Assembly: GCA_016191845.1 (NCBI GenBank)
Contig: JACPVF010000003.1
Location: 186,001-250,000 of the forward strand
DNA length: 64,000 nt
Source: Chloroflexota bacterium
Lineage (GTDB): Bacteria > Chloroflexota > Anaerolineae > Anaerolineales > Villigracilaceae
Reading direction: 5' to 3'
In this document: piece after piece, positions 1-64,000 of the stretch
How positions within the stretch are numbered: position 1 is the first letter of the stretch
Layout: every line of letters begins with the position of its first letter
Position numbers and translations under genes: made by a program
The notes under the pieces: model-generated
What the model was told of the DNA's origin: nothing
Database searches by the model: none
What the model saw: the letters and a program-made list of their open reading frames with translations, nothing else

Positions 1-26
1 TCTGCGCTCTTTTCGTTAGAACGAAC

Positions 27-653
27 TTACTTCACCAACTCATCGTACTTGCGCCGCACCTCACGGATATCGTCCCACATCTGCGCCTTGGGCGAACCAG
101 GCTCCTTCGACGGATTGCGCAGCAAATACGAGGGATGATAGATCGGCATGATCCAGCGGCCGCCGCTCTCGGTCCACTTGCCGCGCAGGCTGGTGATGCC
201 CGTCTTGCGCAGGATCGAGTAACAGGCCACGTTGCCCGTCAGCAGCATGATCTTCGGGTCGATCAGGCGGATGATCTCCAGCACGAACGGACGATAAAAA
301 TCCGTCTCGGCATCGGTCGGCTTGCGGAAGGCCTTGCCGTCCTCACCGGGCGGCAGGCGGAAGACCGAGTTGGTAATGTACACATCCTGCTGGGGGTCGA
401 AATCCACCGACTGCAAGACCTTGTCGAGCATCTGGCCCGCCCGCCCTACGAACGGCTTGCCCTGGATGTTTTCCTCGGGCCCGGGCGCCTCGCCGATGAT
501 CAGTAATTTCGCGTTCGGGTTTCCGCGACTGATGACGATGTTCGTGCCCGCGTTCGCCAGCGGATCATCGGTCATGCGCCTCATCACGCCAAAGAGTTCA
601 TCGAGCGAAGCATATTGTTTCGGCCCCGGGTTGTTGAAATCAAGTTGGGACAT
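27..653 (-). CDS. Uracil-DNA glycosylase, family 4/5 type
   Basis: Excises uracil from DNA to start base-excision repair in the cytoplasm. The 208-residue product has the family 4-type first motif GEAPGPEE in its N-terminal third and the C-terminal motif HPSYLLRNP, which carries the catalytic-loop His. Length fits the family (about 190-230 residues). I chose the ATG at 653 because GAGGAAGG lies just upstream on the minus strand; an upstream in-frame ATG at 716 would add 21 residues that do not look conserved. The four Cys of the iron-sulfur cluster expected in family 4 are not obvious: only one Cys (in NVACYSIL) is clear, so a cluster-free subfamily is possible. It is transcribed divergently from the glycerate kinase gene. 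Confidence 0.88.
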   Translation of the reverse strand: MSQLDFNNPGPKQYASLDELFGVMRRMTDDPLANAGTNIVISRGNPNAKLLIIGEAPGPEENIQGKPFVGRAGQMLDKVLQSVDFDPQQDVYITNSVFRLPPGEDGKAFRKPTDAETDFYRPFVLEIIRLIDPKIMLLTGNVACYSILRKTGITSLRGKWTESGGRWIMPIYHPSYLLRNPSKEPGSPKAQMWDDIREVRRKYDELVK

Positions 654-723
654 GCGCGCCTTCCTCACATAAAATGGATGCCGCGATTCTACTCCATTCC
701 TTTGCGCCGCAAACAACTCAGCC

Positions 724-729
724 TATACT
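724..729 (+). promoter_or_regulatory. -10-like TATACT for the glycerate kinase gene, leaderless spacing
   Basis: TATACT ends six bases before the ATG at 736, with TTGCGC at 702-707 as a possible -35 (16-base spacer). No Shine-Dalgarno sequence fits between them, so the transcript would start at or next to the ATG. Confidence 0.5.
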
Positions 730-735
730 TGAAGC

Positions 736-1974
736 ATGAACTTCCTCTCCTCGTCGTTACAAGACCCGCGCGTTGTGCGCATCCTGCAAGCCGCCTTCGA
801 TGCCGCCGACCCGTCCCGTGCGGTGCGTGAATATCTGCGCGCACATCCATTGACCGAGACCCAACGCATCTTCGTCTTCGGATTGGGAAAAGCGGCTTGT
901 GCGATGGTGGACGGCCTGACCGACCTGCCGAACATCGCCGACACGCTGATCGTCACCAAGCACGCGGCGCGCGTGGATCGTCAGCCTGTTACCGTTATGG
1001 AAGGGAATCATCCCGTCCCCGGCGAGGCCAGCCTCGCGGCGGGCCGCGCCGCGCTGGAGTTTGTCTCGCGCCTCACGCCCGACGACCTGCTGCTGTGCCT
1101 GATCTCGGGCGGCGGCTCCGCGCTGATGACCGCGCCCATCCTCCCGCTGACCGAGTTGCAGGCGCTGACGTCCACGCTGCTGGCGAAGGGCGCGCGCATC
1201 GACGAGATCAACACCCTGCGCCGTCACCTCGACCTGCTCAAAGGCGGAGGCCTGGCTCAGGCGGCGCAGGGCGCGCGCGTCGTCAGCCTGATCCTCTCGG
1301 ACGTGGTCGGTGACCCATTGGAGGCCATCGCCTCGGGGCCGACTGCGCCCGACCCGTCCACGCGCGCGCAGGCCGAGGCGCTAGCCGCCCGCTTTAGCAG
1401 AGTCCGCTTCCCGTTCCGCGAAACGCTCAAAACCGACGATCCGCTCTTCACGCGGGTCCAGAACCGCGTCATCGCCAGCAACGACATCGCTTTGCGCGCT
1501 GCGCAATATCAGGCCGAGATCGAAGGCTTCGACGCGCAGGTCATCGCCTCAGGCCTGCAGGGCGAAGCCCGCGAAGTGGGGCGTCATCTGGCTGAAGCGC
1601 TGCGCGAGGCGGCTGTGTCGCGCGCGCGGCCATTCTGCCTGCTGGCGGGCGGAGAGACCACCGTCACCCTGCATGGCAGCGGACGCGGCGGCCGCAATCA
1701 GGAACTGGTCCTTGGCGCAGTCGAGTCCCTGCGCGGGCTAAAAGATGTATTGTTCATCTCTATTGCCACGGACGGCGAGGATGGTCCCACCGACGCGGCG
1801 GGCGCTGTCGCCACGGGCGAGACCGCCTCACGTGCCGGGACGCTCGGGGTGAGCGCTGAAGCTTATCTGGCCAAGAGCAATTCCTACGCTTACTTCGCCG
1901 CGCTCGACGATCTGCTGAGACCAGGCCCCAGCGGCACCAACGTCAACGACCTGATGCTGTTGTTCGGCCTGTGA
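736..1974 (+). CDS. Glycerate 2-kinase (GckA/TtuD, MOFRL family)
   Basis: Phosphorylates D-glycerate to 2-phosphoglycerate using ATP, feeding serine-cycle, tartrate or glycolate-derived glycerate into glycolysis. The 412-residue product has the family layout: an N-terminal DUF4147-type domain with VMEGNHPVPGEAS and the loop LISGGGSALM near residues 125-135, then a C-terminal MOFRL domain with LLAGGETTVTL and GRGGRNQEL. The end GTNVNDLMLLF is typical of the family. The ATG follows a -10-like box directly, with no Shine-Dalgarno sequence. Neighbours give no pathway context, so the physiological source of glycerate is open. Confidence 0.92.
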   Translation: MNFLSSSLQDPRVVRILQAAFDAADPSRAVREYLRAHPLTETQRIFVFGLGKAACAMVDGLTDLPNIADTLIVTKHAARVDRQPVTVMEGNHPVPGEASLAAGRAALEFVSRLTPDDLLLCLISGGGSALMTAPILPLTELQALTSTLLAKGARIDEINTLRRHLDLLKGGGLAQAAQGARVVSLILSDVVGDPLEAIASGPTAPDPSTRAQAEALAARFSRVRFPFRETLKTDDPLFTRVQNRVIASNDIALRAAQYQAEIEGFDAQVIASGLQGEAREVGRHLAEALREAAVSRARPFCLLAGGETTVTLHGSGRGGRNQELVLGAVESLRGLKDVLFISIATDGEDGPTDAAGAVATGETASRAGTLGVSAEAYLAKSNSYAYFAALDDLLRPGPSGTNVNDLMLLFGL

Positions 1975-2133
1975 GCGCGGATGAATAGGGCGCATAGTGC
2001 CAGCCATTATTGACCCCGAAAGTGGGAGGGAGCAAGGGTTCCATGTGACGGCAAAACATCCATCCTCCAGCAGGGTGTAATCCCCTCGCGACCTCTGTAA
2101 AATGATAGAAAATCCCTTCCCGAGGAGCCTGTC

Positions 2134-3324
2134 ATGACGGTCGTATCGGTTGAAACCCTGGTCAACGCACCCATTTCCCTGGTCTATCGCGCCTTCACCA
2201 ACTCCACCTCCCTGCGCGAATGGCTGTGCGACGTGGCTACCGTCGAGCCGCACCCCGCTGGACGCATGTACCTGTGGTGGCGTGGGGATTTCTATTCCAG
2301 CGGGCATTACCTCGAACTGGAGCAGGATCGACGCATCCAGTTTCGCTGGTTCTCGAACCTGGATCCCAGCCCCACCGAGGTCACCGTCACGGTCCGCGCA
2401 CAGGATGGCGGCGCCCTGGTGCGCCTGGAGCATTCCATCCCCGACGGCGAGGTCTGGCAGGGCAAGGCAGAGGGTTTCCAACAGGAATGGAGCGAGAGTC
2501 TCGATAACTTGAAATCCGTACTGGAAACGGGCATCGACCTGCGCATCGCCAACCGTCCCATGCTGGGGATTGTCCCTGGCGACTTCACCGAGGAACAGGC
2601 CCAGGCGTTGGGCGTCCCCGTGCGCGAGGGAATGCGCCTGGACGGCGTGGTGGATGGGATGGGCGCACAAGCCTGCGGCCTGCAAAAGGACGACGTGCTG
2701 GTCGAGTTTGCGGGCCATTCCTTGCGGAACGACGCCAGCAGCTTTGCGAACGCCATCGCGGGGAAAAAGGGCGGCGACCAGGTCGAGGTCAGTTTCTATC
2801 GCGGCCCTGAGAAGAAGACCGTTCGCATGGAGTTGAGCCGCCGCCCCATGCCCGAGGTGCCCTTCGACCCTGCTGAGTTCGAAAGGCGCGCACGGGCATT
2901 GTACGCCCCCGCTCTGGCCGAACTGGAAAAGTGCTTCGAGGGCGTCAGCGATGAACAAGCCATGCGGCGTCCCGAACCCGGCGAGTGGAGTGCGCTGGAG
3001 GTCCTCGCGCATCTGATCGCAGGTGAGCGCTTCAACCTGATTTTTCTGACAGGCCTGATCGACGGCTACGAACCGGTCACCGACGGATTTGGGACCAACG
3101 TCCACGCGCAGGTACAGGCGACGGTCCAGGCCAACCCCTCCGTGGATTTGATGTTGAGGGCGCTGCGGCAAGCCGTGGATGAAACCCTGGCATACGTCTC
3201 CCTGTTACCTGCGGAGTTCGTTGCGAACAAGGGTAGCTACTACCGCTTCGCCTCGGGCTTGTTGCAGCCCAATTTCCACATGACGGCTCATCTCCAACAG
3301 ATCAAGGCAGCCCTGGCCGCATAA
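2134..3324 (+). CDS. AHSA1/SRPBCC - PDZ - DinB-like fusion protein
   Basis: The 396-residue protein appears to join three modules. Residues about 1-130 look like an AHSA1-type START/SRPBCC domain (opening VSVETLVNAPISLVYRAFT, conserved W in REWLC and WWRGD). Residues about 140-235 resemble a PDZ domain (MLGIVPGDF, then GLQKDDVLVEFAG). Residues about 245-396 resemble a DinB/DUF664 four-helix bundle (RRPEPGEWSALEVLAHL, ending FHMTAHLQQIKAAL). AHSA1 domains bind hydrophobic ligands or chaperones, PDZ binds peptide tails, and DinB-like proteins are often metal-dependent thiol transferases. The combined role is unknown. No signal peptide is visible, so it should be cytoplasmic. GAGGAG lies 8 bases before the ATG, and a terminator follows. 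Confidence 0.8.
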   Translation: MTVVSVETLVNAPISLVYRAFTNSTSLREWLCDVATVEPHPAGRMYLWWRGDFYSSGHYLELEQDRRIQFRWFSNLDPSPTEVTVTVRAQDGGALVRLEHSIPDGEVWQGKAEGFQQEWSESLDNLKSVLETGIDLRIANRPMLGIVPGDFTEEQAQALGVPVREGMRLDGVVDGMGAQACGLQKDDVLVEFAGHSLRNDASSFANAIAGKKGGDQVEVSFYRGPEKKTVRMELSRRPMPEVPFDPAEFERRARALYAPALAELEKCFEGVSDEQAMRRPEPGEWSALEVLAHLIAGERFNLIFLTGLIDGYEPVTDGFGTNVHAQVQATVQANPSVDLMLRALRQAVDETLAYVSLLPAEFVANKGSYYRFASGLLQPNFHMTAHLQQIKAALAA

Positions 3325-3345
3325 CAACAAACTATCCTCAAAACG

Positions 3346-3372
3346 AGACCTGCCTTGGGGGCAGGTCTTTCT
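3346..3372 (+). terminator. Intrinsic terminator after the AHSA1-PDZ-DinB gene
   Basis: Stem AGACCTGCC / GGCAGGTCT with a four-base loop, followed by the T-rich stretch TTTCTTATTT. Confidence 0.8.
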
Positions 3373-3479
3373 TATTTGTCGCTTCGTTGTTCGGGCAGTG
3401 GGGACACAAAAGAGTTTACAAATTGGTAAAAACAGCCAAAGTTCAAAATTTCCCACGATGGAAAATATGAGAATTATTG

Positions 3480-3485
3480 TATAAT
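3480..3485 (+). promoter_or_regulatory. -10 box TATAAT ahead of the CHAT/STAND operon
   Basis: A perfect TATAAT directly preceded by TG, about 60 bases before the first gene of the operon. No good -35 is seen at 16-18 bases. The leader would be about 50 bases and ends in GGAGG before the ATG at 3545. Confidence 0.45.
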
Positions 3486-3544
3486 TTCTTTACCCCTACC
3501 TGTGCTGTTCGGGGCCAAATTCATATCCATATCTTGGAGGCAAG

Positions 3545-4960
3545 ATGGCCGCGCTCAAGCAATTCTCGCAACAAGACCCCAAGTGGAAGTCTCAGCTGCT
3601 TGGTACCGACAAACAAAGCACCATCGGCAGTTACGGTTGTCTGCTCACCAGTCTGAGCATGGTATGCAGCACTTATGGGATCGAGCTCACGCCCGAGCAG
3701 TTGAACGAAAAGATGCGCGCCGCGGGGGCCTTTCAGGGGGCATTCCTCATGCCCGTCTATATCAGCAATGCCGTGCCCGGCATGCGTCAGACCAACTATA
3801 TCGAATGTCAGAACCAGCCCGCCCCGTTGGCTGAGATCGACTCCTACCTCGCGACGGGCAAGCCCGTTATCGTCGAGGTGGATTACTCCCCCAACACAGG
3901 GCTGCAAAACCACTGGATCGTGCTGACCGCCAAGAAGGGCGATGATTACGTCCTCCAGGACCCGTGGACCTATCCGCCCGACCCGAAAGAGGTCACGCTG
4001 ATGGGCTCACGCTATGCCTTCAACGGCAAGCCCGCCCAGATCATCCAGGCCGCCCTGTGGCTGGACGGCCCTGCAGGCCATGTGACCCCTCCCCCGCCGC
4101 CCAATCTCGACAAGGGCGTGGCTGCCAGTTTCCCCGTCTATGCCAACGCCGACGACCTGGCCATCCGCTCGCAGCCGCTGGCCAACGACACCACCCTCAT
4201 CAAGCGCGTACCGATGAACACCGAGTTCAAGCCGCTCACCACCGACGCCGACGCCAAGGCCAAGATCGGGCAGATGAATCAGTGGCTGCCGGTCAAGGCC
4301 GCCGACGGGACTCAGGGCTATGTAGCCGCCTGGTACGTCTCGCTGCAGAAACAGACTCCCCCTGCCGCGCCCGCCAAGGCACCCGTTCCGACCGATGCCG
4401 TGGTCATCAAGACCACCACCGACGCAGTGGCCTTGCGCTCCAAGCCCGACACCACCGACGCCAGCCTGCTCAAGCGCCTGCCCATCGGCGCGGAGTTGAA
4501 GGTGCTCGACACGCAGGATGACGTGCGTCGCAAGGTCGGCGTGATGTACGAGTGGTTGCGCGCCCAGGACGTGACAGGCACGCAGGGCATGATCGCCGCC
4601 TGGTACGTGACGGTTGTCTCGGGGCTGACCGCCCTCGGCGCGAAGGATCAGCGCCAGACCCAGCCGCCCTCCTTCGCCGTCGGTGATGAGCCGCTGCCCG
4701 TCCTACTCCGCACCGAGGAAGAGGATCTGGCTCTGCGCGCCGAACCGTACGTGGCCGAGTCCACGCTCATCAAACGTCTGCCGCTTGGTGCAGAGTTGAT
4801 CGCCATCGAACCGCCCGACATGGCCGCGCCCAAGATCGGCCGCGTGGGTGACTGGATCCACGTCCGCGACGTGGCAGGCGATGAAGGTTATGTGGCTGCC
4901 TGGGCTGTGGTCGAACGCCCTGAAGATCCCGCTCCCAGTTCCGCGCCTGCGGATGCATAA
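3545..4960 (+). CDS. C39-like papain-fold protein with three SH3-type repeats
   Basis: First gene of the putative conflict operon, 471 residues. Residues 1-180 look like a C39_2-type cysteine peptidase: Cys32 in GSYGCLLTSL, His123 in QNHWIVLT and Asp139 in VLQDPW form a plausible triad. Three SH3-like repeats follow at about 198-265, 288-356 and 388-455. Each has the pattern ALRS/AxP...LIKRxPxGAEL...WL/I...G..G.xAAWYV. Such modules usually bind cell-wall peptides, yet no signal peptide or membrane span is visible. It may act inside the cell, leave by an unusual route, or bind a partner protein. GGAGG precedes the ATG. The next gene starts 32 bases downstream. The peptidase call rests on motifs only. 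Confidence 0.72.
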   Translation: MAALKQFSQQDPKWKSQLLGTDKQSTIGSYGCLLTSLSMVCSTYGIELTPEQLNEKMRAAGAFQGAFLMPVYISNAVPGMRQTNYIECQNQPAPLAEIDSYLATGKPVIVEVDYSPNTGLQNHWIVLTAKKGDDYVLQDPWTYPPDPKEVTLMGSRYAFNGKPAQIIQAALWLDGPAGHVTPPPPPNLDKGVAASFPVYANADDLAIRSQPLANDTTLIKRVPMNTEFKPLTTDADAKAKIGQMNQWLPVKAADGTQGYVAAWYVSLQKQTPPAAPAKAPVPTDAVVIKTTTDAVALRSKPDTTDASLLKRLPIGAELKVLDTQDDVRRKVGVMYEWLRAQDVTGTQGMIAAWYVTVVSGLTALGAKDQRQTQPPSFAVGDEPLPVLLRTEEEDLALRAEPYVAESTLIKRLPLGAELIAIEPPDMAAPKIGRVGDWIHVRDVAGDEGYVAAWAVVERPEDPAPSSAPADA

Positions 4961-4992
4961 AGACCACGTCTGATTCTCTTCAGGAGATTGCT

Positions 4993-7047
4993 TTGACAGA
5001 TTTCGCTGACCTCGAACTTGGCCTGCACCAACGCGAGGCGGGCGCATACACGATCGAGATGCGTTTCAGCCAGCCCGGCAGCGATGCGGACATCCGCATT
5101 GGGCAGGGACGGCCCGTGATGGTGCAATTCGATTTTCAAGACCTGCTCAAGAAATCTGGGAACCCGGCCGCCTATGGCGCCGCCCTCACCCAGAGTCTGT
5201 TCGCCGACAAGGACATCTTGTCGGCGTTTTCGCAGGCGCGCACCAGTGCCCAGACGACCAAATCTCCCCTGCGTGTGCGGCTGACCATCGGCCCGAGCGC
5301 ACTCGAGTTGAACAGCCTGTTTTGGGAGACCCTGCGCGATCCCGCCGACGACAAGGCGACGCTCTTCACCGGCGAACAGGTCTTCTTCTCGCGCTACCTC
5401 AGCAGCCTGGACTGGCGCCCTGTCAAGCTGCGCTCGAAGGGCAGCCTTAAGGCCGTCATCGCCCTGGCGAATCCCAGCGGCCTGGATCAGTACTCGCTGG
5501 CCGCCGTGGATGTGCCCGGGGAATTGGCTCGCGCCCAGGCCGCGTTGAAGAACATCCCCTCCACGGCATTGCCTTCCCAGCCCGGAGAACGCTGCACGCT
5601 GGAGAGCATCATCGCACGCCTGCGCGAAGGTGTGGACATCCTCTATCTCGTGGCGCACGGCTCCTTCGTTAAAGAGGAACCCTGGCTATGGCTGGAGGAC
5701 GAGTCAGGTGCAGTGGCGCGTGTCTCGGGTTATGACCTGGCCACCCGCATCCGCGAATTGGACAACCAGCCCCGCCTGGTGGTGCTGGCCTCCTGCCAGA
5801 GCGCGGGACAAGGCGCAGGGGCGGCGTTGCAGGCCCTCGGTCCGAAACTGGCCGAAGGCGGCGTGCCCGCCGTGGTCGCCATGCAGGGCAGCGTCAGCAT
5901 GGACACGATCGCCAAGTTCATGCCCGTCTTCTTCGAAGAACTGGAGAAGGACGGACAGGTGGATCGCGCCATGTCGGTGGCGCGCGGCACGGTACGCGAC
6001 ACGTCCGATTTCTGGATGCCGGTGCTGTTCATGCGCCTGCGCAGCGGACGCATCTGGTACACGCCTGGCTTCGGCGAGGAAGGCAGCGACTTCAAGAAGT
6101 GGCCATCGCTCTTGACCAGTTTGCAGGCAGGAAAGTGCACACCCATCATCGGCGCAGGGTTGTACGAGCCGCTGCTTGGCTCGTGGCGGGACCTGGCGTT
6201 GGGCCTGGCCGAAAAATATCGCTATCCCCTGGCACATTTCTATCGTGACGCCCTTCCCCAGGTGACGCAATACCTATCCATCGACCAGTCGGTCAGCACA
6301 TTGCTGCTCGAGCTGGAAAACGTCATCCGCGAGCATGTCCAGGCCCGCTTCAGTGCTGACCTGTCCGATGCGCTCAAGGGCGATAAGGCCCCCATCCTCG
6401 ACCTGCTCTCGCTGGGCGGCAAGACCCTGCGCGCCAAGGATCCGACCGAGCATCACAAGGTGCTGGCAGGCTTGAAGCTTCCCATCTACATCACCACCAA
6501 TTACGACAACATGATGTCCGATGCGCTCAAAGAGGCGGGCGCCGACCCGCAGATGGTCATCTGCCCGTGGAGCGACCGTTTCGATGCAACATCCATCTAC
6601 GACAAGGAACCCGAATATCGTCCCACCCCTGAACGTCCGCTGGTCTATCATCTCTTCGGCCATTTCAGCATTCCTGAATCGCTGGTGATGACCGAGGACG
6701 ATTACTTCGAGTTTCTGATCGGCGTGACCAGCAACAAGGATCTGATTCCGCCCGTGGTGCGCCGCGCCCTGACGGACGCCGCCTTGATGTTCCTCGGCTT
6801 CCAACTGGACGACTGGGCCTTCCGCATCTTCTTCCGCTCGATCATGAACCTGCAGGGTGGCGGACGTCGCAGCCGCTACGCCCACATCGCCGTGCAGGTG
6901 GACCCCGACGAGATCCACAACCTGGATCCGCGCCGCGCACGAGAGTATCTGGAGGATTACTTTGAGGATGACTCGATCAGCATTTTCTGGGGCCAGTCGG
7001 GGGACTTCATTCGTGAGCTTGTTTCGCAAATGAACGTGACTGGATAA
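4993..7047 (+). CDS. CHAT protease domain fused to a SIR2-like domain
   Basis: The 684-residue protein has two effector-type modules. Residues about 130-360 form a CHAT caspase-fold domain with the dyad His222 (YLVAHGSF) and Cys268 (VLASCQSAG). Residues about 370-680 resemble SIR2_2 domains: IIGAG at 385-389, TTNYD at 501-505, HLFGH at 553-557 and a late FLGFQLDDW. In known defence systems SIR2-like domains degrade NAD+, and CHAT proteases act in controlled death (for example Craspase and gasdermin-activating proteases). Start is TTG at 4993, preceded by AGGAG at six bases. The STAND gene follows after nine bases, suggesting a partnership. No transmembrane segment is seen, so it should be cytosolic. 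The fold assignments are motif-based. Confidence 0.85.
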   Translation: MTDFADLELGLHQREAGAYTIEMRFSQPGSDADIRIGQGRPVMVQFDFQDLLKKSGNPAAYGAALTQSLFADKDILSAFSQARTSAQTTKSPLRVRLTIGPSALELNSLFWETLRDPADDKATLFTGEQVFFSRYLSSLDWRPVKLRSKGSLKAVIALANPSGLDQYSLAAVDVPGELARAQAALKNIPSTALPSQPGERCTLESIIARLREGVDILYLVAHGSFVKEEPWLWLEDESGAVARVSGYDLATRIRELDNQPRLVVLASCQSAGQGAGAALQALGPKLAEGGVPAVVAMQGSVSMDTIAKFMPVFFEELEKDGQVDRAMSVARGTVRDTSDFWMPVLFMRLRSGRIWYTPGFGEEGSDFKKWPSLLTSLQAGKCTPIIGAGLYEPLLGSWRDLALGLAEKYRYPLAHFYRDALPQVTQYLSIDQSVSTLLLELENVIREHVQARFSADLSDALKGDKAPILDLLSLGGKTLRAKDPTEHHKVLAGLKLPIYITTNYDNMMSDALKEAGADPQMVICPWSDRFDATSIYDKEPEYRPTPERPLVYHLFGHFSIPESLVMTEDDYFEFLIGVTSNKDLIPPVVRRALTDAALMFLGFQLDDWAFRIFFRSIMNLQGGGRRSRYAHIAVQVDPDEIHNLDPRRAREYLEDYFEDDSISIFWGQSGDFIRELVSQMNVTG

Positions 7048-7056
7048 GGAGAGACC

Positions 7057-10000
7057 ATGTCATCCACTGCCACCAATCTTCGATCCAGTTCCAACCCCTA
7101 TGTGGGTCCGCGTTCCTTCCAGACCGGCGAAAGTCTGTACGGCCGCTCACGCGAAAGCGCCGAATTGCTCGACCTGGTCATCGCGGAACGCATCGTGTTG
7201 CTGCACTCGCCCTCGGGTGCAGGCAAGAGCTCACTGATCAATGCCAGCCTCGTCCCGCAGATGCGTGAACAGGGCTTCTGGGCGCTGCCTCCCGTGCGCG
7301 TCAACATGGAGCCGCCCGAAGGATTCGCGGGTCAGCCCGGCTTCAACCGCTACGTCTTCAGTGTGATGCGTTCGCTCGAAAGCGAACTGCCTGCCAAGTC
7401 GCAATATGCACCCAGCGACCTGCTCGGCAAGACGCTCGCCCAGTACATGAAGGAATATCCCGAGCGGGCCATGCCGCACGTACAGGATTACGATCCTGCC
7501 AACTCGCTCTTCATCGTGTTCGACCAGTTCGAGGAGTTGGTGCGTGTCAGCGCCGTGGACCGCGATGCCAAGCTCGAATTCGCCAATCAACTCGGCGAGA
7601 TGCTGCGCGACCGCAACCTGTGGGTGCTGTTCGCCATCCGCGAAGATTATCTGGCCGCCATCGAGCCGTACAATCGCCCGATCCCCAACCGCTTCAACGT
7701 CACTTACCGACTCGACTTCCTCGACGCCCGCTCCGCCATCGAGGCCATCCAGAATCCCGCCAAAGATAAGGGCGTGGATTTCGAAAACGAGGCCGCCTCG
7801 AAACTGGTGGACGACCTGCGCCGTATCCGCGTTCAGCAGGCGGACGGATCAGCCCTCGAGCAACTCGGCCTGTACGTCGAGCCGGTCCAGTTGCAGGTGG
7901 TCTGTCGCCGCCTGTGGGGCACGCTGGGTGGACGCAAAACCGTCACCGTGGAGGATGTGGCCAAGGCGGGTAACATCGACGACGCGCTGGGCGACTACTA
8001 CGCCTTCCACGCCAGCAGCGTGGCTGCCGATGCAGGCGTGAGCGAACGCCAGGTCCGCGAGTGGTTCGACCGCAAGCTCATCACCGTCAACGGCATCCGC
8101 GGCCAGGTGCTGATGGAACCCGAGGCCAGCGGCGGCTTGTCGAACAAAGCCATCAAGATGCTGCAAGAGGCCTACCTCGTCCGCGCGGACAAACGCGGCA
8201 ACGCCGTCTGGTTCGAGCTGGCGCACGACCGCCTCACGCGTCCCATCCGCCGCAACAATGCCGACTGGTTCATCGAAAATCTCAACGTCTTCCAACGCCA
8301 GGCCGACCTGTGGAACAACCAGGGGCGGCCTGAGTCGCTGCTTCTGCGCGGACATGCCTACCTCGAAGCTGAGGAGTGGGCCAAGGGCCATCCCGACGAG
8401 GTCCTGCCCGCCGAGCAGGAATTCCTGACCGCATGCAAGCAGGAATACCAGAATCAATTGCGCGAACACCGCACCAACCTGCTCATCCGCTGGGCGGCTG
8501 TGCTGATGACCGTGCTGGCCCTGGCCGCGCTGTATTTCTTCTTCCAGGCCCAGGCAGAGACCGCCCGCGCCACGGCACAGGAAGCCATCGCCAAGAAAGA
8601 GGCGCAGCGCGCCAACGACCAGGAAAAGATCGCCAAGGAAAAGGAAGCGCTGGCCTATCAAAAGGAACAGATCGCCAACATCAACTTGCAGATCGCCCAT
8701 CTGCGCGAGTTGGCTGCCCAATCGGTCAGCAATCTGGCAGTGGACCCGGAGTTGAGCATCCGCCTGGCCTTGCAGGCTACTCAGGGCGTGGACCTGACCC
8801 AGCCTGAAATGCAAAGTGCCATCGGCCAGGTGGAGGACGCCCTGCGTCAGGCCCTGCCCTCGATGCGCGTGGAACATGTTTTGCACGACCCCGCCATCTC
8901 CGCCACTGACTCGATCACCCACCTGGGCACGGTCTGGAGTCCGGCCTTCAGCCCGAACGGACAGCGCCTTGCCACGGCAGGCAACGATGGTACGCTCAAA
9001 CTATGGGACACGGTCACAGGCAAACTGGTCAAATCTCTGCAAGTGCTGACCCCCGCCGAGGATGGTTACGGCGTGACCTATGTGGCCTACAGTCCCGACG
9101 GCAAATTGCTGGCTGTCACCACCGGCGATGGACAGGTCATTTTGTATGATGCCAATAACCTGAGCAAGGTCAACTCTCTACAGGTTGGAAATGATGTATT
9201 GTGGGGGCTGGCCTTCAGCCCCGATGGAACCCGTCTGGTCACTGGCGGGACAGGCGGCGTGGCTGTCATCTGGAACATCGCGGATAACACCTCCCAACCT
9301 CTGACGGGCGGCCACACCGACGACATCCAGGCGGTGGCCTTCAACCGCGACGGAACCCGCATCGCCACGGCGGGTGCCGACTCGCTGGCCATCGTCTGGG
9401 ACGCGAACTCGCGCCGCGCGATCTTCCGTCTGGCAGGGCACACCGGCTATGTCAACAGCGTGGCATTCAGTCCCGATGGCAAACGCCTGGCCGCGTCCGG
9501 TGGCGAAGACCGCTCCATCATCCTCTGGGACATCAGCGTGCCCGCCACGCCCCAGGTGCTGACCATCACCGGTCACCGCGACTGGATCTACGCCATCGCC
9601 TTCACCAAGGACGGATCGAACATCGTCTCCGTCAGCGCCGACCGCACCGTCCGCTTCTGGGATACCACCTACGGACGTCCCAGCCTGATGCTGGTGGGTC
9701 ACAAAGACCAGGTCTACGGTCTGGCCCTCAGCCCGGACGGCAAACGCGTCGCCACCTCCAGCAAGGACAAGACCGTCCGCATTTGGAACATCTCGCCCGA
9801 AGGCAGCCGCGAACTGCTCACCTTCGACAACCGCGACAGCGTCCATAGCATTGCCCTCAGCCCGGACGGGAAACAATTGGCCACGGCCGGCAAGGATGAC
9901 CTGGCCCACCTGTGGAGCACCGTCTCCGGGCGGCTGACCGTCACCCTGAACGGTCACACCGACGATATCGAAGATGTGATCTTCAGCCCGGATGGCAGCA

Positions 10001-11613
10001 AGGTGGCCACCGCCAGCCGCGACAAGACCGTCCGCATTTGGGATGCGGCCAGCGGGAATCAACTGCTGACCTTCGCCGAGCACACAGCCTCCGTGGAAAC
10101 CCTGGCCTACAGCCCGGACGGCAGCCGCATCGCCAGCGGCGACGGAAACGGGACGGTCAAGATCTGGGATGCCACGACCGGCAGCCCGATCTTCGACCTG
10201 CCCTCCACCTGGGGACCGGCCTACAGTCTGGCTTACAGCCCAGACGGCTCAGTCCTGGCGGTCGGCTATTACGAACAAGTTATCGTCCTATGGGACACAA
10301 AGACCGGCAATTCCCTCACCACGTTGAGCGGCCACACCGACATCGTGGAAACCGTGGCTTTCGGTCCCGACGGGAAGTGGCTGGCTTCGGGCGGCGACGA
10401 TGGCAGCATCATCCTCTGGGATATGAACCCGACCCGTTGGGGTCAATTCCAGGCTCCCATCCGCGGGCGGGGCGACACCATCTTCGACCTGGCCTTCAGC
10501 GCAGATGGAAAATTCCTTTATACCGGCGGCGCGGATGGCATCGGCACCTTGTGGGACCTGGAAGACCGCACGATCAAACTCCAGACCTACGGTCACACCG
10601 ACCGTATTTACAGCGTGAAGATGAGTCCCGATGGGAAATACCTCTACAGCGGCGGGCGCGACGGCACGGTGCGCTCCTACGTCCTCGCGCTGGATGAGCT
10701 GATCAAACTCGCAGGGCAACGCACCACACGTGAGTTCTCCGAAGACGAATGTCGCCAGTACCTGAACGCAGCCTGCCCATCCGATTCGGGCCTGCCTGTC
10801 GAGGCCCCGCCCGGCCCGGCGGCCGTACAACTCAAGCAGCCCAACGAAGTCCCCGCCTCGCCCGAGAGTTTCCTGCTGGACAATAACTCCTCGGTCTTTG
10901 CAAGCGAGTTGCGCGCCAACGGCGGCGATGAATACGACCTCAACATCTTCGAGCGCCCGTTCAACGGCGGCGAGATGAACATCTACTACCCGGATATCGA
11001 TATTATCAACGCCGGCCTCTCGCAAGACAAGGAGTGGGTCTACGTCACCATCACGATGGCGGGACCGCGTGGCGATGGGCTGACCGGCAACTACGGCATT
11101 GAACTCGACCTGGATGTGGACGGCCGCGGCGACTATTTCATCACCACTCTGGCGCCCGGCAAGGAATGGTCCACCAACGGCGTGCGCATCTGGAACGACA
11201 AGAACGGCGATGTGGGCAACGGCATCCCGTACGTATCCGACCCGCCGCAGCTCGGCGACGGCTACGAGGTACTGGTCTTCGACCAGGGCAACGGTGACGC
11301 ACCCGACCTGGCCTGGTCGCGCATCTCGCCCAACGACCCGAACAGCATCCAGATCGCCTTCCAGCGCAGCGTCATCACCAGCGACCCGGTCTTCTCATGG
11401 ACGGCCTGGGCCAGTCGCGATGCCTTCAAGCCGGCCTGGTTCGATTACAACGACCACTTCACATTCCTGGAAGCTGGCTCACCCCTGCGCGAACTACTCA
11501 AGTACTATCCGCTCAAGGCATTGGCGGGTGTGGACAATACCTGCCATGCGCCTTTCGGCTTTAACGTTTTCGGACAGGCAGGCTTCTGCCAACCTGACGA
11601 GACCCTCCCATAA
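7057..11613 (+). CDS. nSTAND ATPase - transmembrane - WD40 sensor protein
   Basis: A 1518-residue signalling protein. An N-terminal nSTAND1-type NTPase has Walker A SPSGAGKSS (51-59) and Walker B-like LFIVFDQFEELV (151-162), followed by winged-helix and helical parts. One membrane span lies at about 477-496, preceded by Arg residues that suggest N-inside. A coiled coil runs to about 570. Fourteen WD40 repeats (about 620-1208, pattern FSPDG..LATG..D.T..LWD) could form two seven-bladed propellers. A C-terminal domain follows with DLDVDGRG and Cys pairs (ECRQYLNAAC; C...C near the end). STAND proteins switch on by ligand-driven oligomerisation. The topology puts WD40 outside the membrane if N-in is right. 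It is the likely switch of the operon. AAGGAGA precedes the ATG. Confidence 0.9.
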   Translation: MSSTATNLRSSSNPYVGPRSFQTGESLYGRSRESAELLDLVIAERIVLLHSPSGAGKSSLINASLVPQMREQGFWALPPVRVNMEPPEGFAGQPGFNRYVFSVMRSLESELPAKSQYAPSDLLGKTLAQYMKEYPERAMPHVQDYDPANSLFIVFDQFEELVRVSAVDRDAKLEFANQLGEMLRDRNLWVLFAIREDYLAAIEPYNRPIPNRFNVTYRLDFLDARSAIEAIQNPAKDKGVDFENEAASKLVDDLRRIRVQQADGSALEQLGLYVEPVQLQVVCRRLWGTLGGRKTVTVEDVAKAGNIDDALGDYYAFHASSVAADAGVSERQVREWFDRKLITVNGIRGQVLMEPEASGGLSNKAIKMLQEAYLVRADKRGNAVWFELAHDRLTRPIRRNNADWFIENLNVFQRQADLWNNQGRPESLLLRGHAYLEAEEWAKGHPDEVLPAEQEFLTACKQEYQNQLREHRTNLLIRWAAVLMTVLALAALYFFFQAQAETARATAQEAIAKKEAQRANDQEKIAKEKEALAYQKEQIANINLQIAHLRELAAQSVSNLAVDPELSIRLALQATQGVDLTQPEMQSAIGQVEDALRQALPSMRVEHVLHDPAISATDSITHLGTVWSPAFSPNGQRLATAGNDGTLKLWDTVTGKLVKSLQVLTPAEDGYGVTYVAYSPDGKLLAVTTGDGQVILYDANNLSKVNSLQVGNDVLWGLAFSPDGTRLVTGGTGGVAVIWNIADNTSQPLTGGHTDDIQAVAFNRDGTRIATAGADSLAIVWDANSRRAIFRLAGHTGYVNSVAFSPDGKRLAASGGEDRSIILWDISVPATPQVLTITGHRDWIYAIAFTKDGSNIVSVSADRTVRFWDTTYGRPSLMLVGHKDQVYGLALSPDGKRVATSSKDKTVRIWNISPEGSRELLTFDNRDSVHSIALSPDGKQLATAGKDDLAHLWSTVSGRLTVTLNGHTDDIEDVIFSPDGSKVATASRDKTVRIWDAASGNQLLTFAEHTASVETLAYSPDGSRIASGDGNGTVKIWDATTGSPIFDLPSTWGPAYSLAYSPDGSVLAVGYYEQVIVLWDTKTGNSLTTLSGHTDIVETVAFGPDGKWLASGGDDGSIILWDMNPTRWGQFQAPIRGRGDTIFDLAFSADGKFLYTGGADGIGTLWDLEDRTIKLQTYGHTDRIYSVKMSPDGKYLYSGGRDGTVRSYVLALDELIKLAGQRTTREFSEDECRQYLNAACPSDSGLPVEAPPGPAAVQLKQPNEVPASPESFLLDNNSSVFASELRANGGDEYDLNIFERPFNGGEMNIYYPDIDIINAGLSQDKEWVYVTITMAGPRGDGLTGNYGIELDLDVDGRGDYFITTLAPGKEWSTNGVRIWNDKNGDVGNGIPYVSDPPQLGDGYEVLVFDQGNGDAPDLAWSRISPNDPNSIQIAFQRSVITSDPVFSWTAWASRDAFKPAWFDYNDHFTFLEAGSPLRELLKYYPLKALAGVDNTCHAPFGFNVFGQAGFCQPDETLP

Positions 11614-11631
11614 TCGAAGAAAGGTGACTCC

Positions 11632-13071
11632 ATGACCGACCAACTGGTATTCAACGGCATCGACGCGACTACAGGCAATTACCTCATCCCGCCGGTGGAA
11701 CCTGATACGATGGCGGCCGCCATCACGGGCGAACCGCGTAATGCGGAAGAAGCCGAGGCACTCAAACGCTGGTGGGCGCAATATGCCGACACGAACCAGA
11801 ACAAGAAGGCCGATTACGCCGCCAAGGAAGGTACTGATTACAAAGATCTGGCCTCCGCAGGCTGGGGCGTCATCTTCCCCTATAACGTGGACCCCACCAT
11901 CGTCAAAGCGCTCAAACCCCTGCTCGACTGGCGCAAGGCACTGGCGGGCAAACTCTACAAGGAATATAGCGGCCCCGAAGGTTATCGCTTCAAACCGGGC
12001 GAGATGTACGAGAGCAAGGATGAATGGCTCACCCGCCACGGTGCGGGGCCTGGTCCCGTGGACCCCGAGATTGTGCCTTACTATCTGCTGATTGTCGGCG
12101 ATCCCGAACAGGTCCCCTACCGCTTCCAGACCCAGTTGGACGTGCAGCATGCCGTCGGCCGCATCTATTTCGACAAGGCTGAGGAATACTGGAACTACGC
12201 CAACAGCGTGGTCAACGCCGAGAAGAAGAAACTCTCCCTCGGCAAATCCGCCGCCTTCTTCGGCGTCTCCAACAAGGATGACGTGGCCACCAACATGAGC
12301 GCCGAGCAGCTGGTCAAGCCGCTGGCTGATACCTTTGCCAAGGGGCAAAAGGGCTGGAAGTTCTCCACCTTCCTCGGCGACAAGGCCAAAAAGGCCGGCC
12401 TCGCCAACGTGTTGGGCGGAAACGATACCCCCGCCCTGCTCTTCACCGCCAGCCATGGCATGGGCTTCCCCAACGGTGACCCGCTTCAACTCACGAATCA
12501 AGGCGCATTGCTCTGTCAGGATTGGCCCGGGCCGAAGGAATGGCGCAAGGCCATCGGCAAGGACTTCTACTTTGCCGCCGACGATTTGGCCGACAACGCC
12601 ACCCTCTTCGGGCTGGTGGCCTTTTTCTTTGCCTGCTACGGTGCGGGCACACCCAAAATGGACGACTTCTCCAAGCAGGCCTTCAAGCAGCGCGGCGAGA
12701 TCGCTCCGAAGAATTTCCTCGCCAAGCTGCCGCAGCGCATGCTCTCACATCCCAAGGGCGGCGCGCTGGCTGTCATCGGCCACGTGGAACGCGCCTGGGG
12801 CTACTCATTCTCGTGGGGCAAGGCAGGCGCGCAGCGCGCCGTCTTCGAGAGCGCCCTCAAGCGTCTGTTCGACGGCTACCCCATCGGTTACGCCTTCGAA
12901 TACTTCAACGGCCGCTACGCCGAACTCTCCTCGGACCTGACCTCCACCCTCGAAGAGATGGAGTTCGGCAAGAAGGTCGCGCCCGCCGACCTGGCGGGCC
13001 TGTGGACCGCCAACAACGACGCCCGCAACTACGTGGTTCTGGGCGATCCCTTCGTCAAATTGATGGCCTGA
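11632..13071 (+). CDS. Caspase-fold (clan CD, C25/CHAT-like) protease
   Basis: The 479-residue product has the two signatures of clan CD cysteine proteases in the right order and spacing: a strand then His275 in LLFTASHGMGF, and 60 residues later a strand then Cys335 in FFFACYGAG. A downstream GGALAVIGHVERAWGYSF resembles the strand after the catalytic Cys in gingipain (C25) and CHAT folds. No signal peptide or membrane span is seen. It is a second caspase-like protease in the same operon, 18 bases after the STAND gene and with AAAGGTGA before the ATG, so it may act in a cascade with the CHAT-SIR2 protein. I do not recognise a close characterised homologue; assignment to C25 rather than CHAT is uncertain. 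Confidence 0.75.
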   Translation: MTDQLVFNGIDATTGNYLIPPVEPDTMAAAITGEPRNAEEAEALKRWWAQYADTNQNKKADYAAKEGTDYKDLASAGWGVIFPYNVDPTIVKALKPLLDWRKALAGKLYKEYSGPEGYRFKPGEMYESKDEWLTRHGAGPGPVDPEIVPYYLLIVGDPEQVPYRFQTQLDVQHAVGRIYFDKAEEYWNYANSVVNAEKKKLSLGKSAAFFGVSNKDDVATNMSAEQLVKPLADTFAKGQKGWKFSTFLGDKAKKAGLANVLGGNDTPALLFTASHGMGFPNGDPLQLTNQGALLCQDWPGPKEWRKAIGKDFYFAADDLADNATLFGLVAFFFACYGAGTPKMDDFSKQAFKQRGEIAPKNFLAKLPQRMLSHPKGGALAVIGHVERAWGYSFSWGKAGAQRAVFESALKRLFDGYPIGYAFEYFNGRYAELSSDLTSTLEEMEFGKKVAPADLAGLWTANNDARNYVVLGDPFVKLMA

Positions 13072-13084
13072 GAAAGGACATACC

Positions 13085-13588
13085 ATGACCCGTCCCACTG
13101 CAGACATCCCCGAAATGCCCGACTTTTCGAAAGAGGAAGCGCCCGTCGCCTCTGGACTCGAGCCTGTCTCCGCCCCCCAGGCGGAATCGGCGCCCATGGC
13201 GAATTACGGCCTCTTCAACGCGGAGAGTCAGGGCAAACTGGCCGACGCAACGCAGAAATTCGTGCAGCGTCTCGGCGACTACCTCAGCCAGGCCCTCGAT
13301 GACGCCACCAGCCTGGAAGTCCGCACCTACGTCAGCGGGAACATCGGCGCCGTAACCTATGACAAGGGTCAATTCGGCGGCGACGCCCGCCTGCGCGCCA
13401 TGACGCGCGTCAACATCGACGGCGACACACTGGTGTGCGTGCCTGAGACCGACGGCGAAGTGGACACCGCCGTGTGGTCCATCCACATGGACATGGTCAA
13501 GCAGGCGCAGGAGAGTCGCGCCGAGTTGATGAAGACCATCGTCTCGGCGGCAGGCAGCCTGGCCAGCATCTTCACGCCCAAGGGATAA
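13085..13588 (+). CDS. Small operon protein A, carries the shared domain of this locus
   Basis: A 167-residue protein of unknown function. The first 45 residues are acidic, Pro-rich and probably disordered. The rest (about 49-163) is a domain repeated in the next two genes. It has an amphipathic helix (LADATQKFVQRLGDYL), a strand LEVRTYV, the block RVNIDGDTLVCVP, and a long helix with HMDMVKQAQESRAELMKTIV. The last helix ends in a hydrophobic stretch (SAAGSLASIF). GAAAGGA precedes the ATG. It abuts the following gene exactly (TAAATG). The clustering suggests an adaptor or effector-associated domain for the STAND/CHAT proteins; that is inference only. Confidence 0.75.
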   Translation: MTRPTADIPEMPDFSKEEAPVASGLEPVSAPQAESAPMANYGLFNAESQGKLADATQKFVQRLGDYLSQALDDATSLEVRTYVSGNIGAVTYDKGQFGGDARLRAMTRVNIDGDTLVCVPETDGEVDTAVWSIHMDMVKQAQESRAELMKTIVSAAGSLASIFTPKG

Positions 13589-14392
13589 ATGCCCGCAACC
13601 TTCGAACTCACTCTCCCCGATGACGAACCTGTCGGCCTGATCGGGCCGTGGCAGGCGGGCGCGCCCGCGTCCGTCTCGTTCGCGGCGGGAGAGTCGTCTG
13701 CGCCGCCCGACGCGCCCGTGTGGAAGGTCAGCCTGCCTGCCGATCCGCTCGAAGCGGACCAGGCCCTGGCCGAGGCCGAGGCGCAGATCGCGGCGGCCGA
13801 GTCGGCGCTGGATGAAGTCCCTGCCCGCCTGGATGCGATTGCCACATCCCAGCCGCGCGGCGTCTCGTTCGATGCGGCCTCTTTCGGCGTCGAAGCGGAA
13901 TCGCCCGAGGCCGACTTGCTCTCGTTGCTCGATCACGCCCGCTCCATCGAGCAGGGGCGGCCGGTATCCTACGGGGCGTTCGACTTTGCCTCCGAGGCGT
14001 GGGAGCAGGCCAGGGTCCAGTTCGAGGCTTTCCTCGGCCAGCTTCAACGCGAGGTGCTGCACTTTGCCTGGGTCGAGACCAACGTCGAGGGTCAACTCCT
14101 GGCGCGGACGACCGTCGGCTGGGGCGGCGACAGCGACACCCTCTGGCTGGAAGGCGCGGACGCGGCTCAACTGGCCATCCATCGCCGCGCGTTGCAGGTG
14201 GCGGTCAAGTCGCGCGCGCTGCGCCTGCGCATGTTCTCCACCGTGACGAGCGGCGCGGCCAAACTCTCCCTGTTGTTGACGACGCCCGCGGGCGCAGTGC
14301 TGGCCCTGCCTGCGGCGTGGAAATATGTGACCGATATTCTTGCACAGATCAAATCCTATCAAACCCTGATCCAAGGAGGAACGAATGGCTAG
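13589..14392 (+). CDS. Small operon protein B, coiled coil plus shared domain
   Basis: A 267-residue protein of unknown function that starts at the base after the stop of the previous gene. Residues 1-50 are low-complexity. About 55-90 is an Ala/Glu-rich coiled coil (ALAEAEAQIAAAESALDEV). Residues about 145-225 carry a diverged copy of the domain of its two neighbours: QLLARTTVGWGGDSDTLW matches the strand-GDS/GDT-strand block, and AIHRRALQVAVKSRALRLRMFSTV matches the long His-containing helix. A hydrophobic segment at about 222-248 (LSLLLTTPAGAVLALPAAW) could be a membrane or pore-like helix. It overlaps the next gene by eight bases. A role as membrane-targeted partner is speculative. Confidence 0.65.
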   Translation: MPATFELTLPDDEPVGLIGPWQAGAPASVSFAAGESSAPPDAPVWKVSLPADPLEADQALAEAEAQIAAAESALDEVPARLDAIATSQPRGVSFDAASFGVEAESPEADLLSLLDHARSIEQGRPVSYGAFDFASEAWEQARVQFEAFLGQLQREVLHFAWVETNVEGQLLARTTVGWGGDSDTLWLEGADAAQLAIHRRALQVAVKSRALRLRMFSTVTSGAAKLSLLLTTPAGAVLALPAAWKYVTDILAQIKSYQTLIQGGTNG

Positions 14393-14714
14393 TGAAATGC
14401 GTGAGGCGCTCAAGAGCGCCGCGGAAAAGATCGCCAAGTATGTGGAAGATGCAGCCGAGATGGCCGTCGAGACCCAGTATGTGGAGCTTGGTGCGCCCTC
14501 GTTCGACCAGGCCAAACTGGCCGCCCGCACCATCATCAAACTGGACGGCGACAGCCAGACCGTCGTTCCGATGCAGAAGGGCGAGTCCAAACTGGAAGTG
14601 GACATGGCCGTCTTCGAGGTGCACCAGCAGAACGTAGCCGCCGCCACCGAGTACCGCACCAAGATGATGAATTCGCTGTTGAGCGTGCTGCGCGGGGGCG
14701 GCCTGCCTGGTTAA
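14385..14714 (+). CDS. Small operon protein C, minimal form of the shared domain
   Basis: A 109-residue protein that consists almost wholly of the domain shared with the two genes before it: an N-terminal amphipathic helix, the strand VETQYVEL, the block TIIKLDGDSQTVVP, then DMAVFEVHQQNVAAATEY and a helix ending LLSVLRGGG. It has a strong Shine-Dalgarno sequence (AAGGAGGA) inside the end of the previous gene, so translation is coupled and probably high. It is the last gene before the operon terminator. The function is unknown. As the smallest copy it defines the core of the domain. Confidence 0.75.
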   Translation: MASEMREALKSAAEKIAKYVEDAAEMAVETQYVELGAPSFDQAKLAARTIIKLDGDSQTVVPMQKGESKLEVDMAVFEVHQQNVAAATEYRTKMMNSLLSVLRGGGLPG

Positions 14715-14734
14715 TCCGCGCGTCAGCCGATGAG

Positions 14735-14784
14735 CCGCGAAGCCCAGCAGACGAGATGGTCCGCTGTGGCTTCGCGGTTTTTTT
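14735..14784 (+). terminator. Strong intrinsic terminator closing the CHAT/STAND operon
   Basis: Stem CCGCGAAGCC / GGCTTCGCGG, extended by AGC / GCT with a bulge, then seven T. It separates the conflict operon from the GAF gene. Confidence 0.9.
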
Positions 14785-14789
14785 AGTGA

Positions 14790-14795
14790 TACACT
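14790..14795 (+). promoter_or_regulatory. Extended -10 (TGA TACACT) for the GAF gene
   Basis: TACACT preceded by TG plus one base, directly after the terminator T-run and 13 bases before the ATG at 14809. The leader would be very short, with no Shine-Dalgarno sequence. Confidence 0.5.
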
Positions 14796-14808
14796 TCTCT
14801 TAAATTCC

Positions 14809-15690
14809 ATGTCCTCTTCCCGCTCTCAACCGCTCGACAGAATCGTGCAAGCCATCCAGGCCGTCAAGGATGGAGAGTACACCCCCGCCCTGCTGGAGAC
14901 TCTGTTTACGGCGGATGATCTCGGCGAACTGGCCCGCGCCGTGGACATGATGGCGCGCGGCGTATCCTCACGTGACCGCCAACTGAAACTGCTTCAGCGC
15001 GTCATCCCTGTGGGCGTGGCGCTCTCCGCCGAAAAGGACTTCGACCGCCTGCTCGAAACGCTGGTGGTCGAGGCGCAATCCGTCACGGGCGCGGACGCGG
15101 GGACCCTGTATCTGTTGGAAGAAGACCTGCTGCGCTTCGTCATCCTGCGCAACACCTCGCTGGGCTTGCAAATGGGCGGCACCAGCGGCAGGCCAATCTC
15201 ATTCGAGCCCGTCCGTTTGTACAAAGCCGACGGTTCCGAGAACCGCGCCAACGTGGCTTCCTATGCCGCCCTCACCCGTCAGCGCGTGAACTTGGAGGAC
15301 GCCTACCAGGCAGAGGGTTTCGACTTCTCGGGCACGCGGGACTTCGACGCCCACACAGGCTACCGCTCCCGCTCCTTTCTGACCCTGCCGCTGGAGGGCG
15401 CTTCGGGCAAGGTTATCGGCGTGCTGCAGCTCATCAACGCCAGGGATGACGAGATGGACGGCATCTCCCCCTTCCGCGACGACAGCGTCCTCGACGCGCT
15501 GGTGCTGCTGGCCTCTGCCGCGCTGGACGGTTACATCCGCGAAGAGAAACTGCGCCAGGAGATCGCCAAACTGCGCATCGAGATCGACCAATCCCGCCGC
15601 GACGCCGCCGTGGCCGACATCACCGACACTCCCTACTTCAAACAATTGCAGGACAGGGCCCGCGAACTGCGCGCCAAGCGCTCCGAATAA
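14809..15690 (+). CDS. GAF domain protein
   Basis: A 293-residue cytoplasmic sensor-like protein. Residues about 80-245 form a GAF domain of the phosphodiesterase/adenylate-cyclase type: DAGTLYLLEEDLLRFVI, then FDAHTGYRSRSFLTLPL and VIGVLQLINARDD. In phosphodiesterases this segment lies near the cyclic-nucleotide pocket, but ligand binding here is not shown. A C-terminal coiled coil (about 248-293, EKLRQEIAKLRIEIDQSRRD) ends with DTPYFKQLQDRARELRAKR, a tail I associate with Chloroflexota GAF/cyclase proteins. There is no catalytic domain, so it must act through a partner. The MinD-like gene 89 bases downstream has its own promoter. Confidence 0.85.
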   Translation: MSSSRSQPLDRIVQAIQAVKDGEYTPALLETLFTADDLGELARAVDMMARGVSSRDRQLKLLQRVIPVGVALSAEKDFDRLLETLVVEAQSVTGADAGTLYLLEEDLLRFVILRNTSLGLQMGGTSGRPISFEPVRLYKADGSENRANVASYAALTRQRVNLEDAYQAEGFDFSGTRDFDAHTGYRSRSFLTLPLEGASGKVIGVLQLINARDDEMDGISPFRDDSVLDALVLLASAALDGYIREEKLRQEIAKLRIEIDQSRRDAAVADITDTPYFKQLQDRARELRAKRSE

Positions 15691-15714
15691 ACCTTGCTGA
15701 ATCGTTGACGTGGG

Positions 15715-15742
15715 TTGCCTTTCCCCTCGTCTACACTATAAT
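15715..15742 (+). promoter_or_regulatory. Promoter of the MinD-like gene
   Basis: TTGCCT (15715-15720), a 16-base spacer and TATAAT (15737-15742). A leader of about 30 bases follows, with GGGAGCAGG before the start. Confidence 0.7.
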
Positions 15743-15779
15743 TATTTTGTAACGAGAGAATTTCCACGGGAGCAGGTTG

Positions 15780-16532
15780 ATGTCGAAAATCATTTCCGTC
15801 CATTCGTTCCGCGGGGGAACGGGCAAATCCAATACGACCGCGGGGCTGGCCGCCCTGCTGGCTGCGGAAGGCGCCCGCGTCGGCGTGGTGGATACCGACA
15901 TCCAGTCCCCGGGCATCCATGTGCTGTTCAACTTTGTCGAGACGGGATCCGTCCATTCGCTCAATGATTATTTGTGGGGGAAGTGCTCCATCAAGGAAGC
16001 CGCCCACGATGTGACCTCTCACCTGCAAGGCGTCAAGGGACGCGTCTTCCTCATCCCCTCCAGCATCAAGGCGGGAGAGATCGCCCGCATCCTGCGCGAG
16101 GGCTACGATGTGAACCTGCTCAACGAAGGCTTCCGCAACGTCATCCGCGAACTGGCGCTGGACTACCTGCTGATCGATACTCACCCTGGCCTCGGCGAGG
16201 AGACTTTGCTCTCGCTGGCCATCTCGGACGTGTTGGTCATCCTCCTGCGCCCCGACCAGCAGGATTATCAGGGGACGGCCGTCACCGTGGACGTGGCCCG
16301 CAAGCTTGAGGTCCCGCGCATGATTCTGCTGGTGAACAAGGTGCCGCAGGCCTTCGATCTCGACGAGGTCCGCTCGCGCGTGGAACAGACCTACGGCGCG
16401 GAAGTAGGCGCCGTCCTGCCGCACGCCGACGAGATGATGACCCTCGCCAGTGCGGACATCTTCTCCCTGCGTTATCCCGACCACCCCGTGACCCTCGGCC
16501 TGCGCCGCGTCGTCGAGATGGTCAAAGCCTGA
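15780..16532 (+). CDS. MinD/ParA-like P-loop ATPase
   Basis: A 250-residue deviant-Walker ATPase. Its Walker A is FRGGTGKSN (residues 10-18). The Lys that usually opens the KGGxGK signature is Arg11 here, while Lys16 is kept. Switch I follows as VGVVDTDIQSPGIH, and the Walker B-like strand is YLLIDTHPGLGEETLL. A TTG at 15777 is in frame directly before the ATG at 15780; I use the ATG. Relatives position division or polar complexes, or act as regulatory ATPases. There is no ParB-like partner nearby. The small winged-helix gene 24 bases downstream is the probable partner. The C-terminal membrane-targeting helix of true MinD is not obvious. Confidence 0.85.
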   Translation: MSKIISVHSFRGGTGKSNTTAGLAALLAAEGARVGVVDTDIQSPGIHVLFNFVETGSVHSLNDYLWGKCSIKEAAHDVTSHLQGVKGRVFLIPSSIKAGEIARILREGYDVNLLNEGFRNVIRELALDYLLIDTHPGLGEETLLSLAISDVLVILLRPDQQDYQGTAVTVDVARKLEVPRMILLVNKVPQAFDLDEVRSRVEQTYGAEVGAVLPHADEMMTLASADIFSLRYPDHPVTLGLRRVVEMVKA

Positions 16533-16555
16533 TATCTTTTTTACGAGAGTCTTCC

Positions 16556-16897
16556 ATGGACAAGAAAAAATTCGACGAATTCTGCAAGCATCTGCGCGAT
16601 CAAAAGGGCGACCTGCGTCCCACCGACGTGAACAGCTTCCCCGAGCCGATCCTGTCCACGTTGAACATGGCCCTGCGCGTGGGACGTGTCTCTCTGACCC
16701 AGTTGAGCAAATATTTGGAGATCACCCCCGAGCAGGCGCGTCAATTGGCCGACCTGCTGGTCAAGCGCAATCTGTTTCAGTTGTCCCCCTACTCCAGCTC
16801 AGATGAGGTCTTCTACGAGACACGCATGAGCGCTTCCACCCGCCCGTTGATACGTCCTGGCATGGGAGTGTGGAAAAAGACGGACGACAATCAATAA
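16556..16897 (+). CDS. Small winged-helix-like protein
   Basis: A 113-residue protein that I do not assign to a named family. The middle (about 40-75: LRVGRVSLTQLSKYLEITPEQARQLADLLVKRNLF) reads as a winged helix-turn-helix of the DprA/MarR-like type, and the tail looks unstructured. It may bind DNA or serve as a protein adaptor for the MinD-like ATPase encoded just upstream. ACGAGAG gives a weak ribosome site. A bidirectional terminator follows at once. Confidence 0.65.
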   Translation: MDKKKFDEFCKHLRDQKGDLRPTDVNSFPEPILSTLNMALRVGRVSLTQLSKYLEITPEQARQLADLLVKRNLFQLSPYSSSDEVFYETRMSASTRPLIRPGMGVWKKTDDNQ

Positions 16898-16900
16898 TTG

Positions 16901-16933
16901 AAAAAGAGCCAGGCGATCGCCTGGCTCTTTTTC
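16901..16933. terminator. Bidirectional terminator between convergent genes
   Basis: AAAAAGAGCCAGGCG / CGCCTGGCTCTTTTT is a near-perfect palindrome with A and T runs at the ends, so it works on both strands. It overlaps the stop codon of the minus-strand gene. Confidence 0.92.
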
Positions 16934-18572
16934 AAAAATCCAACTTCTTCAACACATCCGACGTGCGCTGACGGCGGGTGAGCCGCCACGAGAGAAGACT
17001 CTCCTCGTAGGTCGCGCGCGCTTGCAACGCAGCAGTGACCGATCCCAGCGCGGCTATCAGCGCCAGCATCAACGTCAGCAGGCGGAAGATCTCCAACGGG
17101 AGCATCCGTTCGAACAGCAGCAGGATTCCCAACAGCGTGCTGCCAAAGATGATTCCCAGCGCGTACGAATAATTGCTGAGCAGGGCACGCACCCGTCCGC
17201 GGCGTTCTTCAGGGACCAGGTTTTGCAGAGCCTGCAGGGCAGGGACATCCCAGGCATTGTAGACCATCATCGGCAGGAAGATGGCCGCCACCATGCCCGC
17301 GTCGCTGCGAAAGAGCAATCCCACCAACACCCCCAACAGGATACCCAGGGGCAGGCCGAGCGGAACGTCACTGGGCGCGACGATCTTCAGCAGGTGACCC
17401 GTCAGCCGCCACTGCATCAGCAACGGCAGGATCAGCGACGCGATATTGAACAGGCTGTAGCCCAACGCAAAACTATCCATGGCGGCACTCTGATGATCGA
17501 GCGCCTGATAGAAGAGATACCACAACAGGATCAAGGCCGTCCATGCCAGCGTGGACGTGACCGCCAGATGACGGAACAACGGCACCTGGCGTACGGTCTC
17601 GAGCGCCTCGGTGAAACTCTCGCGCAGTGACTTTCCGACTGTGTCCGCCCGGTCGTTGCCAGGGGTGGATGTCCGCAGGGATTGGAGCAGGCTGAGCAGG
17701 AAGAGTCCCGCGCTGACGAGCAGGAGCAGGCCCGGGTTCCCGGCCAGAAAGGATTCCAGGCGGGTAAGTCTCACCAGCCCGGGCAGGCTGAAGAGGGCGT
17801 ATCCGATCAGGCGTCCGATCATCTCGCCCGAGGCCAGCCACGGAAAGACCCGCCGCGATTCCACCAGCGAATAGGCATCGTTGGCCAGATTCCAGAACGC
17901 CATGGGAAAGAGGATAGCCTGCTGGGTATAGATGAGGTATAGCAGGGGGAAGGTGATGCGCGTGGATACACCCAGCACGAACAACCCTGCAAAGACCAGG
18001 TATAGCGCCGCCAGCCCGCCCAACAACCAGTGGACCAATTTCATGCGCGGGATGCGGTCGATGGATTGCAGATAGAAGCCCGAAAAGCCCAGGCCGATCA
18101 ACATCTCCACCGTCCACAGCCAGGGCAGGTTGCGGGTATTGAGGGTCTCCACGAAACCCGAGACCGCCACCACGTCCAGCACGCCCAGCACCAGCGAGTT
18201 GACGATGGCCAGGCTCAGCAGGAAGGTCAAGGTCTGGCGCTTGCGCACGGCGGCAGGCTGGGTGGGCGGCTCGATCGGCTCGGGCAGGTCGCGGCTGGCG
18301 GACAGGGAGCGCAACAAGGCCTGATGACGCAGGTCCGCCTTGCCCAGATCATGGGTGGAGCGCCGTCCCCAGCGCACGCGATAGACAGTCTCGCCGGCCT
18401 CCTCCGCCTGCGACAACCACCCGCGTGCGATCAGCCGCTCCAGCGTTGACTCATTCTCCCGCCCCGAGCGGACCCACCGTCCGCGGCGGATGCAAGCCAA
18501 CAGGATGGAGCGCTCGTCGGCATCCAGGTCGAGCAGGTCGGCGGGGCGAAGGGCGGGGTCGGGTCGCGACAT
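16932..18572 (-). CDS. MFS/NTT-like polytopic membrane protein with N-terminal winged-helix region
   Basis: A 546-residue protein. Residues 1-95 are soluble and contain a winged-helix-like segment (ESTLERLIARGWLSQAEEAGETVYRVRWG). After residue 105 there are about 11-12 hydrophobic spans in two bundles, as in major-facilitator or ATP/ADP-translocase-like (NTT) carriers. The phrase NDAYSLVESRRVFPWLASGEMIGRLIGYAL resembles the NTT-type loop before helix 5. No substrate can be named. Start at 18572 is chosen over an in-frame start at 18587 because a -10 box sits six bases upstream of it with a well-spaced -35. It is divergent from ligA. Confidence 0.75.
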   Translation of the reverse strand: MSRPDPALRPADLLDLDADERSILLACIRRGRWVRSGRENESTLERLIARGWLSQAEEAGETVYRVRWGRRSTHDLGKADLRHQALLRSLSASRDLPEPIEPPTQPAAVRKRQTLTFLLSLAIVNSLVLGVLDVVAVSGFVETLNTRNLPWLWTVEMLIGLGFSGFYLQSIDRIPRMKLVHWLLGGLAALYLVFAGLFVLGVSTRITFPLLYLIYTQQAILFPMAFWNLANDAYSLVESRRVFPWLASGEMIGRLIGYALFSLPGLVRLTRLESFLAGNPGLLLLVSAGLFLLSLLQSLRTSTPGNDRADTVGKSLRESFTEALETVRQVPLFRHLAVTSTLAWTALILLWYLFYQALDHQSAAMDSFALGYSLFNIASLILPLLMQWRLTGHLLKIVAPSDVPLGLPLGILLGVLVGLLFRSDAGMVAAIFLPMMVYNAWDVPALQALQNLVPEERRGRVRALLSNYSYALGIIFGSTLLGILLLFERMLPLEIFRLLTLMLALIAALGSVTAALQARATYEESLLSWRLTRRQRTSDVLKKLDF

Positions 18573-18578
18573 GTGAAC

Positions 18579-18607
18579 AGTGTACAACGGGAACGAGTCG
18601 AGGTCAA
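18579..18607 (-). promoter_or_regulatory. Promoter of the MFS/NTT-like gene, leaderless
   Basis: On the minus strand TTGACC, a 17-base spacer and TACACT, then six bases to the ATG at 18572. This is the best case in the window for a leaderless transcript. Confidence 0.7.
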
Positions 18608-18612
18608 TCGGC

Positions 18613-18618
18613 TATAAT
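18613..18618 (+). promoter_or_regulatory. -10 box TATAAT for ligA, leaderless spacing
   Basis: A perfect TATAAT ending seven bases before the ligA ATG. No convincing -35 is present, and it lies back to back with the minus-strand promoter. Confidence 0.5.
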
Positions 18619-18625
18619 TCGTCTT

Positions 18626-20704
18626 ATGAACACAAAATCCCGCTACGAAGAGTTGAAACAGCAGGTGCATGAGCACAATTATCGGTATCACGTGCTGGAT
18701 GCGCCCATCATCAGCGACCTGGAGTACGACCGCCTGACGAATGAGCTCAAGGCTATCGAGGCGGAACATCCCGACTGGGTCACGCCCGATTCGCCCACCC
18801 AGCGTGCGGGCGCCCGTCCGGCCGACCGCTTCGAGAAGGTACGCCACCCCGCGCCGATCCTCTCGCTGGCCAATGCCTTCGGTGCGGAGGATGCGCGCGC
18901 CTGGTTCGAGCGTGTGCGCAAACTGGATGACCGTGTCGAGCGGGCGAAGTTCGTGGTCGAGCCGAAGATCGACGGCCTGAGCGTGGTCCTGCACTATCGG
19001 AACGGAGTCTTCGTCCAGGGCGCGACGCGCGGCGACGGCGAGGTGGGCGAAGACATCACCCAAAACCTGCGGACCGTGCGGGCGATCCCGTTAAAGATTC
19101 CCGTTTCTCAAACTTCGAAAGTATCCGTTCCCAATTCCATCGTCGTGCGCGGCGAGGCCTTCATCCCCAATCAGGAATTCGAGGAGTTGAATCAAAAGCT
19201 GGCCGAGGCAGGCGAGAAGACTTATCTCAATCCGCGTAACACAGCAGCAGGCTCGCTGCGTCAGCTCGACCCCGCGCTGACGGCCTCCCGCCCGATCACG
19301 CTGCTGGTCTACCAGATCGTGTACGCCGACGGTCCCGTCCCCACCTCGCAATGGGAGATCCTGGATTATCTCAAATCGCTTGGCTTCCCCGTCACGGACG
19401 TAGCACGCCGCTTCGATGAAATCGACTCGGCCATCGCCTACACCGAGACCTGGAACGAGGGCCGCGACAACCTGCCCTACGAGGCCGACGGCATGGTCAT
19501 CAAGATCGACGACCTGCGTCTGGCTGCGGACCTGGGCTTCGTGGGCAAGGATCCGCGCGGCGCCATCGCCTTCAAGTTCCCCGCCCGCGAGGTGACCACC
19601 TCCCTGCTGGGCATCGACGTGGAGGTAGGCCGCACGGGCGTGCTGACTCCCAAGGCCGTGCTCGAAGCCGTGGAGATCGGCGGCGTGATCGTCCGCAACG
19701 CCACCCTGCACAACTTCGACTTCATCGCCGAAAAGGAAATCCGCATCGGCGACCGTGTGCTGGTCAAACGCGCGGGCGAAGTCATCCCCTACATCATCGG
19801 CCCCGTCACCGACGCACGCACAGGCAGGGAAAAAGTTTACACGCCGCCGACGCATTGTCCCGCCTGCGGCCAGCCCGTGGAGCACTTCGAAGGTGAGGTG
19901 GCCTGGTACTGCGTCAATGCAGCCTGCCCCGCGCAGCTCGTCCGCAACGTGGAGCATTTCGTCTCGCGTGGCGCGATGGACATCGAAGGCCTGGGCACTG
20001 AGATCGTCGGCATCCTGGTCGAGACGGGCCTGGTCAAGGATGTGGCCGATCTGTTCACCCTGTCAGTGGATGATTTGCTGACGATCAACGAGGAGCTCAA
20101 CAAGCGCCGCCCGCAAAAAGAAGGCGTGGAGACGAAGAAAAAGTCCGCGCCCAAGGCGCCGCCCAAACGTCCCGAGAAGTTGTTCGCCGCCATCCAGGCT
20201 TCCAAATCCCAGCCTTTGCCGCGCCTGCTGACGGCACTGGGCATCCACGGTGTAGGCGAGGTCATGTCGCGCGATCTGTCGCGGACCTTCGCTGACCTGG
20301 ACGCGCTCTCGAAGGCCGGCGCCGAAGACCTTCAGCAGATCGAAGGTGTGGGCCCCAATATTGCCGAGTCCATCGTGGATTGGTTTGCCCAGCCCGTCAA
20401 CCAAAAGGTCTTGAAAAAACTCAAGGCGGCGGGCGTGTGGCCGAAGGGCGAGGAAATAACAGAGAAGAAAGAAGGTGCCTTCACCGGCCTGACCTTCGTC
20501 GTGACGGGCACCCTACCGACCTTATCGCGCGAGGATGCCAAGGCCTTCATCGAAGCCAACGGCGGCAAGGTCACCGACTCGGTCAGCAAGAAGACCAGCT
20601 ACCTCGTGCTGGGCGAGAACCCGGGCTCGAAATTGGACAAGGCTCAATCGCTGGGCGTAAAGGTCATTGGCGAGGACGAGTTGAAAAAACTGGCTGGAGT
20701 ATAA
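18626..20704 (+). CDS. ligA: NAD-dependent DNA ligase
   Basis: Seals nicks in replication and repair using NAD+. The 692-residue protein has every expected part: an Ia domain with YHVLDAPIISDLEYD, adenylation Lys114 in EPKIDGLSV, an OB-fold region, a four-Cys zinc finger (CPAC...CVNAACP), helix-hairpin-helix repeats (GIHGVGEVMSRDL; IEGVGPNIAESI) and a C-terminal BRCT domain (about 615-692). A Lys-rich insert at about 485-520 (KKKSAPKAPPKRPEK) is longer than usual. The ATG at 18626 is preferred, since upstream in-frame sequence overlaps the divergent gene and is not ligase-like. Confidence 0.97.
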   Translation: MNTKSRYEELKQQVHEHNYRYHVLDAPIISDLEYDRLTNELKAIEAEHPDWVTPDSPTQRAGARPADRFEKVRHPAPILSLANAFGAEDARAWFERVRKLDDRVERAKFVVEPKIDGLSVVLHYRNGVFVQGATRGDGEVGEDITQNLRTVRAIPLKIPVSQTSKVSVPNSIVVRGEAFIPNQEFEELNQKLAEAGEKTYLNPRNTAAGSLRQLDPALTASRPITLLVYQIVYADGPVPTSQWEILDYLKSLGFPVTDVARRFDEIDSAIAYTETWNEGRDNLPYEADGMVIKIDDLRLAADLGFVGKDPRGAIAFKFPAREVTTSLLGIDVEVGRTGVLTPKAVLEAVEIGGVIVRNATLHNFDFIAEKEIRIGDRVLVKRAGEVIPYIIGPVTDARTGREKVYTPPTHCPACGQPVEHFEGEVAWYCVNAACPAQLVRNVEHFVSRGAMDIEGLGTEIVGILVETGLVKDVADLFTLSVDDLLTINEELNKRRPQKEGVETKKKSAPKAPPKRPEKLFAAIQASKSQPLPRLLTALGIHGVGEVMSRDLSRTFADLDALSKAGAEDLQQIEGVGPNIAESIVDWFAQPVNQKVLKKLKAAGVWPKGEEITEKKEGAFTGLTFVVTGTLPTLSREDAKAFIEANGGKVTDSVSKKTSYLVLGENPGSKLDKAQSLGVKVIGEDELKKLAGV

Positions 20705-20748
20705 TCAGCCCACCCTGTTGGGAAGCACGAATCACAAGGAGCAACCCC

Positions 20749-21960
20749 ATGGATCTACATCACACCGATGATGCGGTCACCCGCCGCATTCAAGCCTTCA
20801 CCGACCGCGTCTCGATGCTCAAGGCCAATGACCTTTATTTTTACAACCAACCCGTGCAGGAGATCCTGCCTGGCATGAAAGTGCTCGTCAACGGGCGTGT
20901 GATGGGCATGTATGCCTCGTACAGCTATTTGGGCCTGGTGGGCCATCCGCGCATCAACGAGGCCGCCCAGAAGGCCGTCGCCAAATACGGGACGGGAACG
21001 CACGGCGTCCGCACACTGGCAGGGACCCTGTCCATCCACAGCGAGTTGGAAGAGACCATCTCCCACTTCAAGCACGCCGAAGCCGCCATCACCTACACCT
21101 CGGGCTACGCCACCAACCTGACCGTGGTCTCGACCCTGATGGGTCGCGGCGACTTCGTCCTCTCGGACAAGCTCAATCACGCCTCCATCGTTGACGGCTG
21201 TCTGATGTCGGGCTCGGAATTCCGCCGCTTCAAGCACAATGACATGGCTCACCTGGAGACCATGCTCAAGAACATTCCAGACGGCGCCGCCAAACTGGTC
21301 ATCGCTGACTCGGTCTTCTCGATGGACGGCGACATCATCGACCTGCCCAAGATGGTCGAGTTGTGCAAGAAGTACAACGCCTGGCTGATGATCGACGAGG
21401 CCCACTCGGTGGGCGTACTCGGCAAGACGGGCACGGGCATCGAAGAGCACTTCGGCCTGGGCGACGTGATCGACATCAAGATGGGCACGCTCAGCAAGAC
21501 CATCCCCTCGGTGGGTGGATACGTGGCCGCCAAAAGGGAAATCATCAACTACCTGCGCCACGCCAGCCGCGCCTACATCTTCTCGGCCGCCCTGCCACCC
21601 GCGCAGGCCGCCGCCGCCAATGAGGCCTTCAAGGTCATCCTCGATGAACCCTGGCGCATCGAGCAACTCAACGCCAACACGAAGCAGTTCATCGGCGGAC
21701 TCAAATCCGCAGGCTTCGACACGCTGTTGACCGAGACGGCCATCGTGCCCGTCATCTGCGGCTCGGACGAGGTGGCCTTCGCCATGACCCGCGAGGGACA
21801 GCACCACGACGTCTTCATCCTGCCCGTGGTCTCGCCCGCCGTCCCCGAGGGACTCGCCCGCCTGCGCGCCACCGTCACCGCCGCGCACGAGCACGATGAG
21901 ATCGACCGCGCGATGAATGTGATTATCGAAGCGGGGAAGAAGCTGGGTGTGATCTCGTAG
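20749..21960 (+). CDS. Alpha-oxoamine synthase (KBL / AONS / serine palmitoyltransferase family)
   Basis: A PLP enzyme that condenses an acyl-CoA with a small amino acid. The 403-residue product has the family marks: YSYLGLVGHPRI, GTGTHGVRTLAGT, MIDEAHSVGVLG and the PLP Lys250 in MGTLSKTIPSVGGY. Substrate choice cannot be read from this alone. Candidates are glycine plus acetyl-CoA (threonine catabolism), alanine plus pimeloyl-ACP (biotin) and serine plus palmitoyl-CoA (sphingolipid). There is no tdh or bio gene nearby. AAGGAG precedes the ATG. It lies 44 bases after ligA and ends before a terminator, so it may share the ligA transcript. Confidence 0.88.
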   Translation: MDLHHTDDAVTRRIQAFTDRVSMLKANDLYFYNQPVQEILPGMKVLVNGRVMGMYASYSYLGLVGHPRINEAAQKAVAKYGTGTHGVRTLAGTLSIHSELEETISHFKHAEAAITYTSGYATNLTVVSTLMGRGDFVLSDKLNHASIVDGCLMSGSEFRRFKHNDMAHLETMLKNIPDGAAKLVIADSVFSMDGDIIDLPKMVELCKKYNAWLMIDEAHSVGVLGKTGTGIEEHFGLGDVIDIKMGTLSKTIPSVGGYVAAKREIINYLRHASRAYIFSAALPPAQAAAANEAFKVILDEPWRIEQLNANTKQFIGGLKSAGFDTLLTETAIVPVICGSDEVAFAMTREGQHHDVFILPVVSPAVPEGLARLRATVTAAHEHDEIDRAMNVIIEAGKKLGVIS

Positions 21961-21991
21961 CTGACCTCACTGCTCAGTCTACATAGGAATC

Positions 21992-22022
21992 AAAGCCGCC
22001 ACTTTGCAGTGGCGGCTTTTTA
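21992..22022. terminator. Terminator between convergent oxoamine synthase and nuclease genes
   Basis: Stem AAAGCCGCCACT / AGTGGCGGCTTT with loop TTGC and T-rich flank on the plus side; the AAAG flank lets it serve the minus strand weakly. Confidence 0.88.
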
Positions 22023-22041
22023 TTACTCCTTGCGATTGAAT

Positions 22042-25000
22042 CTACGGCCGCAAACCGATCTTTACCGTGAACGTTTGCCCCGTGGAGGGAATGGTCACGG
22101 TGATGAGATAGGTCGCAGATGGATCAGGCAGCGACTTGGTCGCCAGGTTATACATGTACTGACCATCGCTGAAGCGCATCACACCCGTGGTGTCCGCGGC
22201 GCTGGTGGAGACAGGTTCGTTGATATCGTACACTGGCGTCGAACCAGACATCAGGGTCAACTTGATGGTCGGCGCGAGGTTGGAGGGCGTCGTGCCGTCA
22301 CAGTTCGTGAAGCGGATCTTGATGGGGATGGTGCTCTTGAATTTGAACACACTGGACCCGTCAGGGTTGATGGGCGGCAGGAAGCTGCTGGTGTTGTACT
22401 TGACCACTTCGCTGGTAGTCACTGTGCCCACGCCACCGTCGTCATCGGTCACCGTAATCGTGGCGGTGTAAGTCCCAGCCAGGGCGTAGGTGTGCTGGAA
22501 CGAGAACGGGCTGGTCACAGCGCCGACATTCTGCGTGTTGCCGTCTCCCCAGTCAATAACCGCCGTGTGTGTGTCCGCTGCGGCAGGATCGCTGAAGTTG
22601 ACGGTCAGGGAGCCGTTGTTCGGTCCGCAACTGACACTGTTCGCGCCAAAGGCCGCCGTTACCGAAGGAGCCACGTTGGTGACATCCACGCTGACAGAAG
22701 CTTCAGCCGAGAGTCCGCCCGTGTCGGTGGCTTTCACCTTGACCGTCTGACTGGTCGGCCCATCCAAAGCGGCGGCCGAGAAACTGACGCTCTGCCCGAC
22801 CGTCTCGAACGAACCGTTGTTGTCGAGGTCCCAGGCATAGGTCAATGGATCACCGTCAGGGTCGGAACCCGTAGCCGAAAGCGTAACCGCACCGCCCTCG
22901 TTGACGGAGTACGGTCCACCTGCATCCACCGTCGGCGGGGCATTCAGCTTGAGGCCGACCACCACAGGGTCATGGTCCGAGATGCGGAACTGGTCGGGCG
23001 CATACAGGCTGGCGATCTGGCCTGCACTCTTGAAGTCGTCGTTGTAATCGAGCACGCTGGGTTCGTCGGAGTTGATGTGGTAATCGCCCACGCCCGTCAC
23101 CTGGCTGACGATGGACGCCGAGCCAAGCGCATGGTCGAGGTACCCCCACTGCCCGTCGAAGACATAGGAATAGGCATCGGGACCGACAAAGGTATCGATC
23201 AGATTGGTGAAACCCGCATTCTTGATGACCGTGATCGGGTCTTCCATGGCGTAGGAGTTGTAGTCGCCGAGCATCAGGATATCGGGATCGCCCGTGCCTG
23301 TCGGGTCGGTGGCGAACCAGTTCATCAACTCAGTGACGGCATTGACGCGCACCTGGTTGCAGTTGCCCTGGCCGTCCCCCGCGTCAGGCGCATCACAGGC
23401 CGAGCCTTTGCTCTTGAGGTGGTTGACATCCACGATGAAGACCGCGCCATTGGAATTCTGCTGGAAGGCCTGCATCAGGGACGGGCGGCTGCGCGGCGAA
23501 CTGTCACCACCGTTGACAAAGGCCGCTGTGTTCAGGGCCGCCGTCTGCCCGATGGGCGTGACGCTGGCGGGCTTGTAGATGAGCGCCACGCGGATGGCGT
23601 CCGTGCCCATCGCGTTGAGCTGACCTGTGTTGGCATCCACGTTGATGAAGGCGTAGGTGCCAGGCGCGGTGGCCGCGTTGAGCTGGTCCACCAGGAATTG
23701 CAGCGAACTATCGGGACCGTAGCCGTCGTTCTCCAACTCGTTGACGCCAACGACATCGGGATTCATCGCCACGATGGCCGCCACCGTCTTGGGCCACTGA
23801 CGGGCGAACTCGCCCGCATCGTCCGCGCCACGACAGTCGGTGAGGGATCCGCCAACGCCCAGGTTGCAGGCATAGGGTGGATTGCTGCTGGCGCCGTCGA
23901 AGGTGTTGAAGAAGTTGAGCAGGTTCATGCCCACCACCTTGAGCGTGCCGCCCACTGCGGGCGCAGAGGTGGGACGCGCGTTGGCGGGCTCGAAGTAGGC
24001 ATAGCCGCCCAGAGCGTTGATCGGGCGTACGCGATAAGCGTTTCCGCTGGCCGCATTGCCTGCCCAGGTGTAGGTCATCACACCCACGATGCCCGTGGCC
24101 GTGTCACCGCCGCGCAGGGTGTTGCTGGCCGAAAGCGGCAGTCCGCCACGTCCGAACACGATCGGATCGGGATTCTGATTCTGCAGGTCGTCATCGAGGA
24201 TGATGCGATTGAGGTTGTTCTGAGCCTGCAAGGCCAGGGCAGGTGCTCCGGGGGCCACCACATTGGTCGGCTGCGACAGACGCGCCCCCGAAGAAAGCAC
24301 CACCTGACCGAAGCGCCCGAGCTGGAAGTGTTCGGTCACGTACAGGGTCTGGGGCAGGCGCACCAGCATGCCCTCATATTGCTCGGCAAAGGCGGTGGAC
24401 GCAAACGGCAGGTTCACATCGGTGGGGGCCACCGAACCCGTACCGCAGTTGGTGATATTGGTCACGCTGCTGATCTGGGTCTGGTCCTGGAAGTCACCCG
24501 CTGTGCCCGTGACGTAGACCACGTCCCCGAGGTTGACCGAGTTGTTGCTCCCGTTGAAGACGAAGATACCGTCCGAGGTGGCGGGATTTCCATCCCCGTC
24601 CAAGTCCTGGATGAAGAATCCGCGCTGAGCCGGGGAAGCGCCTTCATAATCCCCGATTACCACACCCTTGGTGGTGACCACGCCCGTAATGGCGGGAGTC
24701 GGTCCGCTGCCCTGGATGTTGTAGATGGGTGTAAATGACTGGGCACAGGCGTTGATGTCATCGTTGAGGATCGTGCCCTGACCCTGACCATCTGTGACAT
24801 CCGCGCCCGTCACGTTGGTCACGTTGACAAAGAAGGTCTCGTCGGGCTCGGCAGCGGTGTCGCCGTTGGCCAACACGTCGAAGGTATAGGTTGAACCGCC
24901 TGCAGGGATGCTCTGCCCTGTCAACGATTTCGCGGTGAAGTCGCTGGGGGAGGTCGCCGTGTCATCGGCGGTGGCGATGTCAAAGGTCACACCCCCCGCT

Positions 25001-25830
25001 CCCGCTGGCGAAGACAGGCTGACCGTAAAGCTGAAAGTGGTCGTGCCGCTGTTACCTTCGTTCAGGCTGACATCATTGATCGACAGCGCAGGGGTCGGCG
25101 GGACCGCGCCATTGGGAGTTATAGAGAAATCGTCCACCGAAAGGCCATCGTCAGCGCCGGGGATCAGGTCCGAATCCGCCCAACGCAGCCAGAAGGTGGA
25201 ACCGTTGAGGATGTTCAGGCCTGTGATCGAGAAGCTCAAGGCCGTGCGGTTCGGAGAGACGTTGCCGTTTAATGCGCCCACTGTCCCCGCCACAACAGGG
25301 CTCGAGAAATCGAGGCTGTCGTAATCGGTCCAGGTGCCCGTGGTGATGCTGGTGGCGTTGGTGCTAAGTTGGAAATCGAGACGGTCGGCGGAGCGACCCG
25401 TGGTGTTCTGTCCCAGGCGCCACTGCTCGCCTATATAGGCAATATCGAGCGAGGTGATCGTCCCGCCCGTGTTGTTCGTAAATTGTGCTCCGATCAAAGG
25501 AACCAGGCTGCCGCTGCGTAATCCCCCAAAAGCACGTTCAGAATTTGATGCTGCTCCAAAACTATAGGTATCGCCGGTGTTGTCCGAGCCTGTTCCCGCT
25601 CGATACGTGGTATTGGCGTTCGTGCCGCTTTCGGAGAACTCCCAGCCCGTGGGCACCACGGTGTTGGCTGTGCCAGAACTGGCCAGGGTATTGAAATCTT
25701 GAGTGTATGCGCTTCCAAAGCTGGTGAGGCTGACCGTTCCAGATGCCACGCCAGGCTGGACTGGCCATGCGGCGAATAGAATTGCCAATGCTGCGATGAA
25801 CGATAAGATTCTTGGCAAGTTTCGTTTCAT
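22042..25830 (-). CDS. Secreted ExeM/NucH-type nuclease with Calx-beta and PKD domains
   Basis: A 1262-residue exported protein. A signal peptide (MKRNLPRIL, a hydrophobic core, cleavage near AWPVQPGVASG) is followed by a beta-rich N-terminal domain, a Calx-beta domain (about 250-360, NEGNSGTTTFSFTV), an OB-like NucH region, and an endonuclease/exonuclease/phosphatase catalytic domain (about 650-985). Catalytic motifs are NELENDGYG, DVNHLKSKG, LGDYNSY and SDHDPVVVG. Two PKD-like domains follow (PDGDPLTYAWDLD; IDWGDGN...VTDDDGG), then a C-terminal PxKF-type beta domain. It probably degrades extracellular DNA for nutrients or matrix turnover. The ATG at 25830 is chosen for AAGGAG six bases upstream. 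No sortase signal is seen. Confidence 0.88.
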   Translation of the reverse strand: MKRNLPRILSFIAALAILFAAWPVQPGVASGTVSLTSFGSAYTQDFNTLASSGTANTVVPTGWEFSESGTNANTTYRAGTGSDNTGDTYSFGAASNSERAFGGLRSGSLVPLIGAQFTNNTGGTITSLDIAYIGEQWRLGQNTTGRSADRLDFQLSTNATSITTGTWTDYDSLDFSSPVVAGTVGALNGNVSPNRTALSFSITGLNILNGSTFWLRWADSDLIPGADDGLSVDDFSITPNGAVPPTPALSINDVSLNEGNSGTTTFSFTVSLSSPAGAGGVTFDIATADDTATSPSDFTAKSLTGQSIPAGGSTYTFDVLANGDTAAEPDETFFVNVTNVTGADVTDGQGQGTILNDDINACAQSFTPIYNIQGSGPTPAITGVVTTKGVVIGDYEGASPAQRGFFIQDLDGDGNPATSDGIFVFNGSNNSVNLGDVVYVTGTAGDFQDQTQISSVTNITNCGTGSVAPTDVNLPFASTAFAEQYEGMLVRLPQTLYVTEHFQLGRFGQVVLSSGARLSQPTNVVAPGAPALALQAQNNLNRIILDDDLQNQNPDPIVFGRGGLPLSASNTLRGGDTATGIVGVMTYTWAGNAASGNAYRVRPINALGGYAYFEPANARPTSAPAVGGTLKVVGMNLLNFFNTFDGASSNPPYACNLGVGGSLTDCRGADDAGEFARQWPKTVAAIVAMNPDVVGVNELENDGYGPDSSLQFLVDQLNAATAPGTYAFINVDANTGQLNAMGTDAIRVALIYKPASVTPIGQTAALNTAAFVNGGDSSPRSRPSLMQAFQQNSNGAVFIVDVNHLKSKGSACDAPDAGDGQGNCNQVRVNAVTELMNWFATDPTGTGDPDILMLGDYNSYAMEDPITVIKNAGFTNLIDTFVGPDAYSYVFDGQWGYLDHALGSASIVSQVTGVGDYHINSDEPSVLDYNDDFKSAGQIASLYAPDQFRISDHDPVVVGLKLNAPPTVDAGGPYSVNEGGAVTLSATGSDPDGDPLTYAWDLDNNGSFETVGQSVSFSAAALDGPTSQTVKVKATDTGGLSAEASVSVDVTNVAPSVTAAFGANSVSCGPNNGSLTVNFSDPAAADTHTAVIDWGDGNTQNVGAVTSPFSFQHTYALAGTYTATITVTDDDGGVGTVTTSEVVKYNTSSFLPPINPDGSSVFKFKSTIPIKIRFTNCDGTTPSNLAPTIKLTLMSGSTPVYDINEPVSTSAADTTGVMRFSDGQYMYNLATKSLPDPSATYLITVTIPSTGQTFTVKIGLRP

Positions 25831-25961
25831 GCTTTTCTCCTTGTTATTCATTGGGCAGGTAAAGGGGAATGATTAACAACGGGCCAGGGATTTTCTCTCT
25901 TTTCTACGCCTCCTCAGGCTTTATTCAGTTTTGACGATGTGTGGATCCACCCTGTGAATTG

Positions 25962-25990
25962 ATTGTATGTTAGCCCTAACAAAAATGCAA
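25962..25990 (-). promoter_or_regulatory. Promoter of the secreted nuclease, with inverted repeat in the spacer
   Basis: On the minus strand TTGCAT, a 17-base spacer and TACAAT. The spacer contains the inverted repeat GTTAG-GG-CTAAC, a possible operator. The leader to the ATG would be about 125 bases. Confidence 0.6.
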
Positions 25991-26107
25991 GCATGGGATT
26001 GAAAGCTGGACCTTCGCGCTTATTCTGATAGTTCTTGATAGAATTTTTATAACATTTTTCTAATAAATTGGTTTTAGAATCTCTTCTCATAACAAGGAGT
26101 TGAAACC

Positions 26108-27208
26108 ATGAAATGGCAATGGAAACTTGGCCGCTTTGCTGGCATCGACGTGTATGTCCACGCCACCTTTCTCTTGCTGATCAGCTGGGTGGGAGTCAGC
26201 CACTGGCTCGAACATCAGAGTTGGGGTGAGGTCCTTAACGGCATCCTCTTCATCCTCGCGCTGTTCGCCTGTGTGGTGTTGCACGAATACGGCCACGCCC
26301 TCACCGCCCGCAAGTACGGCATCAAGACCCGCGACATCACCCTCTACCCCATCGGCGGGGTGGCCCGTCTGGAGCGCATGCCCGAGAAGCCGATCGAGGA
26401 ATTGTGGGTGGCGCTGATGGGACCCGCCGTCAACGTGGTCATCGCCGCGGGATTGTTCGCCTACCTCTTCCTGACCAATAGCCTGGTCCCGCTTAACCAG
26501 TTGACCGTCGCCTCGGGCAGCTTCCTTGAGCGCCTGATGACTGTCAACATTTCGCTGGTGCTGTTCAACCTGATCCCCGCTTTCCCCATGGACGGCGGAC
26601 GGGTGTTGCGCGCCATCCTCGCCATGCGCATGGACTACGTCCGCGCCACGCAAATTGCTGCCAGCATCGGTCAGGGCATGGCCTTCCTGCTGGGCTTCTG
26701 GGGTTTGTTCAACAATCCCTTCCTGCTCTTCATCGCCTTCTTCGTGTGGATCGGCGCATCGCAGGAAGCCAGCATGGTGCAGATGAAGAACTCCATCAGC
26801 GGCATCCCCGTCACCCGCGCCATGATGACCGACTTCCAGACCCTCAGCCCGCGTGACACATTGGCCCGCGTGGTGGGGTTGGTCCTGGCGGGCTCACAGC
26901 ACGACTTCCCCGTGGTGGACGGCGAGGGCCGTGTGATCGGCATCCTCGAACGGGACGCCTTCATCGCCGCCCTCTCGCATCAGGGTCAGTCCGCACCCGT
27001 GGTCGGCGTGATGCGCGGCAACCTTCCCGAGGTCGACTCATACGAGATGGTGGAGAGCGCGCTATTGCGCCTGCAAGAGTCGGGTGCCAAGGCCCTGCCC
27101 GTCACCCACCTGGGACGGCTGGTGGGCCTGATCACCGCCGAGAACATCACCGAGTTCCTGATGATCCGTTCGGCGCTGCGCACGGCGGGCGGCGTATACG
27201 GAATATGA
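26108..27208 (+). CDS. Site-2-type membrane metalloprotease with CBS pair (M50)
   Basis: An intramembrane zinc protease of 366 residues. The zinc motif HEYGH is at 59-63 and the third ligand is Asp162 in FPMDGGRVLRA. There are about six hydrophobic spans up to residue 225, then two CBS domains (about 235-360; MMTDFQTLSPRDTLARVV and VMRGNLPEVDSYEMVESALLRL). CBS pairs sense adenosine nucleotides in many proteins, including SpoIVFB-like proteases. The substrate, perhaps an anti-sigma factor or signal-peptide remnant, is not nearby. AAGGAG stands before the ATG. A terminator follows within a few bases. Confidence 0.93.
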   Translation: MKWQWKLGRFAGIDVYVHATFLLLISWVGVSHWLEHQSWGEVLNGILFILALFACVVLHEYGHALTARKYGIKTRDITLYPIGGVARLERMPEKPIEELWVALMGPAVNVVIAAGLFAYLFLTNSLVPLNQLTVASGSFLERLMTVNISLVLFNLIPAFPMDGGRVLRAILAMRMDYVRATQIAASIGQGMAFLLGFWGLFNNPFLLFIAFFVWIGASQEASMVQMKNSISGIPVTRAMMTDFQTLSPRDTLARVVGLVLAGSQHDFPVVDGEGRVIGILERDAFIAALSHQGQSAPVVGVMRGNLPEVDSYEMVESALLRLQESGAKALPVTHLGRLVGLITAENITEFLMIRSALRTAGGVYGI

Positions 27209-27210
27209 CC

Positions 27211-27241
27211 AAAAGGGTCCGCAGAACTTGCGGACCCTTTT
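27211..27241. terminator. Bidirectional terminator
   Basis: AAAAGGGTCCGCA / TGCGGACCCTTTT with loop GAACT; it serves the protease gene (plus) and the GH17-like gene (minus). Confidence 0.9.
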
Positions 27242-27274
27242 CATTACTTCGCCGCCATCCCCGGCAGCATTTTT

Positions 27275-28663
27275 CTACTCGAAGCGGATCACCAGGATCG
27301 GGCTCTCCGCCTGAAGCATGAAGTAGGAGCGCGACACATCCTTGTTCCCCGTACCCACCAGCCGCAGGCGGAACTGGGCCAGCCCGCCTGACTGGATGAC
27401 ACGCAAGGCGTCCGCGTTTACGTCGAGCACGTACCAGCCGTCACCGAGGAAGCGGCCCAGGGTTCCCGAGTTCGACTCACAGGTCAGGCTGGGAATCCGC
27501 GCGGGCTTCGTCCTGCACACATCCACCAACAGACGCTGACCGTTCTTCAACGGGTCGTAGCCCACCGTCCGCTCCACCTGAATCTTCAACTTGATCGAAG
27601 TGATCCGAGCATCCTCGGGCAAAGTCGACAGGTCGAACGAAAGCAAGGGTTGGTAGATCCGCCCATCGCGATCCCGCCCAAGCAGCGGATCGGCGGATTG
27701 GGCTGTAAATTGTCGCACGCCCATCAAGCTCCAGGCGGCCAGTTTGGGCGAGAGGTCCGCGCGGAAGAGACCCCAGTGCGGCTCGACCGAGGTGTAATCC
27801 TTCGAGGGTTGGTCGAACCCCTCGAAGTACGCAAAACGCACATCGGTTTTGGCCAGTTCGCGGTAATAGAAATCCTGATTGACCTCGGACAGACCCTTCG
27901 CGCCGTCGCTCGGCAGGCCGACCTCCTTGAAGAAAATGAATCGGTCGGTGCGCTGACCCAGGGCGGCGTATTGGTTCATCTCCCATTGCACCGCCGCCAG
28001 CGGATTCTTCGTCCAGTGCCAGTATGGATGTGCGATGGCAAAGACCCAGTCCCCCACCTTCAACAACTCGGAGCGACGATAGTAGGTATCGACATCCTCG
28101 GAAGTGGCCACAGGCTTGCCCGTCGCAGTACGCAAGGACGTGATGGCCGCGCACAGCTCGGTTAGCGTATAGCGGTCCCGTCGACCCGACAGGCCTTCGT
28201 TGCCGATGTTGTACCCCAGCACGATGGGCAGGTCAGCAGCGTCGAGCGCAGTGCGAAACTCCGCCTTGTTGGTGGGGCTCCACAAGCCGAGGATGATGCC
28301 CTTGTAACCGAGTTCCTGCGCGATGGTCAGGAACGGCTTGCCCATGACGCCCAGCGCGCCGTAGGTGATCAGCCCGTCGAAGCCGGCCCGTTTGAGCGCG
28401 GACAGATCGGCGTAGATGGCCTCCTCGCTGGGCTGGGACCCGTCGGCGCGGCTGGGCGAAGAATACGCCACCCAACGGATGCGGCTCACCTTCTGGACCC
28501 AGGCCTGGTCCACGGGCTGGCCACACTCGGCAGGGACCTCGTCCACGGGCAGCGGCCAGATGGCGGAAAGGGGTCCGCGCGAGGCGGCAGGCAGCAGGGT
28601 CAACCCCAGCAGGGCCAGGGTCAGCCCGAGTGATGAAATCATTTTGTGAAATCGATGCTTCAA
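27275..28663 (-). CDS. Secreted GH17-like beta-1,3-glucanase-type protein
   Basis: An exported protein of about 462 residues. A signal peptide with basic head (LKHRFHK) and hydrophobic core is followed by a TIM-barrel-like domain resembling GH17 / COG5309 exo-beta-1,3-glucanases. The putative acid/base Glu lies in YNIGNEGL and the nucleophile Glu in FFKEVGLPS. A C-terminal beta domain (about 330-462, LSFDLSTLPEDARITSIKLKIQ) resembles DNRLRE-type carbohydrate-associated domains. Start choice: TTG at 28663 has AAAGG eight bases upstream and keeps the basic head; GTG at 28672 and ATG at 28642 are alternatives. It could act on fungal or algal beta-glucan or on the cell's own polysaccharide. Confidence 0.75.
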   Translation of the reverse strand: MKHRFHKMISSLGLTLALLGLTLLPAASRGPLSAIWPLPVDEVPAECGQPVDQAWVQKVSRIRWVAYSSPSRADGSQPSEEAIYADLSALKRAGFDGLITYGALGVMGKPFLTIAQELGYKGIILGLWSPTNKAEFRTALDAADLPIVLGYNIGNEGLSGRRDRYTLTELCAAITSLRTATGKPVATSEDVDTYYRRSELLKVGDWVFAIAHPYWHWTKNPLAAVQWEMNQYAALGQRTDRFIFFKEVGLPSDGAKGLSEVNQDFYYRELAKTDVRFAYFEGFDQPSKDYTSVEPHWGLFRADLSPKLAAWSLMGVRQFTAQSADPLLGRDRDGRIYQPLLSFDLSTLPEDARITSIKLKIQVERTVGYDPLKNGQRLLVDVCRTKPARIPSLTCESNSGTLGRFLGDGWYVLDVNADALRVIQSGGLAQFRLRLVGTGNKDVSRSYFMLQAESPILVIRFE

Positions 28664-28761
28664 CCTGACCACCTTTCGATTGCTTGAGGGACGTATCCCC
28701 AGAATATATCAAGCCGATGGACTTTGCAAGCCGAAATGAGAAATTTCTTATCCAATAGCGA

Positions 28762-28790
28762 TTGACACGGCCCGACGCATTCTGTATACT
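28762..28790 (+). promoter_or_regulatory. Consensus sigma-70-type promoter of the dedA operon
   Basis: TTGACA, a 17-base spacer and TATACT. Transcription should start near 28797, just at the riboswitch. Confidence 0.85.
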
Positions 28791-28796
28791 GCGGCC

Positions 28797-28889
28797 ACTC
28801 CGATGGGGAGTAGCCGCCCGCTTGCGGGATGTGCAGTCGTCAATACGGAATTCGTTCCCGGCTGTTCAGCAAAAGGCAAGACCATCGCC
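28797..28889 (+). ncRNA. yybP-ykoY (Mn2+) riboswitch aptamer
   Basis: The leader carries the two conserved internal-loop strands of the yybP-ykoY motif: GGGGAGTAGCC at 28805-28815 and CGTCAATACGG at 28838-28848, followed by a CCGGCTGTTCAGCAAAAGGC-like 3' part. CGATGG (28801-28806) can pair with CCATCG (28882-28887) as P1. The same CCATCG is needed for the 5' arm of the terminator just downstream, so the two folds exclude each other. This family binds Mn2+ and generally turns expression on. Genes downstream (DedA, P2-type ATPase) match its known regulon. Confidence 0.87.
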
Positions 28890-28911
28890 AATTTTGGCGG
28901 TGGTCTTTTTT
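28878..28911 (+). terminator. Riboswitch-controlled terminator
   Basis: AAGACCATCGCC / GGCGGTGGTCTT with loop AATTTT, then a T-run. It shares CCATCG with aptamer helix P1, so metal binding should prevent its formation. Confidence 0.87.
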
Positions 28912-28941
28912 ATTTCCGCCCACCACGTTAGAGGAGCAATC

Positions 28942-29610
28942 ATGTTCGACCAAATCGAAACCTTTGTGCTTTCCACCCTGCAAACCATCTTCGACCAATT
29001 TGGCTGGGCGGGCGTATTCGGCTTGATGGCCTTCGAGAACGCCACAGGCATCACCCCCAGCGAGATCATCCTGGCCTTTGCAGGCTGGATGCTGATCGAG
29101 CGGCACGGCATCCACCCGGGCTACATCCTGCTTGGCGGCCTGTACGCGGGACTGGGCAGCGCGTTGGGCGCTTCCATCACCTACTGGGTGGCGCGGATGG
29201 GCGGCCGCCCCGTGATCGATAAGTTCGCAGGCTGGTTCCGCCTCGACGCGAGTCACATCGCCCACGCCGAAGAACAGGTCCACAAATTCGGACTGGGAAC
29301 CATCTTGATCGGCAGGCTCATCCCGGGCGTCCGTACCCTGATCAGCATCCCCGCGGGACTGGCGCGCATCCCTTTCCCCAAATTTCTCGCGGCCACCTTT
29401 GTCGGGACCTACGTCTGGTGTACACTATTGATTGGGGTCGGCTATCTGCTTGGGCGTGAGTGGATGCTGATCAGCCATTATCTCAAGCAATTCCTGCCCT
29501 TCATTTTGGCAGGCGGTGCGCTGGTCATGCTGGCATACGCATTGTTTATCTATCGCGCACAGGTCGCGGCCTTCTTGAGTGGTCCGCGCAAGGAAATGGA
29601 TGTGGAGTAA
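28942..29610 (+). CDS. DedA family membrane protein
   Basis: A 222-residue polytopic membrane protein of the DedA/SNARE-associated family. The conserved stretch is present: ENATGITPSEIIL near residue 33, GSALGASITYWVARMGGRP near 73-91, and the signature GRLIPGVRTLISIPAGLARIPFPKF near 127-150, including the Arg residues needed for function in relatives. DedA proteins move or flip lipid carriers such as C55-P and affect the proton gradient and drug tolerance. GAGGAG lies seven bases before the ATG. It is the first gene after the Mn2+ riboswitch and one base before the ATPase gene, so both should be induced by Mn2+. Confidence 0.93.
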   Translation: MFDQIETFVLSTLQTIFDQFGWAGVFGLMAFENATGITPSEIILAFAGWMLIERHGIHPGYILLGGLYAGLGSALGASITYWVARMGGRPVIDKFAGWFRLDASHIAHAEEQVHKFGLGTILIGRLIPGVRTLISIPAGLARIPFPKFLAATFVGTYVWCTLLIGVGYLLGREWMLISHYLKQFLPFILAGGALVMLAYALFIYRAQVAAFLSGPRKEMDVE

Positions 29611-29611
29611 C

Positions 29612-32329
29612 ATGAACTGGCATTTGATACGTGTCGATGAAAGCCTGAAAGAGCTGGCCTCGGATCAGGCGGTGGGATTGACCCAGGCTGAGGCCGCTGC
29701 GCGGCTGGAAAAATATGGCCGCAATGAGCTTGTTGAAAAAGGCAGCCGCACCCCGCTGAAAATTTTCTGGGAGCAGATCACCGCCACGATGGTGCTGATC
29801 CTGATCGCCGCTGCTGTGGTGGCGGGCCTGCTGGGTGACACAAAGAACACCATCGCAATTGCGGCCATCGTGCTGTTATATGCAATCCTGGGATTCATTC
29901 AGGAATACCGCGCGGAGCAGGCCATCGCCGCGCTGAAGAAGTTATCGGTGCCCGAGGTGCGCGTCATCCGCGACGGGAAGCTGACTCCGCTATCGGCGCG
30001 GGACCTCGTCCCAGGTGACATCCTGCAACTGGAAGCGGGCAACGTCCTGCCCGCGGACCTACGCCTGCTCGAAGCGGTCAACTTGCGTATTCAGGAAGCC
30101 GCGCTGACAGGCGAATCCGAACCCGTCGAAAAGCAGAGCGCCACCCTCTCTGGCGACCCTTCGCCAAGCTCAGGGCAGGTGCTCCCCCTCGGCGACCGCC
30201 GCAACATGGGCTACATGGGCACGATCGTCACCCAGGGGCGCGGACTGGCACTGGTCGTCGCCACCGGTATGCAGACCGAGCTGGGCAAGATCGCGGACCT
30301 GATCCAGCAGAGCGATGCGGGTCAGACTCCGCTGCAAAAACGGCTCGACACGCTCGGCAAGAATCTGGCTGTTGCGGGCGTGGTCATCGCGATCTTCATC
30401 GCGGTGTTGGGATTGCTGCGCGGCGACGAACTGCGTCACATGCTGCTGACGGCCGTCAGCGTGGCAGTGGCTATCGTGCCCGAGGGTCTGCCCGCCGTGG
30501 TGACCATCACCCTGGCGCTGGGCGCACAGCGCATGCTCAAACAGAACTCACTCATCCGCAAGCTGCCCGCCGTGGAGACGCTCGGCTCGGTGACGGTCAT
30601 CTGCTCGGACAAGACGGGCACCCTCACCGAGAACCGCATGACCGTGGTGGTGCTGGATGTGGCTGACCACGCCCTCGACCTGACCGAGGAGATGGACCGC
30701 AGCGGTTCCTTCGTGGCGACCAAAGGACTGGGCGTGCCCGCCCAGTCGGCGCTCTCGCTGACCGCCATCGGCGGCGCGCTGTGCAACGACGCCCGCCTGG
30801 TGGACGAAGGCGATGACCGCTTCCACACCCTGGGTGACCCGACCGAAGGCGCGCTGGTGGCGGCTGCCGCCCGCATGGGCTACTGGAAGTCCGCATTGGA
30901 CACGTCCTTCCCACGCGCGGCGGAACTCCCCTTCGACTCGGACCGCAAACGCATGACCACCGTCCACCACCTCGGGCAGTACGACCCGACGGTGCTGGCG
31001 GGGCTGGAGATCGGCTCCCATCGTTACATCGCCTTCACCAAGGGCAGCGTAGATGGCCTGCTCGGCCTGTCGAGCCAGGTCTGGGCGGAGGGAAAAGCTG
31101 TTCCCATGGATGCAGGCTGGAGGTCCAGGATCGAGACCGCCAACGAACGACTGGCCAAGAAAGGGATGCGCGTCCTGGGGGTAGCCTTCCGCCTGCTGGA
31201 TGAAGTCCCCGAAATCCTCCAGACCGATCTCGAACAGAACCTGACCTTCGTGGGCCTGTTCGGCATGATCGACCCGCCGCGCGAGGAGGTGCGCGACGCG
31301 GTGGCCGTGACCAAAGCGGCGGGCATCCGCACGGTGATGATCACGGGCGACCATCCGCTGACGGCGGCAGAGATCGCGCGTCAGCTGGGCATCGCCGAGA
31401 TGGGCCGCGTGCTGACAGGCGCCGAACTCGAGGCGCTGTCCTTCGAGGAGTTGAAGGCCGTGGTCGAGGACGTGCAGGTGTTTGCACGCGTCTCGCCCGA
31501 GCACAAATTGAAGATCGTGCAGGCTTTGCAGGAACGCGGGCACATCGTCTCGATGACAGGCGACGGCGTGAACGATGCCCCTGCCCTCAAGCGCGCCGAC
31601 ATCGGCGTGGCGATGGGCATCACAGGCACCGACGTCTCGAAGGAGGCCGCCGACATGGTGCTGCTGGACGACAACTTTGCGACCATCGTCAGCGCGGTCA
31701 AAGAGGGGCGCGTCATCTACGACAACATCCGCAAGTTCGTGCGCTTCAGCGTGGCGGGCAATATCGGCAAGGTGCTGGTCATGCTGCTGGCGCCGTTTCT
31801 CGGCAAGCCGATCCCGCTGCTGCCTCTGCAACTGCTATGGCTCAACCTGCTGACCGACGGCTTGCTCGGCTTGGGCATGGGCGTGGAGAACGCCGAAAGC
31901 GACACGATGAAACGTCCGCCCTATTCGCCGAAGGAAGGTGTGTTCTCGCGCGGCGCGGGCGTGCAGGTGCTCTGGGTGGGGGTGCTGATCGGCGGACTGG
32001 CGCTGGCGCTCGGCTCCTGGTATTACTTCCGCGGCCTCGAGCAGTGGCAGACGATGGTCTTCACCTTCCTGGCCTTCGCGCAGGTCTTCCAGGCGCTGGC
32101 CTCGCGCTCCTCGAAGGACTCCTTCCTCAAGTTGCGGCTGATGAGCAATCCGCTGCTGGCGGGCATGTCCGCGCTGGTGGTGATCCTGCAATTGAATGTG
32201 CTGTATGTCCCCTTCCTGGCCGAGTTCTTCGGCGTGGTTCCGCTCAGCCTGTGTGACCTGTCGATTGCGATCACGGCCGGGATGGTGGTGCTGGTGGCGA
32301 TGGAGTTGGAGAAGAAATTGAAGAAGTAA
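29612..32329 (+). CDS. P2-type cation-transporting ATPase (Ca2+/Mn2+ efflux class)
   Basis: A 905-residue P-type ATPase. It has TGES in the actuator domain, PEGLP in helix M4, phosphorylated Asp333 in [10 protein letters not shown], the nucleotide-domain KGSVDGLL and the hinge [13 protein letters not shown]-terminal cation-ATPase domain ([19 protein letters not shown]) follows. Family context is PacL/SERCA-like. Position behind an Mn2+ riboswitch makes Mn2+ export the best guess, as for YoaB of Lactococcus; Ca2+ is the alternative. Oddity: the loop after GESEPVEKQ holds an extra Ser/Pro-rich stretch ([11 protein letters not shown]) encoded by a REP-like sequence. It starts one base after dedA. 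Confidence 0.93.
30157..30175 (+). repeat. REP-like imperfect palindrome inside the ATPase gene
   Basis: CCCTTCGCCAAGCTCAGGG is close to the dispersed element CCCTTCGACAAGCTCAGGG that I associate with many Chloroflexota and other genomes. It is read in frame as part of DPSPSSGQ, where family members normally have a shorter loop. This is the only copy I saw in the window. Confidence 0.5.
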
Positions 32330-32330
32330 G

Positions 32331-32368
32331 AACAAAGAGGCCCGCCTGTACAGGCGGGCCTCTTTGTT
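32331..32368. terminator. Perfect 38-base palindrome terminator after the ATPase gene
   Basis: AACAAAGAGGCCCGCCTG followed by TACAGGCGGGCCTCTTTGTT forms a perfect inverted repeat; the T-rich arm end allows termination. It also bounds the decayed dehydrogenase fragment on the minus strand. Confidence 0.85.
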
Positions 32369-32505
32369 ACATTGCCTTTTCCAGAATCTCCAACAACTCC
32401 CCCCTCCGTCAACTGAATCGGATTGCCTTTGGTGCTGCTGGCCTGCATGGATTTTTCCACGGCTTCGGGGAAGTGCTTGCGCCTCAGCGGTTTAAGTTCG
32501 CTTAT
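32367..32505 (-). pseudogene. 3' remnant of an iron-containing alcohol dehydrogenase gene
   Basis: The minus strand encodes about 45 residues (LRRKHFPEAVEKSMQASST, then KGNPIQLTEG) that resemble the extreme C-terminus of group III Fe-dependent alcohol dehydrogenases. A run of six G (plus-strand C at 32399-32404) shifts the frame. Deleting one G restores LTEGELLEILEKAM and a stop at 32367-32369. The catalytic body is missing and the upstream boundary is the stop of the LysE-like gene. It looks like the tail of a deleted gene. The family assignment rests on a short stretch. Confidence 0.5.
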
Positions 32506-33113
32506 CCCACAGCCCCCAGCCATAACTGATATACGCCAAAACAAAACAACGCCACTGTCGAAACACCCAACAACATGCGGTTGACCCTGGGCCCAAAGCG
32601 TTGCGCCGTGCCAAAGGCAAGGATGATCGCCATGAAGCTGAGCACAAGCACAATGTAAAATCCAGCCAGAAAGCCGATCCCGTTGAACGGAGTCTCGCGC
32701 CAGCCGCGCAACAGGATCGGCCCCGTCACTAGGGTCCAGTAAATGTACGGGTTGGGATTGAGCACGTTCATCAGCGCAGACTTGAGCACACTCTGCGGAG
32801 TTCCAGAATCAGGCTCGGGCACGGACGGGCTGAAGTCTCGCCAGGCTTTGTAGGCGCCAAAGGCCAGGTACAGGATGAAGAGTCCGCCTGCGAGATAGAG
32901 GAAGCGCTGCATCCAGACAGGGACCTGACTCAGCACGAACAGGCACAGCAGGATGATCGGCCCGTCGCTGATCAACGGCCCGAAGGCGGCGGGCAGGGTC
33001 CGCTGCCAGCCTTTGAGCAAGGTCTGGGATACGAGATAGGTCTGGAATGGCCCAGGCTGGGCGGCAGCCGCCAGGCCGAATCCGATTCCTTGGATCAAAT
33101 AACTGAACAACAT
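32502..33113 (-). CDS. LysE/RhtB family exporter
   Basis: A 203-residue membrane protein with about six spans and the family opening FGLAAAAQPGPFQTYLV, where the Gly-Pro pair after the first helix is the LysE hallmark. The central loop (YKAWRDFSPSVPEPDSG) is soluble. The block LMNVLNPNPYIYWTLV matches the conserved N-P-K/N-P motif before helix 4. It probably exports amino acids or a related metabolite; substrate unknown. ATG at 33113 is preferred over an in-frame start at 33155 since a -10 box lies six bases upstream. Confidence 0.85.
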   Translation of the reverse strand: MLFSYLIQGIGFGLAAAAQPGPFQTYLVSQTLLKGWQRTLPAAFGPLISDGPIILLCLFVLSQVPVWMQRFLYLAGGLFILYLAFGAYKAWRDFSPSVPEPDSGTPQSVLKSALMNVLNPNPYIYWTLVTGPILLRGWRETPFNGIGFLAGFYIVLVLSFMAIILAFGTAQRFGPRVNRMLLGVSTVALFCFGVYQLWLGAVG

Positions 33114-33119
33114 GAGGCT

Positions 33120-33125
33120 ATTGTA
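33120..33125 (-). promoter_or_regulatory. -10-like TACAAT for the LysE-type gene, leaderless spacing
   Basis: On the minus strand TACAAT ends six bases before the ATG at 33113; no Shine-Dalgarno sequence is present and no clear -35 is seen. Confidence 0.45.
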
Positions 33126-33195
33126 TCCAATTTTTATTTCCCCCTTGACTCTCACGCAACGTGATACTTTAGACTATGTCCGAAAGGACTCAGAA

Positions 33196-34098
33196 ATGAA
33201 CATTGAATGGATCCCCACCAACCAGTATTATCGTCGCATCCTGGCCGCCCCCGCCGAGGAGCGCCAACAGCTTTATGTCGAGTTATTCATCCAGCCCTGG
33301 AAGGCGATGATGGACATGACGTCAGGCTTCATGAATCCGCAAGCCAGGGATGATCCGCTGGCGGGTGCCCGCGCCTGGTCCTGGTTACTCCCCGACCAGG
33401 CCGAGCAGATCGAATCTCTGCTACAAAAAATGGAAAAGGCCAACGCGTGGACCCGCGCCGAAGATGCGCTGCACAAAGCCGCCGCTCAGTTCGAGCCGTT
33501 CGCACAGCGCATCCCGTTCGACGCGCTGACAGGCTGGCTGGTGCTGGGTGACGCGGCACACTCCAACCCGTTCGAGCGCGGATACACGGGCGCCACCGAT
33601 TGGATGCAGCCGCGCCTCATCGGTCAATTCTGGGAGCCGAACGCCGACAATCTATCGCGATTAGGCGGGCTGTTTGCGCACGAGATGCATCACCTGATCC
33701 GCAACCGCATCTTTCCCTGGGACATGAGAAAGATCACCGTGGCCGATTACATCGTGGTGGAAGGCACCGCCGAGTCGTTCGCGACCTCGCTGTTTGGCGC
33801 CGATACCGTGGGCTTCTTCGTCTCGGATGTTGGCCCCGCCGACCTCGAAACCGCGCGGACTTTGATCGCGCAAGGGTTGGATAAAACGGGTTTCGACGTC
33901 ATCCGCGGCTATCTCTTTGGCGATGCGCTGGCCGAACGGGCAAGGTTCACACCTGTGGGCGGCATGCCCACCTACGGCGGCTATGCGGTCGGTTACCATG
34001 TGGTGCAGACCTTCATGGAACGGACAGGCCTCTCCATCGAAGAGACCACCTTCCTGCCTGCCAGCGAGATCGTGGAAAGATCTGGGTATTTTGCATAA
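33196..34098 (+). CDS. DUF2268-like putative zinc protease
   Basis: A 300-residue soluble protein. HEMHH at 162-166 gives a gluzincin HExxH motif, preceded by LGGLFA. A downstream VEGTAESFATSLFG supplies a Glu that could be the third zinc ligand. This pattern, plus a long helical N-terminal half, matches DUF2268 proteins (predicted Zn-dependent proteases, YjaZ-like). No signal peptide is seen. AAAGGA precedes the ATG at seven bases; in-frame sequence upstream of 33196 reaches into the divergent promoter region and is not used. The substrate is unknown. Confidence 0.75.
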   Translation: MNIEWIPTNQYYRRILAAPAEERQQLYVELFIQPWKAMMDMTSGFMNPQARDDPLAGARAWSWLLPDQAEQIESLLQKMEKANAWTRAEDALHKAAAQFEPFAQRIPFDALTGWLVLGDAAHSNPFERGYTGATDWMQPRLIGQFWEPNADNLSRLGGLFAHEMHHLIRNRIFPWDMRKITVADYIVVEGTAESFATSLFGADTVGFFVSDVGPADLETARTLIAQGLDKTGFDVIRGYLFGDALAERARFTPVGGMPTYGGYAVGYHVVQTFMERTGLSIEETTFLPASEIVERSGYFA

Positions 34099-34133
34099 AA
34101 GAAACCGCCACCTCAGGGTGGCGGTTTCTTTCT
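34098..34133. terminator. Bidirectional terminator
   Basis: AAAGAAACCGCCACC / GGTGGCGGTTTCTTT with loop TCAG, between the metalloprotease gene and the minus-strand PNPOx-like gene. Confidence 0.9.
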
Positions 34134-34178
34134 AAACCTTGGGCTGGTCCGCGTTACGGTGGACATGCAACGAACATG

Positions 34179-34676
34179 CTATTCCATGCTCAACACGAAC
34201 TTGGTCGGGTTCTCGAAGAACTTGGTCCAAGCCAGGCAGTGACGCGGGGTAAAGACATACAACCCGCCCTCATCCCATTGCGTAGGTTCGGGGCTGTACC
34301 CTTCACTCGCATACTTGGCGCGATATGCTTCCGCCAAACGGAGGGCGAACTCGGGAGCAGGTTTGCCTGCAGGCCGTGAAGTGCCGTCCATGATGACCAC
34401 ATCATTGCCGCTCTCGAGGTGCAGGCTGACGTTCGGATTCGCCTCCAGATTGCGGGCATGACGGGTCTCAGGGCTGCCATCGTAATAGAACTTTCCGTCC
34501 AGATACACACCCCAACGCGGGATGACATGCGGGCGTCCATCGGGGCGCACCGAGCACAACCAGTAATTGATCGACTCGCGCAAGCGCTGCTCAATGTATT
34601 CCCATGAGACTTCCGAAATAGGGTTATCTACATAGCCCCTGGGGAGGGTCGGACGAGTGGCTTTAGGGTTGCTCAT
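34179..34676 (-). CDS. Pyridoxamine 5'-phosphate oxidase-like split-barrel protein
   Basis: A 165-residue flavin-type split-barrel protein. SVRPDGRPHVIPRWGVYLDGKFYYDGS is the typical strand pair of the PNPOx/F420-dependent class, followed by ARNLEANPNVSLHLESG. The cofactor (FMN or F420) and substrate cannot be decided here. The start overlaps the end of the pabBC gene by four bases, so it is translationally coupled to it. True PdxH is longer and carries a C-terminal dimerisation region that is absent, so PLP synthesis is unlikely. Confidence 0.85.
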   Translation of the reverse strand: MSNPKATRPTLPRGYVDNPISEVSWEYIEQRLRESINYWLCSVRPDGRPHVIPRWGVYLDGKFYYDGSPETRHARNLEANPNVSLHLESGNDVVIMDGTSRPAGKPAPEFALRLAEAYRAKYASEGYSPEPTQWDEGGLYVFTPRHCLAWTKFFENPTKFVLSME

Positions 34677-36442
34677 GTTGTCTCCTTTACTAAAACTGCC
34701 TGCCAGATTCCGCGCACGGAATTCATCAGCAGGATTCTATCAGCACGCTGTAGATCGTCCACGGTCAGAACCGCCTCTTGCAATCTTCCTTCGGCCAGCA
34801 GTCGAGCGCGCTCGATCCCAGGCAGCAGACCGCAGGCGACAGGCGGGGTCAGCCATATGCCGCCCTGCTCGAGCACGAGATTGGCAATGGTGCTCTCGGT
34901 CAATTCGCCGCGTTCATTGAATAAGAGGACGTCTTCGCAGTCGGGAAGTTCCCGCCGCGCCTCGTCGTGGACTTTTCGCCAGGTGGTCTTGTGATACAGG
35001 AAGACGTTCCGCGAGTCGACGGGATGGCGGGCCAGGCGGACGCGATACGGACTCGGCAACGCCGCAAGCGGACTCGCTTCGAGGCGCGTTTCCCCGTCGA
35101 GGACAACCAGCACGCGGACCCGCTGCGGGCGCGGCACGAGAGTCGCCGTCAACGCTGAGAGGCTTCTTCGTAACGCGTCCGCATCTACGGGCGCGGAAAA
35201 ATAATCAGCGGAGTCGGCCAGTCGCGCGAGGTGCTCATCCAGGTGGCGGAATCCGCTCTCGGGGTCCCACAGCATCGTCTCCAACAAATCGAATTGTGGC
35301 ACGGGCTGGGTCAACACGCGCGCCTTGGTGTAGGCTTCCTGCAATTCGTCGCGGCCTTCCGAATCCCACACGATGCCGCCGCCCAGGCCATACTCCACCT
35401 GACCTGTACGGCGGTCGATCAGCACCGTGCGGATGGCCACGTTGAACTGCACGCGACGACCCGGTGCGAGGTAACCGAGTGAACCCGTGTAGATGCGGCG
35501 TGGATGCTTCTCCAGCGCGGTGATAAGCTGCATGGTGCGGGCCTTGGGTGCGCCCGTGATGGATGAGGCGGGGAAGAGCGCACGGAAGACCTCGACCAGG
35601 TTCGCATCCGTCTCGCATTGCACCGTGCTGGTCATCTGCCAGACCGTGCGATATTTTTCCACCTCGAACAGGTGCGGCACACGCACACTGCCGAGGCGCG
35701 CGATGCGCCCCATGTCGTTGCGGACCATGTCCACGATCATGACATTCTCAGCGCGATTCTTCTCGGAGTTGTGCAGCCAGTCGGCCTGGGCGCGGTCTTC
35801 GGCAGGAGTCAGCTTGCGTGCAGCGGTGCCTTTCATCGGTTTGGAGGTCAGCGTGGACTCTTGCAGGGTGAAGAAAAGTTCGGGCGAAGCGGAGCAGATC
35901 GACCAATCCGCTGTCTGGACGTAGACGGGGTATCCGCTGCCCTGCGCGCGCGCCATGCGTCGGAACAGGTCCCACGTGTCGCCGTGGAAGGAGGACGCGC
36001 GCAATCGAAAGGTGTAGTTGACCTGGTAGGTCTCGCCGCGCGCAATGGCCTCCTTGATGTGGGCAAAGCCGCGCGCGTACTCGTCTTCGGCAATGTCGGC
36101 CTGCCAGGGAATGGACGGTGCGTCGCCATCGGGCGGGGTCGGCGCGGAGATGATCTCGGGCGTGGCGTACAGGCCGAACCACAAGAGCGGGAAATCCCCA
36201 TCATCCGCCTGGACGGTCAGCGCAGAATCGAAAGCGGGACTCGCCTCATACGAAACAAACCCCGCCGCCCACGCCCCATCGTTGACACTGGATTCGACCT
36301 CCCGCAATGCGCTTAGCACCTCGTCCACAGCGCGCGCCATTACAACGCGGGCTGGATGGGCGAACTTCAACCACTCCCCCGTCAACGCATCGTACAGAAT
36401 GACCGTATCGTTCTCGAAACCCATAAAGTTGTTTTCCGTCAT
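34673..36442 (-). CDS. pabBC: Fused aminodeoxychorismate synthase I and aminodeoxychorismate lyase
   Basis: A 589-residue bifunctional enzyme for p-aminobenzoate in folate synthesis. The N-terminal part (about 1-370) is PabB-like: YQVNYTFRLR, the KPMKGTAARK motif whose Lys distinguishes PabB from TrpE, and SSITGAPKARTM. The C-terminal part (about 375-589) is a PabC-like class IV PLP lyase: FDLLETMLW at its start and LTESTIANLVLEQGG near the active site. The glutaminase PabA is not in the window. ATG at 36442 is used; the ATG at 36424 is an alternative and neither has a strong ribosome site. It lies 22 bases after the YczE-like gene. Confidence 0.92.
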   Translation of the reverse strand: MTENNFMGFENDTVILYDALTGEWLKFAHPARVVMARAVDEVLSALREVESSVNDGAWAAGFVSYEASPAFDSALTVQADDGDFPLLWFGLYATPEIISAPTPPDGDAPSIPWQADIAEDEYARGFAHIKEAIARGETYQVNYTFRLRASSFHGDTWDLFRRMARAQGSGYPVYVQTADWSICSASPELFFTLQESTLTSKPMKGTAARKLTPAEDRAQADWLHNSEKNRAENVMIVDMVRNDMGRIARLGSVRVPHLFEVEKYRTVWQMTSTVQCETDANLVEVFRALFPASSITGAPKARTMQLITALEKHPRRIYTGSLGYLAPGRRVQFNVAIRTVLIDRRTGQVEYGLGGGIVWDSEGRDELQEAYTKARVLTQPVPQFDLLETMLWDPESGFRHLDEHLARLADSADYFSAPVDADALRRSLSALTATLVPRPQRVRVLVVLDGETRLEASPLAALPSPYRVRLARHPVDSRNVFLYHKTTWRKVHDEARRELPDCEDVLLFNERGELTESTIANLVLEQGGIWLTPPVACGLLPGIERARLLAEGRLQEAVLTVDDLQRADRILLMNSVRGIWQAVLVKETT

Positions 36443-36464
36443 TTGCCGATGTCCAAACTCGATC

Positions 36465-37121
36465 CTACTCCGCTCCCCCTTCGATCTCTGCCTGCACTTC
36501 GACCTCCAACGGTTTATGCGGTTGGACATTGAAGATCTTGAAACCCAACTGTACAGACGGTCCCACCAGCAAGGCATAGACCAGGGTCCCGATCCCCACA
36601 GGCCCGCCCAACAGCCAGCCAATGGTGACCACCGTCACCTCGATGATGCCGCGCGCCACGCGGATGCTGACGCCAGTGGTGCGCTTGATCGCCAGCATCA
36701 TGCTGTCACGCGGACCCGCACCCGCATCCACACCGATGTAGATGGCGCTGGCCAGTCCCATCAAAAAGATGGCGGCCAGCAGCATGCCGATCTGCAAGGG
36801 CAGGTTGTCGCTCACCGAAGGAATTCTGGCCAGCCAGAAATCCTCCCACGGCCCGATGGACAGAATATTGGCCAGCGTACCCCAGCCCAGCCTCTCGCGC
36901 ATGATCAACGCGCCTGACAGCACGATGAACCCCATCAACACGGTCATCGTCCCGACCGTGATGTGCAGGATCTTGGATAAAGCCACTTCCAGGACCGCCC
37001 AGGCGCTCGTCCCCAGATTGGCGCGGATCATCAGCGTGATCGCCAGCCCAAACAGCAAAAAACCAACCTGGATGACCAGGAAATCTCTTGGGAATTGTTT
37101 CCAGCGAATGGGTTTAAACAT
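36465..37121 (-). CDS. YczE/YitT-like membrane protein
   Basis: A 218-residue integral membrane protein with about five spans. LFGLAITLMIRANLGTSAWAVLEVAL and ASAIYIGVDAGAGPRDSMMLAI are the two repeated signatures of the YczE family. The tail is short and acidic. Function in the family is poorly known; Bacillus YczE influences surfactin production. AAAGGAGA precedes the ATG at 37121, which is preferred over the in-frame start at 37145. It is the first gene of the pabBC-PNPOx operon and divergent from the GNAT gene, so the two share the intergenic region. Confidence 0.85.
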   Translation of the reverse strand: MFKPIRWKQFPRDFLVIQVGFLLFGLAITLMIRANLGTSAWAVLEVALSKILHITVGTMTVLMGFIVLSGALIMRERLGWGTLANILSIGPWEDFWLARIPSVSDNLPLQIGMLLAAIFLMGLASAIYIGVDAGAGPRDSMMLAIKRTTGVSIRVARGIIEVTVVTIGWLLGGPVGIGTLVYALLVGPSVQLGFKIFNVQPHKPLEVEVQAEIEGGAE

Positions 37122-37159
37122 GTGTCTCCTTTGGCAGGCCGCCATGATACCACTTGTGA

Positions 37160-37165
37160 TACACT
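37160..37165 (+). promoter_or_regulatory. Extended -10 (TGA TACACT) for the GNAT gene, leaderless spacing
   Basis: TACACT preceded by TG plus one base, ending six bases before the ATG at 37172; no Shine-Dalgarno sequence between. Confidence 0.6.
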
Positions 37166-37171
37166 CCCGCC

Positions 37172-37624
37172 ATGAATAAATTTTATGAAGTCCGCCGCGG
37201 CGGCTTCCTCATCTCCACCGATCCCGCCCGCCTGGACGTGGACGCCATCACCGACATGCTGACGCGCGCCTACTGGGCCCAGGGCCGTCCGCGCGAACGC
37301 ACCGAACGCGCGCTGCAAAATTCGCTGGTATTCGGCGTCTACGACGGGCAACAACAGATCGGTCTGGCGCGTGTCGTCACCGATTACGCCATCTTCGCCT
37401 ATCTGTGCGACGTCTTCATCCATGAGGATTATCGCGCGCGCGGCCTCGGCCAATGGTTGATGCAGACCATTATGGATCATCCCGACCTGCAAGGTCTGCG
37501 CCGCTGGACGCTGGCCACCGCTGACGCTCACGGCTTGTATCGCCAATATGGATTCGAGGATCTGCCCGAACCCCACAAATGGATGGAACGCTTTCGCCCG
37601 TTCACCGAGGAAGGAAAAAGCTGA
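37172..37624 (+). CDS. GNAT family N-acetyltransferase
   Basis: A 150-residue acetyltransferase. The acetyl-CoA loop is DYRARGLGQWLM (about 89-100), after the strand LCDVFIHE, and the C-terminal YGFEDLPEP closes the fold. The opening (DVDAITDMLTRAYWAQGRPRE) is the pattern of a common subfamily of unknown substrate. Its stop codon overlaps the ATG of the methyltransferase gene by one base, so the pair is co-translated; that may hint at a ribosome-related substrate but is only context. Confidence 0.9.
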   Translation: MNKFYEVRRGGFLISTDPARLDVDAITDMLTRAYWAQGRPRERTERALQNSLVFGVYDGQQQIGLARVVTDYAIFAYLCDVFIHEDYRARGLGQWLMQTIMDHPDLQGLRRWTLATADAHGLYRQYGFEDLPEPHKWMERFRPFTEEGKS

Positions 37625-38811
37625 TGCCGATCCTCCTCAAAGCTGGACGTGAGAAATCGCTGCTGCGCCGTCACCCATGGGTCTTCTCGGGCGCGATCCA
37701 GCAGGTGGAAGGCGAGCCCGCCCCGGGCGGGACCGTGGACGTGCTCTCGTCTAATCGAGAGTTTCTGGCCCGAGCCGCCTACTCGCCCACCTCGCAGATC
37801 CGCGCCCGTGTCTGGACCTTCGATCCCGCTGAAGAGGTCAACGCCGACTTCTTCCGAAAGCGCATCCGCGCCGCGCTTTTCGCACGCGACACCTTTCACC
37901 TGACCCGCGACACAGATTCTGTCCGCCTCATCCATGCCGAATCGGACGGCATCCCAGGCCTGGTGGTGGACCGCTACGGTGACATGCTGGTCATGCAATC
38001 GCTCACCGCGGGCACAGAATTCTGGAAGGATACCCTGGCTGACCTTCTGCTCGAAGAGACTGGCTTGAAGGTCATCTACGAACGCTCGGATGCCGATGTG
38101 CGTGAACTCGAAGGGCTGCCACAAATCGTTGGTGTGCTGCGCGGTGAGATATCCTCGCCTGTTTTTCCAATCAACGAACACGGATTGCAGTTCAACATTA
38201 ACTTAGAAAGCGGCCACAAGACAGGCTTCTACCTCGATCAGCGCAGGAATCGTCAGCGGGTGCGCGAGTTGGCGCAGGGACGCGACGTGCTGGATTGCTT
38301 CTGCTATACGGGCGGATTCACAGTCAATGCCTGGGCGGGTGGCGCGAAATCCGTCACCTCAGTGGATGCCTCAGGCGAGGCGCTGGCGCTGGCACGTGAG
38401 AATCTCTCCTTAAACGGAATCCAGCCCGAGGGTCAGGAGTGGGTGGAGGGCGATGTCTTCCAGGTGCTGAGGAAATTCCGCGACTCACGCCACTCCTTCG
38501 ACCTGATCATCCTTGACCCGCCCAAGTTCGCGCCGACGGCAGCCCAGGCCGAGAAGGCCTCCCGCGGCTACAAGGACATCAACCGCCTGGCCTTCAAACT
38601 GCTGCGCCCCGGTGGAGTCCTGGTCACATTCTCGTGTTCGGGTGGGATCGATGCGGCGCTGTTCCAAAAGATTGTCGCCTCCGCCGCACTGGACGCGGAT
38701 GTGGACGCCAGCATCGTAGAGTATCTGGCCCAGGGCGCGGACCACCCCGTGGCGCTCGAATTCCCCGAAGGCGCCTACCTGAAAGGGTTGGTCTGTTTGA
38801 AACGGGCATAG
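37624..38811 (+). CDS. RlmI-type 23S rRNA (cytosine-C5) methyltransferase
   Basis: A 395-residue class I SAM methyltransferase. An N-terminal PUA-like domain (GREKSLLRRHPWVFSGAI) is followed by a small central domain and a Rossmann domain. SAM-binding motif I is DCFCYTGGFTVNAWAGG, motif IV is LDPPKFAPT, and the catalytic Cys lies in FSCSGGI. This matches the RlmI/YccW group that forms m5C1962 in E. coli 23S rRNA; the exact target here is inferred. ATG at 37624 overlaps the GNAT stop codon. A terminator follows. Confidence 0.92.
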   Translation: MPILLKAGREKSLLRRHPWVFSGAIQQVEGEPAPGGTVDVLSSNREFLARAAYSPTSQIRARVWTFDPAEEVNADFFRKRIRAALFARDTFHLTRDTDSVRLIHAESDGIPGLVVDRYGDMLVMQSLTAGTEFWKDTLADLLLEETGLKVIYERSDADVRELEGLPQIVGVLRGEISSPVFPINEHGLQFNINLESGHKTGFYLDQRRNRQRVRELAQGRDVLDCFCYTGGFTVNAWAGGAKSVTSVDASGEALALARENLSLNGIQPEGQEWVEGDVFQVLRKFRDSRHSFDLIILDPPKFAPTAAQAEKASRGYKDINRLAFKLLRPGGVLVTFSCSGGIDAALFQKIVASAALDADVDASIVEYLAQGADHPVALEFPEGAYLKGLVCLKRA

Positions 38812-38826
38812 TCTCCAGGAAAAGGA

Positions 38827-38854
38827 AGGCAACCTGAACGGGTTGCCTTTTTTA
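38827..38854 (+). terminator. Intrinsic terminator after the methyltransferase gene
   Basis: AAGGCAACC / GGTTGCCTT followed by six T; it touches the stop codon of the convergent small membrane gene and may serve both. Confidence 0.88.
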
Positions 38855-39226
38855 TTTGGCAGCTTCCCTACCTGTCAGTAGATACGCGATCACAAAGAGG
38901 ATACCCAACATGAGGTCGATCAGACCAAAGGTCAGTGTGGAGGTGGTCACCCGCACCTGAAGGAATAGCACGAGGACAGCAATTCCATAGGAGGCCTTTT
39001 CCAGGATGGCGGCCACCATCAGCGAACGGTGTTGAAGCGGGTTGCGCGCGATAAGCAGGAAGGCCACCTGCCAGGCCAGCACTACGCCCGCAAAACCATA
39101 ATAATATTCGGGGTGATTGACCGCAGGCGGGAACATCTGCGCGGTTTGTGCCTCGTTATAAAGCGGCAAAGTAACCAGAATACCGTACACGCCTGCCAAC
39201 AGAAAGACCCATTTTGCAAATTTCAT
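38852..39226 (-). CDS. Small four-span membrane protein, unknown
   Basis: A 124-residue protein with four predicted hydrophobic spans: AKWVFLLAGVYGILVTL, YYYGFAGVVLAWQVAFLLI, MVAAILEKASYGIAVLVLF and GLIDLMLGILFVIAYLL. No catalytic motif is visible and I assign no family with confidence. AAAGGAG precedes the ATG. It lies 18 bases after the diguanylate cyclase gene on the same strand, so it may be a downstream member of that operon. Confidence 0.75.
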   Translation of the reverse strand: MKFAKWVFLLAGVYGILVTLPLYNEAQTAQMFPPAVNHPEYYYGFAGVVLAWQVAFLLIARNPLQHRSLMVAAILEKASYGIAVLVLFLQVRVTTSTLTFGLIDLMLGILFVIAYLLTGREAAK

Positions 39227-39244
39227 TTTTCTCCTTTACACCTA

Positions 39245-42200
39245 TCATTTATGGCGATCATGAATCACCGTGCAATTGTTTCCTTTCGCCTTGGCCGCAT
39301 ACAAAGCCTGGTCGGCGCGACGGATGGCATCTTCCACTGAGGCATCCTGTGGAGAGAGATTCACCTCCGCCACCCCAAGGCTCAGCGTCACCGAAAAGGG
39401 ACTATTTTTTATACCTGCACCGGTGGAAGCTACACATTCGCGCGTACGCTCTGCGATCTGGAAAGCCTGCTGGGCATTGGTCTCAGGCAGAAGGATGACG
39501 AACTCATCACCGCCATAACGCGCCAATATGTCCACATTGCGGATCTGCTGTAAGGCAACCGCCGCGATCTGGACAAGGATGGCGTCACCCATGGAATGCC
39601 CGAAAGTGTCGTTGACCTGCTTGAAGCCATCCACGTCGAACAGGATGATGGTCAACGGGCGCTGATAGCGCAGGCTGGCATTGAATTCACGCGTGGCCAG
39701 TTCAAAGAAGTGACGGCGGTTGATCAACCCTGTCATGCCGTCGGTGCGAGCCAATATCTGCTCGTGCGCAAACATCTCCTGGAGTTCGGCGTGAGCCGTT
39801 TCGAGAGCGGCATTGGCACGGCGCAACTTGTCTTCAGCTTGTTTACGCTCGGTGACATCGACCAGGCTGCCTTCGTAATACAAGGGATTTCCCGCCTCAT
39901 CGTAAACCAGCCGCACATAGTCCTCGGCCCAAAATGAAGATCGCCCATAGCGGCGGAACTCGGCCTCGAACCCTGAGAGGACTCCCTGTTTCTGGATCTC
40001 GCGCTGGAAACGCTCCTCGTAGGTAGGATCCATATACAGGTCCACGGCCCTGATGGCCAGGAGCGAATCGCGGTCTGGATAGCCGAACATGCGCACCAGG
40101 GCAGGGTTGGCATCCAAAATACGGCCGTCCAATGAAGTGCGATACAAGCCGATGGGCATATTCTCGAACAGCGACCGATAAGCCTGCTCCGACCTGGTCA
40201 GCGCCGCCTGGGCCTGTTTGCGGTCAGTGATGTCGCGCGCCACCCACAACGTGCAATCGGTACCCATAGGAGAAACGGACGCCTCGAACCAGGGATATTG
40301 GTTGTTTCCAACCTCGATCTCATATTCGATCTGCCGGGTCTGGCCCGTCTCCATGACTTGTTGAATAAGCGCCATGAATCTCTCCACCTGGTCTGCGGGA
40401 AAAAGGTCTCGCAGGTGTTTGCCGATCACATTCCCGGGCGAAATGTAGAATTGGCCCGGATGTGTGGGAGCGATCCTGCGATAATATCCATCCTGGTCGA
40501 TAACCAAAACTGTGTCGCGCATGGATGCGAACAAGGCATACAGTTCCGATTCAGAATCAGCCAGGGCCTGCTCGGCATGCTTGCGCTTGGTGATGTCGAT
40601 GCAATTGATCAAAACCACCATCTGACCATGGCCGTCCTGTACGGCGGAAGCCGACTCTCGCACCCACAACACGTCCCCATTCTTGCGAACCTTGCGGGCC
40701 TCAATCTGAACCGTCTGGCGCGGGCTCTGCAGGCAAGTCAAGAACTGTTGATGCGCCATAGCCTGGTCCTCAGGTAGAAAAATATCGAATACCGAGCGCC
40801 CTACCAATTCCGTTTCGCCATAACCTAATTGCTCCACGCAGAAGCGGTTGACTGAAAGGATCATGCCTTGCGAGTCAGCGATAAAGTACATGGACGGGTT
40901 GTCTTCATACAACACACGGTAGCGATCCTTGCTTTCACGCAGGGCGTCTTCAGCCTGTTTACGTTCAGTAATGTCGGTATGTGTTCCGATCATCCGCCGC
41001 GGCAGCCCGTCCTCCGTCCGCGCAATGATCCTGCCTCGGTCGAGGATCCATTTATACGTTCCATCTTTGCAAAGTAAACGGTGTTCGGCCTGATAGAAAG
41101 GCGTCTCGCCTGCAAAATGGTCCTGCAATTTCTTATAGGTGGATTCCTTATCCTGCGGGTGAATACGCTTATCCCATTCGTCCAGAGTGTTGCTAATCTC
41201 GTCTTCTGTATAGCCAAGCATGGCCTTCCATTGATGTGAATAGTAGACGCTATTAGATGAAACATCCCAGTCCCAAACGCCATCTCCAGGACCTTCCAAT
41301 GCAAACTGCCAACGCATCTCACTCTCGCGCAGAGCATCTTCGGTCTGTTTGCGTTCGGTGATGTCACGCGAGATCCCACCCAACCTCCAGCCCTTGTCGG
41401 TGGCCATGGAAAAAAGACGATGCTGAACATGGCGGATCGAGCCATCAGCGCGTTCGATCACATCTTCCATGATCTGGTGCAGAAAAGGTGCATCCCCCGT
41501 CTGTAAAGCCAGTTGAATCCCATCCCTCACCCGCGCACGGCTTTCGACCAACTGAGAAGACCGCGGAGCCATCTCCACGAGCAGGTCCCAGAGGTAACAT
41601 TGTAGGACATCTTTCCTTTGCAGGCCGGTAATCTCCTCCAGCGCACGGTTGAATTCAATGACCCGCCCGCTTTCATCCAGAAGAATGATCCCATCTGTAG
41701 ATTCCGAAATGACACTGTGGAATTTCTGCTCGCTTTCGCGCAAAGCCTCTTCAGCCTGCCTGCGTGCAGTAATGTCGCGTCCATTGACGATGATTCCTGC
41801 AATGGCAGGGTCGTCCATGCGGTAATGACTGACGATCTCGAAGTAACACCATTCGCCGTTGGCATGCCGCAGTCGGTACTCGCCACGATGCACATAACCG
41901 GGTGTTTCCAGTCCCTGCATGAAGGCCGCCACTATGTCAGCCAGGTCATCGGGGTGGATCAGGTCAAAAGCGCTCGCCCCGATCAACGAAGCGGGGCCAT
42001 ACCCAAGCAGATGCACCACCGATGGGCTTTGATAGCGGACCCTGCCTTCGTTGTTCACGATCAAGATGCCGTCCGTGGAATTTTCGATCAACGCACGGTG
42101 CTGCTGCTCACTTTCATTGAGAAGTTTCTCCATGTTCCTATGAGCAGTGATGTCACGAAAGTTGATCACCACCGCCTCCACGCTGGGCTCCGTCAGCAGG

Positions 42201-43726
42201 TTGCTGAAGGTACCCTCCAGCCAGCGCCAGGAACCATCCTTGTGCCTGTAACGATAGCGAAGCACAGGAACAATCCCAGGGTCCTGGATCAGACTATTCA
42301 TCGCCGCAAGCACGGAGGGTGTATCCTCCGGGTGGATGTATTCGAGCGGATTCTCCTGAAGATTATCCTCGGGATCGAAACCCAGAATAGCACGCGCCGC
42401 GGGACTGGCGTATTTATTTTTTCCATCTGGGCCCACCAGCACGATCCCATCCGGGGCTTTTTCGATCAGCAGCCTGGAATGAGTCTCCGCACGGCGGACC
42501 GCCTCCTCAGCCTGTTTCCGTTCCGTCAGTTCGATCGCCACTTTTTGAGACAGGCGCAGGTTCCGCAGGCTGATGGCCACCTGCCCCGCAAAGGAGTCCA
42601 TGGCAGGCAGATCCTCTTCACTGAGGGGTTGGCTGCCAAAAACGATCAATAACCCGAACGTCCCCTCGTCCACATGCAGGGGTGCGATGATCCCCTGTTC
42701 GGCTCCAAGCATCCGCATCAGATGTCTGGCCATGGGGCGCGTCTGAACAGGCAATGCCTCTGTAAACAGGGAACTGGCCTCAGGGATGTATTCTGCCTTT
42801 CCTGAATCGATGATACGACGATAGGCATTATTGTGCGCAATCGACCATCGATATCCTTGAGCCGTCAAGTCCGTGATTTTTTCCGCCGCTTGAATGATCC
42901 TTCCGTCGAGCGTTGTGTATTCCAGATAAAGGTGATTTTTCTCCTCGTCCAGTATGAGAATCGTGGTCTCGAACCCCAAAGCCTTGATCTGTTCTCCCAC
43001 CACACGATAGATTTCCTGTTGACCAGTCATCTTCTGGACGGCTTGCGCAGCCTGACTCAACGCCAGCAACAGATCACGGTTGTGCTGAAGGGCCCCCTCC
43101 GCACGACGACGTGCAGCCAGTTCTTCCATCAGCTTCTGCATCAGGCGCACATTGAATAGCCCAACTGCAATTTGCCCGGCAAAGGACTCCATGACAGGCA
43201 GGTGTTCGGCTGTCAACGCCGGTCCGCTCACCGTCATCAATCCCAAAACCTCGTCCTCCAACCGTAATGGCACCAGGATACCCTGTCGAAGTTTCAACAA
43301 GCGCACCAAGGGTCCCGCCAGGGTCCGGGCCATTCGCGGCAGAGACTCAGCTACCACTCCCTCAGTCGAATCAAGGAACACAGCCTGCCGCTTGTTCAAG
43401 GCCCACCCATAATGGCTGTCCTTTCGCAGCGGAATCGAATATTCCCGTGCAGAGAGTCCCGCCAACTTCTCCGCCCGTCGAATCAAGGTCGTCGTATAAG
43501 ATGTATAGGCAATTGAAAGAGAGCGATGATCTTCACTGATGGTAAGCAGGGCGACATTTCCACCAAGCGACCTGATTTCCCTACCCACGGCATGATAGAA
43601 ATCCTCTGCCGTGCGTGCCCTCTGGATGGCTTGGGTGGCGCGGCTAAGCGCCAACAAAAGGTCACGGTCACGAACCAGCACATCCTGTGCCGTGCCCGCC
43701 GCCCTTTTCAGGGGATCTTTTTCCAT
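39245..43726 (-). CDS. Diguanylate cyclase with two GAF and seven PAS domains
   Basis: A 1493-residue soluble sensor. Two GAF-like domains (about 20-165 and 200-360) are followed by seven PAS repeats, each opening with a pattern like RALIENSTDGILIV and closing with RDITxRKQAE. The C-terminal GGDEF domain (about 1320-1490) has an intact active site ARYGGDEFV near 1403 and an RNVD inhibitory I-site five residues before it. So it should make c-di-GMP and be product-inhibited. No transmembrane span is visible. One PAS (WQFALEGPGDGVWDWD) is of the PAS_3 type. Start is the ATG at 43726, ten bases after AAAGG; a longer in-frame reading to 43849 is not PAS-like. Confidence 0.93.
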   Translation of the reverse strand: MEKDPLKRAAGTAQDVLVRDRDLLLALSRATQAIQRARTAEDFYHAVGREIRSLGGNVALLTISEDHRSLSIAYTSYTTTLIRRAEKLAGLSAREYSIPLRKDSHYGWALNKRQAVFLDSTEGVVAESLPRMARTLAGPLVRLLKLRQGILVPLRLEDEVLGLMTVSGPALTAEHLPVMESFAGQIAVGLFNVRLMQKLMEELAARRRAEGALQHNRDLLLALSQAAQAVQKMTGQQEIYRVVGEQIKALGFETTILILDEEKNHLYLEYTTLDGRIIQAAEKITDLTAQGYRWSIAHNNAYRRIIDSGKAEYIPEASSLFTEALPVQTRPMARHLMRMLGAEQGIIAPLHVDEGTFGLLIVFGSQPLSEEDLPAMDSFAGQVAISLRNLRLSQKVAIELTERKQAEEAVRRAETHSRLLIEKAPDGIVLVGPDGKNKYASPAARAILGFDPEDNLQENPLEYIHPEDTPSVLAAMNSLIQDPGIVPVLRYRYRHKDGSWRWLEGTFSNLLTEPSVEAVVINFRDITAHRNMEKLLNESEQQHRALIENSTDGILIVNNEGRVRYQSPSVVHLLGYGPASLIGASAFDLIHPDDLADIVAAFMQGLETPGYVHRGEYRLRHANGEWCYFEIVSHYRMDDPAIAGIIVNGRDITARRQAEEALRESEQKFHSVISESTDGIILLDESGRVIEFNRALEEITGLQRKDVLQCYLWDLLVEMAPRSSQLVESRARVRDGIQLALQTGDAPFLHQIMEDVIERADGSIRHVQHRLFSMATDKGWRLGGISRDITERKQTEDALRESEMRWQFALEGPGDGVWDWDVSSNSVYYSHQWKAMLGYTEDEISNTLDEWDKRIHPQDKESTYKKLQDHFAGETPFYQAEHRLLCKDGTYKWILDRGRIIARTEDGLPRRMIGTHTDITERKQAEDALRESKDRYRVLYEDNPSMYFIADSQGMILSVNRFCVEQLGYGETELVGRSVFDIFLPEDQAMAHQQFLTCLQSPRQTVQIEARKVRKNGDVLWVRESASAVQDGHGQMVVLINCIDITKRKHAEQALADSESELYALFASMRDTVLVIDQDGYYRRIAPTHPGQFYISPGNVIGKHLRDLFPADQVERFMALIQQVMETGQTRQIEYEIEVGNNQYPWFEASVSPMGTDCTLWVARDITDRKQAQAALTRSEQAYRSLFENMPIGLYRTSLDGRILDANPALVRMFGYPDRDSLLAIRAVDLYMDPTYEERFQREIQKQGVLSGFEAEFRRYGRSSFWAEDYVRLVYDEAGNPLYYEGSLVDVTERKQAEDKLRRANAALETAHAELQEMFAHEQILARTDGMTGLINRRHFFELATREFNASLRYQRPLTIILFDVDGFKQVNDTFGHSMGDAILVQIAAVALQQIRNVDILARYGGDEFVILLPETNAQQAFQIAERTRECVASTGAGIKNSPFSVTLSLGVAEVNLSPQDASVEDAIRRADQALYAAKAKGNNCTVIHDRHK

Positions 43727-43923
43727 GAAAATCATCCTTTCGGGTTCGATCTGCCTGCAATTTCCCCTAAGAATCACAGATGGGCCAGATAACCTGACCC
43801 CAACGAACCGAAATTGATTTTTAATATCCCCGTCACGCCAAAAAAGCAATGATTGCCGCTGGAAAAATGAAAGAAGGATGGGCAGGCCGCGCGACGGGAA
43901 TTATTTGTAATATATATGGACTT

Positions 43924-45189
43924 TTAATCCGAGTCAAGGATGGGTTTCCAGATTCGACGTGCTTGTATTGCCAAACGCCTTGGCTGGATTCCATCTGCCT
44001 GAATCTTTTTTGCCCCAATCAGCTTTGCAAATCGTGCTATTCCGCGCCCCAGTGCATTCGCAAAAGCCTCATCTGTGGGTGCATCTTCCTCCAACCAAAA
44101 CCCCAGGATGTGTAGGGTCATCGTTTGGCGGTCCAGTTTTGGGTCCAGGCGCGCCACCAGATCATCACCATACAGGATCGGCAGGGTGTAATATCCCCAA
44201 CGTCGCTGATGGACAGGCTTATACACTTCCCAGATGTACTCGAAGTCAAAGACGAATTTGGCCCGACCCCGCGCGCTGACCATTTCAAGCGGCGCAAGGA
44301 AGGTAACCTCCTCCTCTGTGCTGGGACCCAGCGGCTTCCAGGACTTCGGGATGCGTCCGCTTTCGAGCGTTTCCAACACGGGCAGGTCTTCCGTCAAAAC
44401 GATCCACTCCTCGGCGCTGCCCTCCACTCGCAGCGGACTCACGATCCCCTGCTCCATCATGGCCGCCAGTTTGGCCTGCACCTCCTCTGGTGTGACCTCG
44501 CGCTCGATGGCATCCTTCCAACCGATGCGGAAACGTTTCGCGCGCATGATGTTGAGCATGGCAATGGTTTTCCGAGCAAAGAAATCCTCGGCTTCAGCGA
44601 CGGGAGCAATGCGATCGAATTCAGGCGGCACAACCCGTTCGCGCAGATCGTAGATGCGGTCGAAGCCCTTACGGTTGGTAATCATCACCTCGCCCAGCAA
44701 CCACAGATAAAAGAGAGCCACAGCCGAGTCCTTGCGCCCGCGATAACTCCACTGCGAAAGGCCATTGCCCTCGAAGTCACGGTTGGACATCGGCCCGTTG
44801 GCGTGCAGGGCGGCCAGCACCTCATCCATGGCGTTGGGGTGATTCTTACGGAACTGGTTCATGCGCGGATAACGTTCGGTGCGCGGCATGATCGCCCGCC
44901 AGTATGGCAACTCCTCCATCGGATAAAGGAACAACGTCCCGCCGTAATCGAAGAAATTTCGTTGCCCGTATGCAGATTGATACAGGTGATCCAGTTTGAA
45001 ATCCAACACGCGGCCATACAATGCAATCTCCTGGCTACGCGCCGCAATGTTCAATGGGTCGAGCTGCAAGGCCTGCATCTGACGGATGGCAGCCGTGGTT
45101 CCCTTCAATCCTTTAAAACGTCGGCCAGGCCACAGTCCCTGCTGGCCCATCAAAAAGCGGCGGTAGGTAAGTCTGGAGATGGATTCCAT
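43924..45189 (-). CDS. YcaQ/AlkX-type winged-helix DNA glycosylase
   Basis: A 421-residue protein of the HTH_42 family. LQLDPLNIAARSQEIALYGRV contains the QxD motif that in E. coli YcaQ (AlkX) acts in unhooking of interstrand crosslinks and alkylated bases; the related AlkZ group has QxQ. Winged-helix repeats follow (GPMSNRDFEG; LLGEVMITNRKGFDRIYDL). The length fits YcaQ. Catalysis in this protein is inferred from the motif. GGGAG precedes the ATG. An extended -10 lies at 45219-45227 on the minus strand. Confidence 0.85.
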   Translation of the reverse strand: MESISRLTYRRFLMGQQGLWPGRRFKGLKGTTAAIRQMQALQLDPLNIAARSQEIALYGRVLDFKLDHLYQSAYGQRNFFDYGGTLFLYPMEELPYWRAIMPRTERYPRMNQFRKNHPNAMDEVLAALHANGPMSNRDFEGNGLSQWSYRGRKDSAVALFYLWLLGEVMITNRKGFDRIYDLRERVVPPEFDRIAPVAEAEDFFARKTIAMLNIMRAKRFRIGWKDAIEREVTPEEVQAKLAAMMEQGIVSPLRVEGSAEEWIVLTEDLPVLETLESGRIPKSWKPLGPSTEEEVTFLAPLEMVSARGRAKFVFDFEYIWEVYKPVHQRRWGYYTLPILYGDDLVARLDPKLDRQTMTLHILGFWLEEDAPTDEAFANALGRGIARFAKLIGAKKIQADGIQPRRLAIQARRIWKPILDSD

Positions 45190-45218
45190 GGTGATTACTC
45201 CCGATAAGAGGATGGCTT

Positions 45219-45227
45219 ATTTTAGCA
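45219..45227 (-). promoter_or_regulatory. Extended -10 (TGC TAAAAT) for the YcaQ-type gene
   Basis: On the minus strand TG, one base and TAAAAT, giving a leader of about 20 bases that contains GGGAG. Confidence 0.5.
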
Positions 45228-45250
45228 CGAATGTTCTTATTTACCCATAA

Positions 45251-45280
45251 TAAAAAAGGACCGAGGTTCTCTCGGTCCTT
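45251..45280 (-). terminator. Intrinsic terminator for the small membrane-protein pair
   Basis: On the minus strand AAGGACCGAG / CTCGGTCCTT followed by TTTTATTATG; it lies 17 bases after the stop at 45298. Confidence 0.88.
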
Positions 45281-45297
45281 CATCAACTTTGTATCGT

Positions 45298-45492
45298 CTA
45301 ATCGTCGCCCAGGGAGGCGATAGCGCGCAACAGGCCAAAGATCAACGCACCCAACTTGATGCCCTCCCCCGTCGTGAGGGCGGCTTCCTTTTCTTCCTTC
45401 TCCGCGCGGCGGGTAAGCAACACGGCGGCGACCAATCCTGTTGCGGCACCGATCAGGGCGCCCATCAAAATTACTTTGTTTTTGTTCTGCAT
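45298..45492 (-). CDS. Small YtxH-like membrane protein
   Basis: A 64-residue protein: a short basic head (MQNKNK), one span rich in Gly and Ala (ILMGALIGAATGLVAAVLL), then a charged stretch (TRRAEKEEKEAA) and a second hydrophobic part (GIKLGALIFGLLRAIASL). It resembles YtxH/gas-vesicle-like small envelope proteins in build only. The ATG at 45492 follows the stop of the upstream gene by two bases, so the pair is an operon. Confidence 0.7.
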   Translation of the reverse strand: MQNKNKVILMGALIGAATGLVAAVLLTRRAEKEEKEAALTTGEGIKLGALIFGLLRAIASLGDD

Positions 45493-45494
45493 GT

Positions 45495-45914
45495 CTATTG
45501 TCTCCCAAAGATCGCTTTGAAGTACGCAACCAAACCATCCACGGCAAAGATGGGCTTGACGGCCGCCTCTGTAAAGCGCTGCACATAGAGCGCCCCGAGT
45601 TGGACATAATCCTGCGCAAGGCCTGTATAGGTGGGCAGGATTCCCAATAGGCGCATCATCAGGTAGATCAAACCGCCCAGGATGATCAGCGTTACCAGCC
45701 CCGCAAACAAGATGGGGATGACAATCCAGATCGTCGAGATGGCTGCCCAGCGACCTACATCCCCACCATCGCGGAAGGTGGCAATGCAAATCAGAACGAT
45801 CAGCGCAAGCATCAAGACCGTCGCCAGCGCCACGGGCAGGATGATCTGCTGCCACATCTGTCTGCGATGCTTGATATAGGACTCGTGCTCGATGCGGGGT
45901 AAGGCGGCTTTCAT
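45495..45914 (-). CDS. Two-span membrane protein, unknown
   Basis: A 139-residue protein with two strong hydrophobic spans (LPVALATVLMLALIVLICIA and IWIVIPILFAGLVTLIILGGLIYLMM) and an amphipathic C-terminal part (VQRFTEAAVKPIFAVDGLVAYFKAIF) that could lie on the membrane. No family is assigned. The ATG has no ribosome site; TGC TACAAT ends seven bases before it, so the transcript should be leaderless. It is followed by the 64-residue membrane protein. Confidence 0.7.
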   Translation of the reverse strand: MKAALPRIEHESYIKHRRQMWQQIILPVALATVLMLALIVLICIATFRDGGDVGRWAAISTIWIVIPILFAGLVTLIILGGLIYLMMRLLGILPTYTGLAQDYVQLGALYVQRFTEAAVKPIFAVDGLVAYFKAIFGRQ

Positions 45915-45921
45915 TATATTA

Positions 45922-45930
45922 ATTGTAGCA
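45922..45930 (-). promoter_or_regulatory. Extended -10 (TGC TACAAT), leaderless spacing
   Basis: On the minus strand TG, one base and TACAAT, ending seven bases before the ATG at 45914. Confidence 0.6.
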
Positions 45931-45944
45931 TGAAAAACGCACGG

Positions 45945-46958
45945 TCAACGGCTGCGCGGACGGGTGAGACGGGTCCACTTGTTGGTGAAGGCCGTAATCT
46001 CCGCTTCGGAGTAAAAATGACGCGCAAAACGAGACTGGTAGATCCCTTGCACATAATCGAGTGGCAGGGGCGTGGCCTTGAAGGCACGGTACACATCGGC
46101 GTAGTCCTTTTCATCGCCAATGTTGGACGGATACAACTTGAAGTCATGGATGCCCAGGAACTTATCCACCACGGGAACGGCTACGCGGTTCAGATCCTCA
46201 AGGCGGATGATGACCAGGTCTACCTTGGGTGGGTTGGCATAGAACTGATACCCTTCAACCATATTAAAGGGAACCTCGTACACGTCGATGCCCAATACAG
46301 ACTTGAATTCCACGTCGAACCATACGTTGGCGGTGTGATGTACCTGCTCATCACGCAAAAAGACCTGCATGATCTCGGCTGTGGTCAACGAGCCTTCTTT
46401 CCAAAAGATCTTCCAATTTGGGATGTAGTGATCCAGATTATGGAAGAAGGCGCCGACGTTGCGAGCTACGGGGTCACGCACCAGGCTGATGACATTCCAA
46501 TGCTGGTTGGGCAGTTCGTCGAAGTCCCTGCGGATCTGTCGGTAATGTTGCACCACCTCCAGTTCCTCGTGGTCACCTACCCGACGAGCACGCTCTTCGT
46601 GCACATCCAGGTCCACGAGATTGTGGATATGGTAGACGGGCACGCCCGGCAGGACATGTCGCGCATAGGAATATTCTAATGAGAAAAGAACCGAGCGTGA
46701 ACCGACCTTGGCCATCTGGTAGATCATGATCGGATCACGGGCGATGTCTGTTGCATTACGAGGTTTTGGGTCACGACCGAAGATTCGCCGATGGACTGCG
46801 TAATACCATGGCATAAATTGATGCAATAAGGTTACATGGAATCGTTCGAATTCCCCGTGAAGGAGCAGGCTGAAGACCTGGGCGATGGAGCCGATACGTT
46901 TCGACATGAAGTGGGACAGGCAGCTTTCGAAAGGATGCAACGTTCCATGCAAAGACAT
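45945..46958 (-). CDS. NKWYS-family protein, possible capsule synthesis or sulfotransferase-like
   Basis: A protein of up to 337 residues. MIYQMAKVGSRSVLFSLE is a P-loop-like start seen in sulfotransferase-fold proteins, VISLVRDPVARNVGAFF matches the second sulfotransferase motif (R-D-P-x-x-R), and the C-terminal AFTNKWTRLTR fits the signature of the NKWYS family (putative capsular polysaccharide synthesis). Together these support a PAPS-dependent or related transferase on surface glycans. The start is unsure: ATG at 46958 is used, ATG at 46907 (MSKRIGS) is equally possible, and neither has a clear ribosome site. Its region runs head to tail after ftsZ but a terminator separates them. Confidence 0.65.
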   Translation of the reverse strand: MSLHGTLHPFESCLSHFMSKRIGSIAQVFSLLLHGEFERFHVTLLHQFMPWYYAVHRRIFGRDPKPRNATDIARDPIMIYQMAKVGSRSVLFSLEYSYARHVLPGVPVYHIHNLVDLDVHEERARRVGDHEELEVVQHYRQIRRDFDELPNQHWNVISLVRDPVARNVGAFFHNLDHYIPNWKIFWKEGSLTTAEIMQVFLRDEQVHHTANVWFDVEFKSVLGIDVYEVPFNMVEGYQFYANPPKVDLVIIRLEDLNRVAVPVVDKFLGIHDFKLYPSNIGDEKDYADVYRAFKATPLPLDYVQGIYQSRFARHFYSEAEITAFTNKWTRLTRPRSR

Positions 46959-46970
46959 GAAACGAATGAA

Positions 46971-47005
46971 ATCAAAGGGCGGATCAGATTATATCTGACC
47001 CGCCC
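46971..47005 (-). terminator. Terminator after ftsZ
   Basis: On the minus strand GGGCGGGTCAGAT / ATCTGATCCGCCC (one G-U pair) followed by TTTGATTTC, about 25 bases after the ftsZ stop. It closes the dcw cluster. Confidence 0.78.
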
Positions 47006-47030
47006 CGGAAGGACTAGGCGTTTATGAAGA

Positions 47031-48200
47031 TTAGCGGCGATTGCGCAGGAAGGTCGGGATGTCGAGATCGTCGCTGCTGTAGGTGGAGGGGACCGACGGC
47101 GCAGGCTTGGACTCGCCGCCGTGCCTGACCTCGGCGTCCACGCTGACGGATTCGGTCGGGCGGACGTAGCCCAGCGGCGAGGAAACAGGCCGCTCGGTCC
47201 GCGTGGTCATACGCTCGAGAGCGCGTCGCGGAACGCCGGAGCGCTCGAAGCCGGTCGCGATGACGGTCACGCGGATCTCGTCGCCCATGTTCGGGTCGAT
47301 CACGGCACCGAAGATCATGTTGACATCGGGATGAGCGGTCTCGCGGATGATGGCCGCGGCCTGGTTGACCTCGAAGAGGGTCAGGTTGGGGCCACCGGTC
47401 ACATTGAACAGCACGCCGCGCGCGCCGTCGATGGTGATGTCAAGCAGTTGGCTGGAGATGGCCTGTTCGGCGGCCAGTTTGGCGCGGTCATCGCCCTTGC
47501 CGCGGCCGACAGCCATGAGGGCCGCGCCGCCCTCGGACATGATCGCCTTGACATCGGCGAAGTCGAGGTTGATCAAGCCAGGGATGGTGATCAGCTCGGA
47601 GATGCCTTGAATGCCCTGATGCAAAACTTCATCGGCCATGCGGAAAGCATCCTGCAGGCTGGACTTCTTATCGGCCAGTTGCAGCAGGCGGTCGTTGGGG
47701 ATCGAGATGAGGGTGTGGGCGTGCTCCTTCATCTTGCCGATGCCATTCTCGGCGGAGGTCATGCGGCGTCCACCTTCAAAGGTGAAGGGACGGGTGACCA
47801 CACCGATGGTGAGCGCGCCCGATTCCTTGGCAACCTGTGCAACGACGGGGGCTGCGCCTGTGCCTGTGCCGCCGCCCATGCCCGCAGTGACGAAGACCAT
47901 GTCTGCGCCCTTGAGCACGCTGTACAGTTCGTCGGCCGATTCTTCGGCAGCCTTGCGACCGACCTCAGGATCGCCGCCCGCGCCGAGACCACGCGTGAGT
48001 TTATCGCCGAGGCGCACGCGGATGGGCGCCTTGGAAAGGTTGAGGGCCTGCGCGTCGGTGTTGGCAGAAATGAACTCGACGCCCTCGATGCCTTCTTCGA
48101 TCATGCGGTTGACGGCGTTCTGTCCGCCGCCGCCCACGCCAATGACCTTGATGCGCGCGAAGGTCTCGACTTGCGGATTGGGTTTTCGAATCTGATCCAT
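47031..48200 (-). CDS. ftsZ: Cell division GTPase FtsZ
   Basis: Forms the Z-ring that organises septum building. The 389-residue protein has the tubulin signature [18 protein letters not shown], an N-terminal [16 protein letters not shown] and the T7 loop [16 protein letters not shown] variable linker after about 325 ends in the conserved tail [13 protein letters not shown], which binds FtsA and other partners. AGGAGG lies six bases before the ATG at 48200. A 116-base gap from ftsA leaves room for a separate promoter and holds an inverted repeat. Confidence 0.98.
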
Positions 48201-48275
48201 GTGTTCCTCCTGGCCAAGGATGAGCCAATCTTAAACGAGAATGCGAAAATTTAAAAGGGTTTTAAGGTTTCTTGT

Positions 48276-48310
48276 GAGAATTCATACGACTCATGGAGCC
48301 TCGAATTCTC
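48276..48310 (-). repeat. Inverted repeat between ftsA and ftsZ
   Basis: GAGAATTC and GAATTCTC flank 19 bases. On the minus strand no T-run follows directly, so it is more likely an RNA processing or stability hairpin than a terminator. Confidence 0.4.
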
Positions 48311-48316
48311 CTGTTG

Positions 48317-49558
48317 CTATGGGAGCAGACGTTTGAGCCAGTTCTTGATGCCATCAAAATTCATAGTGCTTTCTCCTTTCGGGTGGCGGCGATTGCGGTC
48401 GCTTCCCATGGCAAGGTCATGATCGTGCATGGTCAAGGCCCAGCGCAACAATCCCACGCTGGTCGAGAACGAGGGTGAGTTCAACTTTTCCACCAGGCCG
48501 ATCAGGTTCTCGGGCTGGGCCGTGCGGACGGGCATGTGCAGCACTTCGCTGGCGACGCGTTTGATGCCAGGCAGCGCCGAGGTCCCGCCTGTGAGGACGA
48601 TGCCCGCGGGCAGCAGGCCATCGTATCCCGAGCGTTTGATCTCCTGCATGATCAGGTTGAAGATCTCTTCGGTGCGCGCTTCGATGATATGCGCCAGGTC
48701 CTGACGGTTGATCTGCACGGGATGGTCCTCGCCAAACGGACGGATGCTGAAGTACTCTTCAGGCCCCACCTCGGCGCGGACGGCGTGTCCCTGTTGCTTC
48801 TTCACTTCTTCGGCCTGCATGACGGGCAGGCGCAGGCCGTGGGCAATATCCTGTGTGACATGGTTTCCACCGACCGCCAGCACCATTGTGTGCCACACCT
48901 GTCCATCCACATAGATGGCCAGGTCGGTGGTGCCGCCGCCGATATCGCAGACAGCCACACCCATCTGACGTTCGTTCTCGGTCAATACCACTTCGGCGGA
49001 AGCCAGCGGATTCAACACGAACTGGTCCACCTGCACACCCGCCGCGCCCACACACTGACGCAGGTTGTCCACGGTGGCGGCAGCGGCGGTGATGATGTGC
49101 GTCTCGACTTCCAGCTTGTAACCGTGCATCCCCACGGGCATGTGGATGCCCTCCTGCCCGTCCACGGTGAAGCCGCGCTGGACGACGTGCACGATCTCGC
49201 GGTCATGCGGAATTGCCACCGTGCGTGCCTGTTCGATGACGCGCGCCACGTCCACCGCATCGATCATCCCATGCGGGACGGCGATGGCCCCGCGACTGTT
49301 GATCGAGGAGACGTGCGCCCCTGCCAGGCTGACCAGCGCGGACGTGATCTCCAGACCCGAGGTCTGCTCGGCTTTCTCGACCGAGCGGGCAATTGCCTTG
49401 GAGGCCGCACCCAGGTCCACGATCACGCCCTTGCGGATCCCCTCCGAAGGCTCCAGCCCCATCCCCAAAATGCGGATCTGGTTCTCGGTCTCCACGCGCC
49501 CCACCAGCGTACAGACCTTGGTCGTGCCGACGTCAATGCCAACAAAGATCTCTTCCAT
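48317..49558 (-). CDS. ftsA: Cell division protein FtsA
   Basis: Actin-like membrane anchor of the Z-ring. The 413-residue product starts EEIFVGIDVGTTKVCTLVG (phosphate-1 loop). It has the 1C subdomain after residue 80, CDIGGGTTDLAIY (phosphate-2) and VLTGGTSALPGI (adenosine motif). The C-terminal amphipathic helix GIKNWLKRLLP is the membrane-targeting sequence. The ATG shares one base with the ftsQ stop codon, so they are coupled. Confidence 0.97.
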   Translation of the reverse strand: MEEIFVGIDVGTTKVCTLVGRVETENQIRILGMGLEPSEGIRKGVIVDLGAASKAIARSVEKAEQTSGLEITSALVSLAGAHVSSINSRGAIAVPHGMIDAVDVARVIEQARTVAIPHDREIVHVVQRGFTVDGQEGIHMPVGMHGYKLEVETHIITAAAATVDNLRQCVGAAGVQVDQFVLNPLASAEVVLTENERQMGVAVCDIGGGTTDLAIYVDGQVWHTMVLAVGGNHVTQDIAHGLRLPVMQAEEVKKQQGHAVRAEVGPEEYFSIRPFGEDHPVQINRQDLAHIIEARTEEIFNLIMQEIKRSGYDGLLPAGIVLTGGTSALPGIKRVASEVLHMPVRTAQPENLIGLVEKLNSPSFSTSVGLLRWALTMHDHDLAMGSDRNRRHPKGESTMNFDGIKNWLKRLLP

Positions 49559-50511
49559 TACTTTGCCATCCGATAGTACGGCGCGTCCACATGGACCACG
49601 CTGATGAAAGCGGGGATGACGCCCCGCGCTGAGAGGGAAGCTACCAGGGATTGATACACATGCACCTTGAGCGTCATGTCCTTCGAAGCCGAACCGAAGT
49701 ACACCTGCCAGCCCTGCGGGTCATTCCAGCCGAAGCCGTTCTTCGGGTCGTAGATCATCGTCACGCCGGCGGGCAGGCTGGTCGACAGGGTCTGGGCGGC
49801 CTTGACCATATCGGGCGACAGGTACGGGGTCGGGCTGAACGGGTCGGTCAACGAGGGGGCGCCCGGGGGAGGAGTCACGCTCGACATGACGGGAACGAGT
49901 CCGCTCACGTCACCGCGCGGGCGGAAAGCCACGCCACTGGCGTCGATCCAGGTGTAACCGTTGTCCTGCTGCCAGAGCAGGACGGGCTGACGCTCCACCA
50001 CCTGGACCTGAACCTGGTTCGGCCACCCAACCGTCACCACCGCCGATGAAAGCTCGGGGTAGGCAAGGCGCAAGCGGGTGACAATCTCCTCGGGACGTAC
50101 GCCGAAAATGGGCTGTCCACTGACGCCCATGGCCGCGTTAATCTCCTGCGGGCTGAGACGGGCCGCGCCCGTCACCTGGGCCTCGGTCACGCTGAAATAC
50201 GGCAGATTCCACAGCAGATACAAAGCCACGCCCAGCAAAACGATCAGGCCAAGCGAAGCCATGCGCCAGCCGGGCTTGACGCGCGGCATGGTCGGGAAGT
50301 GCAGGCTGGTTTGTGGCAGTCCCAGTGCGATGTTGTAACGGCGATCGGTGCGCGGACGGGCCGATACGAGTCGCAGGGTGCGGCTCGGCTGCTTGACATG
50401 CGACTGCGGACGGTAAGCGCGTTCGCTGGCCTGCCGCTGGCGCTTGGCCTGTTCACGGGTGCGGCGCTGGCGCACTTCGTCAGAGCGGGAGACTGGGCGT
50501 TTTTCGCTCAT
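49558..50511 (-). CDS. ftsQ: Cell division protein FtsQ/DivIB
   Basis: Bitopic divisome protein of 317 residues. A long basic cytoplasmic head (about 1-80, VRQRRTREQAKRQRQ) precedes one span (MASLGLIVLLGVALYLLW). Then come a POTRA domain (VTEAQVTGAARLSPQEINAAMGV) and a beta domain with VQVQVVERQPVLLWQ. The Arg-rich head is longer than in E. coli and fits DivIB of monoderms. It should bridge early and late divisome proteins with FtsL. The ATG overlaps the ddl stop by four bases. Confidence 0.92.
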   Translation of the reverse strand: MSEKRPVSRSDEVRQRRTREQAKRQRQASERAYRPQSHVKQPSRTLRLVSARPRTDRRYNIALGLPQTSLHFPTMPRVKPGWRMASLGLIVLLGVALYLLWNLPYFSVTEAQVTGAARLSPQEINAAMGVSGQPIFGVRPEEIVTRLRLAYPELSSAVVTVGWPNQVQVQVVERQPVLLWQQDNGYTWIDASGVAFRPRGDVSGLVPVMSSVTPPPGAPSLTDPFSPTPYLSPDMVKAAQTLSTSLPAGVTMIYDPKNGFGWNDPQGWQVYFGSASKDMTLKVHVYQSLVASLSARGVIPAFISVVHVDAPYYRMAK

Positions 50512-51629
50512 CCTGCGCTCCTGAAACTGTGAGAGGTGCGGTCGCGGTCAGCTTTTCGATTCATGGCCAGCTCGATCAGGCGGTCCACCAGTTGCGGATA
50601 GGGCAATCCGCTGGCTTCCCAAAGTTTTGGGTACATGCTGATCTGGGTAAAACCAGGGATGGTATTCAACTCGTTCAAATAAACGCGGTTCGTGTCCATC
50701 TCGACGAAGAAGTCTACGCGGGCCATGCCCGAGCAGTCAATCGCCCGATAGGCCTGGATGGCAATTGTGCGGATCTGTTCGCTGGTCTCGGCAGGCAACT
50801 GTGCAGGGATGACCAGGCCCGAGGTCCCATCGACGTATTTGGACTCGTACGAATAAAACTCGCGGCTTGGCAGAATCTCACCCGGGACCGAGGCACGCGG
50901 ATCATCGTTGCCCAACACGCTCACTTCGATCTCACGCACATCCTTCACACCATGTTGGACCAGCACGCGGCGGTCGAACATGGCCGCTTCGTGCAGTCCC
51001 TCCTGCAGATCAGAGCGGTTGTTGCACTTGGTCACACCCACCGAGGAGCCGAGGTTGGCGGGTTTGGTGAAGAGCGGATATCCGCTGACGGCCTCGGCGC
51101 GGCGGATGACCTCTTCCATGTTGCGCTCGATCTCAGCGCGGGTGACGACCAGCGTATCCACTACAGGGATACCGTTAGCGATCATCACATCCTTGAAGAT
51201 GCCCTTGTCCATGCCCACCGCAGACCCGGCCACCCCTGCCCCCACGTAGGCAGCGTCGGCCATCTCAAACAGGCCTTGCAATGTGCCATCCTCGCCGAAG
51301 GTGCCATGCAGGACGGGGAAGTAGACGTCGACATCGGTCAGCTTTTCGATCTTCTCACCGCGCAAGACGAACAGCCCCGCCTCGGATGGGTCGGGCGACA
51401 CGATGGCGGGTTCCAGGCCCGCATATTTCTCATCGACGAATTTCTCGTGCACATTCTCACCCGTCAGCCACTTACCTTCGCGCGTGATGCCAACCTGGGT
51501 GACTTCATACTTCTGCGGGTCGAGCACAGACAGCACCGAGCGCGCAGACATGAGCGAGACGTCATGTTCGCCGGAGCGTCCCCCGAAGAGGACGGCCACT
51601 TTCAGTTTGCGTTCGGTGTTCTTTACCAT
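50508..51629 (-). CDS. ddl: D-alanine--D-alanine ligase
   Basis: ATP-grasp enzyme that makes the D-Ala-D-Ala end of the wall peptide. The 373-residue protein has VLFGGRSGEHDVSLMSA, the ATP-grasp lid FTKPANLGSSVGVTKC, and the metal-binding end VYLNELNTIPGFTQISMYPKLWE. It is of the longer VanA/Ddl-B-like form, so D-lactate use cannot be fully excluded without the omega-loop residue check. It overlaps murB by seven bases and ftsQ by four. Confidence 0.95.
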   Translation of the reverse strand: MVKNTERKLKVAVLFGGRSGEHDVSLMSARSVLSVLDPQKYEVTQVGITREGKWLTGENVHEKFVDEKYAGLEPAIVSPDPSEAGLFVLRGEKIEKLTDVDVYFPVLHGTFGEDGTLQGLFEMADAAYVGAGVAGSAVGMDKGIFKDVMIANGIPVVDTLVVTRAEIERNMEEVIRRAEAVSGYPLFTKPANLGSSVGVTKCNNRSDLQEGLHEAAMFDRRVLVQHGVKDVREIEVSVLGNDDPRASVPGEILPSREFYSYESKYVDGTSGLVIPAQLPAETSEQIRTIAIQAYRAIDCSGMARVDFFVEMDTNRVYLNELNTIPGFTQISMYPKLWEASGLPYPQLVDRLIELAMNRKADRDRTSHSFRSAG

Positions 51630-52546
51630 TCGCCGATCAACTCAACTTCCAATTCCAATTTCACGCCAGACTTCTCGAGCACGGTCTTCTGTGCGAGTTC
51701 GATCAACGCGCGGATGTCGCTGGCGCGCGTCTCGCCGTGATTGATGAAAAAATTTCCATGAACCGTGCTAATCTCAGCGTTGCCGATGCGCGTGCCCTTC
51801 AAGCCCGCGGCTTCGATCAAACGGCCCGCAAAATCGCCCTCAGGGTTTTTGAACATCGAACCCATGCTGGCACCAGGCGGCTGCGTGGCCTTGCGGCGTG
51901 CGCTGAATTGTTCGATTGTAGCAGACACACCCCCCCTGTCTGCGTTTTTTAAAGCAAACTGCGCTGAAATTACAATGCCGCGCAACTCGCCGCGCTTCAG
52001 AACGCTGGTGCGATAGCCATACCCAAACCTGTCCACGGGCCAGGATTCGAGTCCGCTGTCGGTCAGCACTTCGGCGTGGAGGAGGTCGTGAGCCACATCG
52101 CCGCCGAAAGCGCCCGCGTTGCCGTACACCGCCCCACCCACCGTGCCCGGGACCGTGGCGGCCCATTCAAGTCCGCTCAGACCTTTGGATGCGGCGCGAT
52201 GCGCCAACTGGCTGAAGGTGGCTCCCGATTCGGCCCACACTGACGGCTGGTCGCCGCTTTCGAAGCGGATGGCCTTGGCCTTGTTCAGCAGCGCCACCTC
52301 GCGCACACCTTTGTCGCTGACCAACACGTTCGAACCGCCGCCCAGCATGAGGAATGGAATCTCGTTTCCGCGCAGGAAGGTGACGGCACGGACCAACTCT
52401 TCCGCCGAGCGGGCCGTGACCATCACATCCGCTGGACCGCCGATGCGCGAAGAGGTGTACGGTGCAAGCAGGACATTCTCTTGCACCGCATCGCCAAATT
52501 CGGCGCGCAAAGCGGGGAGGAAGGAGACGGCGGTCACGGTCATCAT
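51623..52546 (-). CDS. murB: UDP-N-acetylenolpyruvoylglucosamine reductase MurB
   Basis: FAD enzyme that reduces UDP-GlcNAc-enolpyruvate to UDP-MurNAc. The 307-residue protein has the FAD motifs MLGGGSNVLVSDKG and PGTVGGAVYGNAGAFGG, YGYRTSVLK, and GSMFKNPEGDFAGRLIEAAGLKG. The Ser or Cys proton donor should be in the GSMFKNP block (Ser). The short form without the type I loop fits type II enzymes. Two ATG codons are adjacent at the start. Confidence 0.96.
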   Translation of the reverse strand: MMTVTAVSFLPALRAEFGDAVQENVLLAPYTSSRIGGPADVMVTARSAEELVRAVTFLRGNEIPFLMLGGGSNVLVSDKGVREVALLNKAKAIRFESGDQPSVWAESGATFSQLAHRAASKGLSGLEWAATVPGTVGGAVYGNAGAFGGDVAHDLLHAEVLTDSGLESWPVDRFGYGYRTSVLKRGELRGIVISAQFALKNADRGGVSATIEQFSARRKATQPPGASMGSMFKNPEGDFAGRLIEAAGLKGTRIGNAEISTVHGNFFINHGETRASDIRALIELAQKTVLEKSGVKLELEVELIGEW

Positions 52547-52554
52547 GTCGAAGG

Positions 52555-52761
52555 TTATTCGCTTTCCAGACTTTCGATCAGGCGGATGATGGCTTCCATC
52601 CGCTCTTTGTATTCCTTGCTGCGAGGCTGCTGTTTGGGCAGGGGCCTGCGGGTGCGGTTGGCGCGGTCGTTCTCCGCGTTGACCAACACCATACGAAGCG
52701 GGGGCAGGCCGAGGGTCTCGGATTGGTAGATGCGTTTCTTTTTCTTCTTTACGTCCGACAT
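52555..52761 (-). CDS. Small basic protein between murC and murB, unknown
   Basis: A 68-residue, Lys/Arg-rich protein: head SDVKKKKKRIYQSETLGLPPLRMVLVNAEN and helical tail KERMEAIIRLIESLESE. No membrane span or known domain. It lies 12 bases after murC and 8 before murB, in the same direction, with GGAGGTTGCC just before the ATG, so it is very likely translated. It may be an RNA-binding or divisome accessory protein; nothing in the sequence decides. Confidence 0.65.
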   Translation of the reverse strand: MSDVKKKKKRIYQSETLGLPPLRMVLVNAENDRANRTRRPLPKQQPRSKEYKERMEAIIRLIESLESE

Positions 52762-52773
52762 GGCAACCTCCAG

Positions 52774-54159
52774 TTAAAGTCCAGCCAGCACGCCAGCGCT
52801 GACCTGGTCGGCATCGCCAGCGGAGAGCACGAGCAGCACGTCGCCGCTGCGAATAACCTTGAGTACGGCCTCGGTCGTCTCGGCCAGCGAGTTGGTAAAA
52901 CGCGCAGCAGGGTGCGGCATGGCACTGACGACCTCGGCCGAGGAAAATTCCTGTCTGGGCTCGCGCGCCGCGTACACTTCGGTAACAAAGACCAGGTCGG
53001 TGTCGGTGAAGGCACGCGTAAACTCAAGAAAGAGAGTTTGTGTGCGCGAGTAGGTGTGCGGCTGCCAGACAGTCAGGATGCGGCGGCCCGGGAAGCGGGC
53101 GCGCGCCGCAGCCAGCGTGGCGCGAATCTCGGTGGGATGATGGGCGTAGTCGTCGATGACGGTCACGCCGTTCTTCTCGCCCACGACCTGGAAGCGCCGC
53201 CCCGTCCCCTTGAAGTCGCCCAACGCGACAGCTGCGTTCTTGAGCGAGAGTCCCTGTACGGCAGCGACCGAAAGAGCCGCCAGCGCGTTGCGGACATTGT
53301 GCTCGCCAGGCACCTGCAGCGATACATTCACTGACTGCACGCCCACTTCGGCGATGTTGGTACTGGCGGTGAAGTTGAAGCCGCCGCGATCGTTCGGTTT
53401 CACGGCGCGGGCCTGCATCCACTGCGGGCTGTTGATGGTCATCTCGCCCTGCACACTGTAGGCCACCACGTGACGTCCGCTCTTGCGGGCGCGAGGCAGC
53501 AGGGACGCGGAACCTTCATCCTCCGAGGAGGCGATCAGCACACCGTCAGGCGGCAATAGATTGACGAACTGCTCGAAGGCGGTAAACATATCCTCGAAGG
53601 TCGGATAACAGTCGGGGTGGTCATGTTCGAGGTTGGTCACCACTGCGATGCGCGGAGCCAGGCCCAGGAACATGCGGTCATACTCGTCGGCTTCGATCAC
53701 GAAAGCGGTGCCCTTGCCCATGCGGGCATTGACGCCGTAATTGTTCATCACGCCGCCGACGATGAAGGACGGGTCGCGTCCGAGCGCGGAGAGCATCCAC
53801 GCGATCATGGCGGTGGTGGTGGTCTTGCCGTGCGTGCCCGCCACGGCAATACCCGTCTTGTTGGCCATCAACTTGCCAAGGAAGTCCGAACGCTTGTAGA
53901 TGGGGATGCCCGCCTGGAGCGCCGCCTTGACCTCAGGGTTGTCGTCGGCAATGGCGGAAGACTTCACGACCCAATCAGCTCCGTTCACATTGCGCGGATG
54001 GTGGCCAATGTACACGGTCACGCCCGCAGCCTGCAGGTCGGCGGCAAAGGAACTCAGGGCCTTGTCCGAACCTGAGACTTCATATCCGCTTTCCTTGAGC
54101 AGGCGCGCAATGGCCGAGAGTCCGCTGCCGCCGATGCCGATGAAGTGAACGCGAGTCAT
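52774..54159 (-). CDS. murC: UDP-N-acetylmuramate--L-alanine ligase
   Basis: Adds L-Ala to UDP-MurNAc. The 461-residue Mur ligase has the N-terminal VHFIGIGGSGLSAIARLL, the ATP loop GTHGKTTTTAMIAWML, EADEYDRMFL, and DDYAHHPTEIRATL. The ATG at 54159 starts directly before the conserved nucleotide-binding strand; a longer reading to 54237 is Ser-rich and overlaps the CvpA-like gene, so it is rejected. Confidence 0.97.
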   Translation of the reverse strand: MTRVHFIGIGGSGLSAIARLLKESGYEVSGSDKALSSFAADLQAAGVTVYIGHHPRNVNGADWVVKSSAIADDNPEVKAALQAGIPIYKRSDFLGKLMANKTGIAVAGTHGKTTTTAMIAWMLSALGRDPSFIVGGVMNNYGVNARMGKGTAFVIEADEYDRMFLGLAPRIAVVTNLEHDHPDCYPTFEDMFTAFEQFVNLLPPDGVLIASSEDEGSASLLPRARKSGRHVVAYSVQGEMTINSPQWMQARAVKPNDRGGFNFTASTNIAEVGVQSVNVSLQVPGEHNVRNALAALSVAAVQGLSLKNAAVALGDFKGTGRRFQVVGEKNGVTVIDDYAHHPTEIRATLAAARARFPGRRILTVWQPHTYSRTQTLFLEFTRAFTDTDLVFVTEVYAAREPRQEFSSAEVVSAMPHPAARFTNSLAETTEAVLKVIRSGDVLLVLSAGDADQVSAGVLAGL

Positions 54160-54172
54160 GTCTGAGCCTGCC

Positions 54173-54706
54173 TTAGATGTAGACCACGATGATGAAAATG
54201 AGGATGATGATGACCGCAAAGTAGATGGTGGGTTCACCCAGCCAACGCGGCGGCATGTAGCTCACCATCGTAGCGATTGCTTCCGCAACCTTTGGGTCCG
54301 TGGGTGGAGTGACGATGTTGGGCAGAGCTGTATAGTTGGTCGCGATCAGGTAGAACAACAACGTACCCGCGATCAGGTAGCCGTTGAAGCCGCCCATCAC
54401 CGCGCCGAACAGACTGTCAGCCAGGCGTTCGCGGCCTGCCTTGGCAGCCAGACGCTGCACCGAGACCACGGTCTGATATCCAAAATACACCAGGCCGATC
54501 AGAATCAGCGAGCGGACCCAAAACAGGGAGGTGCTATCCTGCGGGATGTTCTTGACCAGCGGGATGTAGCGTTCGAGCAGGTAATTGACAGCCAGGGCTG
54601 TGACGACGCTGAACGAGACCATCAATTCCTTGGCCCAACCGCGCATCCAGCCGATGACGGCGAACAGGATGACGTACATCCACAAGACGTACACAATACT
54701 CATCAT
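54173..54706 (-). CDS. CvpA-like membrane protein
   Basis: A 177-residue protein with four to five spans (VYVLWMYVILFAVIGWMRGWAKELM; FWVRSLILIGLVYFGYQTV; GGFNGYLIAGTLLFYLIA; a C-terminal span). The order of a short first span, RGW, and then a second span resembles CvpA/colicin V production proteins, found near wall and division genes in other bacteria. The function is unproven. It overlaps the murG stop by four bases and ends 13 bases before murC. Confidence 0.6.
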   Translation of the reverse strand: MMSIVYVLWMYVILFAVIGWMRGWAKELMVSFSVVTALAVNYLLERYIPLVKNIPQDSTSLFWVRSLILIGLVYFGYQTVVSVQRLAAKAGRERLADSLFGAVMGGFNGYLIAGTLLFYLIATNYTALPNIVTPPTDPKVAEAIATMVSYMPPRWLGEPTIYFAVIIILIFIIVVYI

Positions 54707-55800
54707 AATGGCGTCTCTCCTGCCAGTTCAAGCAACTGGCTGGCAATAGCGCCAGCGGCATCCGGCTGGGCCAGAGTCCGCATGGAGGCGCACATGGCCT
54801 CGCGTTTGGCGGGGTCGTTCAACAGGTCCCTGACCAGCGGGAAGAGGCATTCCTGCATGAGATGATCCTCGAGCAGGATGGCCGCTCCGTGCTGGGACAG
54901 GGCCTCAGCGTTGACTTTCTGGTAGCGCCATGCGTACGGATACGGGACGAGGATGGCGGGCAGTCCGAAGAAGGGATACTCGCCCAGCGACGATGCGCCC
55001 GCACGCGAAACCACCAGGTCGGCGGCGGCCAGGGCGGCGCCCATTTCGTGCAGGTAAGGCATGGCGTGGTAACGATCTGAAAGATTCTGAGGCAGGTCCT
55101 TCGCGGCCGCTTCGACCGTGGGCCAGTCGAGCGAGCCTGTGATGTGGACGACCTGCGCCATTTCGAGCAGGGCGGGCAGGTGGGCCAAAACAGCATTGTT
55201 GATGGTGCGCGCGCCTTTGCTGCCGCCCGTGACCAGCAGGACGGGCAGGTCGCCCGAGAGGCCAAGGCGCTGAATCCCGCTTTGACGGGACCAGCCCTTG
55301 AGGTCCGCGCGCAGGGGGTAGCCCGTAACCACGATGCGCTGTTTCGCGGGGAAATATTCCTTCGAGGCGTCAGCGGTCACGGTCAGGCGGTCGGCGAAAC
55401 GGGCCACGGCTTTGAGCGCCAGCCCGGGTTCGATGTCGGGCACGTACAACAGGGTCGGCACCTTGCGGCCTGCAAAGGCCATCGGGAAGGCTACGTAGCC
55501 GCCCGTGAAAAACAAAACGTCAGGACGGAAGTCCTGGAGGATGCGGCGAGACGCGACGACACCCCGCGAAAGTTTCGCGAGGTTCCCGGGCAGGGCGCGC
55601 AGCCCCACACCGTGGACGCCCGCGGCGGGAATGGACTGGAAGGGGATGCCCGCGCGTTTCACGAGATCCTCCTCCATGCCGCCTTCCCCGCCGACCCAGA
55701 GCGTCTCAACGCCCGGTCGTCGTGTCGTGAGCGCGTTGTGCACGGCGAGCGCGGGATAAACCCCGCCGCCCGTTCCGCCCGCGCAGATCAACAACCGCAC
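54703..55800 (-). CDS. murG: MurG, UDP-GlcNAc:lipid I transferase
   Basis: Adds GlcNAc to lipid I at the inner membrane face. The 365-residue GT-B enzyme has the first G-loop ICAGGTGGGVYPALAV, LLVTGGSKGARTIN, and SRAGASSLGEYPFFGLPAILVPYPYA, which binds UDP-GlcNAc. Start: GTG at 55800 has GGAGGT at seven bases; the ATG at 55818 is in frame but has no ribosome site. The upstream ftsW frame runs about 95 bases into this gene, which is unusual. Confidence 0.95.
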   Translation of the reverse strand: MRLLICAGGTGGGVYPALAVHNALTTRRPGVETLWVGGEGGMEEDLVKRAGIPFQSIPAAGVHGVGLRALPGNLAKLSRGVVASRRILQDFRPDVLFFTGGYVAFPMAFAGRKVPTLLYVPDIEPGLALKAVARFADRLTVTADASKEYFPAKQRIVVTGYPLRADLKGWSRQSGIQRLGLSGDLPVLLVTGGSKGARTINNAVLAHLPALLEMAQVVHITGSLDWPTVEAAAKDLPQNLSDRYHAMPYLHEMGAALAAADLVVSRAGASSLGEYPFFGLPAILVPYPYAWRYQKVNAEALSQHGAAILLEDHLMQECLFPLVRDLLNDPAKREAMCASMRTLAQPDAAGAIASQLLELAGETPL

Positions 55801-56971
55801 CGTAAGACCTCCATTCATCGTCCGTCATGGTTCCCTCACCGCGTTGGCGGGAGATGTTGAGCAGAATGCCGATGGCCGCCAGAGAAGCGACCAGGTTCGA
55901 ACCGCCCGCACTGATGAAGGGCAGGGCGTTTCCAGCGAAGGGTAACAGACCGACCATCACAGCCATGTTGATGAGGGCTTCCATGCCGATCCAAATGACC
56001 AGACCAGAAGCCAGCAACGTGCCGAGCATATCGGGCGCGCGGCGGGCAATGACCAACCCGCGCCAGAAGAGCATCACATACAAACCGACCAGCGCTATCG
56101 AGCCGAACAGGCCCAGTTCCTCGGCGATGACGGCAAAGATGCTGTCGGTGGGCGGGACAGGCAGACCCGTCAGCTTGGATTGCGACTGGCCAATACCCAC
56201 GCCGAAGAATCCGCCGTTGACGATGGCCTCGAAAGAGCGCCGCACATGATACGAAGCCTGGGTCGGGTCCTTGATGCCCGCCAGGAAGGTATCCACGCGC
56301 TCACGGCCCGTCGCGCTGACCTGCACCACGATGGCCGCGGCCACGATGGCCACCAACAACAGTACACCGATCTGCTTCAAGTCACCGCCCGACAGGAAGA
56401 AGAGCAGGCCGCCCAGGATGAGCACCGTCCCCGCGGCGCTCAGGTCGGGCTGCTGATAGATCAAGCCGCCCACCACCCCGAGGATCACGCCCAGAGGGAT
56501 GAGGCCCAACTGGATGTCGTGCAGCATATTCCGCTTGGCGTACAGCCAGACCGACAAATAAATGATCGAGACCAGCTTGGCCAATTCCGAGGGTTGAACC
56601 GAACCTTCGAAGAAGGCTCGCTTTGCACCCAGGCGGATCTCGTTCATCAACAACACGCCGATCAGCAACACGATGGTGAAGATCATGGCAGGCACGATCA
56701 TCTGTCGCCAGTGGTGATAATCGAAGAAGGCCAGCCCCAGGGCCACCACCGCGCCGACGCCCAGCCAGGTCAACTGGCGGTTGAACATGTACATCGGCGA
56801 GTCGAAGATCTGGAGCGAGAAATCCCAAGAGGCCGAGAACAGCATGACCAACCCGAAGATGACCAGCGCAACGACGGTCACCAGCAGGGGCAGGTCAAAA
56901 CTGCGGCGCGGTGCAACCTGGGAACGGGGTTGAGCCGCATACGGCTGTTTTACGAAAGTTTCAGCACCCAT
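55706..56971 (-). CDS. ftsW: SEDS glycosyltransferase FtsW
   Basis: Lipid II polymerase of the septum. About ten spans lie between residues 28 and 375. Conserved blocks are GLVMLFSASWDF, PSELAKLVSIIYLSVWL, QPDLSAAGTVLILGG, GQSQSKLTGLPVPPTDSIFAVIAEELG and LLPFAGNALPFISAGGSNLVASLAAIGILLNISR. The 45 residues after that (rich in Arg) read over the start of murG in another frame. They are either a true cytoplasmic tail or a frameshift artefact near 55820. The protein ends at 421 residues as it stands. The start overlaps the murD end by 22 bases. Confidence 0.94.
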   Translation of the reverse strand: MGAETFVKQPYAAQPRSQVAPRRSFDLPLLVTVVALVIFGLVMLFSASWDFSLQIFDSPMYMFNRQLTWLGVGAVVALGLAFFDYHHWRQMIVPAMIFTIVLLIGVLLMNEIRLGAKRAFFEGSVQPSELAKLVSIIYLSVWLYAKRNMLHDIQLGLIPLGVILGVVGGLIYQQPDLSAAGTVLILGGLLFFLSGGDLKQIGVLLLVAIVAAAIVVQVSATGRERVDTFLAGIKDPTQASYHVRRSFEAIVNGGFFGVGIGQSQSKLTGLPVPPTDSIFAVIAEELGLFGSIALVGLYVMLFWRGLVIARRAPDMLGTLLASGLVIWIGMEALINMAVMVGLLPFAGNALPFISAGGSNLVASLAAIGILLNISRQRGEGTMTDDEWRSYGAVVDLRGRNGRRGLSRARRAQRAHDTTTGR

Positions 56972-58320
56972 TCTCTAAACCTCTCTCCTCGTTCGGCAAA
57001 ATCCTTGAAGGCGTCGTAGCTCGTGCCGCCCGGCGAAAGCAGGACGACGTCGCCCGCTTCGGCCACTTCCGCGGCCTGGAGAACCGCCTGCTCGAGCGTC
57101 TCGCAACGCGTCAACGTCTGCGGCCTGGACCCCGAGCCTGCCACCGCTTTCTCGATCTTTTCCGCCGCCTCACCGAATAGCACCACGTGATCCACGCGCT
57201 GATGGATGAGGGCGGCCAGATCGTCCCAGGGCAGATCCTTGTCACGGCCGCCGAGCAGCAGCACGATTGGCTCCTCGAAAGCACGGACGGCGGCCATGGT
57301 CCGCTCAGGAGCGGTGGCGATCGAGTCGTTGTACCAGCGCACGCCGCGCAGTTCGCGGACCAACTCCAGTCGATGCGGCACCCCGTGGAAATCTTCCACA
57401 GCAGCCAGCATGGCATCCAGCGGGAAGCCCGCCGCATGCGCAACGGTGAAGGCGGCCAGGACGTTGCTCACGTTGTGATCGCCGCGCAACAGGACCTTCT
57501 CGCGCAGCATCAAAGGCACATAGGCATTCCCGTCGCGCAGGGCCAACAACCCATCATGGAAGTATGCGCCGTTCAGGCTTTCGTCCAACTCATGCAGGCT
57601 GAACGTAAACAGTTTGCCTTTGACATGGTCGCGCAGGTTCCATGCACCAAGGTCATCGTAACCCAGAACCGCCACATCCTTTGCAGATTGGAAATCCAGC
57701 AGGCGGGCCTTGGCAGCCGTGTACGCTTCCATCGTGCCGTGGCGGTCAAGGTGATTGGGGGTGATGTTGAGGATCGCGCCCACGTTCGGAGAAACGGTCA
57801 TCTGCTCCAGTTGGAACGAGGATAATTCCAGGATGGCCAGGTCGGTCGGCTTCATCTCATCCACGTAGTTGATGAGCGGGTCACCGATGTTACCGCCGAT
57901 GTAGGCCGCGCCGCCGTAGGCTTCCTTCGCCATGCGTCCCACCAACGTGGTGGTGGTCGTCTTGCCCGCCGAACCCGTGATACCAATGGTGCGGCACGGG
58001 ACGATCTCCATGAAGACCTGTGTGTCGTTCGAGAGCGGGATGCCACGCTTGAGCGCTTCCGCCACGATGGGCAGAGTCAACGGGACGCCGCCCGAGAGGC
58101 ACAACAGATCGCAATCGTTCAGCAGTTCAAGCGGATGTCCGCCCAACGCCCAGGTGATCGACAGGTCGGCCAGGGACTCACGGGCGGAGGCCATCTGCGC
58201 CTCGGTCCGCGCATCGGACAGGGTCACATGCGCGCCGTGCCGTGTCAGCCAGCGTGCCAGGGCCAGCCCCTGTCGGGCCGCACCGAGGATGAGCACGCGT
58301 TTACCGGTCCAAGCATGCAT
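56950..58320 (-). CDS. murD: UDP-N-acetylmuramoylalanine--D-glutamate ligase
   Basis: Adds D-Glu to UDP-MurNAc-L-Ala. The 456-residue protein has RVLILGAARQGLALARWL at its start, ITGSAGKTTTTTLVGRM as ATP loop, ITPNHLDRHGTMEAYTAAK, and WYNDSIATAPERTMAAV, which fit MurD rather than MurC/E/F. The last block LLSPGGTSYDAFKDFAERG is typical of MurD. One base separates it from mraY. Confidence 0.97.
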   Translation of the reverse strand: MHAWTGKRVLILGAARQGLALARWLTRHGAHVTLSDARTEAQMASARESLADLSITWALGGHPLELLNDCDLLCLSGGVPLTLPIVAEALKRGIPLSNDTQVFMEIVPCRTIGITGSAGKTTTTTLVGRMAKEAYGGAAYIGGNIGDPLINYVDEMKPTDLAILELSSFQLEQMTVSPNVGAILNITPNHLDRHGTMEAYTAAKARLLDFQSAKDVAVLGYDDLGAWNLRDHVKGKLFTFSLHELDESLNGAYFHDGLLALRDGNAYVPLMLREKVLLRGDHNVSNVLAAFTVAHAAGFPLDAMLAAVEDFHGVPHRLELVRELRGVRWYNDSIATAPERTMAAVRAFEEPIVLLLGGRDKDLPWDDLAALIHQRVDHVVLFGEAAEKIEKAVAGSGSRPQTLTRCETLEQAVLQAAEVAEAGDVVLLSPGGTSYDAFKDFAERGERFREWVLKLS

Positions 58321-58321
58321 C

Positions 58322-59329
58322 TTATACCGAGGCCAATCCCACGCCGATCAAGCCTGCCAGCAGGCCGATCAGCCAGAAGCGTTGCACGATCTGAGTCTCA
58401 CTCCAGCCGAGCAGTTCGAAGTGCAAGTGCAAGGGCGCCATCTTGAAGAGGCGTTTACCCTTGGTCAGTTTGAAATAGCCGATCTGCAGCGTAACGCTGA
58501 CTGCTTCGCTGAGCGGGATGATGCCAATCAGGAGCAACATGGGCCATTGACCCGTCATCAACGCGACCACGCCCAGGGTCCCGCCCAAAGCCAGGGAACC
58601 GGCATCACCCATGAACAGTTCCGCAGGATGGACGTTGAACCACAGGAAGCCAAAGAGCGCGCCTACCAATGTAAAACAGAAACGCGCCACATAGAACTGT
58701 CCCTGAATGAGGGCGATGCCGCCATAGGCGGCAAAAGCGGTGGCGGCGATCAACCCGGCCAGGCCATCCAGCCCATCCGTGAAGTTGACTGCGTTGGACT
58801 CGGCCACGATGATGAAGGCCGCGATCGGGATGTACCATAGGCCCAGTTCCAGGTCGAAGTTCAAGCCAGGAACATAAATAGAGGGTGCACGCAAAACATA
58901 TTTCAACACGGCAGCAATGAAGAGTGCCAGAGCCACCTGGGCAATGAACTTGGTACGGGCACTCATGCCCACACCGCGCCGCTTGCCACGGATGCCCTGC
59001 CAGTCGTCGATGGCGCCGATAAGGCCAAAACCGATCATGGAAATCAGCGGCACTGCAATGGAGCGGCCGATGGCGCTTTGCTGAAGGCCGATCAACGAGA
59101 CCGCATTCAGCAAGCCGGTCAATAACAGGACGGGCAGGATGAAGAGCAGGCCGCCCATGGTAGGTGTGCCCATCTTGACGGCATGCTGGCCCGGTTCCTC
59201 CACGCGGATCAACTTGCCGATCTTGAAGTGGCGCAGCACACGCAGGAATGGTCCACCCCAGATGATCGACATCAGGAAGGAGAGACCTGCCAGGCTGAGG
59301 GCCAGGGTGGCTTGGTTGACGTGGTTCAT
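58322..59329 (-). CDS. mraY: Phospho-MurNAc-pentapeptide transferase
   Basis: Makes lipid I on undecaprenyl phosphate. The 335-residue polytopic protein has GTPTMGGLLFI, SNAVNFTDGLDGLAG and FMGDAGSLALGG. The periplasm-facing/UDP-sugar loop reads PLHLHFELLGWSE, so the middle His of the usual HHH triplet is Leu. All catalytic Asp positions appear present. It overlaps murF by four bases. Confidence 0.95.
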   Translation of the reverse strand: MNHVNQATLALSLAGLSFLMSIIWGGPFLRVLRHFKIGKLIRVEEPGQHAVKMGTPTMGGLLFILPVLLLTGLLNAVSLIGLQQSAIGRSIAVPLISMIGFGLIGAIDDWQGIRGKRRGVGMSARTKFIAQVALALFIAAVLKYVLRAPSIYVPGLNFDLELGLWYIPIAAFIIVAESNAVNFTDGLDGLAGLIAATAFAAYGGIALIQGQFYVARFCFTLVGALFGFLWFNVHPAELFMGDAGSLALGGTLGVVALMTGQWPMLLLIGIIPLSEAVSVTLQIGYFKLTKGKRLFKMAPLHLHFELLGWSETQIVQRFWLIGLLAGLIGVGLASV

Positions 59330-60741
59330 GAGCGGATCTCCAGGTCGGCGGTGATGCGGTCCATACGCAGGCCGTGTGAGCCCTTGATCAACACGGCATC
59401 ATTGCTGGCCAGGTTACGTTTCAACCAGTCCACGATGGGTTCGTGAGCCTGGAATTCGATCACGCGGTTGTTCCGCATTCCGGCGCGGCGGGCGGCTTCC
59501 GCGATCATGCGCGCGCGTGGGCCAAGCGTCAGCAGGGTGTGTGCCACCTGGGCGGCGCGCATCCCCACCATCTCGTGTCCCTGGCGTTCGTAGGGACCCA
59601 GTTCAAGCATGTCGCCCAATACGGCGATCTTGCGTCCGTCCAATTCACTGAGCAGGTTGAGGGCAGCCAGCATCGACTCGGGTGAGGCGTTGTAGGTGTC
59701 GTCGAGGATCAGCGCACCCGCTTCGGTGCGGACAGCCACCAGACGCAGTTGGGAATGTCCCTGACGCAGGCCGTCGAAAATCTCCTGCCAGGTCAGTCCC
59801 TCCACCAATCCGACGGCCGTGGCGCGCAGAGCGGTATGCACGGAATGACGTCCGATCATCGGGATGCGGACGTGCAGGGTCTCACGATGGTAGTGCAGGC
59901 GGAAGCGGATGCCGTCCAGCCCAAGGCCTTCCACGTTGTCGGCCCACAGTTCGGATTCGGGCGAGAGGCCATAGAAGAATACGCGCGCGCGGGTCTTCTC
60001 TTCCATCTTGCGAACCCATGGGTCATCGAAGTTCAGGACCGCCACCCCATCCTCAGGCAGGGACTGGACCAATTCGGACTTACCGAGGAAGATGTTTTCC
60101 TGGGAACCCGCCCGCTCCGCGTGGACGGTGCCCACGTTGCTGACCACGCCGACCTGCGGCTGGGCGATATCGCACAGGAAGGCGATCTCCCCCGGCACGT
60201 AGAATCCCATTTCGAGCACGGCATGTTCATAGCCCGAGCCCAGGCGCAACACGGTCAACGGCAGGCCGATCTCGTTATTGAGATTGCCCGGGCTTTTGAG
60301 CGTGCGATAACGCTGGCTGAGCACCTGCGCCACCACTTCCTTGGTGGTCGACTTGCCGACACTGCCGGTGATGCCCACCACGCGCAGGTTCAGTTTGCGC
60401 CGCCAGAAGCGGGCAATGCGCTGCAGGGCCGAGACCGTATTGTCCACGCGCAGGCACAAGGGTGAGGCCAGGTCGAAGGCGGGGTCCACCGTCAGACCGC
60501 CGCGCAGATCGAGGGTCCGCAGCGAGGAGTCTACATCCCGCTGGATTAAAGCAAAAGAGGCGCCGCGTCGAAACGCTTCGCCGATGAAGTCGTGTCCGTC
60601 CGCCCGCTCGCCCGGGATGGCCACGAACAGCGAACCAGGGATCACCTGCCGCGAGTCGATGGCCGCCTCGGTGATGACCGTGGCGGCGTTCTCCGGGCGG
60701 AGACCTGTGAGGGCTTCGAGCGCATCTGCGAGCGTGAGCAT
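59326..60741 (-). CDS. murF: UDP-MurNAc-tripeptide--D-Ala-D-Ala ligase
   Basis: Completes the wall pentapeptide precursor. The 471-residue protein has the MurF/MurE N-terminal IDSRQVIPGSLFVAIPGERADGHDF, the ATP loop GITGSVGKSTTKEVV, SPGNLNNEIGLPLT (a MurF-type block) and LILDDTYNASPESMLAAL. LIKGSHGLRMDRI near the end fits MurF, not MurE. One base separates it from ftsI. Confidence 0.96.
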   Translation of the reverse strand: MLTLADALEALTGLRPENAATVITEAAIDSRQVIPGSLFVAIPGERADGHDFIGEAFRRGASFALIQRDVDSSLRTLDLRGGLTVDPAFDLASPLCLRVDNTVSALQRIARFWRRKLNLRVVGITGSVGKSTTKEVVAQVLSQRYRTLKSPGNLNNEIGLPLTVLRLGSGYEHAVLEMGFYVPGEIAFLCDIAQPQVGVVSNVGTVHAERAGSQENIFLGKSELVQSLPEDGVAVLNFDDPWVRKMEEKTRARVFFYGLSPESELWADNVEGLGLDGIRFRLHYHRETLHVRIPMIGRHSVHTALRATAVGLVEGLTWQEIFDGLRQGHSQLRLVAVRTEAGALILDDTYNASPESMLAALNLLSELDGRKIAVLGDMLELGPYERQGHEMVGMRAAQVAHTLLTLGPRARMIAEAARRAGMRNNRVIEFQAHEPIVDWLKRNLASNDAVLIKGSHGLRMDRITADLEIRS

Positions 60742-60742
60742 G

Positions 60743-62494
60743 TTATTTGGCGGCGATCTGTTGTCGGATATAGTCGGGTGGAATATCCAATAAGATGACG
60801 GTTTTCTGGGCCATCTCCGAAAAAACCGGGGCGGCCGTCTCGGAGCCCCAGATGGAGGCCGAGGGTTGTTCGAGCCAGACGTAGATCATGAATTGTGGAT
60901 CATCCACCGGACCCCAACCGATGAAGGAAGCGTTGGTGTGGGTCGAGTCGTAATAGCCTTCCGGGGTGGGGATCTGGGCAGTACCGGTCTTGCCAGCCAC
61001 GCGGTAGCCGGGTACCAACGCCAGCGAGGATTCCTGTTCGAGCGAGATCGCCAGCATTTCACTCAAGGTGCGGGCGGTGGTCTGCTGGATGGGTGAACCT
61101 GCGTATTGAGCGGGCACGTTGTACTGATGGCCTTCGCGCATCATGGCATACAGCACGTGCGGTGTGACCATGCGCCCGTCGTTGGCGATGGATGAAGCAG
61201 CCATCATCATCTGGATGGGTGTGACCGCCACACCCTGACCGAAGGAGTTGGTCCCCAAATCGACGGGATACCAATCCTCGTCACCCGGGATCTTGAGTCT
61301 GCCCGCCGCTTCCCCGGCCAGATCCACGCCGGTCAGGCGGCCCAGGCCGAAGCGATTCATGTAGCCGTAGAAGGTTTCCGCGCCCATGCTGGTGGACAAC
61401 CAGGCCATGCACACGTTGAGCGAGTGCTGGAGGCATCCCACCATATCCTGCGGACCCCAGGCCTGACGGTCCCAGTTCTGGATGGTTGCGCCGCCGACCA
61501 TGATCGCGCCGGTGTCGAGGAAAGGTGTGTTGGCGTTGACCGTACCGCTGTCGAGCGCGGCGGCCATGGTGAGAACCTTCATGACCGAGCCCGGCTCGTA
61601 GGGCACGCTGACAGCCTGGTCGAATTCGCTGGCGTTATCGTAGACCACGCCATAATTCCAGAACTCGTTCAAGTTCATGCGCGGCGTGACCGCCATGGCC
61701 AGCAACTCACCCGTCTTCGGGTCCATGACGATGATGGTGCCGCCCTTGGCGCCGTAGGTGGTGAGGGCCTTATCGAGGATCTGTTCCGCCGCGGCCTGCA
61801 AGTCGCGGTGGATGGTCAGTACCAGGGTGGTGCCATTGGGCACATGCGGAATCTCGACGGCTTTGTTCGGGTCGGTGGGGACCATCACCTGGATGGGGTT
61901 ACCTGCCAGCAGGTCGTTGTATTTTTCTTCGATGCCGAAGTAACCCCGTCCCTCGCGGTTGACGAATCCCAAAATGTTGGAAGCCAGTGAATTCTCAGGG
62001 TAACTACGCTGGGGATGCGAACTGAATTCCAAACCGGTCAACGCACCCAGCGTGCCAGAAGCAGCCTGATTCTGGGTTTCCTGCTGCAGGGTCTGCAAGG
62101 CCAGGGCTTTGTCACTTTCCACGTAATTGGCCAATACCAGGTAACTCAACCCTTGAGGTGGGTTGGTCATCTGATTGAGCAGTTCGTTGTAGTCCAGTCC
62201 CAATTGCGAACTGACCGCCAGCGCAATCGCGCCGGGGTCGCGCATGGACTTCAGGTTCACACCGATCTCATAAACCGTGCGGTTACCCGCCAGCAGGTGC
62301 CCATCGCGGTCGTAAATCTCACCGCGGTCGGGATAGAAGGTCCGCAGTTCGGTGGCGTATTCCATACCCTGCTCACGGAACGCAGCCGCCTCCGGGCTGG
62401 TCTGGATGCGGACGATCTGCGCCAGGATTGCAAATGCAAAAAAGGCCAGCAGGCCCGCCAGTGCATTCGAACGCCAGGCGTATTGTTTTCTCAT
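60743..62494 (-). CDS. ftsI: Septal penicillin-binding protein (FtsI/PBP2-type)
   Basis: Transpeptidase that works with FtsW. The 583-residue class B PBP has one N-terminal span (LAGLLAFFAFAILAQIVRI), a dimerisation domain opening FYPDRGEIYDRDGHLLAGN, and a catalytic domain with the SxxK motif PGSVMKVL, SxN motif SLNVCMAW and AGKTGTAQIP. No PASTA domain is present. The ATG at 62494 overlaps the ftsL stop (ATGA); the longer reading to 62533 lies inside ftsL. Confidence 0.96.
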   Translation of the reverse strand: MRKQYAWRSNALAGLLAFFAFAILAQIVRIQTSPEAAAFREQGMEYATELRTFYPDRGEIYDRDGHLLAGNRTVYEIGVNLKSMRDPGAIALAVSSQLGLDYNELLNQMTNPPQGLSYLVLANYVESDKALALQTLQQETQNQAASGTLGALTGLEFSSHPQRSYPENSLASNILGFVNREGRGYFGIEEKYNDLLAGNPIQVMVPTDPNKAVEIPHVPNGTTLVLTIHRDLQAAAEQILDKALTTYGAKGGTIIVMDPKTGELLAMAVTPRMNLNEFWNYGVVYDNASEFDQAVSVPYEPGSVMKVLTMAAALDSGTVNANTPFLDTGAIMVGGATIQNWDRQAWGPQDMVGCLQHSLNVCMAWLSTSMGAETFYGYMNRFGLGRLTGVDLAGEAAGRLKIPGDEDWYPVDLGTNSFGQGVAVTPIQMMMAASSIANDGRMVTPHVLYAMMREGHQYNVPAQYAGSPIQQTTARTLSEMLAISLEQESSLALVPGYRVAGKTGTAQIPTPEGYYDSTHTNASFIGWGPVDDPQFMIYVWLEQPSASIWGSETAAPVFSEMAQKTVILLDIPPDYIRQQIAAK

Positions 62495-62958
62495 TGCGTC
62501 TCTCCCAGAGATTGGAAGGCCAGGTCGAACCACTCCAGCAGCGACTGGGTGTATTCGGGTGGGATGGTGGGAGCGCTCAACCCGGGCTGGGGCGTAGCCG
62601 CCAGGATATCGGGCTGGGAACGCACATAGCCGGGCACCGCCAGGTATTCGATCTCGTCAGTGGTGAGCGGACGATACCCCAACGACTGTGCACGCTGTTC
62701 CATCACACTGGCCGAGGTCAGCGAGGCTAGGCGGGTTTCCAGGTCGGCGTTGGTCTGGTTGACGACTGCCATCTGGTAGGTCAGGTTCTGGATCTCACGC
62801 CCGGCAATGGCGGCGCGGGCGGTCACGTCCAGGTACAGGGCGGCCACCATCGCCAGCGAAACGACCGCCAACAGGAAATTCACGATCCACTGACGTTGAA
62901 TGCGCCAGGGGGCCATGCGGTAGGTGTCAAATAGGTTGGTGACGGTGTCCAGGTTCAT
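62491..62958 (-). CDS. ftsL: FtsL-like bitopic divisome protein
   Basis: A 155-residue protein with a short basic head, one span ([18 protein letters not shown]) and a coiled coil (about 50-95: [30 protein letters not shown]), which is the FtsL/DivIC build. The tail after residue 95 is Pro-rich and longer than in E. coli. FtsL diverges fast, so the name rests on build and on position between rsmH and ftsI. Overlaps are four bases on both sides. Confidence 0.82.
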
Positions 62959-63872
62959 AACTTCTCTACTATTCTGAGTTTTGCACTGCGTGCCCGCGGG
63001 TTTTCCCGCGTCTCTTCTTCAGAAGCCGTGATCGGCTTGCGCGTGATGAGTTTGACAACAGCCTTGCGCTCGACCTCATACAGACGTTCATACGGCGGAT
63101 TGACGTGGTCCTGGCTCTGCTCGCGGAGGAAATCCTTGACGATGCGATCCTCCAGCGAGTGGAAGGAGATCACCGCCAGCCTCCCACCGGACCTGAGGGC
63201 GGCCACCGCTTGTGGGAGCGTGTTCTCCACCGCAGCCAGTTCCTCGTTGACGGCGATGCGCAGGGCCTGGAAGGTGCGCGTGGCGGGGTGGATGCGGTCG
63301 CCGCGGCGGGGAGATGCGGTCTGGATGACGGCGGCCAGCTCGCGGGTCGAGTGGAGCGGTCTGGCTCGGACAATGGCCCGGGCGATCTTGCGCGAGTCGC
63401 GCTCCTCGCCGTAGCGGAAGATCAGGTCCGCCAGTTCGGACTCATCCAGCCCATTGACCAGGTCCGCCGCGCTGGTCGGGGCCGAGGGGCCGAAGCGCAT
63501 GTCCAGCGGCCCATCCTGCAAAAAGGAGAAACCGCGCTCGGGCCGATCAAACTGCATGGACGATGCGCCTAGGTCGAGTACCACGCCGTCGACCGCATCC
63601 CAGCCCAGGGCTGAGAGTTGGGCGGCGAGAGTTTCATAGGAGGCCTGGACCAGCGTCGCGCGCTCCCCGTAAGGAGCCAAGGTCTCACGGGCAAGCGCCA
63701 GCGCCTGTGGGTCCACGTCCAGCCCCAACAGACGCCCGCCCGGTGCGCAGGCCTCCAGAATGCCGCGAGCGTGACCGCCCGCGCCCAGTGTTCCATCCAC
63801 GTAGCGCCCCAAATCGCGGGGCTGCAATGCGTGTATAATCTCTTGATAAAGTACAGGTGTATGCGGCTGCAT
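62955..63872 (-). CDS. rsmH: 16S rRNA (cytosine-N4) methyltransferase RsmH
   Basis: Methylates C1402 of 16S rRNA. The 305-residue protein has [13 protein letters not shown], the SAM motif [44 protein letters not shown] and [17 protein letters not shown], all typical of MraW/RsmH. It lies second in the dcw cluster, 24 bases after the mraZ stop. The ATG at 63872 starts the conserved N-terminus. Confidence 0.97.
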
Positions 63873-63896
63873 GGCAGATGCACAAAAGGATTTGCG

Positions 63897-64000
63897 CTAT
63901 GGCTTCGATGAAAGATCGAGGGTCGCAAAACGCTGGTTGTTGGTTTCCACATCCAGCAATTGCGCCTGCTGCTCCTGCCAGGCGGCGGGAGTCCAGACCT
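63897..64000 (-). CDS. mraZ: MraZ, 3' end only (cut by window edge)
   Basis: The last 33 codons read VWTPAAWQEQQAQLLDVE, then TNNQRFATLDLSSKP and a TAG stop. The W-x-x-x-x-W-x-x pattern and the place before rsmH fit the C-terminus of MraZ, the transcriptional regulator that binds the promoter of the dcw operon. The rest lies beyond the window. Confidence 0.8.
   Translation of the reverse strand, partial: VWTPAAWQEQQAQLLDVETNNQRFATLDLSSKP

Follow-up and report, generated by a model that had tools for sequence, protein, structure and literature searches.

A very probable membrane-crossing nSTAND1-WD40 relative of APAF-1 and its CHAT-SIR2 neighbour in a Chloroflexota bacterium

Within a 64,000-nucleotide stretch of a Chloroflexota genome (contig JACPVF010000003.1; hereafter the window), one open reading frame encodes a protein of 1518 residues. 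This bacterial relative of APAF-1, a cell-death sensor of animals, very probably crosses the cell membrane. Computation gives its domain order (nSTAND1 ATPase, membrane span, WD40 propellers, C-terminal domain), a charge bias around the span, exported kin of the C-terminal domain, an association of a cysteine clasp with spans among WD40 proteins, and a CHAT-SIR2 gene as neighbour. With its switch and a partner protease predicted inside the cell and a 14-bladed sensor outside, the system may relay a signal from outside to a suicide-type enzyme within.

Domain architecture and gene neighbourhood

The nSTAND1 domain was recognised with 106.8 bits, against a curated Pfam cut-off of 27.1, and carries the motifs GKSS (residues 56-59) and DQFEEL, the latter Walker B-like. 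For the WD40 part, Pfam PF00400 recognised 13 stretches and a crude model built from three of the protein's own blades gave 14 matches, while an AlphaFold model of residues 602-1258 (two-row alignment, mean pLDDT 79.7) contains 54 strands of at least three residues, near the 56 of two seven-bladed propellers. The initial annotation had read 14 WD40 blades from this sequence, in agreement with these results, and its general layout (a STAND ATPase, one span, 14 blades and a C-terminal domain) is borne out by Pfam, hydropathy and the blade model. The propellers diverge faster than the other parts: between two congeners, identity is 66% over the WD40 region, 81% over the ATPase and 83% over the CHAT-SIR2 protein. 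Cysteines are found before the span (C283 and C460) and past it, where four occur as the pairs C1232/C1240 and C1496/C1511; the propellers have none. Cysteine pairs had indeed been noted earlier in the C-terminal part, along with the sequence DLDVDG, which we locate at residues 1351-1356, within the terminal domain of 256 residues. The AlphaFold model of this domain, from two sequences, is too poor to use (mean pLDDT 37.1). Searched with PADLOC models at E 0.01, the 1518-residue protein matched no family.

Table 1. Features of the receptor locus, in window coordinates
Feature	Position	Strand	Evidence
C39_2-type peptidase with SH3_3 repeats, no signal peptide by eye	3545..4960	+	Pfam, hydropathy
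CHAT-SIR2 protein, 684 aa, probable cytosolic effector	4993..7047	+	CHAT E 1.7e-29, SIR2_2 E 2e-24 (Pfam)
Predicted transmembrane nSTAND1-WD40 receptor	7057..11613	+	ORF, ATG start, 1518 aa
nSTAND1 NTPase, residues 14-395	7096..8241	+	Pfam PF20703 E 2.5e-30
Single predicted membrane span, residues 475-496, Arg-rich N-side	8479..8544	+	Hydropathy, sequence
Charged, probably helical linker, residues 497-560, coiled-coil-like by eye	8545..8736	+	Sequence; inference
14 WD40 blades, residues 626-1206, two 7-bladed propellers	8932..10674	+	Pfam, blade model, AlphaFold
Cysteine clasp ECRQYLNAAC, residues 1231-1240 (C1232/C1240)	10747..10776	+	Cysteine positions, relatives
C-terminal domain, residues 1263-1518, common to lipoproteins, C1496/C1511	10843..11610	+	Genome matches
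C25-like peptidase domain protein, accessory	11632..13071	+	PF01364 E 2.4e-8
Unknown 167-aa protein	13085..13588	+	Pfam scan, neighbour comparison
Unknown 267-aa protein, downstream in some relatives	13589..14392	+	Pfam scan, neighbour comparison

A subset of the window's taxonomic family shares the accessory genes, with the C39/SH3 gene upstream and those for the C25-like, 167-aa and 267-aa proteins downstream; in four relatives the C25-like and 167-aa proteins are fused into one. The C-terminal ends of the 167-aa and 267-aa proteins (13085-14392) look alike by eye. Past this cassette, positions 14809-16532 encode a span-less HAMP-GAF protein and a MinD/ParA-like ATPase.

Membrane topology

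The window protein has only one 19-residue segment reported at a mean Kyte-Doolittle hydropathy of 1.6 or more (2.06, best framed at 475-493 or 480-498), R469, R472 and R478 sit at its N-side or N-edge, and hydropathy detects no N-terminal signal segment. On an insertion scale, the span scores about +0.3 kcal/mol, that is, moderate, most relatives being negative; its membrane crossing therefore rests mainly on the receptor family. All 30 distinct family members, incomplete ones included, have the span. Counting Lys and Arg in the 15 residues flanking it on either side, 28 of them have more on the N-side than on the C-side (means of 5.4 and 2.2 across the family), two are tied and none is reversed; two members (L064 and L071) have one extra weak hydrophobic segment apiece (1.72 and 1.68, respectively). 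Span-bearing WD40 controls from outside the family show the same bias in 14 of 16 cases and the reverse in two (L077 and L082). Among the nSTAND1-WD40 proteins recognised here the span is the rule, being clearly absent from region L156 and unconvincing in the remote match L063_258. The earlier description of the window protein as unlike most STAND receptors, which are cytosolic, thus holds against STAND proteins in general and not inside its own family.

The domains found before the span in relatives are of cytosolic type. Among nine typed relatives with a span, WD40 repeats and a clasp, seven have DNA-binding, kinase or TIR domains there: HTH, kinase and nSTAND1 in L076, L089 and L095, kinase and nSTAND1 in L085, TIR in L105, and HTH and nSTAND1 in the Streptomyces regions L157 and L161; the other two (L102 and L077) have only an NTPase. 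Such HTH, kinase and TIR domains imply that the N-side belongs in the cytosol. The four kinase-nSTAND1-span-WD40 fusions (L076, L085, L089 and L095, three of them with HTH) are possible receptor kinases or membrane-tied regulators in their own right. Haliscomenobacter pHALHY02 (Bacteroidota; L153, 732-7709) has a split form, in which a SIR2 gene and a STAND-span gene precede two WD40 genes whose products, by eye, start with signal peptides.

The other end of the protein points outside. The C-terminal domain has 33 matches, the window's own among them, in 12 of 301 Chloroflexota genomes, 11 belonging to the window's taxonomic family and one to its order. We inspected 30 of the 32 non-window matches and all are free-standing proteins whose N-terminus combines a hydrophobic signal with a lipobox, assigned by lipobox rules and by eye (25 by rule, four by eye, and one through an overlapping locus because the end of its own was cut). 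One such protein is encoded in the same genome (L139). The equivalent of C1496/C1511 is present in all 30 and this pair is invariant in the 29 rows of alignment A1 (the window and 28 of the 30). Since the other carriers of the domain are exported lipoproteins, it is expected outside the cell, in line with the surface-type beta domain proposed from the window alone as far as export is concerned. Among the family members sampled, only the window's genus has this lipoprotein-like domain fused to the receptor. The lipoproteins themselves (L121-L149; window 10843-11610) form a family built around a domain of about 250 residues with an invariant cysteine pair that lacks a Pfam or PDB name: a PDB profile search with the domain gave no match at E up to 1, and Pfam scans gave no significant match, the weak scattered ones (best E 0.042) sparing the window's member.

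A third line of evidence is the cysteine clasp after the last blade, present by rule as two cysteines in 21 of the 22 family rows scored; the exception, L065, has its cysteines (C1333/C1359) beyond the search distance. Across a table of 74 proteins, the clasp occurs in 41 of 54 WD40 proteins with a span and in 4 of 20 without (Fisher p 2.4e-5, controls taken among the matches listed). Once the family rows are removed, it occurs in 20 of 32 and 4 of 20, respectively (p 0.004, controls again among the matches listed), and for non-family Chloroflexota alone 13 of 24 against 2 of 17 (p 0.008, among the matches listed); for the full table, span thresholds of 1.9 and 2.0 each give 38 of 48 against 7 of 26 (p 1.7e-5). 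All these p-values are inflated by kinship of the proteins, and the blade model derives from only three blades. The WD40 controls came from ten relatives and the window's own genome (genes among the best matches listed), supplemented by nSTAND-type matches from 14 of the 24 plasmid records of other organisms; 6 of 44 control regions (L101, L106, L109, L115, L118 and L119) gave no protein with at least four blade matches. The table leaves out L075 (a duplicate), L054 (open end) and L087 (a gap of N), and eight of the 30 family members lie outside it through few blades, no WD40, a broken frame or a contig end.

The strongest favourable cases are the two proteins of L096 and that of L108, which carry WD40 repeats and the same clasp behind an N-terminal signal anchor. 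In the other direction, the clasp is missing from 12 non-family proteins scored as span-bearing, including the lipoprotein- or signal-type L098, L107, L117 and L153_5912, and four span-less proteins were scored as having it: L105_3248, whose start is uncertain; L111, whose cysteines fall within later unrecognised blades; L155, with an RRRRR-flanked span barely under the threshold (1.62); and L156, a Nostoc relative that retains one true tail cysteine. L063_258 was scored as span-bearing through what is apparently a piece of the ATPase core. The clasp is consequently neither needed for export nor proof of it, and together with the span it makes a cheap, imperfect sequence mark for sorting bacterial WD40 proteins by membrane side. 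Cysteine parity after the span, judged by eye, was dropped because it was too weak. Propeller cysteines number 0.20 per 100 residues in the family and 0.21 in other span-bearing proteins, versus 0.90 in span-less non-family ones. The two clasp cysteines would presumably form a disulfide, and two VKOR homologues, both above cut-off in the own genome, could in principle drive disulfide formation outside.

From these sequence features, an N-in/C-out topology, with the ATPase inside and the propellers outside, is well supported, and we place the propellers outside the cell with high confidence. This is the orientation that the initial annotation had read from arginines on the N-side of a single span, a reading to which the family now adds its charge bias and conserved span, the lipoprotein kin, the clasp and the N-side domains of relatives. 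The opposite orientation, left open at that time, has two charge ties within the family in its favour; with charge reversed in none of the 30 members, no signal segment at the start of the window protein, and relatives carrying HTH, kinase and TIR domains before the span, an outside ATPase with inside propellers appears vanishingly improbable. Many STAND systems are cytosolic and membrane-acting effectors are known, so the whole protein might also stay in the cytosol with a buried hydrophobic helix that, once activated, enters the membrane to act as a pore or effector, but the exported kin of its tail, a clasp also seen in signal-anchor proteins and the charge bias make this highly improbable. 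As for the fate of an exported ectodomain, signal peptidase might cut after the span (A498-Q499-A500, before E501) and leave it either free or attached as a sensor of its own: both the window protein and its congener have an A-x-A motif just past the span, and the Haliscomenobacter WD40 parts are separate exported proteins. Yet the stretch is Ala-rich, so that such a motif is expected by chance, and the span length probably suits an uncleaved anchor; cleavage therefore seems highly improbable.

The CHAT-SIR2 partner and a possible signalling route

The initial annotation was silent on the gene directly upstream, which encodes both a CHAT and a SIR2_2 domain in a protein whose best hydropathy is 1.13. 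H222 and C268, presumably the His-Cys pair of the CHAT protease, are invariant in all 29 aligned rows (the window and proteins longer than 500 aa; two rows are identical). The SIR2-type candidates N503 and H553 are present in the window and in 23 and 22 of the 29 rows, respectively, and the SIR2 part resembles ThsA models (E 1.6e-11).

We searched 301 Chloroflexota genomes with the first 605 residues of the STAND protein (11 matched, the own genome included) and 61 genomes, the own one and 60 relatives, with the CHAT-SIR2 protein (12 matched, likewise). All 14 non-own STAND rows and 17 of the 26 non-own CHAT-SIR2 rows gave 31 regions (L044-L074), one more row lying inside a fetched gene. Each of the 29 testable ones (L046 and L073 reach a contig edge) has a CHAT-SIR2 gene immediately before the STAND gene, in the same orientation and at most 89 nt away; the adjacency in L060 was taken from its ORF, and in L074 the SIR2 part alone was matched. 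In L070 and L072, the CHAT-SIR2 gene beside the STAND gene is split over two frames. A scan of named genomes yielded an additional record (JACRBN010000026.1, from a groundwater Chloroflexi MAG), which encodes a STAND protein identical to that of genome G301. The eight remaining CHAT-SIR2 rows correspond to seven regions. In one of them (L165, 2354-7040), CHAT and SIR2 are matched apart from each other and an nSTAND match adjoins the SIR2 part, the region being a split form related to the pair; a contig end truncates L166 and L167; and L168-L171, weaker CHAT-only matches (28-33% identity), have no nSTAND gene nearby. The pairing rule thus applies to CHAT-SIR2 genes and not to CHAT genes at large. 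Viral contigs contained no stretch matching the CHAT-SIR2 patterns.

Such constant pairing makes the likely unit a transmembrane STAND receptor that switches a CHAT/SIR2-like effector in trans. We consider it more probable than not that the protein is a single-pass receptor in which an outside ligand acts through the propellers, the span and nSTAND1 on this effector. In detail, a phage particle, a neighbouring cell or a wall component would cluster or rearrange the two seven-bladed propellers, which a disulfide clasp would close and which share the outside with the lipoprotein-derived domain; the linker and span would carry the signal inward to the nSTAND1 ATPase; the STAND module would then swap its nucleotide and oligomerise into a platform for switching on CHAT-SIR2, the product of the adjacent upstream gene; the protease of this effector, perhaps with its NAD-acting part, would halt or kill the cell. 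We infer the sensor role and the control of an effector from architecture, gene pairing and the faster divergence of the propellers, and ligand binding, passage of the signal, effector activation, cell death and the biological role are to be read in the same conditional way. For the broader proposal, that this is a bacterial transmembrane death receptor firing CHAT-SIR2 in trans and that the clasp marks, across Chloroflexota, Cyanobacteria and Actinomycetota, a large class of extracytoplasmic WD40 sensors, we see the chances as evenly balanced.

With the same N-in/C-out topology, the outside part could instead be an anchor or adhesin that holds on to the wall or a neighbour, the STAND module sensing its trigger inside. 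The C-terminal domain is, after all, common to lipoproteins, the last domain of L045 is SH3_3-like (a weak match, E 7.7e-4, under the curated cut-off) and L064 has a Pro/Thr-rich stretch and no WD40. An adhesive role of this kind is nevertheless unlikely, considering that the propellers diverge faster than the rest of the protein and that WD40 is the sensor part of APAF-1 (PMC7159879). An outside sensor, if confirmed, could allow cells to assess phages or neighbours prior to entry, and a STAND family so equipped would be the bacterial counterpart of surface death receptors.

Comparison with known systems

STAND receptors (APAF-1, NLRs and Avs) are mostly regarded as sensors of the cell interior, and APAF-1 itself acts in the cytosol, together with CARD and caspase. 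In the Chloroflexota protein, in contrast, a span parts the ATPase from the propellers and the partner gene encodes CHAT-SIR2. APAF-1 chains occur among the PDB matches of the window propellers, and the likeness extends to the apoptosome plan, in which two sensing WD40 propellers come after a STAND ATPase and the effector is a protease supplied in trans (PMC7159879). The best PDB match, compared over the propellers only, is the Nostoc WRAP protein Npun_R6612 (2YMU, E 4.6e-179), whose 14 blades form two seven-bladed propellers according to PMC6805158.

The domain name nSTAND1 appears in PMC8195603, and the conflict systems described in the portions at hand of that work and of PMC7159879 combine an nSTAND1 ATPase, such as the window protein has, with varied effectors; the EACC1 and GAP1-N2 systems include membrane and extracellular domains, and PMC7159879 describes conflict systems with outside domains. 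As described in those portions, these systems show neither a CHAT-SIR2 pair nor an outside WD40 part. One STAND-type target has NACHT and lectin domains predicted as periplasmic (PMC10907252), a survey of prokaryotic WD40 proteins does not, in the text available, sort them by membrane side (PMC5587647), and WD-repeat kinases are listed in PMC1262709.

Thoeris ThsA has a similar SIR2 part; the partner described here has CHAT and SIR2_2 and no SLOG by Pfam, nor was any TIR found among the nine genes scanned. PknB-type receptor kinases have a large cytosolic N-terminal enzyme, one span and an outside sensor, a plan like that of the window protein, although they carry a kinase and PASTA and only the window protein has a STAND. 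A CHAT-SIR2/nSTAND1-WD40 pair was not named in the titles or abstract openings found, in a search that covered neither subscription journals nor preprints.

A precedent in topology is provided by cyanobacterial membrane orthocaspases, with the order p20, (AAA_16/NACHT), span and WD40 and with a predicted inside protease/NTPase and outside WD40 part as here; for six of them, an outside WD40 with an inside caspase was already predicted from span prediction (PMC7475262). In these orthocaspases the caspase is fused and, in the text available, the topology comes from span prediction, whereas here the effector has a gene of its own and exported-domain evidence is added. The bare idea of an outside WD40 part is thus already known; new are the family-wide evidence for topology, the lipoprotein-type tail and the CHAT-SIR2 partner.
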